Shown: positions 1-64,000 of the stretch, one piece after another | Layout of the letters: the number at the start of each line of letters is the position of its first letter | How positions within the stretch are numbered: position 1 is the first letter of the stretch | Notes under the pieces: model-generated | What the model saw: the letters and a program-made list of their open reading frames with translations, nothing else | Database searches by the model: none | What the model was told of the DNA's origin: nothing | Assembly (NCBI RefSeq): GCF_014336955.1 | Contig: NZ_QRAI01000003.1 | Coordinates: 372,001-436,000, forward strand | Origin: Saccharophagus sp. K07 | Lineage (GTDB): Bacteria; Pseudomonadota; Gammaproteobacteria; Pseudomonadales; Cellvibrionaceae | Direction of reading: 5' to 3' | DNA length: 64,000 nucleotides | Program-made: the position numbers and the translations under genes

Positions 1-1750
1 CCTTATAGGGACGAAGTGCACATAGCCAAACGATCAATGGCCATAACTTATCTCTGCGAGCTTTGGGGGTAAGTTCTGCAAGGTGCTTCTGCAAATCGGT
101 TGGCAGTTCTACCGCATCTGGGTCGAGGTCACCCGTATTTGAGCTGAGGTCACCCGTATTTGAGCGGAGGTCACCCGTATTTGAGCTGAGGTCACCCGTA
201 TTTGAGATATTCGAGAACAGGGGCAACTCTTGGAAATCTGTTTGATCAACCAAACGGTAGTAGGTCGCAGGCCCCGCACCGCCTTGCTTCAATAAACGGC
301 ACTGATGGTGCAGGCGTTTAAGTACCTGGCTGGCTGCCAAGGTATCCAATCCCGTAATTGCACGTAATCCAGCGTTATCGACCGCACCTGTTTCCTTGGC
401 GAGAATCAACGCTCGTGCTTCGTTATCTGATAGTTGAAGGTGAGAAAACTGTTTAAGCCAGTGCAACTGCTCCTCACCGAGCAATTGGTGCAGCAGGTAA
501 ATGGCGTGGAACTCATTAGCCTGAACATTGCTGGAAAACACCGGAACCGCAAGACCGGCTTCGGTGAGCAAACGTCGCATGGTGCGAATACCGGAGCCTT
601 TGGTTTCAGCAAAATTCAGGTCATACAGGACAGATGCCAGAACGGGATTACGCAATTTTGATCCCATTTCACCCAGTATGGCTTCCGGTTTCAGCGAGTA
701 ACCTGCATTGCGAATTTCAATCCTATTGCTATAACGCACAACCATAATGGGTTGGTTCACGTAATAGTCGCGATGCATTACCGCATTAACCACCGCTTCA
801 CGAACCACCTTATAGGGTAATAACGGCTCATCTGAACGCTGCAAATCACCTTCTTTCAAACGAAAATGCTTAGGCAGATCGTCAATAATGGCACTTTCCA
901 GTTTTGGAATCAGACGCAACAATGGTTCTCGCAAATCGAGCGTAGTGACAAAACGTTGCTCAGGGTCTTCTATCCATTGGGTTCCCGCGATACGCACATA
1001 ATCAACTCGCATAGCAGGTAATAGCCGACGTAACGACAATGGCTTTCCCATTAACAGCAATCCAGCCACATTAGGAACCCACTGCTCTCCCCTTTTTTTA
1101 ACGAGATTCAGCGCTCGAAGCATTTCGGGATCACTGACATTCAGCTCTTCAGCATTGGGGCGGACTTTTGTGCGCAGGTTCCGATAGAGCTCAATCGCTG
1201 CAGGATCCAGATCATCCCACTCCGCCTCGGCAAGTACGACCTGTTCAAAACCGGTGCCTGTCTTTGCCAACAGTAGCGGTTCTATATCTGCCTGAGTACA
1301 TTCATAATCACCATTCAGGCCGCGTCGCCATACACCCGTCTTGCGCTTATTCTTGCTGTCAAACTTGCCTTTAAAAGTGCAGGGCTTTGCCACAGGATCC
1401 AATTCAGGTACAAACACCGAAATTACGGATTTGCCTTCCAGCTCTACCGCTTTCGCTTCTATTGGAACAGCCTGCTCAAACTGTTCCCGGCAGTTGAGTT
1501 GCAGCTCGCTTAGCAGCTTTTCCGTGTTATCAATTCCAGACACATAGAATTTTGGATGTGGCGCATCAGCTTCGGCTTCGCTTACACCCAATAGAAGGTA
1601 GCCGCCGCCAAGCCCAGGCTCATTAGCAAGCGCGCAGACCGTTTGCATTACTGAACTGCCAATTTCACTACCACGCTTAGCCTCAATGCGTGGACATTCG
1701 TCTAACTGACGCAGCTGCTCAAGCAGTGAAGCTGGAGTAAATTCATTCAT
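1..1750 (-). CDS. AlbA_2 / divergent ATPase-type putative regulator (3' end cut by window edge)
   Basis: The frame is open from the ATG at 1748-1750 to the left edge (at least 583 codons, no stop seen), so the C-terminus is missing. The start has a good AGGAGG about 7 bases upstream. The N-terminal part carries the AlbA_2 (Schlafen-like) pattern, with EAKRG near residue 23 followed by CALANEPG and GGYLLLGV. Further on, the stretch from NRIEIRNAGY through SKLRNPVLA to FAETKGSGIRTM is typical of the HATPase_c_4/RecG-like C-terminal half of these proteins. A winged-helix-like region follows, then a 7-residue tandem repeat. Such proteins are often annotated as transcriptional regulators or RecG-like ATP-binding proteins and are frequent passengers in type I restriction loci. 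That matches the hsd genes upstream on the same strand. Substrate and exact role are unknown. Confidence 0.8.
   Translation of the reverse strand, partial: MNEFTPASLLEQLRQLDECPRIEAKRGSEIGSSVMQTVCALANEPGLGGGYLLLGVSEAEADAPHPKFYVSGIDNTEKLLSELQLNCREQFEQAVPIEAKAVELEGKSVISVFVPELDPVAKPCTFKGKFDSKNKRKTGVWRRGLNGDYECTQADIEPLLLAKTGTGFEQVVLAEAEWDDLDPAAIELYRNLRTKVRPNAEELNVSDPEMLRALNLVKKRGEQWVPNVAGLLLMGKPLSLRRLLPAMRVDYVRIAGTQWIEDPEQRFVTTLDLREPLLRLIPKLESAIIDDLPKHFRLKEGDLQRSDEPLLPYKVVREAVVNAVMHRDYYVNQPIMVVRYSNRIEIRNAGYSLKPEAILGEMGSKLRNPVLASVLYDLNFAETKGSGIRTMRRLLTEAGLAVPVFSSNVQANEFHAIYLLHQLLGEEQLHWLKQFSHLQLSDNEARALILAKETGAVDNAGLRAITGLDTLAASQVLKRLHHQCRLLKQGGAGPATYYRLVDQTDFQELPLFSNISNTGDLSSNTGDLRSNTGDLSSNTGDLDPDAVELPTDLQKHLAELTPKARRDKLWPLIVWLCALRPYK
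125..208. repeat. Four tandem 21-bp repeats inside the AlbA_2 gene
   Basis: Four back-to-back copies of a 21-bp unit starting gaggtcacccgtatttgag; copy 2 differs from copies 1 and 3 by one base near its end, and copy 4 diverges at its last bases. The unit is a multiple of three. On the minus strand it encodes a repeated SNTGDL-x heptapeptide in the AlbA_2/ATPase protein, so copy-number change would alter a linker without breaking the frame. Confidence 0.9.
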
Positions 1751-1764
1751 TTTTGAACCTCCTG

Positions 1765-1821
1765 CTAACTACGGAATGTCCGCGACGCATTCAGGAGAGC
1801 ATCTTGGAAGTGGCGATTCAT
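1765..1821 (-). CDS. Possible 18-residue leader peptide upstream of the AlbA_2 gene
   Basis: A short frame, MNRHFQDALLNASRTFRS followed by TAG, has an AAAGGAG about 6 bases before its ATG. It ends 14 bases before the ATG of the AlbA_2 gene, which has its own ribosome-binding site. It sits directly downstream (minus strand) of a 24-bp perfect hairpin. The spacing suggests a leader peptide or coupling ORF, but there is no homology evidence. Confidence 0.35.
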   Translation of the reverse strand: MNRHFQDALLNASRTFRS

Positions 1822-1839
1822 ATATTCTCCTTTTTCTTT

Positions 1840-1890
1840 AATCCGAGAGGGCAGTTGTTCGGTCAAACCGAACAACTGCCCTCTCGGATT
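1840..1890. promoter_or_regulatory. 24-bp perfect inverted repeat with 3-base loop
   Basis: Arms 1840-1863 and 1867-1890 are perfect reverse complements, with a loop at 1864-1866. The element lies between the NYN gene (ends 1969) and the AlbA_2 gene (starts 1750). Neither side has a clean T tract, so it is not a textbook terminator, although it could stop or process the NYN transcript. It could also be an operator or an RNA hairpin in the leader of the AlbA_2 gene. Confidence 0.85.
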
Positions 1891-1968
1891 TGATTGAACT
1901 TGTAAGTAATCTTTACAAGTTGCACCTGGTTCCAGTCTCCCTCGTCATACACTATTGGATTCCGCCCA

Positions 1969-2646
1969 TTACCAATATTCAGGTTTAATGATTGGCTTTT
2001 TCTGAGTCGAGATCTTTGCTGGGAGTTGGCAGTCTGCCAATTCTTCATCCGTGATATATCGCCGGGTCCAGTCGGCATATTGGCTTAGCTGTTCATTGCC
2101 GGGCCGTCCATGAGTGCTTTTACGTATGGGTAGCACAACGCCAATTTTTACCTGATCGGCAAAATCCTCACGAATGGCGGCAAGCGCAGGTGCCAAATCG
2201 GTATCGTTGGATACAAATACCAACTGTTGGACGAGTCCCTTTGCCGTGTCACGGTAAGCTTCCAGCGCTATATTCACATCAGTCTGCTTTTCTTCCAGTT
2301 TCCATACATCAACCCTAGCCGTTTTATTCGGTGGTTGCTGGTATATGGGCAAACAAGCCTTCTCGAGCGCGTAGTAGCCTTTGATGATGCGAACGTAGTC
2401 CGGGTAAAGCTGCATCAATGCTCGATGGTACGCCTGCTGGGCGTGCTGAGCGGCTTGGCCATTACTGGCAATTTTTGCCCGAATATCCGCAGTAAAGAAC
2501 TTGAGAGAAACTGGCTGGCAGGAGGGGCTTTGTGCATGCAGGATGCGTTGGAAAAACAGCTTGTACAGGTCCAGCCACTTATCCTTGGAGTGCTTAAGAC
2601 ACCCGTAGAAAAGGTTATAACCATCGATATAAACGATTGTTTTCAA
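1969..2646 (-). CDS. NYN-domain (LabA/DUF88-like) PIN-fold putative RNase
   Basis: 225 codons. The N-terminus VYIDGYNLFYG contains the conserved first Asp and Asn of the NYN/PIN fold, and VFVSNDTDLAPAL in the C-terminal half supplies the later acidic residues. NYN proteins are PIN-like metal-dependent RNases, or RNA-binding relatives. The gene begins with TTG (2644-2646); its first codons overlap the stop of a 69-codon upstream frame as TTGA, and the Shine-Dalgarno is weak, which suggests translational coupling. It follows the hsd genes on the same strand and probably belongs to the same defence island. The cellular target cannot be read from the sequence. Confidence 0.85.
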   Translation of the reverse strand: MKTIVYIDGYNLFYGCLKHSKDKWLDLYKLFFQRILHAQSPSCQPVSLKFFTADIRAKIASNGQAAQHAQQAYHRALMQLYPDYVRIIKGYYALEKACLPIYQQPPNKTARVDVWKLEEKQTDVNIALEAYRDTAKGLVQQLVFVSNDTDLAPALAAIREDFADQVKIGVVLPIRKSTHGRPGNEQLSQYADWTRRYITDEELADCQLPAKISTQKKPIIKPEYW

Positions 2647-2852
2647 AGCACTTTCCCTGGCCTAGAAATGAAAAAACCGCCCAAAAGGCGGTTTTTCCGC
2701 CCCAAGCAGCAACCAACTGAATGGCCCTGCAAGGGGTGAGTCGTTCTGTAAGTATAGCCAACAACCAACTGAATGCAATGGCGTTGGGGATGCACAAAGG
2801 CAGGCCATACGCCTGAAAGTTCCTTGTTTTTAGCGGGTGTGACTTGTGTCAT
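2643..2852 (-). CDS. Small 69-residue ORF leading into the NYN gene
   Basis: ATG at 2850-2852 with GAGG upstream; the stop TGA overlaps the TTG start of the NYN gene. The protein is basic and not clearly homologous to anything. The segment YRTTHPLQGHSVGCC recalls the short arginine/threonine motif of phage Ash/Icd-like ORFs, but I am not certain of this. Notably, the frame runs straight through a strong intrinsic terminator hairpin (2672-2696). This makes a role as leader or attenuator at least as likely as a functional protein. Confidence 0.35.
   Translation of the reverse strand: MTQVTPAKNKELSGVWPAFVHPQRHCIQLVVGYTYRTTHPLQGHSVGCCLGRKNRLLGGFFISRPGKVL
2672..2696 (-). terminator. Intrinsic terminator before the NYN gene
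   Basis: A 10-bp perfect stem (2672-2681 with 2687-2696) and 5-base loop, followed on the minus strand by a T run (2671-2676). It lies downstream of hsdS and only about 26 bases upstream of the NYN start, inside the 69-codon ORF. It can end the hsd transcript or act as an attenuator for NYN. Confidence 0.8.
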
Positions 2853-2917
2853 AAACCGAGCCTCTATATCCCTCGTCTCGTCGCCGCAAATATATCCGAA
2901 CCGACATGATGGCCTCC

Positions 2918-4144
2918 TTAGTTGTCGACTTTTACCCTTCGTTTTCCTGTTAATAGCTGCTGCATTAGGGCCTTTTTCTCTTGCTTTAAGGCATCGAGCT
3001 TTTGTTGCAAAGCAGAGACTTCCTGATCAGCGGTGGAAAGTACAGCGGCGATTTTTTGTTGTTCCTCCATAGAGGGAAGATACAGAGCGAAGTCTTTAAC
3101 CATCGCCGCATTTAGATTTGATTGAGTTCCCTGCTGGCCTTGAAGTTTTATTTTTTCCTTCAAGGAAGTTAAGAAGAAATACAAAAATTCAAAGTTAAGA
3201 TCTGATTTAGGTCTAATTCCTAAGATTGCTTGCGAAGAACTCAATGGCACTTGAGCTATGCTGCATTCTCCAATTGATGCGTACATCGCATAAAGAACAC
3301 TATTCTTTGGATAGATACGTGCTGATGAATTCTCCAAGCCAAGTTTGGTGAGATACTTTTCAGTTGAGGAAATCCATTTTCCTTGCTTGGTCATATCAGC
3401 AATAGATACCCAGGGAATATTTCCTCCGTAATATTCTTCGATATTGGATTTTGGTGTACCACCGCTATTCATATCGGCCACAGAACCTAGTCTTACCTTC
3501 TTCCACTCCCCCCCAAACCTAACCCCATTCTTATCCAACAACCGCTTCTTCCCAGTAAGCAACTGCTGCATCAAGGCTTTTTTCTGCTGCTGGCTGTTGG
3601 CGAGCAGTTTTTCGGTGACGGTGATGGCCTTATCCCAGGTGGAGAGGATTTGGGCGATTTTTTTTTGTTCGGGTAATGGTGGGAGCGAAACCTTAACTTT
3701 TGCTAAATCTTTTTGCCCTATATTAGCTCGAACAGCTCCCTGTCCAAGTTTTATTACTTGATTTCTAAACTTGGATGATTGAAATAAATACACAGAATAC
3801 GCAGGAGAGAGGATTCCATTGCTTGGCCTAGCGCGAATTACAAAGCCACCAAAAACAGCAGGTTTATCGTCTAGATAAACTGCTGACATGGCTATTTCAT
3901 CAAATGTCTCGGAGGTGCGATTAAATAACACGTCTCCAAACTTAAGCAAGTTACTTTCTAACTGACTTTCAGCGACATTAACCCGCCCTATAATCTTATC
4001 TTCAGTAAGGATATCGTTACCAAAAACATCCATAACATTAACGAATTTTAGCCCGTACCCATATTGGCTCTTATCAGCATTAAGCCCATTCTTGAACTCC
4101 ATAAAATCGCCAAGGTGGCACGACATCCATGAATTAGGCACCAT
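2918..4144 (-). CDS. hsdS: Type I restriction-modification specificity subunit HsdS
   Basis: I choose the ATG at 4142-4144 (MVPNSWM; 408 residues). It sits 8 bases after GGAGGAG and overlaps the end of the fic gene, as expected for coupled translation; the longer frame from 4171 lacks this. The protein has two target-recognition halves. Each ends in a helical spacer of the same type: SLPPLPEQKKIAQIL with KKALMQQLLTGKKR in the first, LPSMEEQQKIAAVL with KKALMQQLLTGKRR in the second. HsdS determines the bipartite DNA sequence recognised by the HsdM/HsdR complex. The near-identical spacer ends are typical of S subunits that can recombine. The gene is the last of the hsdM-fic-hsdS unit, and a terminator lies about 220 bases downstream. 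Confidence 0.92.
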   Translation of the reverse strand: MVPNSWMSCHLGDFMEFKNGLNADKSQYGYGLKFVNVMDVFGNDILTEDKIIGRVNVAESQLESNLLKFGDVLFNRTSETFDEIAMSAVYLDDKPAVFGGFVIRARPSNGILSPAYSVYLFQSSKFRNQVIKLGQGAVRANIGQKDLAKVKVSLPPLPEQKKIAQILSTWDKAITVTEKLLANSQQQKKALMQQLLTGKKRLLDKNGVRFGGEWKKVRLGSVADMNSGGTPKSNIEEYYGGNIPWVSIADMTKQGKWISSTEKYLTKLGLENSSARIYPKNSVLYAMYASIGECSIAQVPLSSSQAILGIRPKSDLNFEFLYFFLTSLKEKIKLQGQQGTQSNLNAAMVKDFALYLPSMEEQQKIAAVLSTADQEVSALQQKLDALKQEKKALMQQLLTGKRRVKVDN

Positions 4145-4916
4145 ATCCCAACTCCTCCAGATACTTGGCAACGTCAGCCTCTACACCCAGCGCCCACCAA
4201 TAAGTGGCAAAGCTTTTCTCCACAGCTCTGGCCACCAAATTGATAAAGTCGCTGTAGTCACCGCTGCAATGGGCTTTGTCCAACGCCTGGTAGTAATCCA
4301 GTCGTTGGGCCACTTCAATCACGGTGGCGGGAAAACCGGCTTTCATCAGTTCCAGATTCATCAGCAAACGCGAGGTGCGGCCATTGCCGTCGACAAAGGG
4401 GTGTATTTTTACAAATTCGCCATGTATCCGTGCCGCCCGTTCAACTGGGTGTAGTTGCTGTGCCTCGTTGCTGCACCATTGGCTGAAGGCCGCCATAAGC
4501 TCTGGCACTTGCAGGGCGCTAGGCGGGCGATGTTCGGCACCGGAAATCAGTACATTCACTTGGCGGTAGCGTCCGGCGTTGTCTGCGTCGATATTTTTCA
4601 GTACCAGCTGGTGCAGGTTTTTAATGGTCCATTCATCCAGTGGCTGCTGCTTTTCAACCAGTTCTTCCACCATCAGGATGGCATCGCGGTGGTTGATGGC
4701 TTCAAAATGTTCGCGCAGGGTTTTGCCGCCAATGGTGATGCCTTCCAGCGCCACCTTGGTTTCTTTCAGCGTGAGGGTATTACCTTCAATCGCGTTGCTG
4801 TGGTACGTCCATTGCAGCACCAGTTCTTCGTGCAGGCTGGCGGTAACGGCCTTGTCCAGCGGACGGTATTCGTCCAGCTTGGCTTTAAGGGCATCGAGCT
4901 TAGCGAATGGTTTCAT
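4134..4916 (-). CDS. Fic-domain protein (AMPylase-like) within the hsd operon
   Basis: 260 residues. The Fic core motif HPFVDGNGRTSR spans residues 172-183 with all catalytic positions present (His, Asp, the GNGR loop). An N-terminal SNAIEG (40-45) matches the inhibitory-helix motif, so the protein is probably self-inhibited (class II arrangement). Fic enzymes transfer AMP or other nucleotide moieties to protein hydroxyls. The ATG lies inside the 3' end of hsdM, and the stop lies past the hsdS start. Its C-terminus, AKYLEELGYGA, nearly repeats that of HsdM, and the DNA is duplicated too. This suggests fic was inserted between hsdM and hsdS by copying the junction. Target unknown; a regulatory or anti-phage role is inferred from position only. 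Confidence 0.93.
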   Translation of the reverse strand: MKPFAKLDALKAKLDEYRPLDKAVTASLHEELVLQWTYHSNAIEGNTLTLKETKVALEGITIGGKTLREHFEAINHRDAILMVEELVEKQQPLDEWTIKNLHQLVLKNIDADNAGRYRQVNVLISGAEHRPPSALQVPELMAAFSQWCSNEAQQLHPVERAARIHGEFVKIHPFVDGNGRTSRLLMNLELMKAGFPATVIEVAQRLDYYQALDKAHCSGDYSDFINLVARAVEKSFATYWWALGVEADVAKYLEELGYGA

Positions 4917-6474
4917 AACCCAACTCCTCCAGGTACTTGGCCATTTCGGTTTCCAGCTCGGTCAGTTGCGCTTTTAATTTCTCCCGCTCAGCACGCACAG
5001 CCAGCAGATCAATTTCTTCCTCTTCCTCAAAGGTATCGACGTAGCGCGGAATGTTCAGGTTGTAGTCGTTCTCTTTGATTTCATCGAGGCTGGCGACGTA
5101 GGCGTATTTGTCCACGTCGTTGCCGGCGAAGTAGGTTTCCACAATCTTGCGGATATTGTCGTCGCTGAGCAGGTTCTGGTTTTTTCCGGCTTTAAAGTCG
5201 CGGCTGGCGTCGATAAACATCACGCTGTCGTCGCTTTTGTTTTTCTTAAAAATCAGAATCGCCGCCGGAATGCCGGTGCCGTAGAACAGTTTTTCCGGCA
5301 GGCCGATTACGGCATCGAGCAGGTTTTCTTCGATCAGTTGCTGACGGATTTTGCCTTCGCTGGAGCCGCGAAAGAGTACGCCGTGGGGCACTACTACGCC
5401 CATCCTGCCGGTTTTGGGCTTTAGAGTTTCGATCATATGCAGGATAAAGGCGTAGTCGCCTTTGGTTTTGGGCGGCAGGCCGCGGCGGAAGCGGCCGAAT
5501 TTATCGTGTTCCGCGTCTTCATACCCCCATTTGTCCAAGCTGAATGGCGGGTTGGCGGTGACTATGTCGAACAGCATCAGGTTGCCGTTTTTATCCAGCA
5601 ATTTGGGGTTGCGGATGGTGTCGCCCCATTCGATTTTGTGGTTGTCCTCGCCGTGCAGAAACATATTCATTTTGGCCAGCGACCAGGTGGAGCCGATCGC
5701 TTCCTGGCCGTAGAGGGCGTAATGCTTGCTGCCGTGGTTGGCCACAATTTTGCGGCCGCACTTCATCAACAAAGAGCCGGAACCGCAGGCCGGGTCGCAG
5801 ATGGTGTCGCCCGGTTGCGGGTCGAGCAGTTCGGCAATCAGGTCGGAAACTTCGGGCGGGGTGTAGAACTCACCGGCTTTCTGACCGCCGCTGGCGGCGA
5901 AATTTTTGATCAGGTACTCGTAGGCGTTGCCAATCACATCCAGATTGCCCACGCGGCTGGGCCGGAGATTGAGTTCCGGTTTGGCGAAATCTTCCAGTAG
6001 GTGGCGCAGTATGGTGTTTTTTTGTTTTTCTTCGCCCAGGCGATCGGTGTTGAAGGAAATATCCTGGAACACGCTTTTGCCGGCATCCTTGAGTTTGGTG
6101 CCGTTGGCTTCTTCAATGGCGTGCAGCGCTTGATCGATGCGCTCGCCGTTGCCGGGCTCGTGACGGCGTTCGTATAAAGCGTAAAAACTGGCTTCTTTGG
6201 GCAGCACAAAGCGCTCGTTTTTCATCATTTCTTCGATCAATTCCGGTTCATCACCGTATTGCGCTTGGTAACTGTCGTAATGGTCCTGCCATACATCTGA
6301 GATGTATTTCAGAAACAGCATGGTGAGGATGAAATCTTTATAGGTATCCGCGCTGATGGTGCCGCGAAAGGTATCGCAGGCGGCCCACAATGCTTTATTT
6401 ACGCTGTCCTGGCTGATTTTGTCGGCCGTAGTCAGGACCTTTTTTTCCAGATTAATTTTTTCGTTTGCACTCAT
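4900..6474 (-). CDS. hsdM: Type I restriction-modification methyltransferase subunit HsdM
   Basis: 524 residues, usual length. An N-terminal HsdM_N helical domain precedes the methylase domain. The AdoMet-binding motif DPACGSG is at 227-233 and the catalytic NPPF at 308-311, which places it among N6-adenine methyltransferases. With HsdS it forms the M2S modification enzyme. ATG at 6472-6474. The tail, with AKYLEELGY, overlaps the fic start and includes the fic ribosome-binding site. No hsdR is visible in the window; it may lie left of position 1, since accessory genes commonly separate hsdS and hsdR. Confidence 0.96.
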   Translation of the reverse strand: MSANEKINLEKKVLTTADKISQDSVNKALWAACDTFRGTISADTYKDFILTMLFLKYISDVWQDHYDSYQAQYGDEPELIEEMMKNERFVLPKEASFYALYERRHEPGNGERIDQALHAIEEANGTKLKDAGKSVFQDISFNTDRLGEEKQKNTILRHLLEDFAKPELNLRPSRVGNLDVIGNAYEYLIKNFAASGGQKAGEFYTPPEVSDLIAELLDPQPGDTICDPACGSGSLLMKCGRKIVANHGSKHYALYGQEAIGSTWSLAKMNMFLHGEDNHKIEWGDTIRNPKLLDKNGNLMLFDIVTANPPFSLDKWGYEDAEHDKFGRFRRGLPPKTKGDYAFILHMIETLKPKTGRMGVVVPHGVLFRGSSEGKIRQQLIEENLLDAVIGLPEKLFYGTGIPAAILIFKKNKSDDSVMFIDASRDFKAGKNQNLLSDDNIRKIVETYFAGNDVDKYAYVASLDEIKENDYNLNIPRYVDTFEEEEEIDLLAVRAEREKLKAQLTELETEMAKYLEELGYETIR

Positions 6475-6581
6475 TCAATTTACTTCCTGATTCATTTTGA
6501 TCGCCCAGCTTTTTTGCGGCGAATTTCAATATTCGATTTTGTATGGTGACCATTCCAAACATTTGCTCGATATGGTCGCGG

Positions 6582-7163
6582 CTACACCGAATTAAACAAG
6601 TCTTTGGCAATCGTTGCCATCATGCGCTCGCCGTTGCTAATCAGTGTTTGCACCAGCTTTTGTTCTTCCGCCAGGGTTTTGGCCATACCTAAAATCGCCC
6701 GCTGTTTGGCAAGCGGCGGAATAACCACCGGAGCGTCTTCCAGCACACTGCGGCGAATGCTTTTGGTTAAGGTGCCTTCGGCGTTTTGCTCAAAGTAGCG
6801 CTGTACCGGCCCTTGATTGAACAACCACACCATAAATTCCGGCAGCACGTCTTTTGTCTTCAGGCTGATCACAAAAAAATGCGGCGCCGCAACAGCTTGT
6901 TTGCCAGTGGTCACCAACGTATGGTCTACAGATACAGCGTAGTTATGGTTGCCGCGGGCGGCCACCAAGATATCGCCGGGGCTCAGGTAATCCGGTTGGC
7001 GCTTTCCTGTCAGCCTGGTTTCCAGGCAGCTCGACCAGCGAATACCGTCAGCTGGAGAAGCGTCCTTCATCTGCACCACAACCACAGACGAGCCCGCCAC
7101 TTCGGGGATTTTGCCCCGGAATGGATAGCCTGCGTTGATGGATGCTAGTTGTTTGAGCTTCAC
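6582..7163 (-). CDS. Half-size type I specificity (S) protein with one recognition domain
   Basis: 193 residues with GTG start (7161-7163), overlapping the stop of an upstream remnant as GTGA. It has the S-subunit pattern: LKQLASINAGYPFRG at the start, GDILVAARG in the middle, VVIPPLAKQRAI before the helical spacer, then a coiled C-terminal helix. Only one target-recognition domain is present, about half the usual length. Half-S proteins can work as dimers recognising palindromic sites, or be leftovers of recombination. It is 107 bases upstream of hsdM on the same strand. Whether it competes with the full HsdS at 2918-4144 is unknown. Confidence 0.75.
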   Translation of the reverse strand: MKLKQLASINAGYPFRGKIPEVAGSSVVVVQMKDASPADGIRWSSCLETRLTGKRQPDYLSPGDILVAARGNHNYAVSVDHTLVTTGKQAVAAPHFFVISLKTKDVLPEFMVWLFNQGPVQRYFEQNAEGTLTKSIRRSVLEDAPVVIPPLAKQRAILGMAKTLAEEQKLVQTLISNGERMMATIAKDLFNSV

Positions 7164-7237
7164 TTTTTCAGTTCATCGCCAATGATGCAGAGAATGGTCC
7201 GCTGGCTTTGGGTGAGTGTCAAGTAGAGTTTGTTAGG
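7160..7237 (-). pseudogene. C-terminal remnant, possibly of a UvrD-like helicase
   Basis: A 25-codon open tail directly upstream of, and overlapping, the half-S gene. It reads NKLYLTLTQSQRTILCIIGD and then ELKK-stop. The LYLTLTQSQR segment resembles helicase motif VI (LYVALTRAxR) at the end of superfamily I helicases. An in-frame TAA lies just before it. This would be the scar of a deleted gene, but the match is short and could be chance. Confidence 0.25.
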
Positions 7238-7289
7238 TTATGGTGGTGCTGTAATTTTTTGGGGGCAAAGAAGTGGGTGGGGAGATCAA

Positions 7290-7547
7290 ATGAAACAAGC
7301 TGGTTCCATGTTTCTATTAACGACGGCGAGCTTCATCGCAAATTTCGTCGTCTTTATTTACGCCTACAGATTTTTGGCTTTGCCCCCCAATCTTCTTGAA
7401 ACACAGCGCATAGAAAATGCACCGCTGATTTTTTCCTACGTGTTCGCAGGATTTTTAGGTTGCGCGATCCTTCGGCCATGTTTGCGCGCATTCTATATAA
7501 AAGGCAGTAGTGGCACTTCGGCCACCCTGCTTTTACAACAAAATTAA
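7290..7547 (+). CDS. Small two-helix membrane protein, unknown function
   Basis: I start at the ATG at 7290 (MKQAGSMFLL), which has GGAG 6 bases upstream; the frame is open further upstream but without a site. 85 residues. There are two hydrophobic stretches (about residues 7-30 and 47-65) separated by a polar LETQRIEN segment, followed by a short basic tail. I do not recognise the family. It is transcribed away from the half-S gene and converges on the MBL gene. Confidence 0.45.
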   Translation: MKQAGSMFLLTTASFIANFVVFIYAYRFLALPPNLLETQRIENAPLIFSYVFAGFLGCAILRPCLRAFYIKGSSGTSATLLLQQN

Positions 7548-7560
7548 TTACACCTGGATA

Positions 7561-8540
7561 TCAATTCAGTTGCGTAAAATTCACCGGCACCCACTCGTAG
7601 GAATGTCCTTTCTTACGCACTTTCTTACGCAGGTGGCCCAGACCGGGAAATTGAATGTGGGCTGCGGCAACAAGAACTTTCTCCTTTGCGGCCTGTTTAA
7701 AGATTTTCTCGCGCTCAGCTGCAGCTTTTTTCTGGTCGGTATCGAGCACGGTGGTTACTTTCGGGTGTTCCAACTGCACTGCGGCTACGTGGACCAAGTC
7801 GCCAATCAACCACAGTTTTTGTCCCTGGCTTTCCACCTCATAAACCGTGTGACCAACGGTGTGCCCGGACGCTGAAATGGCTTTGATTCCGGGAGCCAAT
7901 GGGGTTTTTTGATTAAACGGCGCGAGTTTTCCTGCGGCTTGGTAAGGCGTCAACATGGCTATAGCCGCTAAGAATGGCGTTTTATCCGGCGCGTTATTTA
8001 GGTTGTCTTCGTTCAACCAGAAATCCGCGTCTTTTTTATCTACATGAATTACCGCATTGGGAAAAACCAGCGTGTTTTCACTCACCAAACCGCCAATGTG
8101 ATCCGGATGCACATGGGTGATGTAAATATCATCGATTTGCTCAGGTTCGTAACCGGATGCCTGCAAATTGGCAACCAGCTTACCCAAGGTCGGCCCCATA
8201 AATACGCCAGCACCGGCATCGATCAGAATCAATTTATCACCCGTGTTGATTACGAAAGCGTTTATCGATGTTTCCACCGGTGCTTCTAAAAATGAATGCG
8301 CCAGGACGGCATGGGTTTTATGTTCAGGCTGATTCAGCATTTGGTCGACCGGGAAGTCGACCGTCCCATCATTGATCGCCGTCACTTCAAATTCGCCGAC
8401 CATTAAACGATAAAACCCCGGAGCGGATGTTTGTGCGAATGGCGCCGCAGCTAGGGCAATTTGGCTACCTAAGCCGCTGAGCAAAGTGGCGGCTGCAAGC
8501 GCGGCTGCCGGCAAAAGTTTTTTAGCGAGAATTCAGACAT
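7561..8540 (-). CDS. Secreted MBL-fold hydrolase (methyl-parathion-hydrolase-like) with frame interruption at its N-terminus
   Basis: The body carries the metallo-beta-lactamase signature ITHVHPDHIGG (metal ligands), ILIDAGAG and SASGHTVGH, as in methyl parathion hydrolase/lactonase-like enzymes. The uninterrupted frame starts only at a TTG (8514) with no ribosome site. A proper start exists at ATG 8538-8540 with AAGGAG 5 bases upstream, giving MSEFSLK followed by a classic signal peptide (LLPAAALAAATLLSG, cleavage near ALA). That start is one frame off. The two join at A_AAA_AAC (8513-8523 region), where a -1 slip or one extra A restores the full secreted protein. Either this is a sequence or assembly error, or the site frameshifts in the cell. 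Substrate unknown. Confidence 0.8.
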
Positions 8541-8998
8541 AAAAGCTCCTTGGGCTCTAACCCGTTAGCACAAATGAATGGGGGCCTCACACTGTGGCTG
8601 TGCTTGGCGAAAATTTGCGTTCGCTGCCGAACATCGATCAATAACGCAAAACTTCTTGGCCATTTTTGCCGAGAAAATTTCTGCGTAAAGAACGCGTTAT
8701 CTTTATGCGCGATATTAGATGCCATTTATTTATTTTTGCGAGTAGCAACACAGACAAGTGCTCGAACACCGGCGAAGCGCAGACGATGACAATGAGAATT
8801 TTTTTGGCTTTTCGAATGCCAACGCCAAATTGGCGCTATAGGTGCATCGTGGGTGAGGCTAGCAAATTGAATAGGAGTTCGACTCGCCAACAGCTTGTGC
8901 GCTTCTCGTATTGGCCTATTTGTTATCATGCCGCGAATTCGAGCAAAGCACCCGGCCAGTAGCGCAGGGATTCAACCCTAACACCGGAGAAATATTTC
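8541..8998. other. Intergenic stretch between the MBL gene and yjbQ
   Basis: About 460 bases with short overlapping frames on both strands but no protein-like pattern or good ribosome site. It should hold the divergent promoters of the MBL gene and yjbQ. A weak inverted repeat (8614-8621 with 8643-8650) is the only structure I see. Confidence 0.5.
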
Positions 8999-9418
8999 AT
9001 GTGGTTGCAGAAAGAAATCCAACTCAAAGCCCGCCCGCGCGGTTTTCATTTGATTACCCAGGACGTGCTGGCCGAGTTGCCGGAATTGCGGCAGGTGTCG
9101 GTTGGGCTGCTGCATGTCTTTATTCAGCACACCTCCGCCTCTCTCACCGTCAACGAAAACGCCGACCCGACGGTGCGGCAGGATTTTGAAAGCTATTTCA
9201 ATCGCGCCGTGCCCGAGGACCAGCCCTACTATCGCCACAACGACGAAGGCAGCGACGACCTGCCCGCGCATCTTAAATCCAGCATTCTTGGAAGTAGTGT
9301 CAGCCTGCCGATTAAAAACGGCCGGTTGAATCTAGGCACTTGGCAGGGAATTTATTTGTGCGAACACCGCAATCATGGCGGCAGTCGGAGATTGGTGGTG
9401 ACGCTGCAGGGGGAGTAA
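8999..9418 (+). CDS. yjbQ: YjbQ family protein (UPF0047)
   Basis: 139 residues, usual family length. ATG at 8999 with CCGGAG about 9 bases upstream. It has the conserved HTSASLTVNENAD, HNDEGSDDLPAH and LGTWQGIYLCEHR segments. The family has a compact fold with a metal-like site; E. coli YjbQ shows weak thiamine-phosphate synthase activity, so the common label secondary thiamine-phosphate synthase should be read with caution. No operon partner; REP-like repeats follow immediately. Confidence 0.92.
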   Translation: MWLQKEIQLKARPRGFHLITQDVLAELPELRQVSVGLLHVFIQHTSASLTVNENADPTVRQDFESYFNRAVPEDQPYYRHNDEGSDDLPAHLKSSILGSSVSLPIKNGRLNLGTWQGIYLCEHRNHGGSRRLVVTLQGE

Positions 9419-9444
9419 ATCGATTTCGTCGCATTTTTAAGATG

Positions 9445-9521
9445 CCCCTCACCTACCCTCTCCCAGTGGGAGAGGGAGCTTATATCCCTCACCCCAACCC
9501 TCTCCCGGTGGGAGAGGGAGT
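9445..9521. repeat. Two tandem REP-like elements
   Basis: Two consecutive units of about 36 bases (9445-9480 and 9486-9521), each with CCCTCACC-type ends and a ctctccc-n-tgggagagg hairpin. This is the common interspersed palindromic repeat pattern of gammaproteobacteria. They follow yjbQ and precede an IS481 remnant. Confidence 0.75.
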
Positions 9522-9526
9522 TTATA

Positions 9527-9812
9527 TTGTGCAAACCGGCAACATAGGTAACAAAACAAACCGGGAACATGGGTTACACACGTTATGGTATGAGCGAGGA
9601 GGACTTGCTTATGCCCGGGAAAGAGACTTGTGTGATGGATTTGAAGATGCCATTGATCGCGGATTGGCTGCGACAAGAAAGCAGCATCAGTGAATTAGCC
9701 CGTGTTTATGACATAAGCCGCAAAACGGTTTATACGTGGGTGACGCGTTATCAGGATGAAGGAGCGTCTGGCCTGCAGGACCGCTCACGAGCTCCCCAAG
9801 CATTGCCCGGTA
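9527..9812 (+). pseudogene. Truncated IS481-family transposase remnant
   Basis: From the ATG at 9611 (GAGGAGG upstream) the frame reads like the N-terminal helix-turn-helix of IS481-type transposases: METxKMPLIADWL-like opening, SISELARVYDISRKTVYTW, then GLQDRSRAPQ. The frame then runs into a REP-like element and stops at 9844. The catalytic DDE domain is entirely missing. The bases just before (about 9533-9580) contain two similar aaccgg-n-aacat-n-ggt blocks that look like an IS end. It is a dead fragment. Confidence 0.75.
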
Positions 9813-9848
9813 CCCCCTCGCCCTCAGGGAGAGGGTTGGGGTGAGGGC
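9813..9848. repeat. REP-like element in inverse orientation
   Basis: The unit ccctcagggagagggttgggg with gtgaggg end is the reverse complement type of the two REP-like units at 9445-9521. It interrupts the transposase frame, so the IS481 fragment is framed by REP-like repeats. Confidence 0.65.
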
Positions 9849-9994
9849 TTTTGAATCGCCCTCACCTGCCGATACCAACCGCATCCTCTCCTTGCTTATC
9901 TCTCTCACGTCAATTCTCACTGACTCGAAATTGCTCCAATGTCCGAGCTTGGGCGAGCGCTTCAAGCGAGCCAGGGCTATTCAGCAGGCATAAA

Positions 9995-10018
9995 AAAAGC
10001 GGCCCGAAGGCCGCTTTT
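9995..10018 (-). terminator. Intrinsic terminator of the cytochrome lipoprotein gene
   Basis: A 10-bp perfect stem (9995-10004 with 10009-10018), CGAA/TTCG tetraloop and T7 run on the minus strand, 19 bases past the stop of the gene at 10037. Confidence 0.9.
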
Positions 10019-10036
10019 GCTCTGCAAGATTCCTGA

Positions 10037-13000
10037 TTACTGCAGCAGGAACGTTGCAATATCCAAGGCTTCCGCGTCAGAGGTCGCTGCCGTTGGCAGG
10101 TAGATGCTCATGGTCTTCACTTTACTGGCCAAATCTTCCAGGTTGTATCTGGGTGCCAGTGAAGATGCAGTCAGTGCAGGACCCGCTCCTCCTTGACGGT
10201 CAGCACCATGGCACAGAGCGCAACTCTTCGCGCTATACAACGTTTGACCATTGGCAGCATTACCGCCGGGCGCAGCGACCGGCAGGCTGGCCAAATATGC
10301 GCCGAGATCCAAAATGTCTTGCTCGGTCACGGTAATGTTCGCCATCAAGGGCACACTCGCGATGGCGGTTCTTACAGCATCTTCGTTGAGGCCGGCGATC
10401 GCCTTGGCCAGCCCAGTGCCGACACCATTTGCACCGTGGCAAAGCGAGCAATTTTTGGCGTTATACAGCGCCGCACCGTTGACAGGATCGCCTTCAGGCT
10501 GCGGAACCGGCAGGCTTTCCAGGTAAGCGCCTATATCGCGGACCTGTTGGTCAGTCAAAGTTTTGAAGTTGGCCATCAGGGCTTGGCTGTCGATGGCAGT
10601 TCTGAAGCTGGCTTCGTTCAGGCCGGCAATCGCTTTGAAGGCGCCGCCAATACCGTTCGCGCCGTGGCAAACCGCACAACCGTTGGTGGTATAGAGGGCA
10701 GCACCAGCTTCCGCATCACCCGTCAACTGACTGGCAGAGCAACCGTCAGCATTGGCTGTTTCACCAGCTGGAGTGCCTGGGCACTGGTCAACTGCGTCAC
10801 TTACGCCGTCGCCGTCTTCATCCAGTTGTGAGCTTGAGCAACCGTTGTTGTTAACGGATTGACCCGCTGGGGTGTTCGGACACTGGTCAGCAGCATCGTT
10901 GACGCCATCGTTGTCGCTATCCAATTGAGTTGCAGCGCAACCATTCGCATTCACCGTTGCACCTGCGGGGGTGTTGGGGCACTGATCAACTGCGTCATTT
11001 ACACCGTCGTTATCGCTATCCAACTGCACCGGAGCACAACCTACAGCATTTACAGGTGCACCAGCTGGGGTATTCGGACACATATCGGCGGCGTCGCTGA
11101 CACCGTCACCATCGCTATCCAATTGCGATGCGGCACAACCTGCCGCGTTAACCGCAGAGCCGGCTGGGGTGTTAGGACACTGGTCAACTGCGTCATTGAC
11201 GCCATCGTTGTCGCTATCCAGCTGGCTTGCCGCACAACCCGAGGCATTCACAGTTGCACCTGCGGGGGTGTTGGGGCACTGATCAACTGCATCATTTACG
11301 CCGTCGTTATCGCTGTCCAACTGAGTTGCAGCACAACCAGACGCATTAACCGTCGCACCTGCAGGAGTGTTCGGGCACAGGTCAGCGTTGTTGCCTACAC
11401 CGTCGTTATCGCTGTCAGCACTTTCGTTCGGATCATTCGGGAAGCGGTCTGCATTGTCGCCGACGCCGTCGCCGTCAGAATCTTTGCTTTCGTTCGGGTC
11501 GAGCGGGAATGCGTCTTCCGCGTCGTTGACGCCGTCACCGTCAGTATCCAACTGGCTGGGTGAGCAACCTTGAGCGTTGGCCGTTTCTGTGAGAGGCGTG
11601 CCAGGGCACTGGTCGGCTTCATCGTTAACGCCATCGTCATCGCTATCCAGCTGACCGGCAGAGCAACCTTGTTCGTTAACAGCAGCACCGGCTGGTGTGT
11701 TGGCGCAGATGTCGGAGTTGTCGCCTACCCCGTCACCGTCGCTGTCGCGAGATTCGGTCGGGTCGTTCGGGAAAGCGTCTTCGTCATCGGGCACGCCGTC
11801 GTCATCGCTGTCCAGACCACCGCTGGAGCTGCTGGATGAGCTGGAGCTTGAAGAGCTGGATGAAGAGGAGCTCGATGAACTAGAGCTGCTGGATGCGCTG
11901 CTCGAAGACGAGCTGGAGCTGCTGCTAGATGAACTTGAAGAGCTTGACGAACTGGAAGAAGAGCTTGAGCTGCTGGATGATGTATCCGCAGTTTCCACCA
12001 ACACAGCAGAAACAGTCGCCGCATCCACAGAAGCAGAGAATTCGATGGTCAGACCTCCATCGGTGACTTCAACCGCAGGAACGCTCAAGTCGAAAGCAGC
12101 ATTGGCACCAACCAGGGAGAAAATATCCAGGTCAGATGCAGCGGCTTTACCTTCGATGGTGACATCAAATACACGCGCACCTTCCACGGTAAAGAAGAGC
12201 TCGGCCATTTTCAGCGTTACGTCATAAACGCCATTTTCGACCGGCAATTCATAGGTGAAGTTACCCCAGCGAGTACCTTGGTAGAGGCCGCTGTCTTCAG
12301 TGCCAGTTACCGTAACGGCTACACCGGCGACATTACCGCCAGTGACGAATGGCAGGTCGGATTGGAAGACGACCTCTTCGCCTTCGTAGGCACGGCTACC
12401 GGCGCGGATAGCGTGGATAACGCCTTCCGGATTCTCAGTTTCCACCGCCTCGGCGTCGCCAATACGGAAATAATCGAAATGAACGCCGCCGGTGGTGAAG
12501 TCCACGCGCACCGTTGAGACGCCGGAGTTAAAGGCGACCGGAGCGAGTTTCACTTCGGTGAAAGATTCCGCGCCTATATTCGGCACTTCGATTGAACCCA
12601 CCTCAGAACCATTCACGGATACGCTGATGGACTTGCCGTCTTCGGCGGCGCCAACAGCTAGGTAGAGGTTTTGGTTGCCGGCATCGGCGAGGTTGATGTC
12701 GTACTCCAACCACTCGCCAGCTTCGGTAAAGGCCACGTCACAAGTGCCATTGCCGTTCAGCTGAGCGACCACCAGATCCACCGCGCTGGTGCTCTCGCAA
12801 TTACCCAGTTGCTCAGGCGTGGTGTCGTTGAAGCGAACAAATTCTTCCGACTCCACAGTCACGGGCAGAGCTAAAGGCCCACCGCTGGATGAACTGCTAG
12901 AGGAAGAAGACGATGAGCTGCTTGACGAGCTGGAAGAACTCGAAGAAGAGCTGCTGGAACTGGAAGACGATGAGCTTGAACTGCTTGATGAGCTGGACAA

Positions 13001-13129
13001 TTCATTTTCGTCAGGACCGTGAGTAACAAACAGCCCACCTCCGCACGCCGATAGACCGGTCATCATCAAAGACAGTGTCAACAGCCGCAGAGATTTGCTC
13101 GCAGCGCCGCGCAACACATTGAAAGACAT
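10037..13129 (-). CDS. Surface lipoprotein: CBM6, malectin, calcium-binding repeats and three cytochrome c domains
   Basis: I start at the ATG 13127-13129 (1030 residues) because it opens a lipoprotein signal (MSFNVLRG to LMMTGLSAC, lipobox Cys29); the upstream extension has no signal. Order: polyserine linker (about 45-85), CBM6-like domain (about 88-225), malectin-like domain (about 230-375), second polyserine linker, twelve thrombospondin type 3 DxDxDGV calcium repeats (about 435-800), then three monohaem cytochrome c domains with CAVCH (816), CSLCH (894) and CALCH (970). This points to an outer-membrane-anchored electron carrier that binds polysaccharide. It is comparable in concept to the redox proteins of Cellvibrio proposed to feed lytic polysaccharide monooxygenases; that role is inference. 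Followed by a strong terminator; transcribed alone. Confidence 0.92.
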   Translation of the reverse strand: MSFNVLRGAASKSLRLLTLSLMMTGLSACGGGLFVTHGPDENELSSSSSSSSSSSSSSSSSSSSSSSSSSSSSSSSSSSSSSGGPLALPVTVESEEFVRFNDTTPEQLGNCESTSAVDLVVAQLNGNGTCDVAFTEAGEWLEYDINLADAGNQNLYLAVGAAEDGKSISVSVNGSEVGSIEVPNIGAESFTEVKLAPVAFNSGVSTVRVDFTTGGVHFDYFRIGDAEAVETENPEGVIHAIRAGSRAYEGEEVVFQSDLPFVTGGNVAGVAVTVTGTEDSGLYQGTRWGNFTYELPVENGVYDVTLKMAELFFTVEGARVFDVTIEGKAAASDLDIFSLVGANAAFDLSVPAVEVTDGGLTIEFSASVDAATVSAVLVETADTSSSSSSSSSSSSSSSSSSSSSSSSSSSSASSSSSSSSSSSSSSSSSSSSSSSSGGLDSDDDGVPDDEDAFPNDPTESRDSDGDGVGDNSDICANTPAGAAVNEQGCSAGQLDSDDDGVNDEADQCPGTPLTETANAQGCSPSQLDTDGDGVNDAEDAFPLDPNESKDSDGDGVGDNADRFPNDPNESADSDNDGVGNNADLCPNTPAGATVNASGCAATQLDSDNDGVNDAVDQCPNTPAGATVNASGCAASQLDSDNDGVNDAVDQCPNTPAGSAVNAAGCAASQLDSDGDGVSDAADMCPNTPAGAPVNAVGCAPVQLDSDNDGVNDAVDQCPNTPAGATVNANGCAATQLDSDNDGVNDAADQCPNTPAGQSVNNNGCSSSQLDEDGDGVSDAVDQCPGTPAGETANADGCSASQLTGDAEAGAALYTTNGCAVCHGANGIGGAFKAIAGLNEASFRTAIDSQALMANFKTLTDQQVRDIGAYLESLPVPQPEGDPVNGAALYNAKNCSLCHGANGVGTGLAKAIAGLNEDAVRTAIASVPLMANITVTEQDILDLGAYLASLPVAAPGGNAANGQTLYSAKSCALCHGADRQGGAGPALTASSLAPRYNLEDLASKVKTMSIYLPTAATSDAEALDIATFLLQ

Positions 13130-13570
13130 GAGGAACACTCTCCATAAAGTGTTAGATTTGCTGCACCCTGGGTTACAGCGGTCAATAACAACTCGCTGCG
13201 CTCCACACCAAAAGACACCCTGCGGCATACCCCTTCCGCACGATGCAATCGCCATGTTGGAAACAAAAAGAACAAACCCGAGGAGTGCAATTGTTGTTAT
13301 GGGTGGATAAAACCTTGCCCCTTTAATTGCGATGGAAATTTTAAATAAGTGTCAGAAAAAGGAAAAAAAAATGCATCACACAAATGTATTAGTTTTGTTA
13401 GACGGGACTGAAATTCGCGGCTTAGATCACATAAAGTCAGGAAACACCAAAGGTTAGGCTTCCCGCGCAATGTGATGCAATTCACAATGAGTGACTTTTT
13501 TCCTTTCTCAAGAGCGCCGTTCTGAAAGCGCCGTTAAGATAAAAGCCTTTGATAACCGGGTTAACGTGAT
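13130..13570. other. Divergent promoter region with CRP site
   Basis: 440 bases between the cytochrome lipoprotein gene (minus) and the small secreted protein gene (plus). The short frames here show no protein character. The main signal is the perfect CRP-type palindrome at 13471-13486. The zone 13320-13400 is A-rich, but I cannot fix a -10/-35 pair with confidence. Confidence 0.5.
13471..13486. promoter_or_regulatory. Perfect CRP/Vfr-type binding site
   Basis: TGTGATGCAATTCACA matches the TGTGA-N6-TCACA consensus at all ten fixed positions. It lies 85 bases before the plus-strand gene at 13571 and about 340 bases before the cytochrome lipoprotein start. It suggests cAMP-dependent control of one or both genes. 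Confidence 0.8.
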
Positions 13571-13924
13571 ATGTGGTTAAGAAAAATAATCCTGTCTGCG
13601 AGTTTGGCTTTTACTGCGGTATTGGCCCATTCGGATAATGCCATGCTCGGCGTGTGGGAAAATAAGACCAACGGCGATGTAACCGGGGTGAATTTGCTGG
13701 ATAACGAGAATTGCGAAATTTTTATCGAACGCGCGTTGAAACCTCGCAGCACTCGCAAATGCAAATACGAACCCTTCGAGGACCGGCATTTGATTTTCCT
13801 TTTCAATGAACACGGTTCCTGCAACACCGAAGCGGATTTTGAAATGATCTACGAACCGGAAGCGCCCTTAATACATTTGCTGGTTGGCAGCGCAGATGTT
13901 GTGTTGCACAAAGTAAATAATTAG
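13571..13924 (+). CDS. Small secreted protein, unknown function
   Basis: 117 residues with a clear signal peptide (MWLRKIILSASLAF, cleavage near VLAHS). The mature part has LGVWENKTNGDVTGVNLL, which is reminiscent of small lipocalin-like or DUF-type exported proteins, and three Cys (CEIF, RKCKY, GSCNT). I do not recognise the family. It starts 85 bases after a perfect CRP-type site, so carbon-source control is likely. An imperfect GC-rich stem follows about 65 bases after the stop. Confidence 0.7.
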   Translation: MWLRKIILSASLAFTAVLAHSDNAMLGVWENKTNGDVTGVNLLDNENCEIFIERALKPRSTRKCKYEPFEDRHLIFLFNEHGSCNTEADFEMIYEPEAPLIHLLVGSADVVLHKVNN

Positions 13925-13988
13925 GACTAAGCAAAAACTATGGCTAAACAATCAGGGAATTAAGCGGGGATTTATTGAATGGAAGCTT

Positions 13989-14018
13989 CCGCCGCGGTCA
14001 AGTTATATACCACGGCGG
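13989..14018 (+). terminator. GC-rich stem-loop after the secreted protein gene
   Basis: A 10-bp stem with one mismatch (13989-13998 with 14009-14018) and 10-base loop, 65 bases past the stop at 13924. There is no T tract, so termination is possible but not certain. Confidence 0.4.
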
Positions 14019-14058
14019 TCTCACTTGAGATGGATAAATAAGATAATAGGCACGGTAA

Positions 14059-14244
14059 TCAGGATTTTTTCTTAGCTCTGCGGTCACCTTTACGACGATC
14101 CTGCTCAATACCTTCAGGCAATCCTGCTTGCACCTTGCGACGATCGGGGTTTTGGCGCTCTTCCAAAGCATCTTCAAGCTGGCTTATCAACAAGTCTGCG
14201 GGAAGAATGATTTTTTGCTTCATCGACTTCATCTCTTGTTTCAT
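14059..14244 (-). CDS. Small charged protein, unknown function
   Basis: Up to 61 residues, ending in a strongly basic RRKGDRRAKKKS tail. The middle (LISQLEDALEERQNPDRRK) is predicted helical. Three in-frame ATGs (14244, 14232, 14223) make the exact start unclear. Coding is plausible from the amphipathic charge pattern, but I know of no firm family. It lies downstream of another short minus-strand frame and upstream of nothing on its strand. Confidence 0.45.
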   Translation of the reverse strand: MKQEMKSMKQKIILPADLLISQLEDALEERQNPDRRKVQAGLPEGIEQDRRKGDRRAKKKS

Positions 14245-14303
14245 CCTCGCACTCAGTCGCTGCTGGTGTAATTGCGAATAAACGGGTTGCTGCTCCCATG
14301 CAA

Positions 14304-14495
14304 TTATCGCCGGGCAATGACCACCAAAACGGCGAGTACCGAAAAAGTATAGACCAGCGCACCATAAAGAAAGGTTAGATTTGCAAATTTCTTATGCGTA
14401 TTTGTAATATGCGGCTGGCGCGCGTTACGCGGTTTGGTTCTGCTCACTAACTTAGTGGAATAGATCAATTCAGCTGCAATAGCTAACTGTGACAT
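14304..14495 (-). CDS. Small single-pass membrane protein, unknown function
   Basis: 63 residues from the ATG at 14493-14495 (a GTG at 14525 would add ten). A polar, basic first half is followed by one hydrophobic C-terminal segment (FLYGALVYTFSVLAVLVVIA) ending in RR. This is a tail-anchored topology. No family recognised and no clear ribosome site, so it may be spurious. Confidence 0.35.
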   Translation of the reverse strand: MSQLAIAAELIYSTKLVSRTKPRNARQPHITNTHKKFANLTFLYGALVYTFSVLAVLVVIARR

Positions 14496-14546
14496 AGCCA
14501 ATTCATAACCCGCTGAAAATTTCACAGGTTATAAATTTGCAATTTA

Positions 14547-15323
14547 TCAAGGTGAACGCAGCTCAATCCATACAGGCGCATGATCACTGGATTTTTCCCA
14601 ACCGCGCACATGTTTGTCGACACCGGCCGCAACCAGAGAATCCCGCAAGCTGGGGCTCAGTAATAGATGGTCAATGCGCAAACCCGCGTTGCGCGCAAAT
14701 GCGTTACGGAAATAATCCCAGAAGGTATAAATCTTCTCGTCCGGATAAAGCTGCCGTAGCGAATCCGTCCAACCTTGCTCCAACAATTGCTGATAAGCGG
14801 CGCGAACCTCCGGCAAAAACAGGGCGTCGTCCACCCAGGATTCTGGCTTATAAACATCCAGCTCCGTCGGTATAACGTTGTAATCGCCGGCCAATACCGC
14901 CGGGGCGCCGGAGTCGATCAGCTCGGCTGCATGAGTCAACAAACGTGCAAACCAATTCAGCTTGTAGTCGAGTTTGGGGCCAGGCGCCGGATTACCATTG
15001 GGCAAATAAAGACACCCTACCAGAACGCCATTAACAGCCGCTTCGATATAACGACTGTGAGTGTCTTCAGGATCTCCGGGCAGCGCCCGGCGAACTTCCA
15101 CTGGTTCGCCACGCCTGGACAAGATGGCCACACCATTCCAACTTTTCTGACCGTGCCACAATGGCTGGTAACCTGCGTTGCGAATCGCCTGTTCCGGAAA
15201 TTTTTCCTGCGGCGCTTTTAATTCTTGCAAACACACTACGTCTGGCTGGGTTTCCTCCAGCCAGCGCAACAGCACCGGTAAGCGCGCGTTAATGCCATTT
15301 ACGTTGTAAGTCGCAATTCTCAT
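14547..15323 (-). CDS. xthA: Exodeoxyribonuclease III (AP endonuclease)
   Basis: 258 residues, usual length for the shorter ExoIII type. Signature segments: MRIATYNVNGINAR (Asn metal ligand), VCLQELKAPQEKFP (catalytic Glu), LAGDYNVIPTELDVY (Asp/Asn), RIDHLLLSPSL and the final SSDHAPVWIEL (catalytic Asp-His). It cleaves DNA at abasic sites and removes 3' blocks in base excision repair. Single gene; divergent from the AEC transporter with about 85 bases between starts. Confidence 0.95.
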   Translation of the reverse strand: MRIATYNVNGINARLPVLLRWLEETQPDVVCLQELKAPQEKFPEQAIRNAGYQPLWHGQKSWNGVAILSRRGEPVEVRRALPGDPEDTHSRYIEAAVNGVLVGCLYLPNGNPAPGPKLDYKLNWFARLLTHAAELIDSGAPAVLAGDYNVIPTELDVYKPESWVDDALFLPEVRAAYQQLLEQGWTDSLRQLYPDEKIYTFWDYFRNAFARNAGLRIDHLLLSPSLRDSLVAAGVDKHVRGWEKSSDHAPVWIELRSP

Positions 15324-15409
15324 GCGTCAAAATCTCCACACCGTTGGGGGAATGGCCTATAGTCTAAGCCATTACCTCTGCGGCTCTGCCGTCTGTTTCG
15401 AGTTGTTTC

Positions 15410-16318
15410 ATGTCCAATCTTTTACTTGCCCTTTTGTGTCTTGCCATCGGCAAATTGTTACAAAATGTTCGACAATTTCCCGATTCATCCGCCCAGACTT
15501 TGAATCTCTACGTTATTTATGTCGCGCTTCCTGCACTGATTCTGGTGCAAATCCCGAAAATTCCCCTCGACCCTCATGTACTGGCGCCGGTGATTTTTGC
15601 TTGGCTTATGATGGGCTTGAGTTTGGGAATCGTCTGGCTGATTGCACGATTTTTCCGCTGGTCGGCAACCGTCACCGGTGGGCTTTTGCTAGTGACCGTG
15701 TTGGGCAATACCGGTTTTATCGGCTATCCGTTGATTGAGGCTCACTTGGGCAAAGACGCCCTGCCCTACGCCATTCTTTACGATCAGCTCGGCACCTTCC
15801 TTGCGCTTAATACGCTGGGCATTGCCATTGCCAGTCGCTATGCGCCTGAAGCCAATATCGCCACGGAACCTCTGTGGCGAAAAATCCTGCGTTTCCCGCC
15901 GTTCAGTGCCATTGTGCTCGGTTTTTTACTGAATTTTTTCGATGTGCCAATTGCCAAATTCGTCGATGACGTATTGCATCGAATCGCCGATACGCTGGTT
16001 CCGGTGGTAATGGTAGCGGTAGGTTTGCAATGGCGACTTCGTATCGAAAAAACCGAATACAAGCCGATTGTGTTTGCCATTATTTTTATTTTGCTGATCA
16101 AGCCTTTTATTGCGCTGATTTTGTTGCTACCAATCAAGCTGGATCCGCTAATCGCCCACGCCATATTATTGGAAGCCGCTATGCCGGCAATGATTTCCAC
16201 CAGCGCGTTGGCGCTGATGTATCAACTCGCTCCTCGCTTGGTATCGACTATTATTGGATACAGCCTGATCCTGTCATTTGCGACAGTGTGGGGATGGAAA
16301 GTATTGATCACGGCCTGA
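15410..16318 (+). CDS. AEC family transporter
   Basis: 302 residues with about ten hydrophobic segments in the two five-helix halves typical of auxin efflux carrier-like permeases. It opens MSNLLLALLCLAIGKLL and has the conserved FIGYPL and ALNTLGIAIASR regions and an EAAMPAMISTSALAL segment near the end, all family hallmarks. Bacterial members export organic acids or other small anions; the substrate here is unknown. ATG at 15410. Followed 48 bases later by the sialate O-acetylesterase gene on the same strand. Confidence 0.88.
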   Translation: MSNLLLALLCLAIGKLLQNVRQFPDSSAQTLNLYVIYVALPALILVQIPKIPLDPHVLAPVIFAWLMMGLSLGIVWLIARFFRWSATVTGGLLLVTVLGNTGFIGYPLIEAHLGKDALPYAILYDQLGTFLALNTLGIAIASRYAPEANIATEPLWRKILRFPPFSAIVLGFLLNFFDVPIAKFVDDVLHRIADTLVPVVMVAVGLQWRLRIEKTEYKPIVFAIIFILLIKPFIALILLLPIKLDPLIAHAILLEAAMPAMISTSALALMYQLAPRLVSTIIGYSLILSFATVWGWKVLITA

Positions 16319-16366
16319 TCACAAAACGACGTCATTTTTTATAAAAATAATGCCAGGACCATCGTT

Positions 16367-18301
16367 ATGAAATTTCTTTTGCCCGCAACATTTGCGTCAT
16401 CCATAACTTTTTTTCTGTCCATGACATTTGCCAGCAGCGCGCTGGCAAATATCGAATTACCTCCCCTTTTATTGGACGGCGCGGTTTTGCAGCGCGAACA
16501 ACCCATTCCAATCTGGGGTAAAGCACCGCCGAATCAAACTGTAACCGTAACATTTGCCAATGACCAAAAAACGGTGGAAAGCGACGCTGATGGCAATTGG
16601 AAAACCAGCTTCAAAGCGCGCAAAGCAAGTGCAGAGCCAGTGCAATTGCGCATTACTTCCGGCGAGTTTGCCCGCACCGTCAATGACATTGTGATCGGTG
16701 ATGTCTGGGTTGCGTCCGGCCAATCCAATATGGAATGGGTCGTGCGCGATAGCGACGGCGCAGATGCGGAAATTGCCAATACCAATGAATTGAATATTCG
16801 CCATTTTAAAATACCGCGCAGTTGGGCAGTTACACCGTCCGATACCCTGGCAGGCGGACAATGGCTGCCTGCGACAACTGAAAATCTCGGCGACTTTACC
16901 GCCGTCGGTTGGTATTTCGCCAAAATTATTCACAGCGAAATCGGCGTGCCTGTAGGCTTGATCAACTCCACTTGGGGAGGCAGCCGAATAGAAGGTTGGA
17001 TGAGTGCACAAAACCTCGGCATTTCCTCCCAACAAGCGCAAGACACCTTGCAGGAGATGGTCACAGCCGGTGAACAAAAAGTTGCAGAAGTTCGCCAGCT
17101 GTTGCAGCGCTGGCCCGGCTCTTTGGTCACGAAAGTTGACGGCCCCAATGCCGATTGGAGCGCGACAGCACTTGATGAACGTGATTGGCTGACCATTCAC
17201 GCTCCCAGCCTATGGGAGCAACAGAGTTACCCCGGCGTTGATGGTTTTATGTGGTATCGCAAAACCTTCGAATTGACTGCGGAAGAAGCCAAAAACGATA
17301 TCACTCTTGGCCTCGGCCGCATTGATGACGCCGATATCACCTGGATTAATGGCCATAAAGTGGGTGAAACCTCGGCGCACGATCTTATCCGCACCTACAA
17401 AGTCCCGGCAAAATTCTTAAAACCCGGCAAAAACCAAATTGCTGTGCGGGTGGAAGATTATCAAGGTGGTGGTGGAATTTATTCCTCTGACGATCTGCTC
17501 TATGTGCAAACTGCAAATGGCAAACGTTATTCCCTGGCAGGTGAATGGAAAATCAAAGCGGACCGCGTGACGGTCATACTCTCGGATAATTTCCACAATA
17601 CTGGCACTGCGTTGTACAACAAAATGATTCACCCACTGTTCCAAATTCCGGTCAAAGGTATCTTGTGGTATCAGGGTGAATCCAATGCCTATTCGGAAGA
17701 AGATGCGGAAAATTATCGCAGCCAATTTGCCGGTTTGATCAAAGATTGGCGCAACAGCTGGACCAATCCAAACATGCCGTTTTATTGGGTGCAATTGGCA
17801 AACTTTGTTTCCGGCTCGGAAAAATGGCCATTTTTACGCGAAGCGCAAACGGCAACTCTGGCGGTAAAACATACCGGTCAAGCAATTACCATTGATATCG
17901 GCAACCCCAAAGATATTCACCCGCGCGACAAAAAAACTGTCGGTGAGCGGCTTGCGCGTATAGCGCTCAATCAAACCTACGGCAAAAACAAAGTGCATTT
18001 TCGCGGCCCCATTGTGCAATCTGCCTCGATCAAAAAAGATCAACTGATCGTAAAATTCAAAACCGCAAAATCGCTCAGCGTGAGAGATGGACACGGTGTG
18101 GTAAAAGGTTTTGAAATTGCCGATTCATCCGGCCAATTCAAAGCCGTCACCGGAACAATCAAAGGCAACAGCGTCATACTGCCGCTGGCGAACACAACAA
18201 AACCCACCGCCGTGCGCTACGCCTGGAGTGATAATCCGGAAGAAGCGAATTTAAAAGATAGTGAAGGATTGCCGGCAGAGCCGTTTAGACAATATTTCTG
18301 A
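16367..18301 (+). CDS. Secreted sialate O-acetylesterase (SGNH hydrolase)
   Basis: 644 residues with signal peptide (to about ASSALA, residue 27). The block VWVASGQSNMEW gives the nucleophile Ser120, GILWYQGESNAY holds the oxyanion/Asn block, and DIHPRDKKTVGERLA carries the catalytic Asp-His. Between them (about residues 260-400) is a beta-sandwich insertion with GH2-like FMWYRKTFEL and GRIDDADITWING segments, as in this family. It removes O-acetyl groups from sialic acid or, in polysaccharide degraders, possibly from acetylated xylan or other glycans. Ends at a good terminator, probably after co-transcription with or independently of the AEC gene. Confidence 0.93.
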   Translation: MKFLLPATFASSITFFLSMTFASSALANIELPPLLLDGAVLQREQPIPIWGKAPPNQTVTVTFANDQKTVESDADGNWKTSFKARKASAEPVQLRITSGEFARTVNDIVIGDVWVASGQSNMEWVVRDSDGADAEIANTNELNIRHFKIPRSWAVTPSDTLAGGQWLPATTENLGDFTAVGWYFAKIIHSEIGVPVGLINSTWGGSRIEGWMSAQNLGISSQQAQDTLQEMVTAGEQKVAEVRQLLQRWPGSLVTKVDGPNADWSATALDERDWLTIHAPSLWEQQSYPGVDGFMWYRKTFELTAEEAKNDITLGLGRIDDADITWINGHKVGETSAHDLIRTYKVPAKFLKPGKNQIAVRVEDYQGGGGIYSSDDLLYVQTANGKRYSLAGEWKIKADRVTVILSDNFHNTGTALYNKMIHPLFQIPVKGILWYQGESNAYSEEDAENYRSQFAGLIKDWRNSWTNPNMPFYWVQLANFVSGSEKWPFLREAQTATLAVKHTGQAITIDIGNPKDIHPRDKKTVGERLARIALNQTYGKNKVHFRGPIVQSASIKKDQLIVKFKTAKSLSVRDGHGVVKGFEIADSSGQFKAVTGTIKGNSVILPLANTTKPTAVRYAWSDNPEEANLKDSEGLPAEPFRQYF

Positions 18302-18328
18302 CTAAACAAATATTTCTGACTCAAAATG

Positions 18329-18352
18329 AAAGCCCGCTAATCTGCGGGCTTT
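18329..18352 (+). terminator. Intrinsic terminator after the sialate O-acetylesterase gene
   Basis: A 9-bp stem (AAAGCCCGC with GCGGGCTTT, 6-base loop) followed by a T-rich tract, 27 bases past the stop. It also faces the convergent VOC gene. Confidence 0.88.
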
Positions 18353-18365
18353 TTATGAAAACGAT

Positions 18366-18845
18366 TTAACCACGTCTAGCTGCATCAATTGCCGCAATAT
18401 CGATTTTCACCATATCCATCATCGTCTCAAAAACACGTTTAGCTGCCGCGGGATCTGGATCCGAAATTCCCTCAAGCAGCGCGCGCGGCGTGATCTGCCA
18501 GGAAATGCCCCATTTATCTTTACACCATCCACACGCCACCTCCTGACCGCCATTGTTTACCACTGCGTCCCACAACCGATCCGTCTCGGTCTGATCATCC
18601 GTCGCGATCTGAAATGAAAAAGCCTGGCTATGCGCAACGCCCGGTCCACCATTCAATCCGATACATGGCACTCCCGCCACTGTAAATTCCACCATCAAAA
18701 TATCGCCTTGCTTACCCGCCGGATAATCCCCTGGCGCACGGTAGATCTTGCCAAGCGAACTATCTGGAAAAGTTTTGGAGTAGAAAGTCGCGGCTTCCAG
18801 GGCATCTCCGTCGTACCAGAGGCAGATGGTGTTTTTAGGAGTCAT
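18366..18845 (-). CDS. VOC family protein (PhnB/3-demethylubiquinone methyltransferase-like fold)
   Basis: I choose the ATG 18843-18845 (160 residues) with GAGG 7 bases upstream, rather than the 10-residue longer frame. It reads as the PhnB-like VOC pattern: TICLWYDGDALEAATFYSKTFP at the start, VEFTVAGVPCIGLNGGP in the middle, and CGWCKDKWGISWQITPR near the end. VOC enzymes bind a metal between two beta-alpha-beta-beta-beta units; this subgroup is mostly uncharacterised. Old annotations as a methyltransferase are not supported by motif. Monocistronic. Confidence 0.88.
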   Translation of the reverse strand: MTPKNTICLWYDGDALEAATFYSKTFPDSSLGKIYRAPGDYPAGKQGDILMVEFTVAGVPCIGLNGGPGVAHSQAFSFQIATDDQTETDRLWDAVVNNGGQEVACGWCKDKWGISWQITPRALLEGISDPDPAAAKRVFETMMDMVKIDIAAIDAARRG

Positions 18846-19007
18846 GGTGGTTCCTCTTGAGTTTATGGAATTCAAGGGCTAGTCGATTCATGGCTCCGAA
18901 ATTCGACGACAGGTTGATTGACATCTAGAACAGATTGGCATGAAACAAAGGTTTTATTAGATCATCACCGATGTAGCGCGCAACATTTGGAAACGCTGTG
19001 GAGCGGG

Positions 19008-20306
19008 TCAATGGTGTGACGCACCCGAGCTATTCAACCATTGATAAATCGCTTGCAGACTTTGCCGCTGGCGCGCCACTTGATCGTGAGGATCAAAATG
19101 GATGCCGAGTCCGTAGCGCAATACCAATTCGAGATAGACCCATTGGCGAATATGGTTAGGTGTTCGGTTATCAATCAGCTGTTGCACCATAACAGCGGGA
19201 GTCGCAGGTTCGCCCAAACGATAACGCTGACCAGCCTGAAAATGAGCGGCATTATTGGTAAGCCATTCCTGCCAACGAGCGGGATCCTGACTCAGTTTTT
19301 CAATTTCATCGCCGGCGAACATCGCTGGTAAACGCCCCTGCCGAAAATCCTCCAGTTCGTGCTCAAATAATTCGTCTTCTGTCACTTGTCCAGGATCCCG
19401 GACAGTTTCGAAAAGTGGCGCACCGGTTATCAGATGCAACGCCTGTGCAGCTGCAGCTCCGTATGTCTCATGAGGCAAATAGCGCAACAAAACTGGCACT
19501 GCTCCCGGATTACCCCACAACCCCAATGCGAATAAACAATCTGCATTGGCATTTCCTGTTTCCGCTACCACCAAAATCCGGCGAGCCTCGTCCAACTCTC
19601 CCGCGACAACCAGATGCAAAGGAAAAAACTGTGGTTCAGCGCGGCAGCGCGCTAATACACTGCGCTGGCCTAAACGCAGTGAGGCCAGTATTGCTGCACC
19701 GGCAATATAATGATCTGGATCGCCGATCAACTGTTGCAGACCAGGAAGAACCTCCATTGCATCAGGCAATAGGGGTAATGGAGCAAGCATTGCGGGAAGA
19801 AAATTGGCCTTAATTTGGCGTAATCCTCGCAGATACGCAGGCCCAACGGAAATTTGCAAGCGCGCCAAAATGGGAGCCAACACAGGAAAAAGCCCGATTT
19901 TTCCGCTTTCAAAGACTTTGCTGATGTGCAGACGCCACTTGGTTGGACATTCCCATAAAAATGCGTCACTAACCGCTCGGACTTTTTGCTCATCGTCAAA
20001 ATCGAAATTCTGCCATAACGCAGCAAGACCCGAACTCGAGCGCAAGCGGCAAAATAGCAGCGCAATTATAAAGAGCAGGTCGAATTCCGCATCCGGCAGC
20101 ATTTCCAGGCAAACGTTCAATGCCTCTTCACCACCCACCACCAGACCATCCAGATGCGCTTCAATAGCATATTCCAGGCGCTCCAGATCCTGCCAGCCAA
20201 CTTCTTCATCCGTCAGCCAGGCAATGCGGGTCGCATACTGAAAAGCACCTTCTTCGAGATGCTCAACGTATAACTCGCGGTGAAATAATTTGTCATTCAG
20301 GGCCAT
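19008..20306 (-). CDS. TIGR02270-type T6SS-associated repeat protein
   Basis: 432 residues, mostly alpha-helical and leucine/alanine-rich, with the opening KLFHRELYVEHLEEGAFQ and repeated PLL/LASLRLG segments typical of the TIGR02270 family, which look HEAT-like. These proteins are found almost only in T6SS accessory clusters together with DUF2169 and ketosynthase-like proteins. Their role is unknown; an adaptor or cargo-loading role is a guess. It is the last gene of the minus-strand T6SS module, 39 bases after the DUF2169 gene. Confidence 0.78.
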   Translation of the reverse strand: MALNDKLFHRELYVEHLEEGAFQYATRIAWLTDEEVGWQDLERLEYAIEAHLDGLVVGGEEALNVCLEMLPDAEFDLLFIIALLFCRLRSSSGLAALWQNFDFDDEQKVRAVSDAFLWECPTKWRLHISKVFESGKIGLFPVLAPILARLQISVGPAYLRGLRQIKANFLPAMLAPLPLLPDAMEVLPGLQQLIGDPDHYIAGAAILASLRLGQRSVLARCRAEPQFFPLHLVVAGELDEARRILVVAETGNANADCLFALGLWGNPGAVPVLLRYLPHETYGAAAAQALHLITGAPLFETVRDPGQVTEDELFEHELEDFRQGRLPAMFAGDEIEKLSQDPARWQEWLTNNAAHFQAGQRYRLGEPATPAVMVQQLIDNRTPNHIRQWVYLELVLRYGLGIHFDPHDQVARQRQSLQAIYQWLNSSGASHH

Positions 20307-20345
20307 ACATTTTCCAGCTAAACATGCAGCCAGTCCGTTTAAACA

Positions 20346-21365
20346 TCAGCCGTAGTGAATATTGAGAGTTTGTACATCCAACGGGCCAATATCCAGCACT
20401 AAGTAATTACGCCAGATCATTTGCACCTGCATTTTGGCAACATCAATAATGATTGTATCCAAACGCGTTGTTAAATATTCCGTTTGCCAATTGCGCAGAC
20501 GAAACTCACAAACAGGTGTCGCCATATTGGGTAAATGAAAAGAAAGTTCGGTCGGCGTCATATTGCGAATACGCACCAACTCGTCACCACGCAGATATTC
20601 CGGCGCAATCAGGGATTGTGTTGCGGCGTTGAAAAAACGACGGTCAAAATCCACCGGCAATAACGGACTTCGCTGCTCTTCCCACGCACTATCGTATGTG
20701 CCAGCCAACCGAGCCCTCGGCTGCCAATGCGGCAGGGTAAAACCGCAGCCAACAGGCTCAGGTCTGTCCGCAATATGTTGAATCAGGTTTCGCGGATCTT
20801 CGATATTCGGCAGCCACAGGGGTATATCGGGATCCGTTATCCCGGTGACATAAAAGCCGCGCCCAACCGGATTGCGTGGCTCAAAACCATGTTGCTCTTT
20901 ATTCTTCGGTCTTCGATCCCACCCGCCGAACGCGCGTTCGTAAATAAGAGGCATTCTTTCAAACGGTTGCGGATCGGACATCATCAGGCGTCCGTTGTGC
21001 GGCAACCATCTACGGTCCCCGATTACACCCAGCTGCCGGCGTAATGTGCCCACCTGGATATCAACCAGCAAATGGCGCACCGGTCCTGCGGATGCAACCG
21101 CGTCGCCAATCACAACCACATCCGTGGTTACCTTGGTAAACGCGGTCTCTGGCTCATAGCGATAACTTGAATTTTTGGGATCGCCATAATGAACCGGCGC
21201 AAAGTTGACCGGAATCTGCTTTTGTGCAAATTTCAACTCACCGTGCGGCAATATGTCGAACGTCGCTTTAATAACAGGCGTCACCAACGGACGAAAATTT
21301 TCGTCATTGGCAAATAAAAGCTGATATTCCAATGCGGTCCGATTATCAACTTTAGGGGCAGCCAT
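20346..21365 (-). CDS. DUF2169 protein, probable T6SS effector adaptor
   Basis: 339 residues. It opens with VDNRTALEYQLLFANDENF and VIKATFDI, then has FAPVHYGDP, DVVVIGDAVA and ERAFGGWD, the characteristic order of DUF2169. The family is tied to T6SS gene clusters encoding VgrG, PAAR-like proteins and effectors, and members act in effector loading in studied systems. Its place downstream of the toxin/immunity genes and before the TIGR02270 gene fits such a role. No signal peptide. Confidence 0.85.
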   Translation of the reverse strand: MAAPKVDNRTALEYQLLFANDENFRPLVTPVIKATFDILPHGELKFAQKQIPVNFAPVHYGDPKNSSYRYEPETAFTKVTTDVVVIGDAVASAGPVRHLLVDIQVGTLRRQLGVIGDRRWLPHNGRLMMSDPQPFERMPLIYERAFGGWDRRPKNKEQHGFEPRNPVGRGFYVTGITDPDIPLWLPNIEDPRNLIQHIADRPEPVGCGFTLPHWQPRARLAGTYDSAWEEQRSPLLPVDFDRRFFNAATQSLIAPEYLRGDELVRIRNMTPTELSFHLPNMATPVCEFRLRNWQTEYLTTRLDTIIIDVAKMQVQMIWRNYLVLDIGPLDVQTLNIHYG

Positions 21366-21405
21366 TATCGTTCCACATATTTTTTAACTACCGTTAACTC
21401 TGCTG

Positions 21406-21984
21406 TTAATCCGCAACGTCAATAGGTTCCAGATTAAAATTAGTCAAATCTGGAATTTCTTTCTGCAATGCATCGACCAACGCTTGAGATGTGAAGTATC
21501 GGCTGGGATTTTCTGGCACACGAAAAAGCGGTGGCAGCCCCTCAATTTTTTTCTTATCCAACACAAATAGGTCAACTCTAATGACCTGACCATCCTCTCT
21601 TACGATTTTTGATTGGGATTGGTGCAGACAATCATAGTGGCCTAGAGGGTTAATATAAAAGTAATCTGTTGATGCAATTCGTCCCTTGTGATTTTCGATA
21701 GAAACTGGCAGATACTCACAAGTATCACCACACAGTTTCTCTATAATTGACTTCACCCTGCCGCTGCAAATCAGACTCAATTCATTATTGCTAATAAAAT
21801 CAGATAAAAATATGCCTTTTTTTGCAGGGTCCATCTTGGCAACAACGCTATCTGGGTATTCCGATAGAGCGGGTTCACCGTCTTGAATCGATGCCGAAAG
21901 ATAAAGAATTTCCTCCGGTGCCTGCTCGATAAAGCAGTAGTCAGGATCTTCGCGGCGATATACATTAATTCGATAGTACTGCAT
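21406..21984 (-). CDS. Imm11-like (DUF1629) immunity protein, copy 3
   Basis: 192 residues. The order YYRINVYRREDPDYCFIEQAPEE, SDFISNNELSLICSG, CEYLPVSIENHKGR and DYFYINPLG is shared with the frames at 22029 and 22924, so these are paralogues. The YINPLG block and the LPPLFR segment fit the DUF1629/Imm11 family of immunity proteins. It stands furthest from the AHH toxin of the four copies. Extra divergent copies are usually read as protection against toxin variants from relatives; this is inference. Confidence 0.75.
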   Translation of the reverse strand: MQYYRINVYRREDPDYCFIEQAPEEILYLSASIQDGEPALSEYPDSVVAKMDPAKKGIFLSDFISNNELSLICSGRVKSIIEKLCGDTCEYLPVSIENHKGRIASTDYFYINPLGHYDCLHQSQSKIVREDGQVIRVDLFVLDKKKIEGLPPLFRVPENPSRYFTSQALVDALQKEIPDLTNFNLEPIDVAD

Positions 21985-22028
21985 ATTCGATCACAGACTT
22001 TACTCTGCGTTGCAAATAAGGCTCACGC

Positions 22029-22607
22029 TCATGCCACCTCTATCGGTTCCAGATTCAAATTCGTTAAATCTGGAATCTCCTTTTTTAATGCGTCAATCAG
22101 AACTTCGGATGCGAAATACTCACTATCTTTTTCTACCACTCGGAAAAGCGGTGGTACATCTTTCATCTTGGTAGTATCAAGGACAAATTTTTCCACGTCG
22201 ATAACATCACCATCATCTGTTCGGTCAATTTCCGACAGAGATTGGTTAAGAACATCATGTAGCCCCAGGGGATTGATATAGAAATACTCAGAAGAGGCTA
22301 TACGGCCCTTATGATTTTCGATGGAAACCGGCAAGTATTCGCATGAGTCACCGCATAGCTTCTCTATCACCAACTTAACTCTTTCACTACATATCAAACA
22401 AAGTTCAGAATTCGCGATAAAATCGGACAGCACAATCCCACCTTCATTTGGGTCCATTTTCGCAATTACATTTTCTGGATATTCTTCTGCAGCAGCTTCA
22501 CCCGAAGCAATGTAGGAAGACAACAAATGTATTTCTTCCGGCGGACGATCGATAAAACAAAAACCTGGCTCTTGTCGGTCGTATACATCTATACGGTAGT
22601 AATCCAC
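22029..22607 (-). CDS. Imm11-like (DUF1629) immunity protein, copy 2
   Basis: 192 residues, the same length and plan as its neighbours: DYYRIDVYDRQEPGFCFID at the start, IVLSDFIANSELCLICS, CEYLPVSIENHKGR, EYFYINPLG and VPPLFRV. The final PDLTNLNLEPIEVA nearly matches the C-terminus of copy 3 (PDLTNFNLEPIDVAD), so these two are the closest pair. Probably cytoplasmic, binding a toxin related to the AHH protein. Confidence 0.75.
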   Translation of the reverse strand: MDYYRIDVYDRQEPGFCFIDRPPEEIHLLSSYIASGEAAAEEYPENVIAKMDPNEGGIVLSDFIANSELCLICSERVKLVIEKLCGDSCEYLPVSIENHKGRIASSEYFYINPLGLHDVLNQSLSEIDRTDDGDVIDVEKFVLDTTKMKDVPPLFRVVEKDSEYFASEVLIDALKKEIPDLTNLNLEPIEVA

Positions 22608-22654
22608 TCTAGTGTCGCCTCTATAAGTTCCAGATCACTGTCTCAGTTCACTCT

Positions 22655-22912
22655 GCCACTTCGCTAGGTTCTAGCACAAGATTAGTCAATTAGGTATCTC
22701 GTCAAGAATTTCCCCACCTCCAGATCTGTTGGCATAAAGAGCATTGGGATCTCCGTTTTCAGTGCTTCAATCAGAATTTCGGACGCGAAATATCTTTTAT
22801 CGTTTCTTACCGCTCGGAAAAGGGGCGGTACATCTTTCATCTTGCCAACATCGAGGACAAATTTGTCCACATCAGTGACGCTCCAATATGGAGAGTCACC
22901 ATAAAGCTAAGA
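22655..22912 (-). pseudogene. Decayed fourth copy of the Imm11-like gene
   Basis: The frame 22682-22870 reads DKFVLDVGKMKDVPPLFRAV and YFASEILIEALKTEIP, equal to the last third of the intact paralogues. Everything before KFVLD is missing, and after EIP the reading is disrupted: the expected DLTNL reappears in another frame near 22675-22700. It is thus 5'-truncated and frameshifted, lying between copies 1 and 2. Confidence 0.8.
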
Positions 22913-22923
22913 ACACAATGCTC

Positions 22924-23502
22924 TTATTCAGAAACCTCAATAGAATGTAATAAAAGATTCGTCAGATCTGGAATTGCCTTATCAAGCGCATCAATCAAAG
23001 GCTCACTGGCAAAATAACATCTTTTATCTTCTTTCACACGAAAAAGCGGAGGAACATCTTTTAGTAGTTTTTTATCCAAAACAAATTTATAAACTTTTAT
23101 CACTTTTCCATCGTCGGTCTTCCTTATATCGGACAAAGATTGATGAAGACAGTCGTAGATACCCAATGGGTTAATATAAAAATAATCCGATGAAGCAATT
23201 CTTCCTCTGTGATTTTCAATGGAAAGAGGCAAATATTCGCAAGTCTCCCCGCACATTTTTTCGATCACGGATTTTGCTCTTCCACTGCAGATAAGGCTTA
23301 ACTCTGAATTCCCTATAAAATCAGACAGCACTATGCCTCCAGAGGAATCCATTTTTGCAACTACATTTTCAGGGTATTCCGGTGCCGCTGGTTTGCCCCC
23401 AGTAATGTATGCAGATAATAAACCGATCTCTTTCGGTGACTGATCAATAAAACAGTAATCTGGATCTTCTCGTTGGTATACGTTAATCCTGTAGTAACTC
23501 AT
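22924..23502 (-). CDS. Imm11-like (DUF1629) immunity protein, copy 1 (toxin-adjacent)
   Basis: 192 residues starting at the ATG 23500-23502, overlapping the toxin stop by four bases (ATGA), which couples its translation to the toxin and makes it the likely cognate antidote. Same order as copies 2 and 3: YYRINVYQREDPDYCFIDQ, LSDFIGNSELSLICSG, CEYLPLSIENHRGR, DYFYINPLG, VPPLFRV. The C-terminus (LLLHSIEVSE) is more diverged than those of copies 2 and 3. Confidence 0.8.
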   Translation of the reverse strand: MSYYRINVYQREDPDYCFIDQSPKEIGLLSAYITGGKPAAPEYPENVVAKMDSSGGIVLSDFIGNSELSLICSGRAKSVIEKMCGETCEYLPLSIENHRGRIASSDYFYINPLGIYDCLHQSLSDIRKTDDGKVIKVYKFVLDKKLLKDVPPLFRVKEDKRCYFASEPLIDALDKAIPDLTNLLLHSIEVSE

Positions 23503-24410
23503 AGCTTGTTTCTCTTTCTAAAATTCTTCGCGTGACTGTCCAGCGACATGCCATCACTCCAGCTTAATGCTAAATTTAACAGATCAGCGGAAAGCTGTTC
23601 GAGTTTTGTCTTATCTAGTTCGAAATCGGCGGCTTCACATTTCTTTTCTTTTACTATCTCGGCATACTCCTTAATAATTTTTTTAAGATCATCTTTAACC
23701 ATTGCATTGTACACCGGATGGTTAAAGGCGCTTGCGACGATCTCAGAATCATCTCCCACCTTAAACTGAATATGACGTGGCATATCCAGAATTTTTGCAA
23801 CTTCTTTGTCCTGCGGCAAAAGCAACATATTGATTTTATGGTTTATGTTATATTTTGCCTTAAGCAAGCCTTTCTCCAAAAGTGGACCATGCTCTTCGTC
23901 TACTATCAATGAAGCAAACGTACCTTTGGGAATCAAATGATGTGCATTATTCCAGTAAGGCCAGGTTTCTTGGGTAAAGTTGTGTCCGATTTTTATAGTC
24001 TGCGTGTTGGTATTGTTGAGAGATGCTTTTGTAGTCAACGAATCTCGCTTTATTTCCCTTTTGGGTCCACCGACGTCCCAATCGCCAAGTTGAGGCACAG
24101 GGATTTTGGTCGAATACTTCTGGGGAAAAAAAATACCGCTCTCTTTCCATTCACCCAGTGTGGGAATTCCATTAACGTACTCAATGTGAAGTCCCATTAG
24201 CTTTTTATTGTAAGAATGTAGACGTTCCTTTATTTTGCTGTGACTTTTTGCTTGCTCAAGAGCTTGATATCGGTAGTTACAACTGCACTTGCCCCTGAAG
24301 TTGGCGTGCCTGGCCATGTGACCCGTTAAGCAGGCTCCCCCTTCGGTGCCCTTTTCCGGATGATGTCCTTTAGCGTTTTCCTCAAAGATATGTTTCTCCA
24401 CCTTCGCCAC
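23499..24410 (-). CDS. AHH-domain nuclease toxin, probable T6SS cargo effector
   Basis: 303 residues with no signal peptide. The motif NNAHHLIPKGTF (AHH at 156-158) followed by YNINHKINMLLLP and FNHPVYNAM is the AHH subgroup of the HNH/EndoVII nuclease fold, in which the His pair binds metal and cleaves nucleic acid. A short Cys-rich N-terminal part (GGACLTGH and GKCSC) may bind metal or the delivery protein. The first immunity gene overlaps its stop. Position within the hcp-vgrG module, near the PAAR-like, DUF6484 and DUF2169 genes, suggests T6SS delivery. DNA is the likely target, but this is not shown. Confidence 0.85.
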   Translation of the reverse strand: MAKVEKHIFEENAKGHHPEKGTEGGACLTGHMARHANFRGKCSCNYRYQALEQAKSHSKIKERLHSYNKKLMGLHIEYVNGIPTLGEWKESGIFFPQKYSTKIPVPQLGDWDVGGPKREIKRDSLTTKASLNNTNTQTIKIGHNFTQETWPYWNNAHHLIPKGTFASLIVDEEHGPLLEKGLLKAKYNINHKINMLLLPQDKEVAKILDMPRHIQFKVGDDSEIVASAFNHPVYNAMVKDDLKKIIKEYAEIVKEKKCEAADFELDKTKLEQLSADLLNLALSWSDGMSLDSHAKNFRKRNKL

Positions 24411-24421
24411 AAGCTTCTCCT

Positions 24422-25510
24422 TTAAATACCAACCAGTACTACACCAATATCAGCCTGATCTGATACCGAGCAAATTAGAGAGAAATTGGCGCAGGCATAA
24501 CGACGTCGAACACTTTCTGCTGTCAAACCAATAGCCACCAAACTGCTAGCCGCCCCCACATCGCCAATACTGGTTGCCGGTATGCGGTATTCGCAAGAAT
24601 CCAGATCGATTTTTTTACTTCCCTTAAGTATTACAAGAGCCGCCGACCAGGTAACAGCACGCCATTCCTCGCCGTTGAGGTCCAAATAGATATCCCCTAC
24701 AAATATTCTTTCACCAAGCGCCGATAGTGCCTCAAGTATCAACGCACCCAGTTCTCGCCCAATTTTGTATGCGCTCAAAGAACGCCAATTTTCGGGTTCA
24801 CGATCCAATGTCAGGCTTTTATGTAAAGCCCCATATATCTTGAGGCGACTACCATTTGTGGAAGCTTTCAACAATACGGCTGCGGCCGCCTCGCCCGGAA
24901 TAAGCCCAGTTGGCTGCTCCGGTGTTTTTAATCGATCCTGCTCAGCCAGATCCTGCAAGCACAGGGGCTCCAGCAATGAATCAACGCCTATACACAGAAC
25001 GTAGGGGAGATCCTCAGCATTTATTGAACGCGCTATTGCGCGCAGCGCACGGGGCCCACCACTGCAACCCTCACATATCCAGCCATTCGAAGGCGTTACA
25101 AGAGGTATGCCAATACGGCGACTCAATGGTGCCAATAAAAACTGATTGAGCAACTCGGGCACTTGCTCGTCTGGCCAACGAAATAGACTCGTGTTGGGTA
25201 ATGCCCAAATCACCATGAGAGGTGATGACTCAGCGATTAAACGCTCTTTTGATCCCGGTGGACTCAACAAGTCTTTTATGGCTTTTTCAGCCAAACGCAA
25301 CCAGCGAGCTTGTTGCGTGTAACCCTTCGTTAGCAAACTTACAGGCGCCCCCGTTATTGGCGCTTCCCAATCATCATCAAAAACGCTGGTGTCTTCCAAA
25401 GCCTGAAATCGATTCAAGCCTGCTCTTACCGACGCAGCGCTGTGCGCAAGATCTAAACCCACGCTGGTGACCAAGCCTGTGTTAAAAACCTCCATTTGGG
25501 ATGCCATCAC
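24422..25510 (-). CDS. Thiolase-fold / beta-ketoacyl synthase-like protein of the T6SS module
   Basis: 362 residues. The general plan is that of a ketosynthase: EVFNTGLVTSVGLDLAHSAASVRAG at the start, GWICEGCSGGPRALRAIAR at the nucleophile position, LIPGEAAAAVLLK, and DVGAASSLVAIGL at the end. The central block has Cys in EGCSGG, but canonical His residues are not obvious, so activity is uncertain. Such proteins occur in T6SS accessory clusters with DUF2169 and TIGR02270; their job is not known. It lies 11 bases from the toxin gene and 9 bases from the Imm49-like gene. Confidence 0.75.
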   Translation of the reverse strand: MMASQMEVFNTGLVTSVGLDLAHSAASVRAGLNRFQALEDTSVFDDDWEAPITGAPVSLLTKGYTQQARWLRLAEKAIKDLLSPPGSKERLIAESSPLMVIWALPNTSLFRWPDEQVPELLNQFLLAPLSRRIGIPLVTPSNGWICEGCSGGPRALRAIARSINAEDLPYVLCIGVDSLLEPLCLQDLAEQDRLKTPEQPTGLIPGEAAAAVLLKASTNGSRLKIYGALHKSLTLDREPENWRSLSAYKIGRELGALILEALSALGERIFVGDIYLDLNGEEWRAVTWSAALVILKGSKKIDLDSCEYRIPATSIGDVGAASSLVAIGLTAESVRRRYACANFSLICSVSDQADIGVVLVGI

Positions 25511-25519
25511 GAACTCGGT

Positions 25520-26329
25520 CTATATACGCTGGAAGGAGCGGTGAGATGATTGGTAGCCTAACCAGCTACGAGGCGCCGGGTCTGGCAGTGCGCAATCCGC
25601 CATAGCCGTGCTCGGTGCCAATTTATATTCCCCGGAAATGGCTAAACCTTGTTGTTTCGCCAGTTTTAGCAAGGCTACAACTTCTGTTGACATGTTCACG
25701 AGAATCGAGGCTTCATCCCGAGTGCCTTTATACAAATCGCCACCATCCGCATAACGTTTAATGTGCTCATCTACCAGTATCTCCAAGGCATCGAAAAATG
25801 CGTCATTATCCTTATCGAGGAGCGCGACAAGCAAACTAAATCGCTGATCCGGATTTTCCACATGAAATGATTCAAATTCTTTTATTAATGAACTTACCTC
25901 GTCCGGTGTCTTTTTCAGCGCAAAGACATCCATCAGGATTCGCATATATAGGAAGTCTTCTTCATATTCTTTGCGGGGGTTTTGTTGCCGAGGCGCAAGC
26001 TGTGCCAAAGTGCTCATCGCCGTGATATCACCAAGGCAAATCGCATCAAAAAACACTGATATCTTGGATATCGCTATTTCAGAAGGTTTGGCATTTTGCA
26101 GGAATTCTGTGTATGCCTGGATACCGAGCTGTAACTGTCGATGGAGATGGGTTTCATCGTCTGTAAGTAACAGCTCGCCAACTCCAAGTTGCCGGTATAA
26201 ACTCGCGATACGATCAAAATACAGTGCTTTGTATTCCCAGGAAGGCGCAGACCTTAATGCCTCCAATATATCTTCGAGCGTAATACTCGCATTTTTTACC
26301 GACAGTGGTAGATATTGGAAAGTCGACAT
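25520..26329 (-). CDS. Imm49-like protein of the T6SS module
   Basis: 269 residues, almost entirely alpha-helical by composition, with no signal peptide. The layout (WEYKALYFDRIASLYRQLGVGELLLT, then repeated helices, then LLVALLDKDNDAFFDALEILVDEH) resembles the Imm49 immunity family often found beside vgrG and DUF4150 genes. The assignment rests on overall look and context, not a unique motif. If it is an immunity protein, its partner toxin is not adjacent; it may instead be a structural adaptor. Confidence 0.55.
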   Translation of the reverse strand: MSTFQYLPLSVKNASITLEDILEALRSAPSWEYKALYFDRIASLYRQLGVGELLLTDDETHLHRQLQLGIQAYTEFLQNAKPSEIAISKISVFFDAICLGDITAMSTLAQLAPRQQNPRKEYEEDFLYMRILMDVFALKKTPDEVSSLIKEFESFHVENPDQRFSLLVALLDKDNDAFFDALEILVDEHIKRYADGGDLYKGTRDEASILVNMSTEVVALLKLAKQQGLAISGEYKLAPSTAMADCALPDPAPRSWLGYQSSHRSFQRI

Positions 26330-26368
26330 TTTTATTGAACTCCTGCTCTAAATGTGAAGGTCAGTGAA

Positions 26369-26827
26369 TTAAGCTTTTTCACCGCAGACCAAGCATTTCA
26401 CGTCTTCAAGCACCGGAATGGATATGATCGGAATCTGGATAACAGGAAAAGGCGGTGTGTTTTTGTCGTTGTGCAACATCAAGTCAAACGCGCGCGGGAC
26501 GTTTTTTCCTTCGAATTTTGTATCAAAGGAAAAATTGACAAATTCAGCCTTCCCTTTCGTTTTATTGGAAATAATGCCTTTTGCAACGCCCGGTTCATCG
26601 CCGGTGCTGGTACTGAAATTTGAATCTTTCACGCACACTGGTTTACCGTCACACTTTACTTTCTTAGTGCCTTTTGCGGTGTCCGATGACATTGCAACGT
26701 TGGGATAAGGTATAGGTACAGGGCCGCCAGGCGTTGGGGTTTTGCACACATCCGGAAAGCATGGAGTGATCCCATTGCTTCCTCCGTGGACAACGGATAA
26801 TTGATTAACGCCAACCGTTACACCCAT
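26369..26827 (-). CDS. PAAR-like DUF4150 protein (T6SS spike tip)
   Basis: 152 residues. The pattern SVVHGGSNGITPCFPDVCKTPTP and PVPIPYPN at the start, then GDEPGVAKGIISNKTKGKAEF, is the DUF4150 PAAR-like fold. These proteins cap the VgrG trimer and sharpen the T6SS spike, often with a toxin domain. This one is short, with only a small C-terminal part ending in CLVCGEK, so it carries no toxin itself. Upstream of it are vgrG and DUF6484. Confidence 0.85.
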   Translation of the reverse strand: MGVTVGVNQLSVVHGGSNGITPCFPDVCKTPTPGGPVPIPYPNVAMSSDTAKGTKKVKCDGKPVCVKDSNFSTSTGDEPGVAKGIISNKTKGKAEFVNFSFDTKFEGKNVPRAFDLMLHNDKNTPPFPVIQIPIISIPVLEDVKCLVCGEKA

Positions 26828-26890
26828 AACAATCTCTCCAAATACACGCTCATCTTTATAAACGACTGACAGTTATTGGTGTGCTGCACG

Positions 26891-27385
26891 TCAGTTTATG
26901 CTAACGCTGCTGCCTTTGATTTTGTTAGACATGGATGAGCGACTGATCAGGTTTTCACCTTTGATAACGACTTTACCATCGCGGCGTAGAAGTATTGAGC
27001 TTTTGCCGCATTTCAAAAGTATTTCATCCTTAGCCGTAAAAACCATTTTCTTCCCATCGATATAAACATCGCGGCCTTTTTCGGCCGCAATGTTTTGGGG
27101 AACCTTGTCCATTGGAAATGGCGTGCTATTGATAAGCCCGATAATGATGGGCTTACTTGGCTGATTGTTCTCAAACATCAGCAACACAGGAACGGGTAAA
27201 GGCACACCTACAACAGCGCGGTGATCCGGCAATGTTGATCTCGCAACGCATGGGCCATCTGCCAACCCCGGATAATCCACCAAAGCCTGGCCAGATGAAT
27301 CAAAGGCTACGATCTGACCAACCACGGGCCCACTGGAGACCTGTTGTTGATCTGTCGGCTGTTTAAACGAGGTGATCACTGACAT
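26891..27385 (-). CDS. DUF6484 protein, VgrG-associated
   Basis: I start at the ATG 27383-27385 (164 residues), which has AAGGAG 7 bases upstream; the 30-residue longer frame lies inside vgrG. The segments GQIVAFDSSGQALVDYPG, AVVGVPLPVPVLLMFEN and PIIIGLI are the DUF6484 core, which resembles the gp5/VgrG OB-fold. The tail MVFTAKDEILLKCGKSSILL mimics the beta-helix repeats of VgrG. It begins one base after the vgrG stop, so the two are co-translated. Confidence 0.8.
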   Translation of the reverse strand: MSVITSFKQPTDQQQVSSGPVVGQIVAFDSSGQALVDYPGLADGPCVARSTLPDHRAVVGVPLPVPVLLMFENNQPSKPIIIGLINSTPFPMDKVPQNIAAEKGRDVYIDGKKMVFTAKDEILLKCGKSSILLRRDGKVVIKGENLISRSSMSNKIKGSSVSIN

Positions 27386-27386
27386 A

Positions 27387-29393
27387 TCAGTTCTCCTTGA
27401 TATTGCTGCCTTTGATAATAACGTCGCCAGAACCTTTGACATTGATCTTCTTGCCCTGGACCGTAATGTCGCCATTCTTTTTCATAAGAATGCTTGCAGA
27501 TCCCACCTTTATACTGATTTCGTCTTGCGCCGTTATCTGTATCTTCTGTGCTTTGAGCGTATAGTTTTTGGTGACCGATTCTGTATGGTTAGCTTTAATG
27601 TTTTCGGTTAGATCTTTTCCAATAGTCGATTTTTTGTTTCCGTCAACCGACTCGGTGTAATTGACCTGCACGCTTTCCATCAGATTCTTTCCGATGGTAA
27701 TCGTCATATTGTCTCCGATGGTTTCCGAGTGGTCCTTGCCCACGGATATCCTCTTATTGTTGCCGATCGTTTCATCTTGGTTGTTACCTACTCTCTTTTT
27801 ACGATCGTGCTCAATATTGGACGTTTCATCGTTTTTAACGATTTTTGTACGGTCGTGCTCCACCGTAAGGCTTTGATCATTCTCCACGTGCGTATCGAAG
27901 TCTTTTTCGGCGTGGAGATAAATTTGTTCACTGCCTTTTTTATCCTCAAAGCGGAACTCGTTGAAATTTTGCGCGTTTCCACCTTTGGTCGAACGGCTTT
28001 TGATACCGCTCTGAGTTTTGGAAGTGTAAACGGGTTTATTCCAGGCATTGTAAACAGAGCCCGTCACCAAGGGTCGGTCCGGATCGCCATCCAGGAAATT
28101 GACAATGACTTCATGACCAATGCGCGGGATAAATGAAGAGCCCCATTGATTACCCGCCCAGCTCTGCACTACGCGAATAAAACAAGTGCTATTTTCATCA
28201 TTTTTGCCATCACGGTCCCAGTAAAACTGGACTTTGATACGGCAGTGTTCGTCGATATAGATTTCTTCGCCTGCAGGCCCTACGACTATTGCTGATTGGG
28301 GGCCTCGCATCACGGGTTTTTGGTGGATCAATTGCGGCCGAAATTGAATATTTGCCGGAATACAAACAAACTCGTTGTGATATTCCGGCTGCCCTTCCTG
28401 ACCAGAAAAGAAACTCGCATCGCTGACAAAATGGCGCACTGTTACCAAAACATAATTATCGCGTTCTGCCGCCGTATCGTGTTTAGCGAGTTTAAATTTG
28501 CCGCCGGCATAAAAGGTCGAACAATCGCTTGCGCCTTCCACCACGTTGCGGAAGGTTTCCTCTGCCTCCAGGCGGATTTTCACCAGATCATTTCCGGATG
28601 GAAAATCGTAAAGGCTCGCGTACTCGTAATGCTCGAATTTGCCGTTGTTAGCGAAAGTGCTGTTGGTTTTGATGGTGGACTTCAGATCCTTTTTGGGCTC
28701 TTTGAAGTTGTAATCATTGAGCGTCCACTGTCCCTTTCGGAATTTATGTGAATGCTCCCAGCGGTGAATCTGAGTATTGGGCATATTGCCCTTTGAATAT
28801 TCGAGATTGGTTTCCGCCACTTCTTCGTAAGCGTTGAGCTGGTCAACCAGAATCAACTTATGCTTGCCCTGCGAGTGCTGGAAGTAGTAGGCAATACCCT
28901 CTTCTTCGAGAAGGCGCGAGACAAAATTAAAGTCTGTTTCGTGGTATTGCACGCAATATTCGCGCGTTTTTCCACCGGCCGCTTTGAATTCAAAGTCGCT
29001 AAAACCAAGACTGGAAAAAACTTCGCTGACAATTTGCTTGGTATTTTTTTCCTGGAAAATACGGCAGTTTTGCGTTTTGGTGAGAAACCACAGCCAAGGG
29101 ACCATCGTCATGCGATAACGACGATAATTATGTGGTCCGATTTCACCAAACGTGAATGAGGAGATATAACCGTTAAAGCAACGCTTGTGATCGTTTTGAA
29201 TGGTAACGGTCGCAGACTTGCCAACAATTTTATCTGGCGGAATCTGGTGGTTATCCGAATAGAGCTCCAGCTCGAATTCAAACAATCCGGAAATATACTC
29301 GATGCCACTTAGTGACGTGATTACAAAAGTATCTTTACCGAGAGAGAAATCCGTGATGGATATCAGACGATGTTCTTGAGTGATTTGCGGCAT
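27387..29393 (-). CDS. vgrG: T6SS spike protein VgrG (TssI)
   Basis: 668 residues. A gp27-like base (HRLISITDFSLG, VQYHETDFNFVSRLLEEEGI), a gp5-like OB region (VVGPAGEEIYIDEHCRIKVQF, GNQWGSSFIPRIGHEVIVNFLDGDPD), the RPLVTGSVYN motif, then a long triple-beta-helix needle of repeats such as TIGDNMTITIGKN. There is no C-terminal toxin domain after the needle. It forms the trimeric spike carried on the Hcp tube. Located 177 bases after hcp, with a terminator-like hairpin between the genes. Confidence 0.96.
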   Translation of the reverse strand: MPQITQEHRLISITDFSLGKDTFVITSLSGIEYISGLFEFELELYSDNHQIPPDKIVGKSATVTIQNDHKRCFNGYISSFTFGEIGPHNYRRYRMTMVPWLWFLTKTQNCRIFQEKNTKQIVSEVFSSLGFSDFEFKAAGGKTREYCVQYHETDFNFVSRLLEEEGIAYYFQHSQGKHKLILVDQLNAYEEVAETNLEYSKGNMPNTQIHRWEHSHKFRKGQWTLNDYNFKEPKKDLKSTIKTNSTFANNGKFEHYEYASLYDFPSGNDLVKIRLEAEETFRNVVEGASDCSTFYAGGKFKLAKHDTAAERDNYVLVTVRHFVSDASFFSGQEGQPEYHNEFVCIPANIQFRPQLIHQKPVMRGPQSAIVVGPAGEEIYIDEHCRIKVQFYWDRDGKNDENSTCFIRVVQSWAGNQWGSSFIPRIGHEVIVNFLDGDPDRPLVTGSVYNAWNKPVYTSKTQSGIKSRSTKGGNAQNFNEFRFEDKKGSEQIYLHAEKDFDTHVENDQSLTVEHDRTKIVKNDETSNIEHDRKKRVGNNQDETIGNNKRISVGKDHSETIGDNMTITIGKNLMESVQVNYTESVDGNKKSTIGKDLTENIKANHTESVTKNYTLKAQKIQITAQDEISIKVGSASILMKKNGDITVQGKKINVKGSGDVIIKGSNIKEN

Positions 29394-29502
29394 ACAACAA
29401 TAACCCTGTCTGAGATCTGAGCGCGAAGAGACTTACCCAGGACGTCCTTGCGAGTTCATTTAGAACAGCGGGTGAACATTCTCCCAGCCTCTAGCCGGAA
29501 GA

Positions 29503-29540
29503 AAAATAGCCCGCACGCGTATCGCGGACAGGCTATTTTC
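29503..29540 (-). terminator. Terminator-like hairpin between hcp and vgrG
   Basis: AAATAGCC at the left pairs with GGCTATTT at the right, with further pairing of the CGCG bases inside, and a T-rich tract follows on the minus strand. It lies 30 bases past the hcp stop and would make hcp more abundant than vgrG. Confidence 0.7.
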
Positions 29541-29569
29541 GTACTACTGAGATTTACCAACTACAGAAA

Positions 29570-30052
29570 TTACAGCGGCTTAGCAGTTGTCAAATCGTAA
29601 CCAACGCGTTGCGGGCTCTTACCAGCATTCGCTTTATCGTAGTCGTGATAGTTGACCAGAATTTTGGAGTAGCTCAAAGTGATGCTTTCGATAGGGTCGG
29701 ACTCACCACTAGCAGAGATTGAATAACCGCTCACCAAACAATCGTGCAGTTCGTAGTCCATGAATTGAACAACTTTGTCTGCACCGGTTTGAACGAGTTT
29801 GATTTTTACCAATTTACCAGCAGAACCAGTTACGGATTCTTTGAACAGCGGAGAGGAGGAAATGTCCGCATTTTTGGTGAAAGTGATTTCGCTCAGGCTA
29901 GGACGGGTAGCTTCACGGTTGGCCATATGACCTGCCTCCATGGTAATACCACGACCTACACCAAACTGGATGGAGTGAGCAGAAATGTGGTTAGCAAAAC
30001 CTTCTGCGGTCACGTTTCCAGGAATTCCTTCGTATTCGATATAAATGGCCAT
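29570..30052 (-). CDS. hcp: T6SS tube protein Hcp (TssD)
   Basis: 160 residues, usual length. It begins MAIYIEYEGIPGNV and has ITFTKNADISSSPLFKES and ITLSYSKILVNYHDYD, the hallmark segments of Hcp. Hcp hexamers stack into the tube that is fired with the spike. ATG at 30050-30052 with GGAG upstream. It is the first gene of the module; no tssB/tssC/tssK genes are in the window, so the apparatus is encoded elsewhere. A stem-loop in its leader (30074-30124) may govern mRNA stability. Confidence 0.95.
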   Translation of the reverse strand: MAIYIEYEGIPGNVTAEGFANHISAHSIQFGVGRGITMEAGHMANREATRPSLSEITFTKNADISSSPLFKESVTGSAGKLVKIKLVQTGADKVVQFMDYELHDCLVSGYSISASGESDPIESITLSYSKILVNYHDYDKANAGKSPQRVGYDLTTAKPL

Positions 30053-30402
30053 TTGATGTTCTCCTTAAAAATCGATTGTGTTGTAACTGCGCTGGGCGGA
30101 CGAGATAGGAGTTGCAACACAATCTGCTAATACATGCAGAAAATTAATTTTGTGTCCCTATCCGTGATTGAGCCACATGGCTCCGTTTAGCCAGCGGCGT
30201 TAACGATAAGCGAATCGAAAGCCCGATTGCAACCCGCTTGAGAATGTTTTTACGAAAAAAAATTTCCAATAGTTTCAATTAGTTAATGTAAAAAAACCCG
30301 GCATTTGGAGGCAAAGAATAATGTTGATTTCGACGCCATCCCCCATGCAAAACAGCGGCCAGATTTTGTTGCTTCTCTAAAAAAATGGTTCCGCTCGTCG
30401 GG
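30053..30402. other. Intergenic region upstream of hcp
   Basis: 350 bases. It holds the hcp ribosome site and leader hairpin (30074-30124), then an A/T-rich tract (30245-30300) that probably contains the hcp promoter. I searched for a sigma-54 GG-N10-GC pattern on the minus strand and saw no convincing one. Confidence 0.5.
30074..30124 (-). promoter_or_regulatory. Stem-loop in the hcp leader
   Basis: GATTGTGTTGTAACT (30074-30088) pairs with AGTTGCAACACAATC (30110-30124): 14 Watson-Crick pairs plus one wobble, with a 21-base loop. It lies 22 bases upstream of the hcp ATG and is probably part of its 5' UTR. Confidence 0.75.
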
Positions 30403-30972
30403 TCAGCGCCACCTCAGCCGTTTGTAGCGCCTGCCAAAGGTTGCCGCAGCAATGACTCCAGCCAGTGCACCAAAGGCATGCCCCTCAAAGGAAACCCTAG
30501 GATCCGTAGGGAGGACTCCAAAGATCATCCCGCCATAGAGCAGGATCACCACAAGCGAGATCAGAAAATTCACCACACTGCGTTCAAACAACGCCAATGT
30601 GATCGTCAGGCTCCACAGGCCGAAGATCCAGCCACTGGCGCCTATGTGGATCGCCGGGCGAGCAAATGCCCACACACATAACCCGCCTAGAATAATGATT
30701 AACAAGCTCGCTTGCCAGAAAAAACGTTTGCCCCTGATCAGACACAAGCAGCTGAAAACAAAAAATCCCACCGCGTTATTCGCCAGATGCAACCAACTCC
30801 CGTGGATAAATGGCGCCGTAAAAATCATCGGTAAACTGGTGAGATCGCGGGGATGGATGCCAAAAACATGCAACCGTCCCCCAGTAGATTCATTGCCCAG
30901 CTGAACCAAAAACATGATCAGAAGTATTTGGAAAACCAGGGTGAATCCATAGCGGGTGAAAAATTTTTTCAT
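30403..30972 (-). CDS. Rhomboid family intramembrane serine protease
   Basis: 189 residues with six hydrophobic segments. The catalytic Ser is in IHIGASGWIFG (Ser113) and the His in FEGHAFGALAG (His165). The HGSWLHLANN box (His57, His62, Asn66) sits in the second helix, as in active rhomboids. It cleaves membrane proteins within the bilayer; targets unknown. It overlaps nothing but is separated by only two bases from the CPXCG gene, so these form a small minus-strand operon. Confidence 0.92.
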   Translation of the reverse strand: MKKFFTRYGFTLVFQILLIMFLVQLGNESTGGRLHVFGIHPRDLTSLPMIFTAPFIHGSWLHLANNAVGFFVFSCLCLIRGKRFFWQASLLIIILGGLCVWAFARPAIHIGASGWIFGLWSLTITLALFERSVVNFLISLVVILLYGGMIFGVLPTDPRVSFEGHAFGALAGVIAAATFGRRYKRLRWR

Positions 30973-30974
30973 CC

Positions 30975-31160
30975 TCAGGTTTCATCTTCCCGGCGCAGAG
31001 AAACTGCGGCACCGTCATCAATTACGGTCACAGTTACAACAATAGGGCGACAACATACCGAGCAATCTTCGGTGTATTCCTGTTCCAATTCCGAACAATC
31101 CACCACCAAGTCAATTTTTTCACCGCAATAAGGACAAAAATCTGACACGACTTCTAGCAT
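30975..31160 (-). CDS. CPXCG-motif cysteine-rich protein
   Basis: 61 residues from the ATG 31158-31160 ([16 protein letters not shown]). Cys9-x2-Cys12 and Cys33-x2-Cys36/37 form a small zinc ribbon, the mark of the CPXCG family of short unknown proteins common in marine gammaproteobacteria. Probably co-transcribed with the rhomboid protease two bases downstream. No function is known. Confidence 0.85.
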
Positions 31161-31483
31161 TATCAACCCTCGTGAATGCATTCGTTTTTATAAAACCCTA
31201 TAAAATTCGCTAACGCGACCGTTTTTCCGAATGGCTGTGTTTTTCTACGCAGATTTTCGTCCGTGCTGAAAACCAAAAAATAATTATGGGCGATTTTTTA
31301 AAAATTTCCGGTTCGTTGTGGTTTTGCTGATTTACTACCGTTAAATCTCGTTCGAGCAATTACGCATTTCATTATAAGGAAACACCATAAGGCTTATCCG
31401 AAGCCGCTGCTACTCTTTAAATAAGGATCGCGAGTTGTTTGCGGTCGGTACCAACCAAAAGCCAGCATATAAGGAAGTCCAAT
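31161..31483. other. Divergent intergenic region
   Basis: 320 bases between the CPXCG gene and the exported protein gene at 31484. A/T-rich and presumably carrying both promoters. No palindrome or gene that I can support. Confidence 0.4.
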
Positions 31484-32053
31484 ATGCGACGAGCGCTTGT
31501 CCGGGCATTTATTACCGTTGCCGCATGCGGTGTTTACCTGTTATCAGCCGTAAACCCCCGTTTATCGGAACACGTCCCCACTTCCTCAGAATCTACCGCT
31601 TCAACCCAAACCACACGACCTCACTATCGATCACCCGGTAAACCGGGCGCGGAGATACACTTGGTATCTGCCGCTATTCACAGAATCCCATTAGGTGCCA
31701 TAGAAACGTTGCAATTGGAACTCGCCAGCCAATTACCAAAAGGCTCGTTACAAATAAATGTCGAACCTAGTGAAGGTTTGACGTTGATCGATGCAAAAAA
31801 CGAGTGGCACTTCACTATCGACAACTCACAAAATCTCTCCCTGCCCATCCACGTCCGAGCAGATCAAGAAGGCCAACACTACGTCCACCTGTTCGTGCAA
31901 CACAACGCTGAAGATGGCGCCTACGCCGCGCGAGCTTTGGCCAGTGAAATCCGTGTTGGAGATATGGATTTTGAGCCTGTGTATGCCAAGAGCTTCAAAG
32001 GCGACAAAGCCAGCGAAGTGCGTTCGCTTCCGGCGCAGGAAACTATTTTTTAA
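31484..32053 (+). CDS. Exported or membrane-anchored protein, unknown function
   Basis: I start at ATG 31484 (AAGGAAG 6 bases upstream), giving 189 residues; the frame extends 15 codons upstream without a site. The N-terminus MRRALVRAFITVAACGVYLL is a signal or anchor sequence. A Ser/Thr-rich stretch (TSSESTASTQTT) follows, then a beta-rich domain (LELASQLPKGSLQINVEPSEGL, SLPIHVRADQEGQHYVHLFV) that looks like an Ig-like or adhesion-type fold. No family recognised. Converges with the GT1 gene. Confidence 0.65.
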   Translation: MRRALVRAFITVAACGVYLLSAVNPRLSEHVPTSSESTASTQTTRPHYRSPGKPGAEIHLVSAAIHRIPLGAIETLQLELASQLPKGSLQINVEPSEGLTLIDAKNEWHFTIDNSQNLSLPIHVRADQEGQHYVHLFVQHNAEDGAYAARALASEIRVGDMDFEPVYAKSFKGDKASEVRSLPAQETIF

Positions 32054-32065
32054 ATTCCATTTCAG

Positions 32066-33268
32066 TTAATTGATTAATTCAAAACAAGCTTTTACTACTT
32101 CTTCGTGGCAAGCTGCATACGGTTTTGAATAATTCGCCAATAAGCGAACAATAGACTGTCGATGAAATTCAAGATTTTCTAGCATTTGATTAATTGCAAT
32201 CTCTAAATCCTGTTCACTAGTAGGTCGCTCCATGAGGTGACCAACTCCCAAAGATTGAATCCTCATACCTGTCAATAATTGTTCTCCCTGAATTGGCAAT
32301 ACCAAAACAGGCACGCCAGCAACTAGACTTTCTAATGCTGAACCTGCACCACCATGACTAACAAATAGATCTGCTCGCGACAGCATTTCAGGCAAATTCA
32401 CTACTTCCGTGGTAAATTCGAAGCGGGAGCTAGCAAAATTCCGCAGCTGGGCAACGGGTCCCATTGGACTCACCACAAAAATATGAGCCCTACAATTTGC
32501 AAGAGCCTGCAATAACCATGGCAAATACGGGTAAGAGGGTTTTAGATATACAACAATACGCGGTCTGCCATTACTCCTGAATTTGATTTGTGGATATGTC
32601 ACTCTACCCGGCGCGATGCAGTAGCGAGCATTGAGTCGATTCGGATATAAATCCAGCTCTCGAAAATTCGTAATCAACACTCGGTCACAGCTAAATATCT
32701 CGGTAAAGCAGGACAAGGGTGAGTAGCCATGTTGTTCTAACATTTGGTTTACAACACCTAATACCCGGCTTTCCTGCCGAAGAATCAGGCCATCTGCAAG
32801 AGGATTGAAACGCCAATCTGCGGTCGGCAGTCCAGGAATTGGTTCAGCAAATCCAGTCCCGACAAGAATCTTCGGTATCCTTAACTCTCGCAGGGCCAAC
32901 ATTGCTGTTGGTGAATAATCAAAAATAATCAAGTCCGCTCGAACCAATGTCGCGAGAGACTGCCACGCTTGTACCAAACAGGCCAAAGGCTCAGGTTCAA
33001 GGTATCCCATTAAGAGCAGGGCGTCAGGTAAACATGCGACTGGACGCTGCATGGTGATTCGCGGCAACCACACTGGCGCCTGAAGAAGCTGTACACGCGT
33101 ACCAGCAAAAAAGTGATAAGCTCTCGATAAATCTTTCAGAGCAACTACCACACGATAGCCCGCAGCTTCCAACGCTTTGGCTATTGCAGACAACCTAGAT
33201 ATATGTCCCAATTCCGCCCCGATTTCCCAAGTACATAAAACAGTCTTGTGACACGAAGTCATATCCAA
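32066..33268 (-). CDS. GT1-type glycosyltransferase (UGT/MGT-like)
   Basis: 400 residues with a two-domain GT-B plan. The N-terminal half opens with TWEIGAELGHISRLSAIAKAL, the glycine-rich acceptor-side motif of the GT1 family. The C-terminal half has SHGGAGSALESLVAGVPVLVLP, the nucleotide-sugar binding block, then LLTGMRIQSLGVG. Soluble, with no membrane helix. It probably transfers a sugar from a UDP-sugar to a small molecule, lipid or protein; acceptor unknown. A second ATG six bases in is possible. It is divergent from the autotransporter-like gene, whose start is 40 bases away. Confidence 0.82.
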   Translation of the reverse strand: MDMTSCHKTVLCTWEIGAELGHISRLSAIAKALEAAGYRVVVALKDLSRAYHFFAGTRVQLLQAPVWLPRITMQRPVACLPDALLLMGYLEPEPLACLVQAWQSLATLVRADLIIFDYSPTAMLALRELRIPKILVGTGFAEPIPGLPTADWRFNPLADGLILRQESRVLGVVNQMLEQHGYSPLSCFTEIFSCDRVLITNFRELDLYPNRLNARYCIAPGRVTYPQIKFRSNGRPRIVVYLKPSYPYLPWLLQALANCRAHIFVVSPMGPVAQLRNFASSRFEFTTEVVNLPEMLSRADLFVSHGGAGSALESLVAGVPVLVLPIQGEQLLTGMRIQSLGVGHLMERPTSEQDLEIAINQMLENLEFHRQSIVRLLANYSKPYAACHEEVVKACFELIN

Positions 33269-33307
33269 TTCTCAATTCAGTGATTTCTCGAACAAAGGAG
33301 CGTTTTG

Positions 33308-34915
33308 ATGAAAGATGTTTATCGTTCATTTCCCCTATTAATCCTTGGAGCTGCGGCACAACAGGCAAATGCGGATGCTATCGCCAATCCGGACAACTTT
33401 ACTGTGACGCAGGGAAACCAGGATATTGCCCTGGATGTGTTGCAAAATGATACCCCGAGCACCGTTCACGGACGCGCCGCGATTTATGCTTTCAGTGCAG
33501 CATCTACCGTCGGCGCCGTTCGTTTGGTGGATCAAATGTTTTATTACACCCCACCATCCGATTTCATCGGCACAGATTCATTTACTTACTATTTATATGA
33601 TGATGCAGGATATATAGGTTCTCTCGGTACTGTAACAATCAATGTTGTATCAGATGATTTGGAACCCGAAATTCCGCGTAATTTTTCGTCTGTTGCGGTC
33701 GGAAAAACGAATAAAGCTATCGCGCGAATAATGGATGATTTGTGCACTCCATCTCAACAAAATGATGGGGAACCGACCAACAATCCCGATACAACGTTCA
33801 ATACGACAACTCTCGCCATTTCCCGTGAATCTCTCACAAATACTTGTGGTGCTTTGTTCGAAGCCACAACAGAAACCGCTCAATTTAATTCTTTGCTGCG
33901 CGAAATTGCCCCTGATGAAACGCTAATCCAGCGCGATTTATTAACAGAAAACTCTCGTAACAAAACATCGCGGCTGTATCGCAGCATTGCGCAGATGCGC
34001 AATGGCAGCAATATCAGCGTCGGCATTAATGGCTCCATTCTGCCGCTTGGAGGTGCAGCGGGTGATAGCCTGGGGTCTCCATGGACGCTGTTATCGACAA
34101 TCCAAATAGAAAACTTCGACCACGACATAACCGAAAACGAATCTGGCTACAACTACGACGCCTTCGGGTTGATGCTTGGTTTGGGATATCGCCTGAGCGG
34201 TAACGTAAATATTGGCGCAGCTCTTGACTGGACATCTTATGACGTAAGCTACGATGGCAACGCAGGCAAACTCGACTCCGATATCTACAGCTTGACCAGC
34301 TTTTTGAGCTGGTACAAAGGTGCCTGGAGTGTAGATATACAGGCCGGCTATACACAGGGCAGCACCCAGGCACAACGGCGTTTCACTCTGCTGGAAATTT
34401 CTGCGGCAGATAGCGATTACAACAGCAGGCAACTAGATGTCAGTACTCAAGTCGACTGGTCCTTGCAGCTGGGTGCCTGGGCACTGCGACCATTCCTGCG
34501 ACTGGATTACCTTAACACCACTATTGACGCATTCAATGAAACTGGCTCTGCGAGCTGGCTAGTCGCAGCAGAAAAGCAGCGCCATGAACAACTCAATACC
34601 AATGCTGGCCTGAATACCTCTTACACGCTCAGTTATTCCTGGGGAGTGATGGTTCCTAGTATCAGACTTAGCTTGGTCAGCCAATCCAACTTAAGCAACA
34701 GTCCTATCGCTTTCCAGTTGATCGGTGTCGAATCCAGCTCCGGTCACTTCGAACTGCGCGCTGATTCGCCTGATAGTCTGTTCTATCAATGGGACATATC
34801 CACCGCTTTCGCTTTGGCGAACGGCCTGTCTACCTTTCTCAATGGACAGGTGCTGAGCGGCTATAACGGCATCAGCGCATACCAGATCAGCGGCGGGATT
34901 AACTGGGAGTTTTAA
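33308..34915 (+). CDS. Autotransporter-like outer membrane protein with Ig-like domain
   Basis: ATG at 33308 with AAAGGAG 5-6 bases upstream (535 residues). Signal peptide to about QQANADA. Residues about 25-115 form a cadherin/Ig-like module (NPDNFTVTQGNQDIALDVLQND, DSFTYYLYDDAG), then a linker with two Cys (DDLCTPSQ, LTNTCGAL). The C-terminal 280 residues form alternating beta strands (YDAFGLMLGLGYRLSGN) ending in GGINWEF, with the terminal Phe needed for BAM-dependent insertion. It is probably an adhesin or surface protein. The passenger is short for an autotransporter. Confidence 0.8.
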   Translation: MKDVYRSFPLLILGAAAQQANADAIANPDNFTVTQGNQDIALDVLQNDTPSTVHGRAAIYAFSAASTVGAVRLVDQMFYYTPPSDFIGTDSFTYYLYDDAGYIGSLGTVTINVVSDDLEPEIPRNFSSVAVGKTNKAIARIMDDLCTPSQQNDGEPTNNPDTTFNTTTLAISRESLTNTCGALFEATTETAQFNSLLREIAPDETLIQRDLLTENSRNKTSRLYRSIAQMRNGSNISVGINGSILPLGGAAGDSLGSPWTLLSTIQIENFDHDITENESGYNYDAFGLMLGLGYRLSGNVNIGAALDWTSYDVSYDGNAGKLDSDIYSLTSFLSWYKGAWSVDIQAGYTQGSTQAQRRFTLLEISAADSDYNSRQLDVSTQVDWSLQLGAWALRPFLRLDYLNTTIDAFNETGSASWLVAAEKQRHEQLNTNAGLNTSYTLSYSWGVMVPSIRLSLVSQSNLSNSPIAFQLIGVESSSGHFELRADSPDSLFYQWDISTAFALANGLSTFLNGQVLSGYNGISAYQISGGINWEF

Positions 34916-34987
34916 TTCGCAGGAGCCTCCCTGTACAAATAATCAGTTATCATCCCCGTTTTTGCGTTGCGATGATCGGCCTTACCC

Positions 34988-37165
<2,178 letters not shown>

Positions 37166-37182
37166 TAGCCGGATTCAGCGAT

Positions 37183-37210
37183 AGGCCATCAAGTCCGGAT
37201 TTGATGGCCT
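37183..37210. terminator. Stem-loop between convergent uvrD and the proline-rich protein gene
   Basis: A perfect 10-bp stem (AGGCCATCAA with TTGATGGCCT) and an 8-base loop. No T tract on either strand, so it may act as a weak bidirectional terminator or 3' protective hairpin. Confidence 0.6.
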
Positions 37211-37228
37211 CGGGATTAATACAGCAAG

Positions 37229-37564
37229 TTACATCATGCCTTTAAGTTTCAGTTGTTGCTCCATCTGAGAAATCTTTCTCGTCAGTTGCACCAATTGAGC
37301 ATTAATCTGCGTATATTGATCTCGCGGATCCCGCATTCCGTCAGGTGAAGGTGGTGGTGGAGGGGGTGTACCATGGCTACCAGGTACTGGTTCGCTCTGA
37401 TTAGTATTGCCATTCGGAAATAACGTTGCGTATTCTCGAATGATTTCTGCTATCAAATACGGTGATTTGCGCAGATCTATAGTATCACCATATCGCTTAA
37501 CGATTTCTTTTATTGCTTTCTCTTGCTGTTTAACAGTTTCATCAGGATTGTTTAGCTTTTTCAT
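37229..37564 (-). CDS. Small proline-rich protein, candidate substrate of the adjacent hydroxylase and glycosyltransferase
   Basis: I choose the ATG 37562-37564: GGAGG lies 4-5 bases before it and it overlaps the hydroxylase stop as ATGA. 111 residues. A charged helical N-terminus (KQQEKAIKEIVKRYG, then LIAEIIREYATLFP) is followed by a flexible segment with PVPGSHG and a run of six prolines plus SP (67-74), then a heptad-like helix (INAQLVQLTRKISQMEQQL, 87-105) ending KLKGMM. There is no signal peptide. Family not recognised. The coupled enzymes upstream suggest its prolines are hydroxylated and glycosylated; this is inference. Confidence 0.75.
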   Translation of the reverse strand: MKKLNNPDETVKQQEKAIKEIVKRYGDTIDLRKSPYLIAEIIREYATLFPNGNTNQSEPVPGSHGTPPPPPPSPDGMRDPRDQYTQINAQLVQLTRKISQMEQQLKLKGMM

Positions 37565-38184
37565 AATGCCTCCATTGAATGTTTGAAATTGCTCTGTCGC
37601 TGCCAAGTTTGCAAAATCACCTTGATTCCTCGAACAACCGGTTCACCAGAATGAATCATCGCGAAATTTGGATTTCCTGTCGCCAATAGGTTGTCCCAAA
37701 CCACTAATCGACCAGGAACCGGCTTGATCCATAAATTTAACGCACGAAAATATGTCTCTCCCCCTTCCAGAGGGGCTTGCAAGTACAGCAGGATCGTTTT
37801 AGTTCGTGGGCCTTCAGGATCTTGGTCACCTGAGTGGCTGTCTAAATGGGGTTCAAAATATTGACCTGGATAATAACGAGTAACCTGCCAGGGCTCCCAA
37901 TTGCTTGGATTGAGATCTTTTACTCGAGAAACAACTCTCGTTGTAATCTCCAATAACACATCATTAAATTGGTCCCGAGGAAAAAACAGCGAATTGCTGG
38001 TTCTGCAATTTGAATAACCATATTCCAATTTCTTACCATCTTTTATGCTCATAACAGCGCTTCTTTCCCAAAGGCGATTATCAAAACTCAGCAAGAGACG
38101 ATTGCACTCATTCCGCGACAAGACTCGATCGAAAATGTTGATTTGATTCTGCCGCAATCGGTCAATAGAACTAGTTCGATTCAT
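37561..38184 (-). CDS. 2-oxoglutarate/Fe(II) prolyl 4-hydroxylase-like oxygenase
   Basis: 207 residues. The double-stranded beta-helix motif YYPGQYFEPHLDSH gives His113 and Asp115, and IHSGEPVVRGIKVILQTW gives His178 and the 2-oxoglutarate-binding Lys188; RTKTILLYLQAPLEGGETYF lies between. This is the P4Hc pattern, which hydroxylates protein proline, as in bacterial P4H proteins and Skp1/EF-Tu hydroxylases. Cytosolic, no signal. It overlaps both neighbours by 4 bases (ATGA), placing it in one unit with a GT60-like transferase and a proline-rich protein. The substrate is not proven. Confidence 0.9.
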   Translation of the reverse strand: MNRTSSIDRLRQNQINIFDRVLSRNECNRLLLSFDNRLWERSAVMSIKDGKKLEYGYSNCRTSNSLFFPRDQFNDVLLEITTRVVSRVKDLNPSNWEPWQVTRYYPGQYFEPHLDSHSGDQDPEGPRTKTILLYLQAPLEGGETYFRALNLWIKPVPGRLVVWDNLLATGNPNFAMIHSGEPVVRGIKVILQTWQRQSNFKHSMEAL

Positions 38185-39056
38185 ATCACCAAGTCCCAGC
38201 CAACCAACTGCTTAAAGCTATTGAAGCTTCGTTTCTTTCCACGCGGGAAACCGCTAAGCTCTTGTCCGAGAAGGCTCGCTCGCACTCGCTCATAAGAGAC
38301 TTGATTCAACTCCGTCCAATCTTGATGATCATCCCAGTGTGTCACTCGAGTGCCGCGATCATAAAGATGCCAGGCAACCAATTTTTGCGGATGAAAAAAA
38401 TCGTAACCATGACAATGTGCGCGTAATGCAGTCGTAATATCGTCACCGAAAAAATAAATGTCGGGGTCTATCGGAACCTCCTCATTGAACCGTCCGTCCG
38501 CGAAAACAAAGCACATTCCGAGAAATCTGGCGGGCACTGGCTCTTTCAGCCAGCGGAATAAAGGTAAATACTCTGCATAAAATCGGATCAACATCCCCAT
38601 CTCATGATTTCTAGGATAGATTTTTGTAGGAAAGTTGGCGCGATCCTGAGGAAAGTTCTGCGGAGAATAATAAGCTGGAGGTAAGGTGGAAATTATCGGC
38701 TTTTTGTGCCCTTGCCTTTTGAGCTGTATCATCGTCTGAACGAGGTATTTATCCCAACCTTTGACAAATCGTAAATGTGAATCGATTAGAAAAGAGTATT
38801 CTTGTCCATCCCATTGTTGTTGCAAAATTCGCCGAGCCCAGCCACAACCTCGACTTTTCCGCCAATCAATATCAATAATATTGACCTGTGGATTCTCGGT
38901 AATGGATTTTGGCAAAACTTCAGATGCGTCGTGCTGCCAACATATCCAGACATCCAATGCTTCCTTGTCTTCCGCATTCTCGAAAAGACTCGTAATGGTG
39001 GATGCGAGCTCTGAGTCTCGATATGCCGGTATTTGCACAAATATTCGCTGCTTCAT
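38181..39056 (-). CDS. GT60-like GlcNAc-transferase (Skp1 Gnt1-type fold)
   Basis: 291 residues. The stretch RIFVQIPAYRDSELASTI, WICWQHDASEVLP, DWRKSRGCGWARRILQQ and SFLIDSHLRFVKGWDKYL, with the metal-binding DSH at 92-94, is the pattern of PF11397. That family includes the Dictyostelium enzyme adding GlcNAc to hydroxyproline of Skp1. No membrane segment, so cytosolic. First gene of the unit, with its stop overlapping the hydroxylase start. The likely donor is UDP-GlcNAc; the acceptor is inferred, not shown. An upstream inverted repeat may regulate the divergent gene rather than this one. Confidence 0.88.
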   Translation of the reverse strand: MKQRIFVQIPAYRDSELASTITSLFENAEDKEALDVWICWQHDASEVLPKSITENPQVNIIDIDWRKSRGCGWARRILQQQWDGQEYSFLIDSHLRFVKGWDKYLVQTMIQLKRQGHKKPIISTLPPAYYSPQNFPQDRANFPTKIYPRNHEMGMLIRFYAEYLPLFRWLKEPVPARFLGMCFVFADGRFNEEVPIDPDIYFFGDDITTALRAHCHGYDFFHPQKLVAWHLYDRGTRVTHWDDHQDWTELNQVSYERVRASLLGQELSGFPRGKKRSFNSFKQLVGWDLVI

Positions 39057-39174
39057 TTTGGCATAGCCCTCACCTTTTTTCTTAACCTACAGGTGATTTT
39101 GCTCGTTTCCAGAGATTATTCTGTGAAAAATTACCCTCTTTTTTGTGCCAAATTACAGGCTACTAAAATGGACT

Positions 39175-39208
39175 AATACCTGTGAATTTTTCACATATTT
39201 CCAGGTAA
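39175..39208. promoter_or_regulatory. Nested inverted repeat between the GT60 and M64 genes
   Basis: TGTGAATTTTTCACA (39181-39195) is a perfect palindrome around TTT. It is flanked by an outer pair, tacctg (39175-39180) and caggta (39203-39208). The core looks like a CRP half-site pair with a 5-base instead of 6-base spacer. It lies about 100 bases before the M64 gene. Confidence 0.5.
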
Positions 39209-39307
39209 TTCTCCCTGACATAGAAAAAGCAGATCCTAAAAAATTATGGCGGAAAACTGAAATAGTTTTTCTATCCATTAATAGCTAAATAGCTGAAGGA
39301 ATTGGCC

Positions 39308-40189
39308 ATGCAAAGAAAAATCCTAATTTTTCTAATACCTTTATTTTTTGTCAGCGCTTATCTCCTCGTGGGCTGTGAAATTACGCGCACGGTGAGCAAC
39401 AAAGATAAGCCAGTGTCGGGAGCCACGGTTTTCGAGCTATACGTTCCTCAAAGCAATCCGGATAAGGCTTTTAATATAGTATTTGTACCGGATTCGTCTT
39501 ACGGAGATTTGTCGGTTCTGGCAAATCGGCAAGCGTTTGTGGATGATATGGCGGACGTTATTGAAAATGCGTATTGGCAGAATCAAGCGTATTTCAACGG
39601 GCTATTTTATTACAATTATTATTACATGACCGCAACAGGTTCAGTTACCGAGAATCCACCCGATACAAAAGGAAACTTTCGCTGCCCAACCGTGGTGTGG
39701 CCCTCTCAGGTCAACACCGACGCCGCATTTGCTGACCAACTTGTCTTAATACACCGAAACAAACTGCGCGACTGTGGCGGCGGTGGTCGTGTAACGGCAG
39801 AACCAAACAGCTACAGAACCATAGTGCACGAGACGGGGCATGGATTATTTGGGTTGCCCGATGAATACTGCTGTGACAGTAGTTATTCAGAGGTGCGTCC
39901 AATCCTCTATGCCACGCAACATGGTTGCACAACCGACCCTAACAACGCTTCCTGGCGCAACTGTGTATCTATGACATCTTCCCGAGATGGATCCGTATGG
40001 TGGCGGTCTCAAGGAAATATCACTACCAATTTAATCATGCGCAATACTGAAAATGAGGTTTGGGAATCGGGTCCAGCTGATTGGTTTTTAATGCGCAAAA
40101 TTTATCAAGATGCCTTAGGCGTATCCATCGATGACCCGAGCGTATTTGCTCCCGGACAATGGAGTTATTCCGTTCCTCCCGCACCTTGA
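39308..40189 (+). CDS. Lipoprotein metallopeptidase of the M64 (IgA peptidase) type
   Basis: ATG 39308 with GAAGGAA 7 bases upstream; 293 residues. Lipobox YLLVGC gives lipidated Cys23. After a short linker the domain begins with FNIVFVPDSSYGDLSV, and the zinc motif HETGHGLFGLPDEY is at 174-187 (HExxH with the third ligand Asp), as in M64 peptidases. It also has paired Cys residues (CCDSS, HGCTTD). It cleaves proteins at the cell surface; target unknown. It is followed 23 bases later by a secreted partner gene. Confidence 0.88.
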   Translation: MQRKILIFLIPLFFVSAYLLVGCEITRTVSNKDKPVSGATVFELYVPQSNPDKAFNIVFVPDSSYGDLSVLANRQAFVDDMADVIENAYWQNQAYFNGLFYYNYYYMTATGSVTENPPDTKGNFRCPTVVWPSQVNTDAAFADQLVLIHRNKLRDCGGGGRVTAEPNSYRTIVHETGHGLFGLPDEYCCDSSYSEVRPILYATQHGCTTDPNNASWRNCVSMTSSRDGSVWWRSQGNITTNLIMRNTENEVWESGPADWFLMRKIYQDALGVSIDDPSVFAPGQWSYSVPPAP

Positions 40190-40212
40190 TCACCACGAAA
40201 GGAAATCAAATT

Positions 40213-40716
40213 ATGAAAAATCTATTCTATTTTTGCTTATTTGTGCTTTTCTCAAATATGGCCAATGCTCAGGTCGTTGACAACCGTGTCCATGGACCAA
40301 CCAAAGTTGTCACAAGTTCTAAACCAGTGCCGATGGATCGACCTCAGGCCAATAAACAAGTTGCTGTAGTGACGCTTTCTTTCGATTTCGTCGATGGCAA
40401 ATTGCAGAGTGCACGTAAACTCTCATCCAAGCGGATTCAAGCCTATGCGCCCAAGGTTTTCGCCCGCCAAAGCGGAGATTGGGAAGTATTAATCCGCGGA
40501 GCCGGAGACCACCGTTTCTACATCGCAAATCCAGGTTATCGCGAAGCCGAACCTCATTCCAGTTCAAACGATAAATATGAATGGATTGGAGTTACCGGTC
40601 GTGTCGAATTGCCTTTGATCGTGCCGCTATATCACAAGGAGGAAACTCTACAAGTCAGTACAATAACAATAAAGGACACACGCACAGGTGAAATTATTTT
40701 GGAAACATCAATTTAG
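40213..40716 (+). CDS. Secreted protein coupled to the M64 peptidase gene
   Basis: I start at ATG 40213 (AAAGGAA upstream), 167 residues. Signal peptide MKNLFYFCLFVLFSNMANAQ, cleavage after NAQ. The mature part is beta-rich (VAVVTLSFDFVDGKLQSARKL, ITIKDTRTGEII) and lacks Cys. No family recognised. It is read in the same direction and only 23 bases after the peptidase, so it may be an inhibitor, chaperone or substrate of that peptidase; this is a guess from context. Confidence 0.7.
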   Translation: MKNLFYFCLFVLFSNMANAQVVDNRVHGPTKVVTSSKPVPMDRPQANKQVAVVTLSFDFVDGKLQSARKLSSKRIQAYAPKVFARQSGDWEVLIRGAGDHRFYIANPGYREAEPHSSSNDKYEWIGVTGRVELPLIVPLYHKEETLQVSTITIKDTRTGEIILETSI

Positions 40717-40740
40717 TTTCCGATGTTCGCACAGAAAAAT

Positions 40741-40765
40741 GCAGATTGTTTTTCCAGCAATCTGC
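40741..40765 (+). terminator. Stem-loop after the M64 partner gene
   Basis: GCAGATTG pairs perfectly with CAATCTGC across a 9-base loop, 25 bases past the stop at 40716. It lacks a strong T tract. Confidence 0.4.
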
Positions 40766-40882
40766 TTCCATCCAAGAAAGGTAGTGAACAGCACGCGTTT
40801 TTGCGGACTTTTGGGATTGATAATTAAAGGGAATTCATTTTTTGGATTCAAAATATAGTTCGACAATATTCAATCCAAAAAA

Positions 40883-40904
40883 ATGGGCCGTATAAACGGC
40901 CCAT
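40883..40904 (-). terminator. Intrinsic terminator of gyrB
   Basis: ATGGGCCGT pairs with ACGGCCCAT, and a T7 run follows on the minus strand. It lies 28 bases past the gyrB stop and ends the dnaA-dnaN-recF-gyrB unit. Confidence 0.88.
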
Positions 40905-40931
40905 TCAAATCAATTAAAAATTTAATTTCAA

Positions 40932-44482
<3,551 letters not shown>

Positions 44483-44500
44483 AAAGTAAATCCGCTTACC

Positions 44501-45607
44501 TTAGAGTCGCATCGGCATAACGACGTACAGAGAGTCGCTATTATCAGGCTCTTCGATCAAGGCACTGCTATTGGAGTCAGCGAGAGTAATACGCAGATTC
44601 TCGGAAGAGATGACATTTGCCACATCCTGCAAATAACTGACGTTGAAGCCAACTTCAATCGGCGAACCTGCGTAATCCACAACAACTTGCTCTTCCGCTT
44701 CTTCCTGCTCCGGGTTATTGGCAGTAATGGTCAACAATCCTTCGGTCAGCACAAAGCGTACACCGCGATATTTTTCGTTGGAGAGAATGGAGGTTCGGGT
44801 AAATGCCTGACGCAATTCTTCCCGATTACCGATCATGATCTTGTCCCCATTACGCGGCAATACGCGCTCGTAATCCGGGAACTTGCCATCGACCAGTTTA
44901 GAGGTGAAAACAAAGGATTCAGTGATCGCTCTTACATGGCTGTTGCCAATGATGATTTCTACTGGTTTCTCTGGCTCACACAGCAAACGCGCCAATTCAA
45001 TAACACCTTTGCGCGGCAGAATGGCTTGCTTCAACTCCTCGGACAAAGAAGTATTCACTGGGCGGGTGCACATCGCTAAGCGGTGACCGTCAGTGGCAAC
45101 CACTCGCAATGAGTCTTGATGCAACTCCCACAACATACCGTTCAAGTAATAACGAACGTCCTGTTGCGCCATAGCAAAACTGGTGCGATCAATAAGACGT
45201 TTGATCTCGGCCTGCTCGCAGCTGAAGCTCAGATCGTTGTCGCCCAGTTCAATCGCCGGGAATTCACTGGCAGGCAAAGTAGAAAGAGTGAAACGGCTGC
45301 GCCCGCTTTTTACCGTGACTTTCTGATCCTGGTAGAGGAACTCTATGATCGAACCTTCCGGCAGGCTGCGGCAGATATCCAAAAACTTTTTCGCTGGAAC
45401 CGTAATTTCACCGTCGACGCCTGGGTTTTCCAAAGTCACTCGGCCGATGATTTCCACTTCCAGGTCGGTACCGGTAAGGGACAACTTCTCACCTTCCAGC
45501 ACCACGAGGACGTTTGCCAGAGCGGGTAGCGTTTGGCGCTTTTCGACCACACCAGCAACCAGCTGCAAAGGTCGTAACAAGGCTTCGCGTGATACGGAAA
45601 ATTTCAT
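44501..45607 (-). CDS. dnaN: DNA polymerase III sliding clamp (beta)
   Basis: 368 residues, usual length. MKFSVSREALLRPLQLVAGVVEKRQTLP-type start; KFLDICRSLPEG and FTRTSILSNEKYRG in the central domain; the C-terminal YVVMPMRL is the conserved end of the clamp. It forms the dimer ring tethering Pol III and other factors to DNA. Co-transcribed with dnaA (about 40 bases upstream) and recF (18 bases downstream). Confidence 0.97.
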   Translation of the reverse strand: MKFSVSREALLRPLQLVAGVVEKRQTLPALANVLVVLEGEKLSLTGTDLEVEIIGRVTLENPGVDGEITVPAKKFLDICRSLPEGSIIEFLYQDQKVTVKSGRSRFTLSTLPASEFPAIELGDNDLSFSCEQAEIKRLIDRTSFAMAQQDVRYYLNGMLWELHQDSLRVVATDGHRLAMCTRPVNTSLSEELKQAILPRKGVIELARLLCEPEKPVEIIIGNSHVRAITESFVFTSKLVDGKFPDYERVLPRNGDKIMIGNREELRQAFTRTSILSNEKYRGVRFVLTEGLLTITANNPEQEEAEEQVVVDYAGSPIEVGFNVSYLQDVANVISSENLRITLADSNSSALIEEPDNSDSLYVVMPMRL

Positions 45608-45647
45608 TGTGCAGTCTCTTTAAATTGATAGTTATAAAACTGATAAA

Positions 45648-47225
45648 TCAGGTCGTCAGGGTACGCAGAAGATTTTTAACGTCTTCGCGGATGTCCGCAT
45701 CTGAATCGAGAAGTTCTTTGATCTTGCGGCAGGCGTGCAACACGGTTGTATGGTCACGCCCTCCAAATGCATCGCCGATTTCCGGCAAGCTGTGATTAGT
45801 CAGTTCTTTCGCCAAATGCATAGCGACCTGGCGGGGCCTTGCCACAGAACGGCTGCGCCTTTTGGAGTGGAGATCGGAAACTTTGATTTTGTAGTATTCC
45901 GCGACCACTCGCTGAATATTGTCGATGCTGACCAAACGATCCTGCAGCGCCAGCAAATCCTTAAGCGCTTCCCGTACCAAGTCGATGGAAATTGGCCGCC
46001 CGGTGAAATGCGCATTGGCGATTACCCGCTTGAGCGCACCTTCCAATTCACGCACGTTGGAGCGAATTCGCTGAGCGATAAAAAACGCCGCATCGTTCGG
46101 CAGATCCATGGCCGCCTGCTGCGCTTTCTTCATTAATATAGCAACGCGCGTTTCCAGCTCCGGCGGCTCTATAGCAACCGTAAGCCCCCAACCAAAACGC
46201 GACTTCAAGCGCTCTTCCAAACCGTTGATTTCTTTTGGATAGCGATCACAAGTCAGAATGATCTGCTGACCACCTTCCAGCAGCGCGTTAAACGTGTGGA
46301 AAAATTCTTCCTGTGAACGCTCTTTACCGGCGAAGAATTGAATGTCGTCAATCAACAGAGCATCGACCGAACGGTAATAGCGTTTAAAGTCGTTGATGGC
46401 GTTGAGCTGCAGTGCTTTTACCATGTCAGCGACAAAACGCTCGGAGTGGAGATAAACCACTTTGGCGTTGGGTCGGCGATTAATTAACGCGTTCCCTACT
46501 GCGTGCATCAAGTGGGTTTTCCCCAATCCCACACCACCATAGATAAATAGAGGGTTGTAGGCACCGCCGGGATTTTCCGCCACCTGAGTCGCTGCGGCTA
46601 AACCCAACTGGTTGGATTTACCCTCAACAAAGTTGGCGAAGGTAAAACTCGTATTCAAATAATTTCGATGGGTGAGGCCGCCTTCGATATCTTCTTTCGC
46701 AATTCTGCGACCGGAAGGCTCATGTTCATTCAGATCACTCGGGCTGACCGGCCGGGACAACATAATGTCCTGCTCTTCTGCCGGTATATCACCCACCATA
46801 TCGCGGTAAGCCCCGGCCGTGCCGTCCAGGCCCAAATCACTCATCGAAGAAAATGACGATGAATTGGAACGCCGCTCAATTAATGTCGCATCGACGGTCG
46901 AGTAAGAATCATAAGATGATGTTGCATGCACAGGAGCCGGTGGCGGAGTCGGAACCGCGGCTGGTGTCGAACGTAAAAAGGCCGCTTCCTGACGAGCCAT
47001 AACACCCAACTCAACAGGACCCTGGCCTGTTTCCGCAACAATCTCGCGAATCCGATGCAGGAATTTATCGTTAACCCAATCGAGCACAAAACGGTTGGGC
47101 GCGAACAGGCGCAACCCGCTACCGTCATGATCGGCTTTCAACGGCCTAATCCACGTATTGAACTGCTGTGCGGGCAACTCGCCTTGCAAACGTAAAAGGC
47201 AGCGCTCCCATAGAGAATCAGGCAA
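45648..47225 (-). CDS. dnaA: Chromosomal replication initiator DnaA
   Basis: I choose the TTG 47223-47225 (525 residues), because GGAGTATTTCC precedes it and the protein then begins like known DnaA: (M)[15 protein letters not shown]. The longer frame to the GTG at 47282 adds residues that no DnaA has. It has Walker [16 protein letters not shown], Walker [10 protein letters not shown], and the DNA-binding signature [12 protein letters not shown]. The region between domains I and III is long and low in complexity. It binds the boxes at 47355-47531 and 51681-52021. The TTG start may lower its expression. Confidence 0.97.
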
Positions 47226-47354
47226 AGGAAATACTCCGGTTATCTTGTCGTTATATTCAAGATGCCGCTTCGCAAACAGCACGAAGCTAAGCCGACAGGG
47301 AAGCCAGCAACCTGCGGCAGAAATGGACGGCCATTCTACCGACTTCCGCCAAAG

Positions 47355-47531
47355 TTATCCACAGACAACGCGAAATAAAATTGTGTGTAACTTTCGGCGT
47401 AGACCGCCTTACAAAGTACGAAATTTGCTTATGCGGAACTTATGCCGCGAATTTCGCCATTTCCAACGACAAAGAAAAATTCAACAGGCCAAAGCTGAAT
47501 AAAGTTGATCTGTGGAAAAATCTGTGGATAA
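47355..47531. promoter_or_regulatory. DnaA boxes between dnaA and rpmH
   Basis: TTATCCACA at 47355-47363 is perfect; TGTGGATAA at 47523-47531 is perfect on the other strand; TGTGGAAAA at 47511-47519 matches the TTTTCCACA variant. A hairpin (47419-47428 with 47447-47456, one mismatch) lies between. In pseudomonads the functional origin lies here, so this may be an origin or the autoregulatory region of dnaA. No strong AT-rich block is seen. Confidence 0.8.
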
Positions 47532-47624
47532 CTTGAACAAAAACTGTACAGATCCTGGGAGAAGTGAGATAAACCAAGCGTTGTATGAAACCACCCCCGG
47601 ATCGACATGAACAATAAATGCTCG

Positions 47625-47653
47625 TTGCGCCCGAACCGCTTTTTCTATATCAT
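47625..47653 (+). promoter_or_regulatory. Probable sigma-70 promoter of rpmH
   Basis: TTGCGC (47625-47630), 17-base spacer, TATCAT (47648-47653), about 75 bases before the rpmH start. Inference from consensus only. Confidence 0.5.
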
Positions 47654-47729
47654 GCCGCGTCCTTAAACGGCCTGGGTTTGCCAGGACAAAGACTCAAACT
47701 AATCCGCATATCCCTCAGGTAGTGATGTC

Positions 47730-47864
47730 ATGAAAAGAACATTCCAACCCAGCATTTTGAAGCGTAAGCGTACTCACGGATTCCGCGCTCGCATGGCAAC
47801 CAAAAACGGTCGTAAGGTTTTGGCTCGTCGTCGCGCTAAAGGTCGTAAGCAACTGGTTGCTTAA
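47730..47864 (+). CDS. rpmH: 50S ribosomal protein L34
   Basis: 44 residues, too short for standard ORF cut-offs. It starts [18 protein letters not shown] and ends KGRKQLVA, the highly conserved L34 sequence. ATG at 47730. It is a constituent of the large ribosomal subunit and starts the rpmH-rnpA-yidD-yidC-mnmE unit that faces away from dnaA. Confidence 0.97.
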
Positions 47865-47891
47865 TTCCAGCTCTGCTGTGGTGTTTCGGCT

Positions 47892-48320
47892 TTGAATGTT
47901 TCCTCCCTGAGCCCCGAGGGCTCCGATCAAATCGAAGCCGGCACCTCTTCTACTCCGCGCTTTCAATTTCGTAAGAAACAACGTCTTTTAAAGCAGGCGT
48001 TGTTTTCTGCTGTATTCGCTGACGCACCGATTCGAGCGTCCCATCCCAATTTTCTGATTCTCGCCCGGCCGAACGATCAAGGCATCGCTCGCATTGGACT
48101 CGTCATACCGAAAAAACACGTGCGCCGCGCCAATCACCGCAATTGCATCAAACGCATTGCGCGCGAGACCTTTCGCAATGAGCAGCACAATCTTCCCGCG
48201 ATAGATGCTATAGTTCTCGCCCGGCGCGGAGCCGAGATTGTCCCCCGAGAGCAGCTGACTTCTTTATTTACCGGTTTATGGAAACGCATCTCCAAACGTG
48301 CAAATGCGCCCACCCCATAA
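47892..48320 (+). CDS. rnpA: Ribonuclease P protein component
   Basis: 142 residues starting at TTG 47892, the only usable start in frame after the rpmH stop (no internal Met). Core: [17 protein letters not shown], then [28 protein letters not shown], the RNR signature. It binds RNase P RNA and helps process tRNA 5' ends. The first about 22 residues are longer than in E. coli. The weak start may limit expression. Its end overlaps yidD. Confidence 0.95.
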
Positions 48321-48562
48321 ATCGGCTGAGTGTGCGATTGCTGGTGGCACCGATCCGGTGTTATCAGTATTTGCTTAGTCCCTGGCTGGGTCACCACTGT
48401 CGCTTCCAACCCACCTGCTCACACTACGCCATAGATGCGCTCCATCATCACGGACCCTTAAAGGGCCTCTGGCTCGCAATACGGCGTTTGAGTAAATGCC
48501 ATCCCTGGCACCAGGGTGGTTATGACCCGATTCCCACCAAACCCGAACAATCAACACATTAA
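48278..48562 (+). CDS. yidD: Membrane protein insertion efficiency factor YidD
   Basis: 94 residues. [31 protein letters not shown] and [14 protein letters not shown] are the family signature. It overlaps rnpA by 43 bases, a normal arrangement. YidD assists YidC-dependent insertion. The start at ATG 48278 is chosen; a later GTG cannot be ruled out. Confidence 0.93.
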
Positions 48563-48576
48563 AAGATGGTTAATAA

Positions 48577-50238
48577 ATGAAGATGGATTGGCTACGCACA
48601 TCCTTAATTGCCGGTATCGCTTTTATTTGTTTTTTACTGGTGATTCGCTGGGGCGAGTTTCAAGAACGCCATCAACCCAAGGTTGACCAGACCACTGTTT
48701 CCACCGGCACTGCACCATTGGAAACATCCGAAGTTCCAGATATCAGCAGTTCGACGGTTCAGTCTTCCGACGATCAAATTCCAACGCCGAATGCACCTAT
48801 TCAGTCGAGTGCAGGCTGGGTTCGCGTAACCACAGACGTGTTGGATGTGTTGATCGATCCCAATGGCGGCGACATAGTCAAAGTCGCATTGCCGACCTTC
48901 TTGAAAGCATTGAACACTCCAGACGATCCACTGGTATTGCTTAATCAAACCGACTCGCACACTTATGTTGCACGCAGTGGCTTGGTTGGACCCAACGGCA
49001 CGGACACTACCGAGTCGCGTCCGCGTTTCAGCAGCAGCCAAAAACAGTATTCCCTGAATGGCCAGGAGCAGATCGACGTCGATCTGACTTATCAACAAAC
49101 GCCGGATATCACCATCGTCAAACGCTTTTCCTTTAAAAAAGGCAGCCATTTGATCGACGTGCGTTATCTGATTCAAAACAACAGTTCCGCCCCTTGGCAG
49201 GCAACGCTGTACGGTCAGATCAAACGCGACAGCTACAATCCGAATCGCAGATCCTCATTTGAAATGGCGCCATTTCTCGGCGCGGCTACCAGTACTACGG
49301 ATAAGAACTATCTCAAGCTGACCTTCGACGATATCGCCGATGAGCCTTTGACGCACAAAAAACAAGGCAGCTGGGTCGCCATGGTGCAGCATTATTTCTT
49401 GAGCGCCTGGGTTCCGCCGCAAGACACTCTCAACGAATTCCGCTTATTCAAAAGCAAAAATGCCGACATGTATTACCTGCAGTTCACTGGTCAGCCATTC
49501 AACGTCGCTCCAGGTACAACTGGTGAAGTGGCCGCTGGTTTTTACGCAGGTCCTAAAGATGTCAAAACCTTGGAGACTATTTCTCCTTACCTCGACCTGA
49601 CGGTGGATTACAGTTTCCTGTGGTGGATTGCCAAACCTCTTTTCAAAATTCTCCATGCGATTCACAGCGTGGTTGGCAACTGGGGTGTGTCGATTATTTT
49701 GTTGACCTTGTTGATCAAAATCATCTTCTTCTACCCCTCTGCCGCCAGTTACAGATCCATGGCGAAAATGCGCAAAATTCAGCCCAAAATGCTGGAGCTG
49801 AAAGAGCGGTACGGTGAAGACCGACAGAAGTTTTCCGCCGAAATGATGAAGTTGTACCGGCAAGAAAAGGTCAATCCATTCGGCGGCTGTTTGCCGATCC
49901 TGATTCAAATGCCGGTATTCCTTTCACTCTATTGGGTTTTGATGGAAAGTGTTGAATTGCGCCAGGCGCCATTCATTCTGTGGATCCAGGATCTGTCAGT
50001 GCGTGATCCTTATTTTGTTCTGCCGTTGATCATGGGTCTGACCATGTGGATCCAACAAAAGCTCAACCCAACACCGCCGGATCCTACCCAGGCCAAGATC
50101 ATGCAAATGATGCCGATCCTGTTCACCTTCCTGTTCCTGTTCTTCCCGGCAGGTCTGGTGCTGTACTGGGTGGTGAACAACTCTCTGTCTATTGCCCAGC
50201 AATATGTCATCACCAGAAATATCGAGAAGTCCGCTTAA
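48577..50238 (+). CDS. yidC: Membrane protein insertase YidC
   Basis: 553 residues, typical for a gammaproteobacterial YidC. An N-terminal anchor helix, a large periplasmic beta-sandwich (about 60-340), then five membrane helices with [41 protein letters not shown] and [20 protein letters not shown]. It inserts proteins such as the ATP synthase c and a subunits into the inner membrane. 14 bases after yidD. Confidence 0.97.
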
Positions 50239-50258
50239 CTTCTCGCTCGTATTGATAA

Positions 50259-51611
50259 ATGACTAGGACCACCATCGCCGCTGTCGCCACCGCACCAGGT
50301 CGCGGTGGCGTTGGTATTGTCCGGGTCTCAGGACCCAAAGTTTCCGATATTGCCCGGCGTCTGCTGGGCAAACTCCCCCAACCGCGTTACGCCCACTACG
50401 GGCCGTTTTTCTCCGCCGACGGCGAAATTCTCGATCACGGCATAGCCCTGTTTTTCCCCAACCCGCATTCCTTCACTGGCGAAGATGTCCTGGAGTTGCA
50501 GGGTCACGGCGGTCCCGTGGTGCTCGACTGTATCCTGCAAGCGGTTTTAGCGTGCGGTGCTCAACTCGCCAAACCCGGTGAATTTACCGAACGCGCTTTT
50601 CTCAACGACAAAATTGATCTGACTCAGGCCGAAGCCATCGCCGATCTGATCGAAGCCTCCTCCGTCGCTGCCGCCAAACAGGCTGTGCAGTCGCTCCAGG
50701 GTGCGTTTTCCAAGGAAATTCATGCGCTGGTGGAAGATCTGATCCACCTGCGCATGTACGTGGAGGCCTCTATCGATTTTCCGGAAGAGGAAGTGGATTT
50801 TCTCAGCGACGGTAAGATCGCCGCAGACCTCGATGAACTCTTACAACGCCTCGACACTATCTTCCTGACCGCCCGCCAAGGTGTAGTGATCCGCGATGGT
50901 ATGAAGGTGGTGATCGCCGGTCGGCCAAACGCCGGTAAATCCAGCCTATTGAATGCTTTGGCCGAACGGGATATCGCCATAGTGACTGATATCGCCGGCA
51001 CTACTCGCGATGTATTAAAAGAACATATTCAAATCGACGGCATGCCTCTGCATATCTTCGATACCGCGGGACTGCGCGAGAGCGATGACGCCGTCGAACA
51101 AATCGGTATCCAGCGCGCCTGGCAGGAAATCGCCAGCGCAGATCGCATCCTCCTGTTAGTCGACGCCTCGGCCAGCCAAAACCAGGAACTCGACCATCAC
51201 TGGAATCAACTGTTACAAGCGCCTCACCGGGACAAGCTGACCCTGGTATTCAACAAAAGCGACCGACTGACCTCTCCATTCCAGCCACCTGAACTGGATC
51301 TCCCCTATTTGCTGATTTCCGCCAAAACCGGCGCCGGACTGCAAAACCTGAAAGATCATCTGAAACAGGTAATGTCGTTCCAAGGAACCCTGGAAGGTGG
51401 CTTTAGCGCCCGTCGCCGCCATCTGGATGCCTTGCAACGCGCGCGCGACTATTTGCTGGCCGGGCGTGACCAACTGCAACAGTACGCCGCAGGCGAGCTG
51501 CTCGCCGAAGATCTGCGTCGCGCCCAGGAGTCCCTCGGCGAAATCACTGGCGCGTTTTCTTCGGACGACTTGCTCGGACGTATCTTTTCCGGTTTTTGCA
51601 TCGGCAAATAA
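50259..51611 (+). CDS. mnmE: tRNA modification GTPase MnmE
   Basis: 450 residues. [22 protein letters not shown] at the start (formyl-THF domain), Walker [16 protein letters not shown]3 DTAGLRES, and the C-terminal FCIGK with the conserved Cys. It forms a complex with MnmG (coded at 52211) that modifies the wobble uridine of certain tRNAs. Ends the rpmH unit; 21 bases after yidC. Confidence 0.97.
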
Positions 51612-51680
51612 ATCTTGCTCCCACCCATTCCTTCCTTTTTCTAGCTCTTTCAGGCTCTTAGCCAAGAGTCTGTTTTAGAG

Positions 51681-52160
51681 TTATCCAATCCTTTCCACAG
51701 ACTTATCCAAACTTACGTGCAAAAAGCCCACAAACTTTTCCACAAAACTAAGCTTCCGGCCATAAAAGCCCAAAGCAAGCCAACAAGAAACCCACAGACT
51801 TAACCACAAACGTGGATAACTCAGACAAAAACTGAGTGTTAGCTGGTAGCAAAAATTGTTTTTGTCCACAGAAAACAGGGGCTTTTGGCGAGACATGGCC
51901 AAACTGGGTTTTTCTGACCACAGGCACCACACCCTTTTTGCCTGCCTGAATACAGTTCTGTTGCAAGGTTTATCCATTCTTCAAACCATTGTGGCTAAAA
52001 GCATTTTTCCGCTTATGCACAACCGAAGGCGAGCATAACAGCCACAACAGATTCAAACCTTCTCTTCTTCATATTCAAATTCTTTTCTTAAATTCTTATG
52101 TACTTTTTTATGTTTTGTGTATCGTTCGTTTTTTGATCGATCGAGGAAAATTCTCTATAA
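51681..52160. other. oriC: Candidate chromosomal origin (oriC) upstream of mnmG
   Basis: 599 bases without a gene between mnmE and mnmG. DnaA-box matches: TTATCCAAA 51703, TTTTCCACA 51736, TTAACCACA 51800, CGTGGATAA 51811 (reverse), TTGTCCACA 51862, TTATGCACA 52013 (fits TTWTNCACA), plus looser ones at 51681, 51691 and 51970. An AT-rich tract (52060-52160) with GATC sites at its end follows and could be the unwinding element. The mnmG promoter should be here too. Confidence 0.75.
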
Positions 52161-52210
52161 TCGCCGCCCTCCTTCGATTAAACTGGCAACTTTTCCTCGG
52201 TGAAGACCCC

Positions 52211-54106
52211 ATGATTTACCCTAAATCCTTCGATGTAATCGTCATCGGCGGCGGGCACGCGGGCACGGAAGCGTGCTTGGCAGCGGCTCGTATGGGCTGC
52301 TCTACCCTTTTGTTGACTCATAACATCGAAACACTGGGGCAGATGAGCTGTAATCCAGCCATCGGAGGAATAGGAAAGAGCCACCTGGTCAGAGAAATCG
52401 ACGCTCTGGGTGGTGCTATGGCGATCGCCACAGATAAAGCCGGCATTCAATTTCGCATTCTGAACAACCGCAAAGGCCCTGCGGTGCGAGCGACACGTGC
52501 ACAAGCCGACCGCATTCTCTATAAAGCGGCCATTCGCCACATTCTGGAAAACCAACCCAATCTGACGATTTTTCAGCAAGCGGCAGACGACCTAGTCGTT
52601 GAAGGGGACCGAGTTACTGGCGTTGTGACCCAGATGGGTGTGCGCTTTAACGCCCGCGCTGTGGTGTTAACCACCGGTACCTTTCTGTCCGGCAAGATTC
52701 ACATAGGTTTGCAGAACTACTCCGGCGGTCGCGCCGGCGATCCTCCGTCGATTGCATTAGCACAGCGCTTGCGCGAACTGCCGTTAAAAGTGGGACGTTT
52801 GAAAACCGGCACGCCGCCGCGCATCGATGCGCGCACGGTGGATTTCTCCGGACTGGAAGAACAATGGGGTGATACGCCAATCCCGGTAATGAGTTTCCTG
52901 GGTAAAGTGGAAGACCACCCGCGCCAAGTCTGCTGCTGGGTCACCCACACCAATGAACGCACCCACGACATTATTCGCGGCGGCTTGGACCGCTCGCCTA
53001 TGTACTCCGGCGTTATCGAAGGTGTCGGTCCGCGTTACTGCCCCTCTATCGAAGATAAAGTCCACCGCTTTGCCGATAAAAACAGCCATCAGATTTTTAT
53101 CGAACCTGAGGGACTGACCACCAACGAGCTCTACCCCAACGGTATTTCCACCAGCCTGCCATTCGATGTGCAGCTGGACTTGGTGCACTCCATCAAAGGT
53201 TTTGAGAACGCCCATATACTGCGTCCGGGTTACGCCATCGAATACGACTTTTTCGATCCCCAGGATTTGCAATACAGCTTTGAAACCAAAGTCATCAAAG
53301 GCCTGTTCTTTGCCGGTCAGATCAACGGCACTACCGGCTACGAAGAAGCCGCTGCCCAAGGCCTGCTGGCGGGACTCAACGCCGCGCTGCAAGTGCAGGA
53401 GAAAGACCCCTGGTGCCCGACCCGCGATCAGGCCTATATAGGCGTGCTGGCGGACGACCTGATCACCATGGGAACCCGCGAGCCCTATCGCATGTTCACC
53501 AGTCGGGCGGAATATCGTCTGCTGTTGCGCGAAGACAACGCCGATATGCGTCTGACAGAGAAAGGTCGTGAACTCGGCTTGGTGGATGACGTGCGCTGGC
53601 AGCGTTTTTGTGAAAAACGCGAAGCCGTCGCCCGCGAAGAACAGCGTATGCGCACCACCTGGATCCAGGCAGGCTCCGCTGAAGCTGATGTTTTGGCGCC
53701 CAAGCTGACAACGCCGCTTACCCGCGAATACAACCTGTTTGAACTGTTGAAGCGGCCTGAGTTGACCTATGACGATCTCGGCCAGCTGAAAGGCGAAGGT
53801 GTCAGTGATGCCGAAGTTGCCGAACAGGTGGAAATCATCGCCAAGTACTCCGGCTATATCGATCGCCAACAGGAAGAAATTGAGCGTCTGCGCGCCAATG
53901 AACAAACCAGCATTCCGGCGGATTTTGATTATTCTGTGGTCGACGGCCTGTCCAACGAAGTGAAACAAAAATTGACCGCTGCGCGGCCGGATACCTTGGC
54001 GCGCGCTTCACGCATTCCCGGCGTGACCCCGGCGGCGATTTCCCTGTTGTTGATTACTCTGAAAAAACGCGGTCTATTGCAGAAAAAAACGGTGGTCAAT
54101 CAGTAG
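52211..54106 (+). CDS. mnmG: tRNA uridine 5-carboxymethylaminomethyl modification enzyme MnmG
   Basis: ATG 52211 gives 631 residues, standard size; the 74-codon extension runs into oriC and is rejected. FAD-binding [43 protein letters not shown] and [21 protein letters not shown] are signature segments. It works with MnmE. It overlaps rsmG by one base (TAGTG). Confidence 0.97.
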
Positions 54107-54756
54107 TGATTTCTTCGGAGGAGCATCAGTTGCTGGTCCTTGGCGCGCAAGAGCTGGGACTGGATTTGAAAACCAGGCAAATTGATCAGCTGATGAGCTA
54201 TCTGCGCCTGTTCGACAAATGGAATCACGCTTTCAACCTGTCGGCGATCCGCGAACCGGAGGCGATGGTCAAGCTGCATTTGCTGGACAGCCTCAGCATA
54301 GCGCCGGTATTACAGGGCGAGACCTTTATCGATGTCGGCACCGGCGGCGGGCTGCCTGGAATTCCATTGGCGATCAAATTTCCCAATAAACGGTTTACCC
54401 TGCTCGACAGCGCTGGCAAAAAGACCCGCTTTTTGTTTCAGGTAAAACAAGAGCTTGGTCTGGATAACGTAACCGTGGAAAATCTGCGCGCAGAGCAGTT
54501 CCGTCCCGCTGAAGGATTCGATGGGGTCATCAGCCGCGCCTTTGCCTCTCTGCCCAATATGATCAGCTGCTGCGCCCACCTGTTGAAGGCTGACGGCCGC
54601 TTTTGGGCAATGAAAGGACAAATCCCCGTCGAAGAATTAAAAGAAATTGAACCCGAATATGCGCTAGAGTGCTGCCACAACCTGAAGGTGCCCGGCGTGG
54701 AAGCGCAGCGGTGTCTGTTAGTGATCAAGCCCAACGGCAAATCCGGCAGCCTTTGA
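54106..54756 (+). CDS. rsmG: 16S rRNA (guanine-527-N7) methyltransferase RsmG
   Basis: 216 residues with GTG start overlapping the mnmG stop. AdoMet site FIDVGTGGGLPGIPLAI, then NKRFTLLDSAGKKTRFL and VISRAFASL are the RsmG signature. It methylates G527 of 16S rRNA. Followed by parA after 35 bases. Confidence 0.96.
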   Translation: MISSEEHQLLVLGAQELGLDLKTRQIDQLMSYLRLFDKWNHAFNLSAIREPEAMVKLHLLDSLSIAPVLQGETFIDVGTGGGLPGIPLAIKFPNKRFTLLDSAGKKTRFLFQVKQELGLDNVTVENLRAEQFRPAEGFDGVISRAFASLPNMISCCAHLLKADGRFWAMKGQIPVEELKEIEPEYALECCHNLKVPGVEAQRCLLVIKPNGKSGSL

Positions 54757-54791
54757 GCAATCAAGTCTTGAGCAATATCGAGAATAAACGA

Positions 54792-55601
54792 GTGGCGAAA
54801 ATTTACGCGATTACCAATCAGAAAGGCGGAGTCGGCAAGACCACCACATCGGTAAACCTCGCCGCGTCCCTGGCTGCAACGAAAAAGCGCGTGCTGATGG
54901 TGGATATGGATCCACAGGGCAACGCCACAATGGGCAGCGGGATCGACAAAAACAGCCAGATCGCCACTGTTTACGACGTACTGGTGGATGAGTTGGCGCC
55001 GCAGCAGGCGATGGTGTTTTCACCCGATGCTGGATATCACGTACTACCCGCCAACGGCGATTTGACCGCTGCCGAGGTTCAGTTGCTGGAAGTCGACGGC
55101 AAAGAACGACGTCTCAAGCGTGCGCTCGACTCCATTGCAACCGAGTTTGATTACATTCTGATTGACTGCCCGCCTTCCCTTAACATGCTCACCGTTAACG
55201 CGCTTGCCGCGTGCGAAGGCGTCATTATTCCGATGCAATGCGAGTACTACGCACTGGAAGGGCTTTCTGCATTGATGGGCACGATCAACACCATTCAGCA
55301 GGCGCTCAATCCAAATTTGAAAATCGAAGGTATATTGCGCACCATGTACGACCCGCGGATGAGCCTCACCGGCGAGGTATCGGCGCAATTGACCGAACAC
55401 TTTGGGGACCGCGTCTACCGCACCTGTATCCCGCGCAATATCCGTTTGGCGGAGGCGCCGAGTTTTGGCAAGCCAGTGTTGGGATATGACCGTCAATCCA
55501 AGGGAGCCCTCGCCTATCTTGCCTTGGCTGGAGAGATCCTGCGGCGCAATGAACAACATGAACATGCGGATATCGCCGATGCGGCGGTTCTGCAAGGGTA
55601 A
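54792..55601 (+). CDS. parA: Chromosome partitioning ATPase ParA
   Basis: GTG 54792 gives 269 residues beginning MAKIYAITNQKGGVGKTT with the deviant Walker A; DPQGNATMGSG and YILIDCPPSLNMLTVNAL follow. A TTG at 54768 would add eight residues. It drives segregation of the origin with ParB and the parS sites in recF. 11 bases before parB. Confidence 0.96.
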   Translation: MAKIYAITNQKGGVGKTTTSVNLAASLAATKKRVLMVDMDPQGNATMGSGIDKNSQIATVYDVLVDELAPQQAMVFSPDAGYHVLPANGDLTAAEVQLLEVDGKERRLKRALDSIATEFDYILIDCPPSLNMLTVNALAACEGVIIPMQCEYYALEGLSALMGTINTIQQALNPNLKIEGILRTMYDPRMSLTGEVSAQLTEHFGDRVYRTCIPRNIRLAEAPSFGKPVLGYDRQSKGALAYLALAGEILRRNEQHEHADIADAAVLQG

Positions 55602-55612
55602 TTGAGTCGCCA

Positions 55613-56554
55613 ATGAATAAAACATCGAAACGTAAAGGCTTAGGGCGCGGATTGGATGCGCTGTTGGGAACCAACACCCGTACAGAAGCGACGCCAGCCG
55701 CTCCCGAATCCGCATCTGCAGCCACTGCGGCAACCATGGTAATTGCCAACGCAGGTCCTCGGGACGGTCAGCTGATTGAAGTACCGGTCGAATATCTGCA
55801 GCGTGGAAAATATCAACCGCGTCGCGATATGCACGAAGACGCCCTGCAGGAACTGGCGGAGTCCATCAAAGCTCAGGGTGTGATGCAACCCATCGTTATT
55901 CGCCCTCTGGATACCAATCGCTACGAAATCATCGCTGGTGAAAGACGCTGGCGCGCTTGCCAACTGGCTGGTCTGGAAAAAATTCCCGCGATTGTGCGCG
56001 ACGTCCCGGACGAAGCCGCGGTCGCCATGGCGCTGATCGAAAACATCCAGCGGGAAGATCTCAACGTCGTTGAAGAAGCGGTCGCGCTCAAACGTCTGCA
56101 GGATGAATTCAATCTGACGCATCAGGAAGTTGCCGATGCGGTAGGTAAATCCCGCACTGCCGTGTCCAATATTCTGCGGTTATTAAATCTCTGCCCCGAA
56201 GTTCGTACCATGCTCGAGCGCGGTGACCTGGAAATGGGACATGCACGCTGCCTGCTCAGCCTGAGTGAAGATCAACAACGGATTTTGGCGCGCCAGATCG
56301 TTGCCAAAGGTTTATCAGTAAGACAAGCAGAAGCCCTGGTGCGCAATGCACAGGCAGAGCAACAAAAAGCACAAAAAGAAAGCGTAAAAGTCAGCGCGGA
56401 TATCGAAAGGCTGCAAGAGGGCCTGTCAGAGCATATTGGCGTGCCGGTGCTGGTTCAGCACGGTGCCAAAGGTGCGGGTCGATTGGTCCTCAAATATAAC
56501 AATCTTGATGAGTTGGACGGCATTTTGAGCCATCTCAACTATCAGACGTCATAA
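55613..56554 (+). CDS. parB: Chromosome partitioning protein ParB
   Basis: 313 residues. MNKTSKRKGLGRGLDALLG start, then PVEYLQRGKYQPRRDM, the nuclease-like GERRWRACQLAGL and ALIENIQREDLN, and a helix-turn-helix VADAVGKSRTAVSNILRLL. It binds parS (43392-43407, 44049-44064), about 11-12 kb away, and spreads as a clamp. Confidence 0.96.
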   Translation: MNKTSKRKGLGRGLDALLGTNTRTEATPAAPESASAATAATMVIANAGPRDGQLIEVPVEYLQRGKYQPRRDMHEDALQELAESIKAQGVMQPIVIRPLDTNRYEIIAGERRWRACQLAGLEKIPAIVRDVPDEAAVAMALIENIQREDLNVVEEAVALKRLQDEFNLTHQEVADAVGKSRTAVSNILRLLNLCPEVRTMLERGDLEMGHARCLLSLSEDQQRILARQIVAKGLSVRQAEALVRNAQAEQQKAQKESVKVSADIERLQEGLSEHIGVPVLVQHGAKGAGRLVLKYNNLDELDGILSHLNYQTS

Positions 56555-56568
56555 AACCCTTCATCATA

Positions 56569-56598
56569 TGACCCCATCTCATTTCAGAGTTGGGGTCA
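56569..56598. terminator. Convergent stem-loop after parB
   Basis: TGACCCCA (56569-56576) pairs with TGGGGTCA (56591-56598), with partial pairing in the loop; a T run follows on the minus strand side only after the stop. It overlaps the stop of the next minus-strand gene and separates the two convergent units. Confidence 0.6.
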
Positions 56599-57417
56599 AA
56601 AATACCAGGCGATTTTTCCGGTAAGCGAATAACTTTCCCACTCCATTTCCGGTTGATGCTGATTCAAATAGAGCGGAGCGCCGTTGAGGTATAACGGATA
56701 TTCCCGGCTTTTATCCATATGAGTGTATTCGAACGCTGGAATCAGACTGATCGTGAAACCCCCGTCCCTGCCAATATCAAAGAAAAATTCTGCTGACGTG
56801 TGATGTCCAAAAGACTTTCCGGGTTCAAAGGTCAGCGGATCAGCCTTTCCGTCCATAGAGACGTAAAAGCTCGAATCTATATCTGTCCAGACACGCGCTT
56901 CTAAGCGAATCTGAAAGCGTCTGTGCGGAAATAAATTTGCCCGCAAACCAAACATCGCATTGGTGTGTTCTATTTCTTCGTACAGGCCGGAAATGTTTTC
57001 GGTTCCGAGAATATTTCGTTCGCGAAACGAACGCCCTACTCCAATAAATGCCGAGGTCTGACCAAAATTGCGGCCGAACAGAAAAGTCGTATCTTCGAGA
57101 TACAACTCGGTATTGGTCTGCACAAATCGGCCCTGTTGCGTCAAACCGCTATAGTCCACAGTATCGGATGATTCGCGATAAGAAATTTCCGCAAAAAGCC
57201 CGGACCGGGTCTGCCAATAAAATCCCCCACCCACAAAAGTGATAGCGCCGGTTTCTTCTAGCAGAGGTTCACCTTGATCATTTAATTCAACGAATTGCTG
57301 ATCAAAATAACCAACGCTGATGTTTAAGCCGCGCAGATACTTTTGTTCCTCTGCAACAGTAGAAACTGGAGCCAGAACGAAAAGTACTGAAAGCAGCAAT
57401 AAATGAGAGATTTTCAT
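56596..57417 (-). CDS. Outer membrane beta-barrel protein, unknown function
   Basis: 273 residues. Signal peptide MKISHLLLLSVLFVLAPVSTVAEE. The mature protein is a chain of amphipathic strands rich in Tyr, Phe and Gly (LNISVGYFDQQFVEL, AITFVGGGFYWQTRSGLFAEI, FIGVGRSFRERN) and ends SLTGKIAWYF, with terminal Phe. This is an 8-12 strand OmpA/OmpW-like barrel; I cannot name the family. Sits with the lipoprotein below as an insertion between parB and the atp operon. Confidence 0.75.
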   Translation of the reverse strand: MKISHLLLLSVLFVLAPVSTVAEEQKYLRGLNISVGYFDQQFVELNDQGEPLLEETGAITFVGGGFYWQTRSGLFAEISYRESSDTVDYSGLTQQGRFVQTNTELYLEDTTFLFGRNFGQTSAFIGVGRSFRERNILGTENISGLYEEIEHTNAMFGLRANLFPHRRFQIRLEARVWTDIDSSFYVSMDGKADPLTFEPGKSFGHHTSAEFFFDIGRDGGFTISLIPAFEYTHMDKSREYPLYLNGAPLYLNQHQPEMEWESYSLTGKIAWYF

Positions 57418-57443
57418 TGAATTTCCAAGGCCACAAAATAAAA

Positions 57444-57462
57444 AAGGTCCTATTAGGACCTT
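57444..57462 (-). terminator. Intrinsic terminator of the lipoprotein gene
   Basis: AAGGTCCT pairs with AGGACCTT across a 3-base loop; a T run follows on the minus strand. It lies 33 bases past the stop of the gene at 57495 and just before the beta-barrel gene, so each has its own transcript or the second is reduced. Confidence 0.82.
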
Positions 57463-57494
57463 ATTATAGTGTCATACAGTGCGGACTTTGGTTT

Positions 57495-58496
57495 CTACTG
57501 AGCCTGCAAAGGGCGCAATACCAAGTCTTGCCATGTAGTGGTATAGCTGTCATCGATAGTGCCATCGTCGTCTAAATCCAGCTCGAGCAACAAAGCACCC
57601 TCTTCCTGCGGATAAACGTAGACGGTTCCATTTTCACCAAAAATAGCCAATTCTCCTTCGGTAGGTAGGGAGAAACCTTTCCCTTTCAAAGGAGCAAGCG
57701 TTTGATAGGAGATATAGGCTTGCGGGTATTTTGAATCCGTGAACTCGCTCGTCATCTCATAGGAGTATTCGCCAGTGGAGTTGTTGACCACTTTGCTCAT
57801 AGTCAGATCAAACTGTTGGTAAGCGTCGTCAGCAAAATAAAGGGAGTGATGTGACTCTATATCGATACGAACAGAAACGTAGTCGGCGCTGGACGCTTCG
57901 TAACTAAAATCACCATTGAAAACAAAGCTTGGGAAGTTGGGTTGTTCAACCGCAAGTGAAGGCACCTTCAAACTGGTTTTGAAGTTGTTTTTCGAAATAT
58001 TGCCGTTCAATGTGCCACTGACATTGCCATCGAGACCGAAACCACCGTGATTACAACCGGCGAATTCAGCGCTCAGGGTTCCGATCAGATCACGCGAAGG
58101 ATCTAGAATCAGACTGCCGTCGGCGTTGTTGAGCGAGAAAGAGCCTTTAATCGTACCCGAGTTACTGCAAGGAAATGGACTAATGGTAACCACAATCCCG
58201 GTTACCGAATCCTGAGAAAACGGGTTAATGCGATCAGTTGTGATCACAACTGATTTATTTAACGCGTTGGAGCCAGCTTCGTTCAACAGCAATGATTTCA
58301 GAGCCTGACTGGACACTTCCGTATAGTTCTCACTGTCCAATACAACCGGAGCCAAATCATTCTGGGGATTTTCGTTAGCCGGAGGAGGAGTAGACTGTTT
58401 ATTACTGGATTTGGAGGTTCCGCTGCCGCATGCGGTGACCAACACAGTAAACACAGCGAGGCTGAGTGCCTTCATTGTATTGTTTAAAAGGTTCAT
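57495..58496 (-). CDS. Lipoprotein, unknown function
   Basis: 333 residues with a lipoprotein signal (LAVFTVLVTAC, Cys23), then a low-complexity linker with TPPPANENPQN. The body is beta-rich with repeated Gly/Ser strands (GTIKGSFSLNNADGSLIL, GNVSGTLNGNISKNNF), and the C-terminus carries DLDDDGTIDDSY, which could bind calcium. No family recognised. A perfect 18-base palindrome lies 68 bases before its start. Confidence 0.7.
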   Translation of the reverse strand: MNLLNNTMKALSLAVFTVLVTACGSGTSKSSNKQSTPPPANENPQNDLAPVVLDSENYTEVSSQALKSLLLNEAGSNALNKSVVITTDRINPFSQDSVTGIVVTISPFPCSNSGTIKGSFSLNNADGSLILDPSRDLIGTLSAEFAGCNHGGFGLDGNVSGTLNGNISKNNFKTSLKVPSLAVEQPNFPSFVFNGDFSYEASSADYVSVRIDIESHHSLYFADDAYQQFDLTMSKVVNNSTGEYSYEMTSEFTDSKYPQAYISYQTLAPLKGKGFSLPTEGELAIFGENGTVYVYPQEEGALLLELDLDDDGTIDDSYTTTWQDLVLRPLQAQ

Positions 58497-58563
58497 TTCT
58501 AACTACCCTTGATTCTTCGTGTGTAATCAAATAATTAATATGTTTCGCATTCCTAAATCAGAC

Positions 58564-58581
58564 CTAATGCTTAAGCATTAG
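58564..58581. promoter_or_regulatory. Perfect 18-base palindrome, possible operator
   Basis: CTAATGCTTAAGCATTAG reads the same on both strands. Located 68 bases upstream of the lipoprotein ATG, in the range of promoter elements. The regulator is not known. Confidence 0.6.
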
Positions 58582-59016
58582 TATTCAAGGTCGACGATTT
58601 ACTTCAACAGTATAGACACCTCACCTTCGTGGCCATGACCGCTGAATGACTGCTTTCTTGCTAAACATGTCGGTCCGGCATCTTTGTGGATGACTGGTCC
58701 GGCTCGAACCCCTTTCGCAAGGTCAGACTCGACGCGTCTCCTTGATTATTAGGAACTTTTTTTGGTCGCGCCTTTGTGACAAGGGTTAGCTGAGTATATG
58801 AGTGCATCTAAAGGAATATCGGTAAGGATTCAAAAAAAAACGGTTCGTTGGCGCGAAAATCAACACAACTCTGGTCAAGCATTAGATTTTGTGACGTGGA
58901 TAAAAGTTGGTGGTCCTCTTTACTGACTCATACAAAAGTCGCGCTTTGCATTATTTGATTATTTTTTGAACAGTCTTGCGCGTCGTCGAGAGAAAGGTAT
59001 TGGTTTCAATCCCTTG

Positions 59017-59046
59017 TTGAACCTGAACGATATTTAAACCTATAAT
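59017..59046 (+). promoter_or_regulatory. Probable sigma-70 promoter of the atp operon
   Basis: TTGAAC (59017-59022), 18-base spacer, and a perfect TATAAT (59041-59046), about 180 bases before atpI. Confidence 0.6.
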
Positions 59047-59225
59047 TCGCGTCGCCCTGCCCCCCTCGGGGGTATAACAAACAAACAGCGGGCGAAGCGG
59101 GTGTAACAAAGGTAATACCGATCCAGGACATCTGGCTGTCGGTACATCAAACAGGCAATTCTGTGGAGCAGTTCCGCGAACGGGCGTGTCCCGATCATGG
59201 GGTCTCAACTTATCCCGAGGCGGAA

Positions 59226-59627
59226 ATGTTGCTGCCGAGCCAGATGAAAAGGCCAATCAAGCCATTTATACAAATTGTGGCCGTTGAACTAGCGGTTGTG
59301 GGTTTGCTTGTGCTTGCTGTATGGCTTATCGACCAGGACAGGATTTCTTCCATAGTCGTGGGCAGTTTGGTGTTTATTATCCCTAGTGCCTACTTCACCC
59401 TTTATGCTCTCCTTTTCGCTGTCAATCGCGAGCCGCGATGGTTTCTCGGTGCTTTTATCAGGGGGCAAACCGGTAAATTAATGTTAGCTGCGGTAGGATT
59501 CGCATTGGCATTCAAGTTTGTTGAGCCATTGCATGCGCCTACCGTTTTTATTGCTTACGGCGTGCTGATGTTGGTGCACGTAGTGGTAACGACCAAGGTT
59601 TCCAACGCACTGTCTGCGAAACTGTGA
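59226..59627 (+). CDS. atpI: ATP synthase assembly protein AtpI
   Basis: I take the ATG 59226 (133 residues) with GAGG about 7 bases upstream; a second ATG at 59244 is also possible. Four hydrophobic helices and the order FVFIIPSAYFTL-like segment, GQTGKLMLAAVGFALAF, typical of AtpI. It aids assembly of the c-ring. First gene of the atp operon. Confidence 0.88.
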   Translation: MLLPSQMKRPIKPFIQIVAVELAVVGLLVLAVWLIDQDRISSIVVGSLVFIIPSAYFTLYALLFAVNREPRWFLGAFIRGQTGKLMLAAVGFALAFKFVEPLHAPTVFIAYGVLMLVHVVVTTKVSNALSAKL

Positions 59628-59664
59628 GCGTAACCGACCGATAAATCTGAATTCATGTTCTTGA

Positions 59665-60890
<1,226 letters not shown>

Positions 60891-60936
60891 TTTCGGAACA
60901 CCTTAATTTCCACGAACAATCACAAGAGGTGGTGGT

Positions 60937-61407
60937 GTGAACATAACCGCAACGCTCATCGGTCAGTCCATTACATTTTTGGTGTTCGTGCTGTTTTGCA
61001 TGAAGTACGTCTGGCCTGCGCTTCTGTCTGTGATGGAAGCCAGGGAAAAACGTATCGCCGAAGGTTTGGACGCCGCCGACAAAGCCAGTAAAGATCTTGA
61101 GTTGGCCAAACAGAAAGCCGCTCAACAATTGAAAGAAGCCAAAGAACAGGCAGCTTTAATTGTTGATCAGGCTAACAAGCGTGCCAATCAGATTATCGAG
61201 GAAGCGAAAGAGCAAGCTCTGTTGGAAGGGCAGCGAATCAAATCCTCAGCGCAAGCGGAGCTTGATCGTGAGATTGCTCGGGCGCGTGAACAACTGCGTT
61301 CGCAAGTAGCGACATTGGCTTTGGTAGGTGCTGAAAAAGTACTCGCCCGAACAATTGATCCTTCGGCGCACAACGACATGCTCGACAAGCTCGCAGCAGA
61401 ACTTTGA
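60937..61407 (+). CDS. atpF: ATP synthase subunit b
   Basis: 156 residues; GTG start 60937 with AGAGGTGG upstream. One N-terminal membrane helix (SITFLVFVLFCMKYVWPALL) then a long charged coiled coil (EGLDAADKASKDLELAKQKA). It forms the peripheral stalk. 46 bases after atpE. Confidence 0.96.
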   Translation: MNITATLIGQSITFLVFVLFCMKYVWPALLSVMEAREKRIAEGLDAADKASKDLELAKQKAAQQLKEAKEQAALIVDQANKRANQIIEEAKEQALLEGQRIKSSAQAELDREIARAREQLRSQVATLALVGAEKVLARTIDPSAHNDMLDKLAAEL

Positions 61408-61420
61408 GCAAGAGGCTGAT

Positions 61421-61957
61421 ATGGCGGAAAACATTACTCTGGCTCGCCCTTACGCGCGCGCGGCTTTTGAAGTAGCGGTAGCGGAAGGTCAACTGCAACA
61501 GTGGGCATCGAGTTTGGCGTTGGCAGCTGCCTTGACCCAGAACGACAAGGTCGACGCCCTTTTGTCTTCTCCCGCAGCAACCGCTGCGGAAAAAAGCACT
61601 TTGCTGACAGAGTTGCTTGGTGAGACCGAAGGCACCAAGTTCGCCAACTTCCTTGCGACATTGGCAGACAATAAACGCCTTTCGTTGTTACCGGAGATCA
61701 GCAGCCTTTTCCAGGCCCTGAAGGCCGAGCATGAAAAAGTTGTGGATGTCTCGATCACAACTGCTTATCCGATCAAAGACGATCTCTTAGACAAATTAAG
61801 CCGGGCCTTGGCCGACAAACTGGGACGACGCGTAAAACTGTCCAGTTCGATCGATCAGAGCTTGTTGGGCGGTGCGTTAATCCGTGCCGGTGATACCGTA
61901 ATCGATGGTTCGGTCAAGGGCCGCCTGGCGAAGCTGGCCGAAGCCATGAACGCCTAA
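61421..61957 (+). CDS. atpH: ATP synthase subunit delta
   Basis: ATG 61421 (178 residues). LARPYARAAFEVAVAEGQ start, FANFLATLADNKRLSLLPEI in the middle, GGALIRAGDTVIDGSVKGRL near the end. Links the peripheral stalk to F1. 13 bases after atpF. Confidence 0.96.
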   Translation: MAENITLARPYARAAFEVAVAEGQLQQWASSLALAAALTQNDKVDALLSSPAATAAEKSTLLTELLGETEGTKFANFLATLADNKRLSLLPEISSLFQALKAEHEKVVDVSITTAYPIKDDLLDKLSRALADKLGRRVKLSSSIDQSLLGGALIRAGDTVIDGSVKGRLAKLAEAMNA

Positions 61958-61982
61958 TTGAATTAGGTTTGAGGAATTGCGC

Positions 61983-63527
61983 ATGCAACAGCTGAATCCT
62001 TCAGAAATCAGTGAAATCATCAAACAACGCATAGAAAAGCTGAACGTCTCCGTCGAATCACGGAACGAAGGCACTGTAGTATCTGTCACCGACGGTATTA
62101 TCCGGATTCACGGTCTCGCCGACGTTATGTACGGCGAAATGATTGAATTCGAAGGCAATGTGTACGGCATTGCGCTCAACCTCGAGCGCGATTCAGTCGG
62201 CGCAGTAGTACTCGGTGATTACAAATCCGTTGCCGAAGGCCAGAGCTGCCGCTGCACAGGTCGAATTCTCGAAGTTCCCGTCGGTCCAGAGCTGCTGGGC
62301 CGTGTAGTGGATGCCCTCGGTAATCCAATCGATGGCAAAGGTCCCATCAACGCTAAAGCGACCGACGCGATCGAAAAAATCGCTCCCGGTGTAATTGCGC
62401 GTAAATCCGTTGATCAGCCGGTGCAAATCGGTTTGAAAGCCATCGACGCAATGGTGCCAATTGGTCGCGGCCAGCGCGAATTGATCATCGGTGACCGCCA
62501 GACGGGTAAAACGGCTATCGCCGTTGATGCGATCATCAACCAGAAAGGCACTGGTATTAAATGTATCTACGTAGCGGTTGGCCAGAAGGCTTCTTCTATC
62601 GCTGCGGTAGTACGTAAACTGCAAGAGCACGGTGCACTGGAGCACACCATTATCGTTGCCGCTTCTGCGTCTGACCCTGCAGCTATGCAGTTCCTCGCGC
62701 CGTTCGCCGGTTGCACCATGGGTGAATACTTCCGCGACCGCGGCCAGGATGCTCTCATCATTTATGACGACCTGACCAAACAGGCCTGGGCGTATCGTCA
62801 AATTTCTCTGTTGTTGCGCCGTCCGCCCGGACGTGAAGCATACCCCGGAGACGTTTTCTATCTGCACTCTCGTCTGTTGGAGCGCGCTGCGCGCGTTAAC
62901 GCCGAGTACGTGGAAGACTTCACCAAAGGCGAAGTGAAAGGCAAAACCGGTTCATTGACCGCTCTGCCGATCATTGAAACTCAAGCCGGTGACGTATCCG
63001 CATTCGTTCCGACCAACGTGATTTCGATTACCGACGGCCAGATCTTCCTGGAAACCAGCTTGTTCAACTCCGGTATCCGTCCGGCAATGAACGCCGGTAT
63101 CTCGGTATCTCGTGTAGGTGGTGCGGCGCAGACCAAAATCATCAAAAAGCTGTCCGGTGGTATCCGAACCGCGTTGGCGCAATACCGTGAATTGGCGGCC
63201 TTCTCCCAGTTCGCTTCCGATCTGGATGAGGCGACCAAGTCTCAGTTGGAGCATGGTCAGCGTGTAACCGAATTGATGAAGCAGAAACAATACGCGCCAC
63301 TTTCCATCGCGGAAATGGGTGTTCTGTTGTACGCCGCCAACGAAGGTTATTTGAAAGATATCCCGGTCGATAAAATCGGCTCTTTCGAAGCGTCTCTGTT
63401 GTCGTTCATGCGCACCGAATACGGTCAATTCATGAACGACATAGTGGCCACTGGCGACTACAGCGGTGAGATCGAAAACACCATCAAAACTGCGTTGACC
63501 CGCTTCAAAGCGACGCAAACCTGGTAA
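61983..63527 (+). CDS. atpA: ATP synthase subunit alpha
   Basis: ATG 61983 gives 514 residues, usual length. Walker [29 protein letters not shown], and [13 protein letters not shown] with the catalytic-site arginine. Forms the alpha3beta3 head. 25 bases after atpH. Confidence 0.98.
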
Positions 63528-63576
63528 TCGAGTGCTGGCCGCTGCAAAGCGGCCAAGATCTGACAGAGAGTGAAGC

Positions 63577-64000
63577 ATGGCAAGCGGAAAAGAGATACGC
63601 ACCCAGATCCGAAGCATCAAAAACACGCAGAAAATCACCAGCGCCATGGAAATGGTGGCGGCGAGCAAAATGCGTCGTGCTCAGGAGCGTATGCAGAAAG
63701 GCAAGCCCTACTCCCAACGCATTCGAGCAGTGGTCGGCCATCTCGCCAACGCCAATCCGGAGTACAAGCACACCTACCTGCAAGAGCGTGAAGTTAAGCG
63801 AGTCGGCTACATAGTGGTTTCGACTGATCGCGGCTTGTGCGGCGGCTTGAATATCAACGTCTTCAAGCGTGTTGTCACCGAAAGCAAGGCGTGGGTTGAT
63901 TCTGGTGTACAGGTGGAATTTTGTTTGATCGGCGCCAAGGCGATCGCTTTCTTCAAAAGCGTCGGCGGCAATATCGTTGCCTCGGTGAGAGATATAGGTG
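63577..64000 (+). CDS. atpG: ATP synthase subunit gamma (cut by window edge)
   Basis: Starts ATG 63577 (GAGAG upstream) and runs off the right edge after about 141 codons. [20 protein letters not shown] and the [11 protein letters not shown] block are the gamma signature. It forms the rotary shaft. atpD and atpC should follow beyond the window. Confidence 0.97.

Follow-up and report, generated by a model that had tools for sequence, protein, structure and literature searches.

A GT60-type glycosyltransferase, a prolyl hydroxylase and a small Gly/Pro-linker protein form a candidate hydroxyproline-glycosylation cassette in Saccharophagus sp. K07

Analysis of the window, i.e. the whole stretch of 64,000 nucleotides from Saccharophagus sp. 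K07 studied here, revealed a compact unit of three minus-strand genes encoding a glycosyltransferase (GT), a prolyl-4-hydroxylase-type oxygenase (P4H) and a small protein (Table 1). Both stop/start overlaps that the preliminary description had reported between the three reading frames are present in the sequence, and a GGAGG lies 4 nt upstream of the ATG of the small-protein gene. The inverted repeat behind the operon lacks a T run and is not called by the terminator scan, and the promoter and terminator scan returned sites no more frequently than in shuffled sequence. The lipoprotein-like gene on the other flank carries an HExxH-like motif (by eye) and shows a sub-threshold match to M64 peptidases (E = 0.0082).

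Table 1 Features of the operon and its immediate surroundings, in window coordinates.
Feature	Position	Strand	Basis
GT gene, GT60/PF11397-type glycosyltransferase, 291 aa	38181..39056	−	ORF and Pfam
ATGA stop/start overlap, GT to P4H	38181..38184	−	sequence
P4H gene, prolyl-4-hydroxylase-type 2OG-Fe(II) oxygenase, 207 aa	37561..38184	−	ORF and Pfam
ATGA stop/start overlap, P4H to small protein	37561..37564	−	sequence
Small-protein gene, 111 aa, proposed substrate	37229..37564	−	ORF, homologues
Six-proline run, residues 67–72 of the small protein, proposed target region	37349..37366	−	
Inverted repeat, 10 bp with 8-nt loop, between operon end and uvrD end	37183..37210		by eye
uvrD, flanks the operon	34988-37165	+	name by eye
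Lipoprotein-like gene, divergent, other flank of the operon	39302-40189	+	name by eye

The G+C content of the cassette is 0.439, compared with 0.493 for the window. In a genome of the same genus (G001), the cassette, the peptidase-like gene and gyrB are all absent from the 7.8 kb following uvrD, the join itself being unmapped. As a sign of recent insertion of the cassette, the G+C difference is weak evidence. The match of the uvrD-like gene of G001 (L212:1031-3209) is split over two frames, with the junction near residue 478.

The GT matches the Pfam family PF11397 with an E-value of 1.3e-53 and 183 bits against a curated cut-off of 21, and thereby passed the profile check of the earlier assignment, which had been based on the PF11397 pattern and the DSH motif, located at residues 92–94. 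D92, H94 and H230 do not vary across 40 sequences and are presumably the metal ligands, by analogy with GalNAc-T2. The AlphaFold2 model shows a GT-A fold (pLDDT 94.9) with GalNAc-T2 as its best structural match (Z = 23.6, rmsd 3.4 over 270 residues), and polypeptide GalNAc-transferases including GalNAc-T2 were also retrieved by Foldseek (5.3e-12); at the sequence level, the GT profile gave no match in the PDB at E up to 0.1. The 291 residues hold the GT domain alone, and a C-terminal lectin domain is absent. Judging from sequence and model, the protein is a GT60/PF11397-type enzyme related to polypeptide GalNAc-transferases (ppGalNAc-Ts), with predicted transferase activity. According to passages of two publications, GT60 also holds a polypeptide GlcNAc-transferase of Trypanosoma cruzi (PMC6939170), and mucin-type glycosylation in Dictyostelium is started by a GT60 enzyme (PMC3188802), so that the family alone does not give a hydroxyproline acceptor. 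The activity of TgGnt1 is stated to depend on PhyA (PMC6939170).

The second gene product matches PF13640 (E = 1.6e-11, Pfam). Its His113, Asp115, His178 and Lys188, singled out in the preliminary description, correspond to the HxD...H iron triad and the 2OG-binding lysine of prolyl 4-hydroxylases and are the same in all 10 cassette sequences aligned, that of the window among them. Compared with solved P4Hs, the single sequence reached 2e-14 at best (phmmer, PDB), and a profile of the 10 cassette P4Hs retrieved 2jig (4.2e-24), 7zsc (P4H alpha-2; 4.8e-24) and 3itq (7.9e-23). On sequence grounds, the nearest relatives of the enzyme in these comparisons are the Chlamydomonas, collagen, anthrax and chlorella-virus P4Hs, and 4-hydroxyproline is its predicted product. 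P4Hs of the collagen/plant class prefer Pro-rich or collagen-like peptides. A passage of PMC7864055 identifies 3gze as Chlamydomonas P4H, 5c5t as a viral P4H, 4iw3/4j25 as PPHD, the EF-Tu hydroxylase, and 6t8m as DdPhyA. Neither DdPhyA (6t8m) nor EGLN was among the matches (sequence E ≤ 1; profile E ≤ 0.001), an absence that is no proof, and PPHD (4iw3) was missing among the PDB matches of the window's P4H at E ≤ 1. As the cassette P4H is nearest to another P4H class and neither PhyA nor EGLN was among its matches, it would seem to be analogous to PhyA rather than the same enzyme.

The genome itself contains four PF13640 places, that of the cassette included. In a PDB search covering two of the others, the separate gene L201 matched 4iw3/4j25 at 1.1e-38 and 6t8m at 8.5e-9 and, in contrast to the cassette P4H, also retrieved EGLN, and L203 was P4H-like (5.9e-8 to 3itq); L202 is a further such gene. 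Since L201 provides a PPHD-like enzyme, EF-Tu, which had been named beforehand as a possible target of the cassette P4H, is disfavoured and unlikely in that role.

The small protein consists of an N-terminal helical domain with the motif YGxxIDLxxxPxxLIEIIRxY, a Gly/Pro linker and a long C-terminal helix, with helices predicted by AlphaFold2 at residues 7–25, 36–48 and 80–107 and the linker modelled at low confidence; the model as a whole has a pTM of 0.33. A search against Pfam returned no family above the cut-off and no Skp1 model up to E = 1, and homology to Skp1 was accordingly dropped. No signal peptide was seen by eye in the small-protein system. The six-proline run between helices, on which attention had been focused initially, does exist, is encoded by mixed codons and lies between predicted helices, but a run of at least six prolines occurs in only 6 of the 10 short homologues (window included) and is absent in the remaining 4, and was thus rejected as the defining mark of the protein. 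From the aligned sequences, the conserved feature is rather the Gly/Pro linker between the helices, with the pattern DGG...PGG..P, in which Pro67 aligns with the sole linker proline that is invariant in the 10 homologues.

Homologues of the small protein adjoin a GT and a P4H in nine other genomes. Among the best 80 of 520 loci used from a GT alignment search of the genome_contigs collection, six carry a P4H and the small protein beside the GT: a cyanobacterium, FACHB-502 (L019, with transposase-like genes on both sides, one of them examined with Pfam), Nocardia takedensis (L020), three mycobacteria (L021, L022 and L024) and an Actinomycetales MAG (L028). A small-protein profile search of 251 genomes of the M. 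brisbanense family gave eight matches at E ≤ 1e-3 including the centre, among them three new strong loci (E < 1e-16), all three with GT and P4H. Weak matches in four genomes and at another position in G607 (4e-5 to 7e-4) were left uncounted in this search, and the four weak matches inspected are Pro-rich stretches of longer ORFs. The gene order is GT-P4H-small throughout, the three new loci included, except in L021, L022 and L024 (small-GT-P4H). Pairwise comparison of the small gene in three mycobacterial copies revealed 0–4.5 nonsynonymous against 11–11.5 synonymous changes per pair. This synonymous excess, together with the recurrence of the trio in distant genomes, indicates more than chance. 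Linkage with the small protein, proposed at the outset as a check, is conserved in distant genomes and across phyla; by eye, with Pfam for a few, no constant neighbours beyond the trio were found across the cassette loci.

Among close relatives, the linkage check does not apply, as 57 of 58 genomes in the relatives search lack the GT and PF11397 was found only in the own genome. Within the class, PF11397 occurs in 4 of 369 genomes, own included, and the other three (L014-L016) show no P4H or small protein within short flanks; at L015:728-2167, a reading frame resembling GT2 and HPr kinase follows the PF11397 gene (by eye). At E ≤ 1e-5, the small protein was detected once among 398 genomes sampled from the phylum, in 1 of 292 around the cyanobacterial genome and in 1 of 346 around the actinomycete MAG, in each case the centre genome itself, counts that rest on samples and on a limited number of first-look candidates scored per genome. 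Four small-protein matches in the relatives search (E 0.0017–0.0043; two with internal stop codons) and a few chance matches above 0.009 in another search were not counted. Within the genomes sampled, the unit is thus rare and of patchy occurrence.

Plasmids yielded no small or repeat protein (the latter described below), and scanning the viral_contigs collection with the small-protein and the P4H alignment, by a single pattern each, gave no confirmed case. PF11397-type genes are abundant there (L099-L178), with at least 587 of 600 pattern matches; neither a 2OG domain nor the small protein was detected in the 80 viral PF11397 loci kept. The oxygenase-cupin protein introduced below gave four partial plasmid matches (coverage at most 43%), whereas phages yielded none at 1e-20. 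The cassette has probably spread horizontally.

A GT tree was calculated from 113 rows comprising the window, the 80 genome_contigs loci (best 80 of 520), 20 of the 80 viral loci, six phage or plasmid loci, three class loci and L195-L197, using a quick method with SH-aLRT support only. A starred set of 15 rows with full support (SH-aLRT 100) unites ten short forms, i.e. cassettes of the type found in the window, four long forms and L023. Both partners are present in 14 of these 15 clade members, the contig of L023 stopping directly after the GT. Three of the 14 had been reached by way of the small protein; leaving these and the window aside, 10 of the 11 members retrieved with the GT have both partners. 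Within the set, the long forms group at 97, most other branching is open, and the tree does not show the short forms to share one origin.

Across the 80 cellular loci (best 80 of 520, some on short contigs), a 2OG match was found in 16 and not in 64, so that hydroxyproline cannot be deduced from membership in the GT family by itself. Outside the starred set, the broad 2OG profile matched in six loci. Two of these (L051 and, weakly, L040) have the match over 6 kb from the GT; the other four (L056, L059, L062 and L080) join GT and 2OG domains in one ORF of about 1800–2450 aa, that of L056 being cut at the contig end. These fusions, hosted by Rickettsiales and other alphaproteobacterial MAGs, contain in L062 and L059 eight PF11397 stretches each, corresponding to four tandem GT domains, and two 2OG stretches (Pfam), and both also match AhpC/TSA (below the cut-off in L059). 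All four have a divergent sulfotransferase-like gene as neighbour (by eye, with Pfam run on L062). Further PF11397 genes lie beside phage-tail-like genes on an Azospirillum plasmid (L009) and beside a type VI secretion cluster on a Burkholderia ambifaria plasmid (L012).

The long form, found in 4 of the 80 loci (best 80 of 520), carries a repeat protein of 214–239 aa and an oxygenase-cupin protein next to the GT or at most 2.3 kb away from it. It occurs in Nocardioides astragali (L025), in two Nitrospira MAGs (L026 and L027, near-copies of each other) and in a Paracoccus MAG (L029). The oxygenase-cupin protein combines PF13640 with Cupin_8, as determined by Pfam on L027 and by homology in the others, and runs into the contig end in L026. 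The repeat proteins contain the motif PDGGxPEPGxPP in 4, 3, 3 and 3 copies (L025, L026, L027 and L029), with the prolines fixed across all 13 units and, by eye, neither Ser nor Thr inside the motif in 5 of them, although either can come after it; a degenerate fourth repeat of the Nitrospira proteins without the PDGGxP part was left uncounted. The short-form linker resembles one such unit. With the short profile, the N-termini of L027 and L026 were matched at 8e-4 and 1.2e-3, and the repeat stretches of both after their N-termini had been added to the profile. L025 and L029 were not found at 0.01, their N-termini being tied to the short form indirectly, by way of the Nitrospira proteins that they resemble. 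The resemblance of the long-form N-terminus to the short protein is weak. In L027, a PF01593 flavin amine-oxidoreductase-like gene (1988-3460) lies between GT and repeat protein, and a subtilase gene (PF00082) adjoins the cassette at L025:3620-8005 and L029:3569-7684.

Based on these data, we propose with a probability of roughly 60% a cytoplasmic cassette in which a linker proline of the small protein is hydroxylated by the P4H and a HexNAc is then placed on the resulting hydroxyproline. In detail, the P4H would use O2, 2-oxoglutarate and Fe(II) to hydroxylate at least one proline of the flexible Gly/Pro linker, whereupon the GT, with a divalent metal held at DSH and His230, would transfer HexNAc, probably alpha-GlcNAc from UDP-GlcNAc, onto the hydroxyproline thus formed. 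Docking of the enzymes may be the task of the N-terminal helical domain, and the long form would be a version of this system that has several target repeats plus a second oxygenase-type domain. The product could act as an oxygen-dependent switch or serve as a glycosylated structural or secreted peptide. The proposal draws on the genomic linkage, the repeats, the class of the P4H, a GT fold typical of protein O-glycosyltransferases and the GT-2OG fusions. Against it speak the Thr/Ser transferases within GT60, a Thr or Ser near proline in all 10 short linkers, the poly-Pro run missing in 4 of 10, the 64 loci without a 2OG domain and the faint N-terminal likeness of long and short forms.

Alternatively, the enzymes may act independently, with the P4H hydroxylating linker prolines and the GT glycosylating Thr or Ser near prolines in mucin style. 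Such a division of labour would agree with the Thr/Ser polypeptide GlcNAc-transferases reported for GT60 in passages of PMC6939170 and PMC3188802, with GT27 GalNAc-transferases as the best matches of the GT model and with the Thr/Ser residues of the linkers; we nevertheless regard it as unlikely, if worth keeping in view, since the short linker has one invariant proline but lacks a Ser/Thr column conserved throughout, and 5 of the 13 long-form motifs are free of Ser/Thr inside. Still less probable, in our estimation, is a role of the small protein as partner, scaffold or activator of enzymes whose true substrate is encoded elsewhere. Its predicted helical N-terminal domain and long C-terminal helix would fit an adaptor, as would the dispensable poly-Pro run, but a linker-like motif multiplied three to four times with its prolines fixed is the pattern that a target, unlike a scaffold, should show. 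Highly improbable, finally, is a loose accessory operon in which EF-Tu or some other housekeeping protein would be the target of the P4H and an envelope glycan that of the GT. A bacterial PHD-like enzyme does act on EF-Tu according to a passage of PMC7864055, and PF11397 genes occur in varied contexts; the separate PPHD-like gene of the genome and the retention of the trio across phyla in two gene orders argue against this reading.

The hydroxylation-first cassette resembles the Skp1 PhyA and Gnt1 pathway of Dictyostelium and Toxoplasma in pairing a prolyl hydroxylase with a GT60 glycosyltransferase, probably in the cytosol. It differs in being bacterial, in a hydroxylase closest to another P4H class, in uniting the enzymes with a substrate candidate in one operon, in the lack of a Pfam family for that candidate and in the absence of further glycosyltransferases from the window's unit. 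The parallel to Skp1 suggested earlier holds for the GT60-type enzyme, the prolyl hydroxylase and the in-operon substrate candidate, but the P4H class does not seem to be that of PhyA; in sum, the preliminary observation is confirmed and its interpretation partly supported. With the GT60 ppGlcNAcTs and GT27 ppGalNAcTs, the cassette shares a GT-A fold, the DxH motif with a distal His and a Pro-containing acceptor candidate, but its GT is bacterial, tied to a prolyl hydroxylase and devoid of a C-terminal lectin domain. The closest solved relatives of its P4H, from Bacillus anthracis, PBCV-1 (vCPH) and Chlamydomonas, are not known to form part of such a cassette. In plant extensins and AGPs, a P4H of the same class acts before O-glycosylation of hydroxyproline in Pro-rich stretches; these hydroxyproline-rich glycoproteins, unlike the cassette, involve the secretory pathway, arabinose or galactose and other GT families. 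Compared with the leader-core arrangement of RiPPs, in which a leader is cleaved off and the modified core forms the C-terminus, the presumed target of the cassette is succeeded by a conserved helix at the C-terminus, and by eye neither a protease nor an exporter is a constant neighbour.

Hydroxyproline-linked glycosylation is known from eukaryotes. Judged by titles and abstract starts, a literature search with little coverage of subscription papers retrieved no report of a bacterial cassette of hydroxylase, GT60 enzyme and substrate. A passage of PMC3188802 describes the hydroxyproline pathway as anciently related to bacterial glycosylation, and mentions no operon. As a tentative and rather doubtful extension, the cassettes may represent a new class of self-contained bacterial hydroxyproline-glycosylation modules, exchanged between phyla and built on a docking carrier with one to four Gly/Pro targets, possibly acting as an O2 switch and possibly connected with the origin of the Skp1-like pathway. 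If the proposed reactions are true, hydroxylase, GT60-type enzyme and substrate would constitute the simplest version of a hydroxyproline-glycosylation pathway, which would bear on the origin of the oxygen-sensing Skp1 pathway of protists, and the cassette could serve as a compact tool for the production of glycosylated hydroxyproline peptides.
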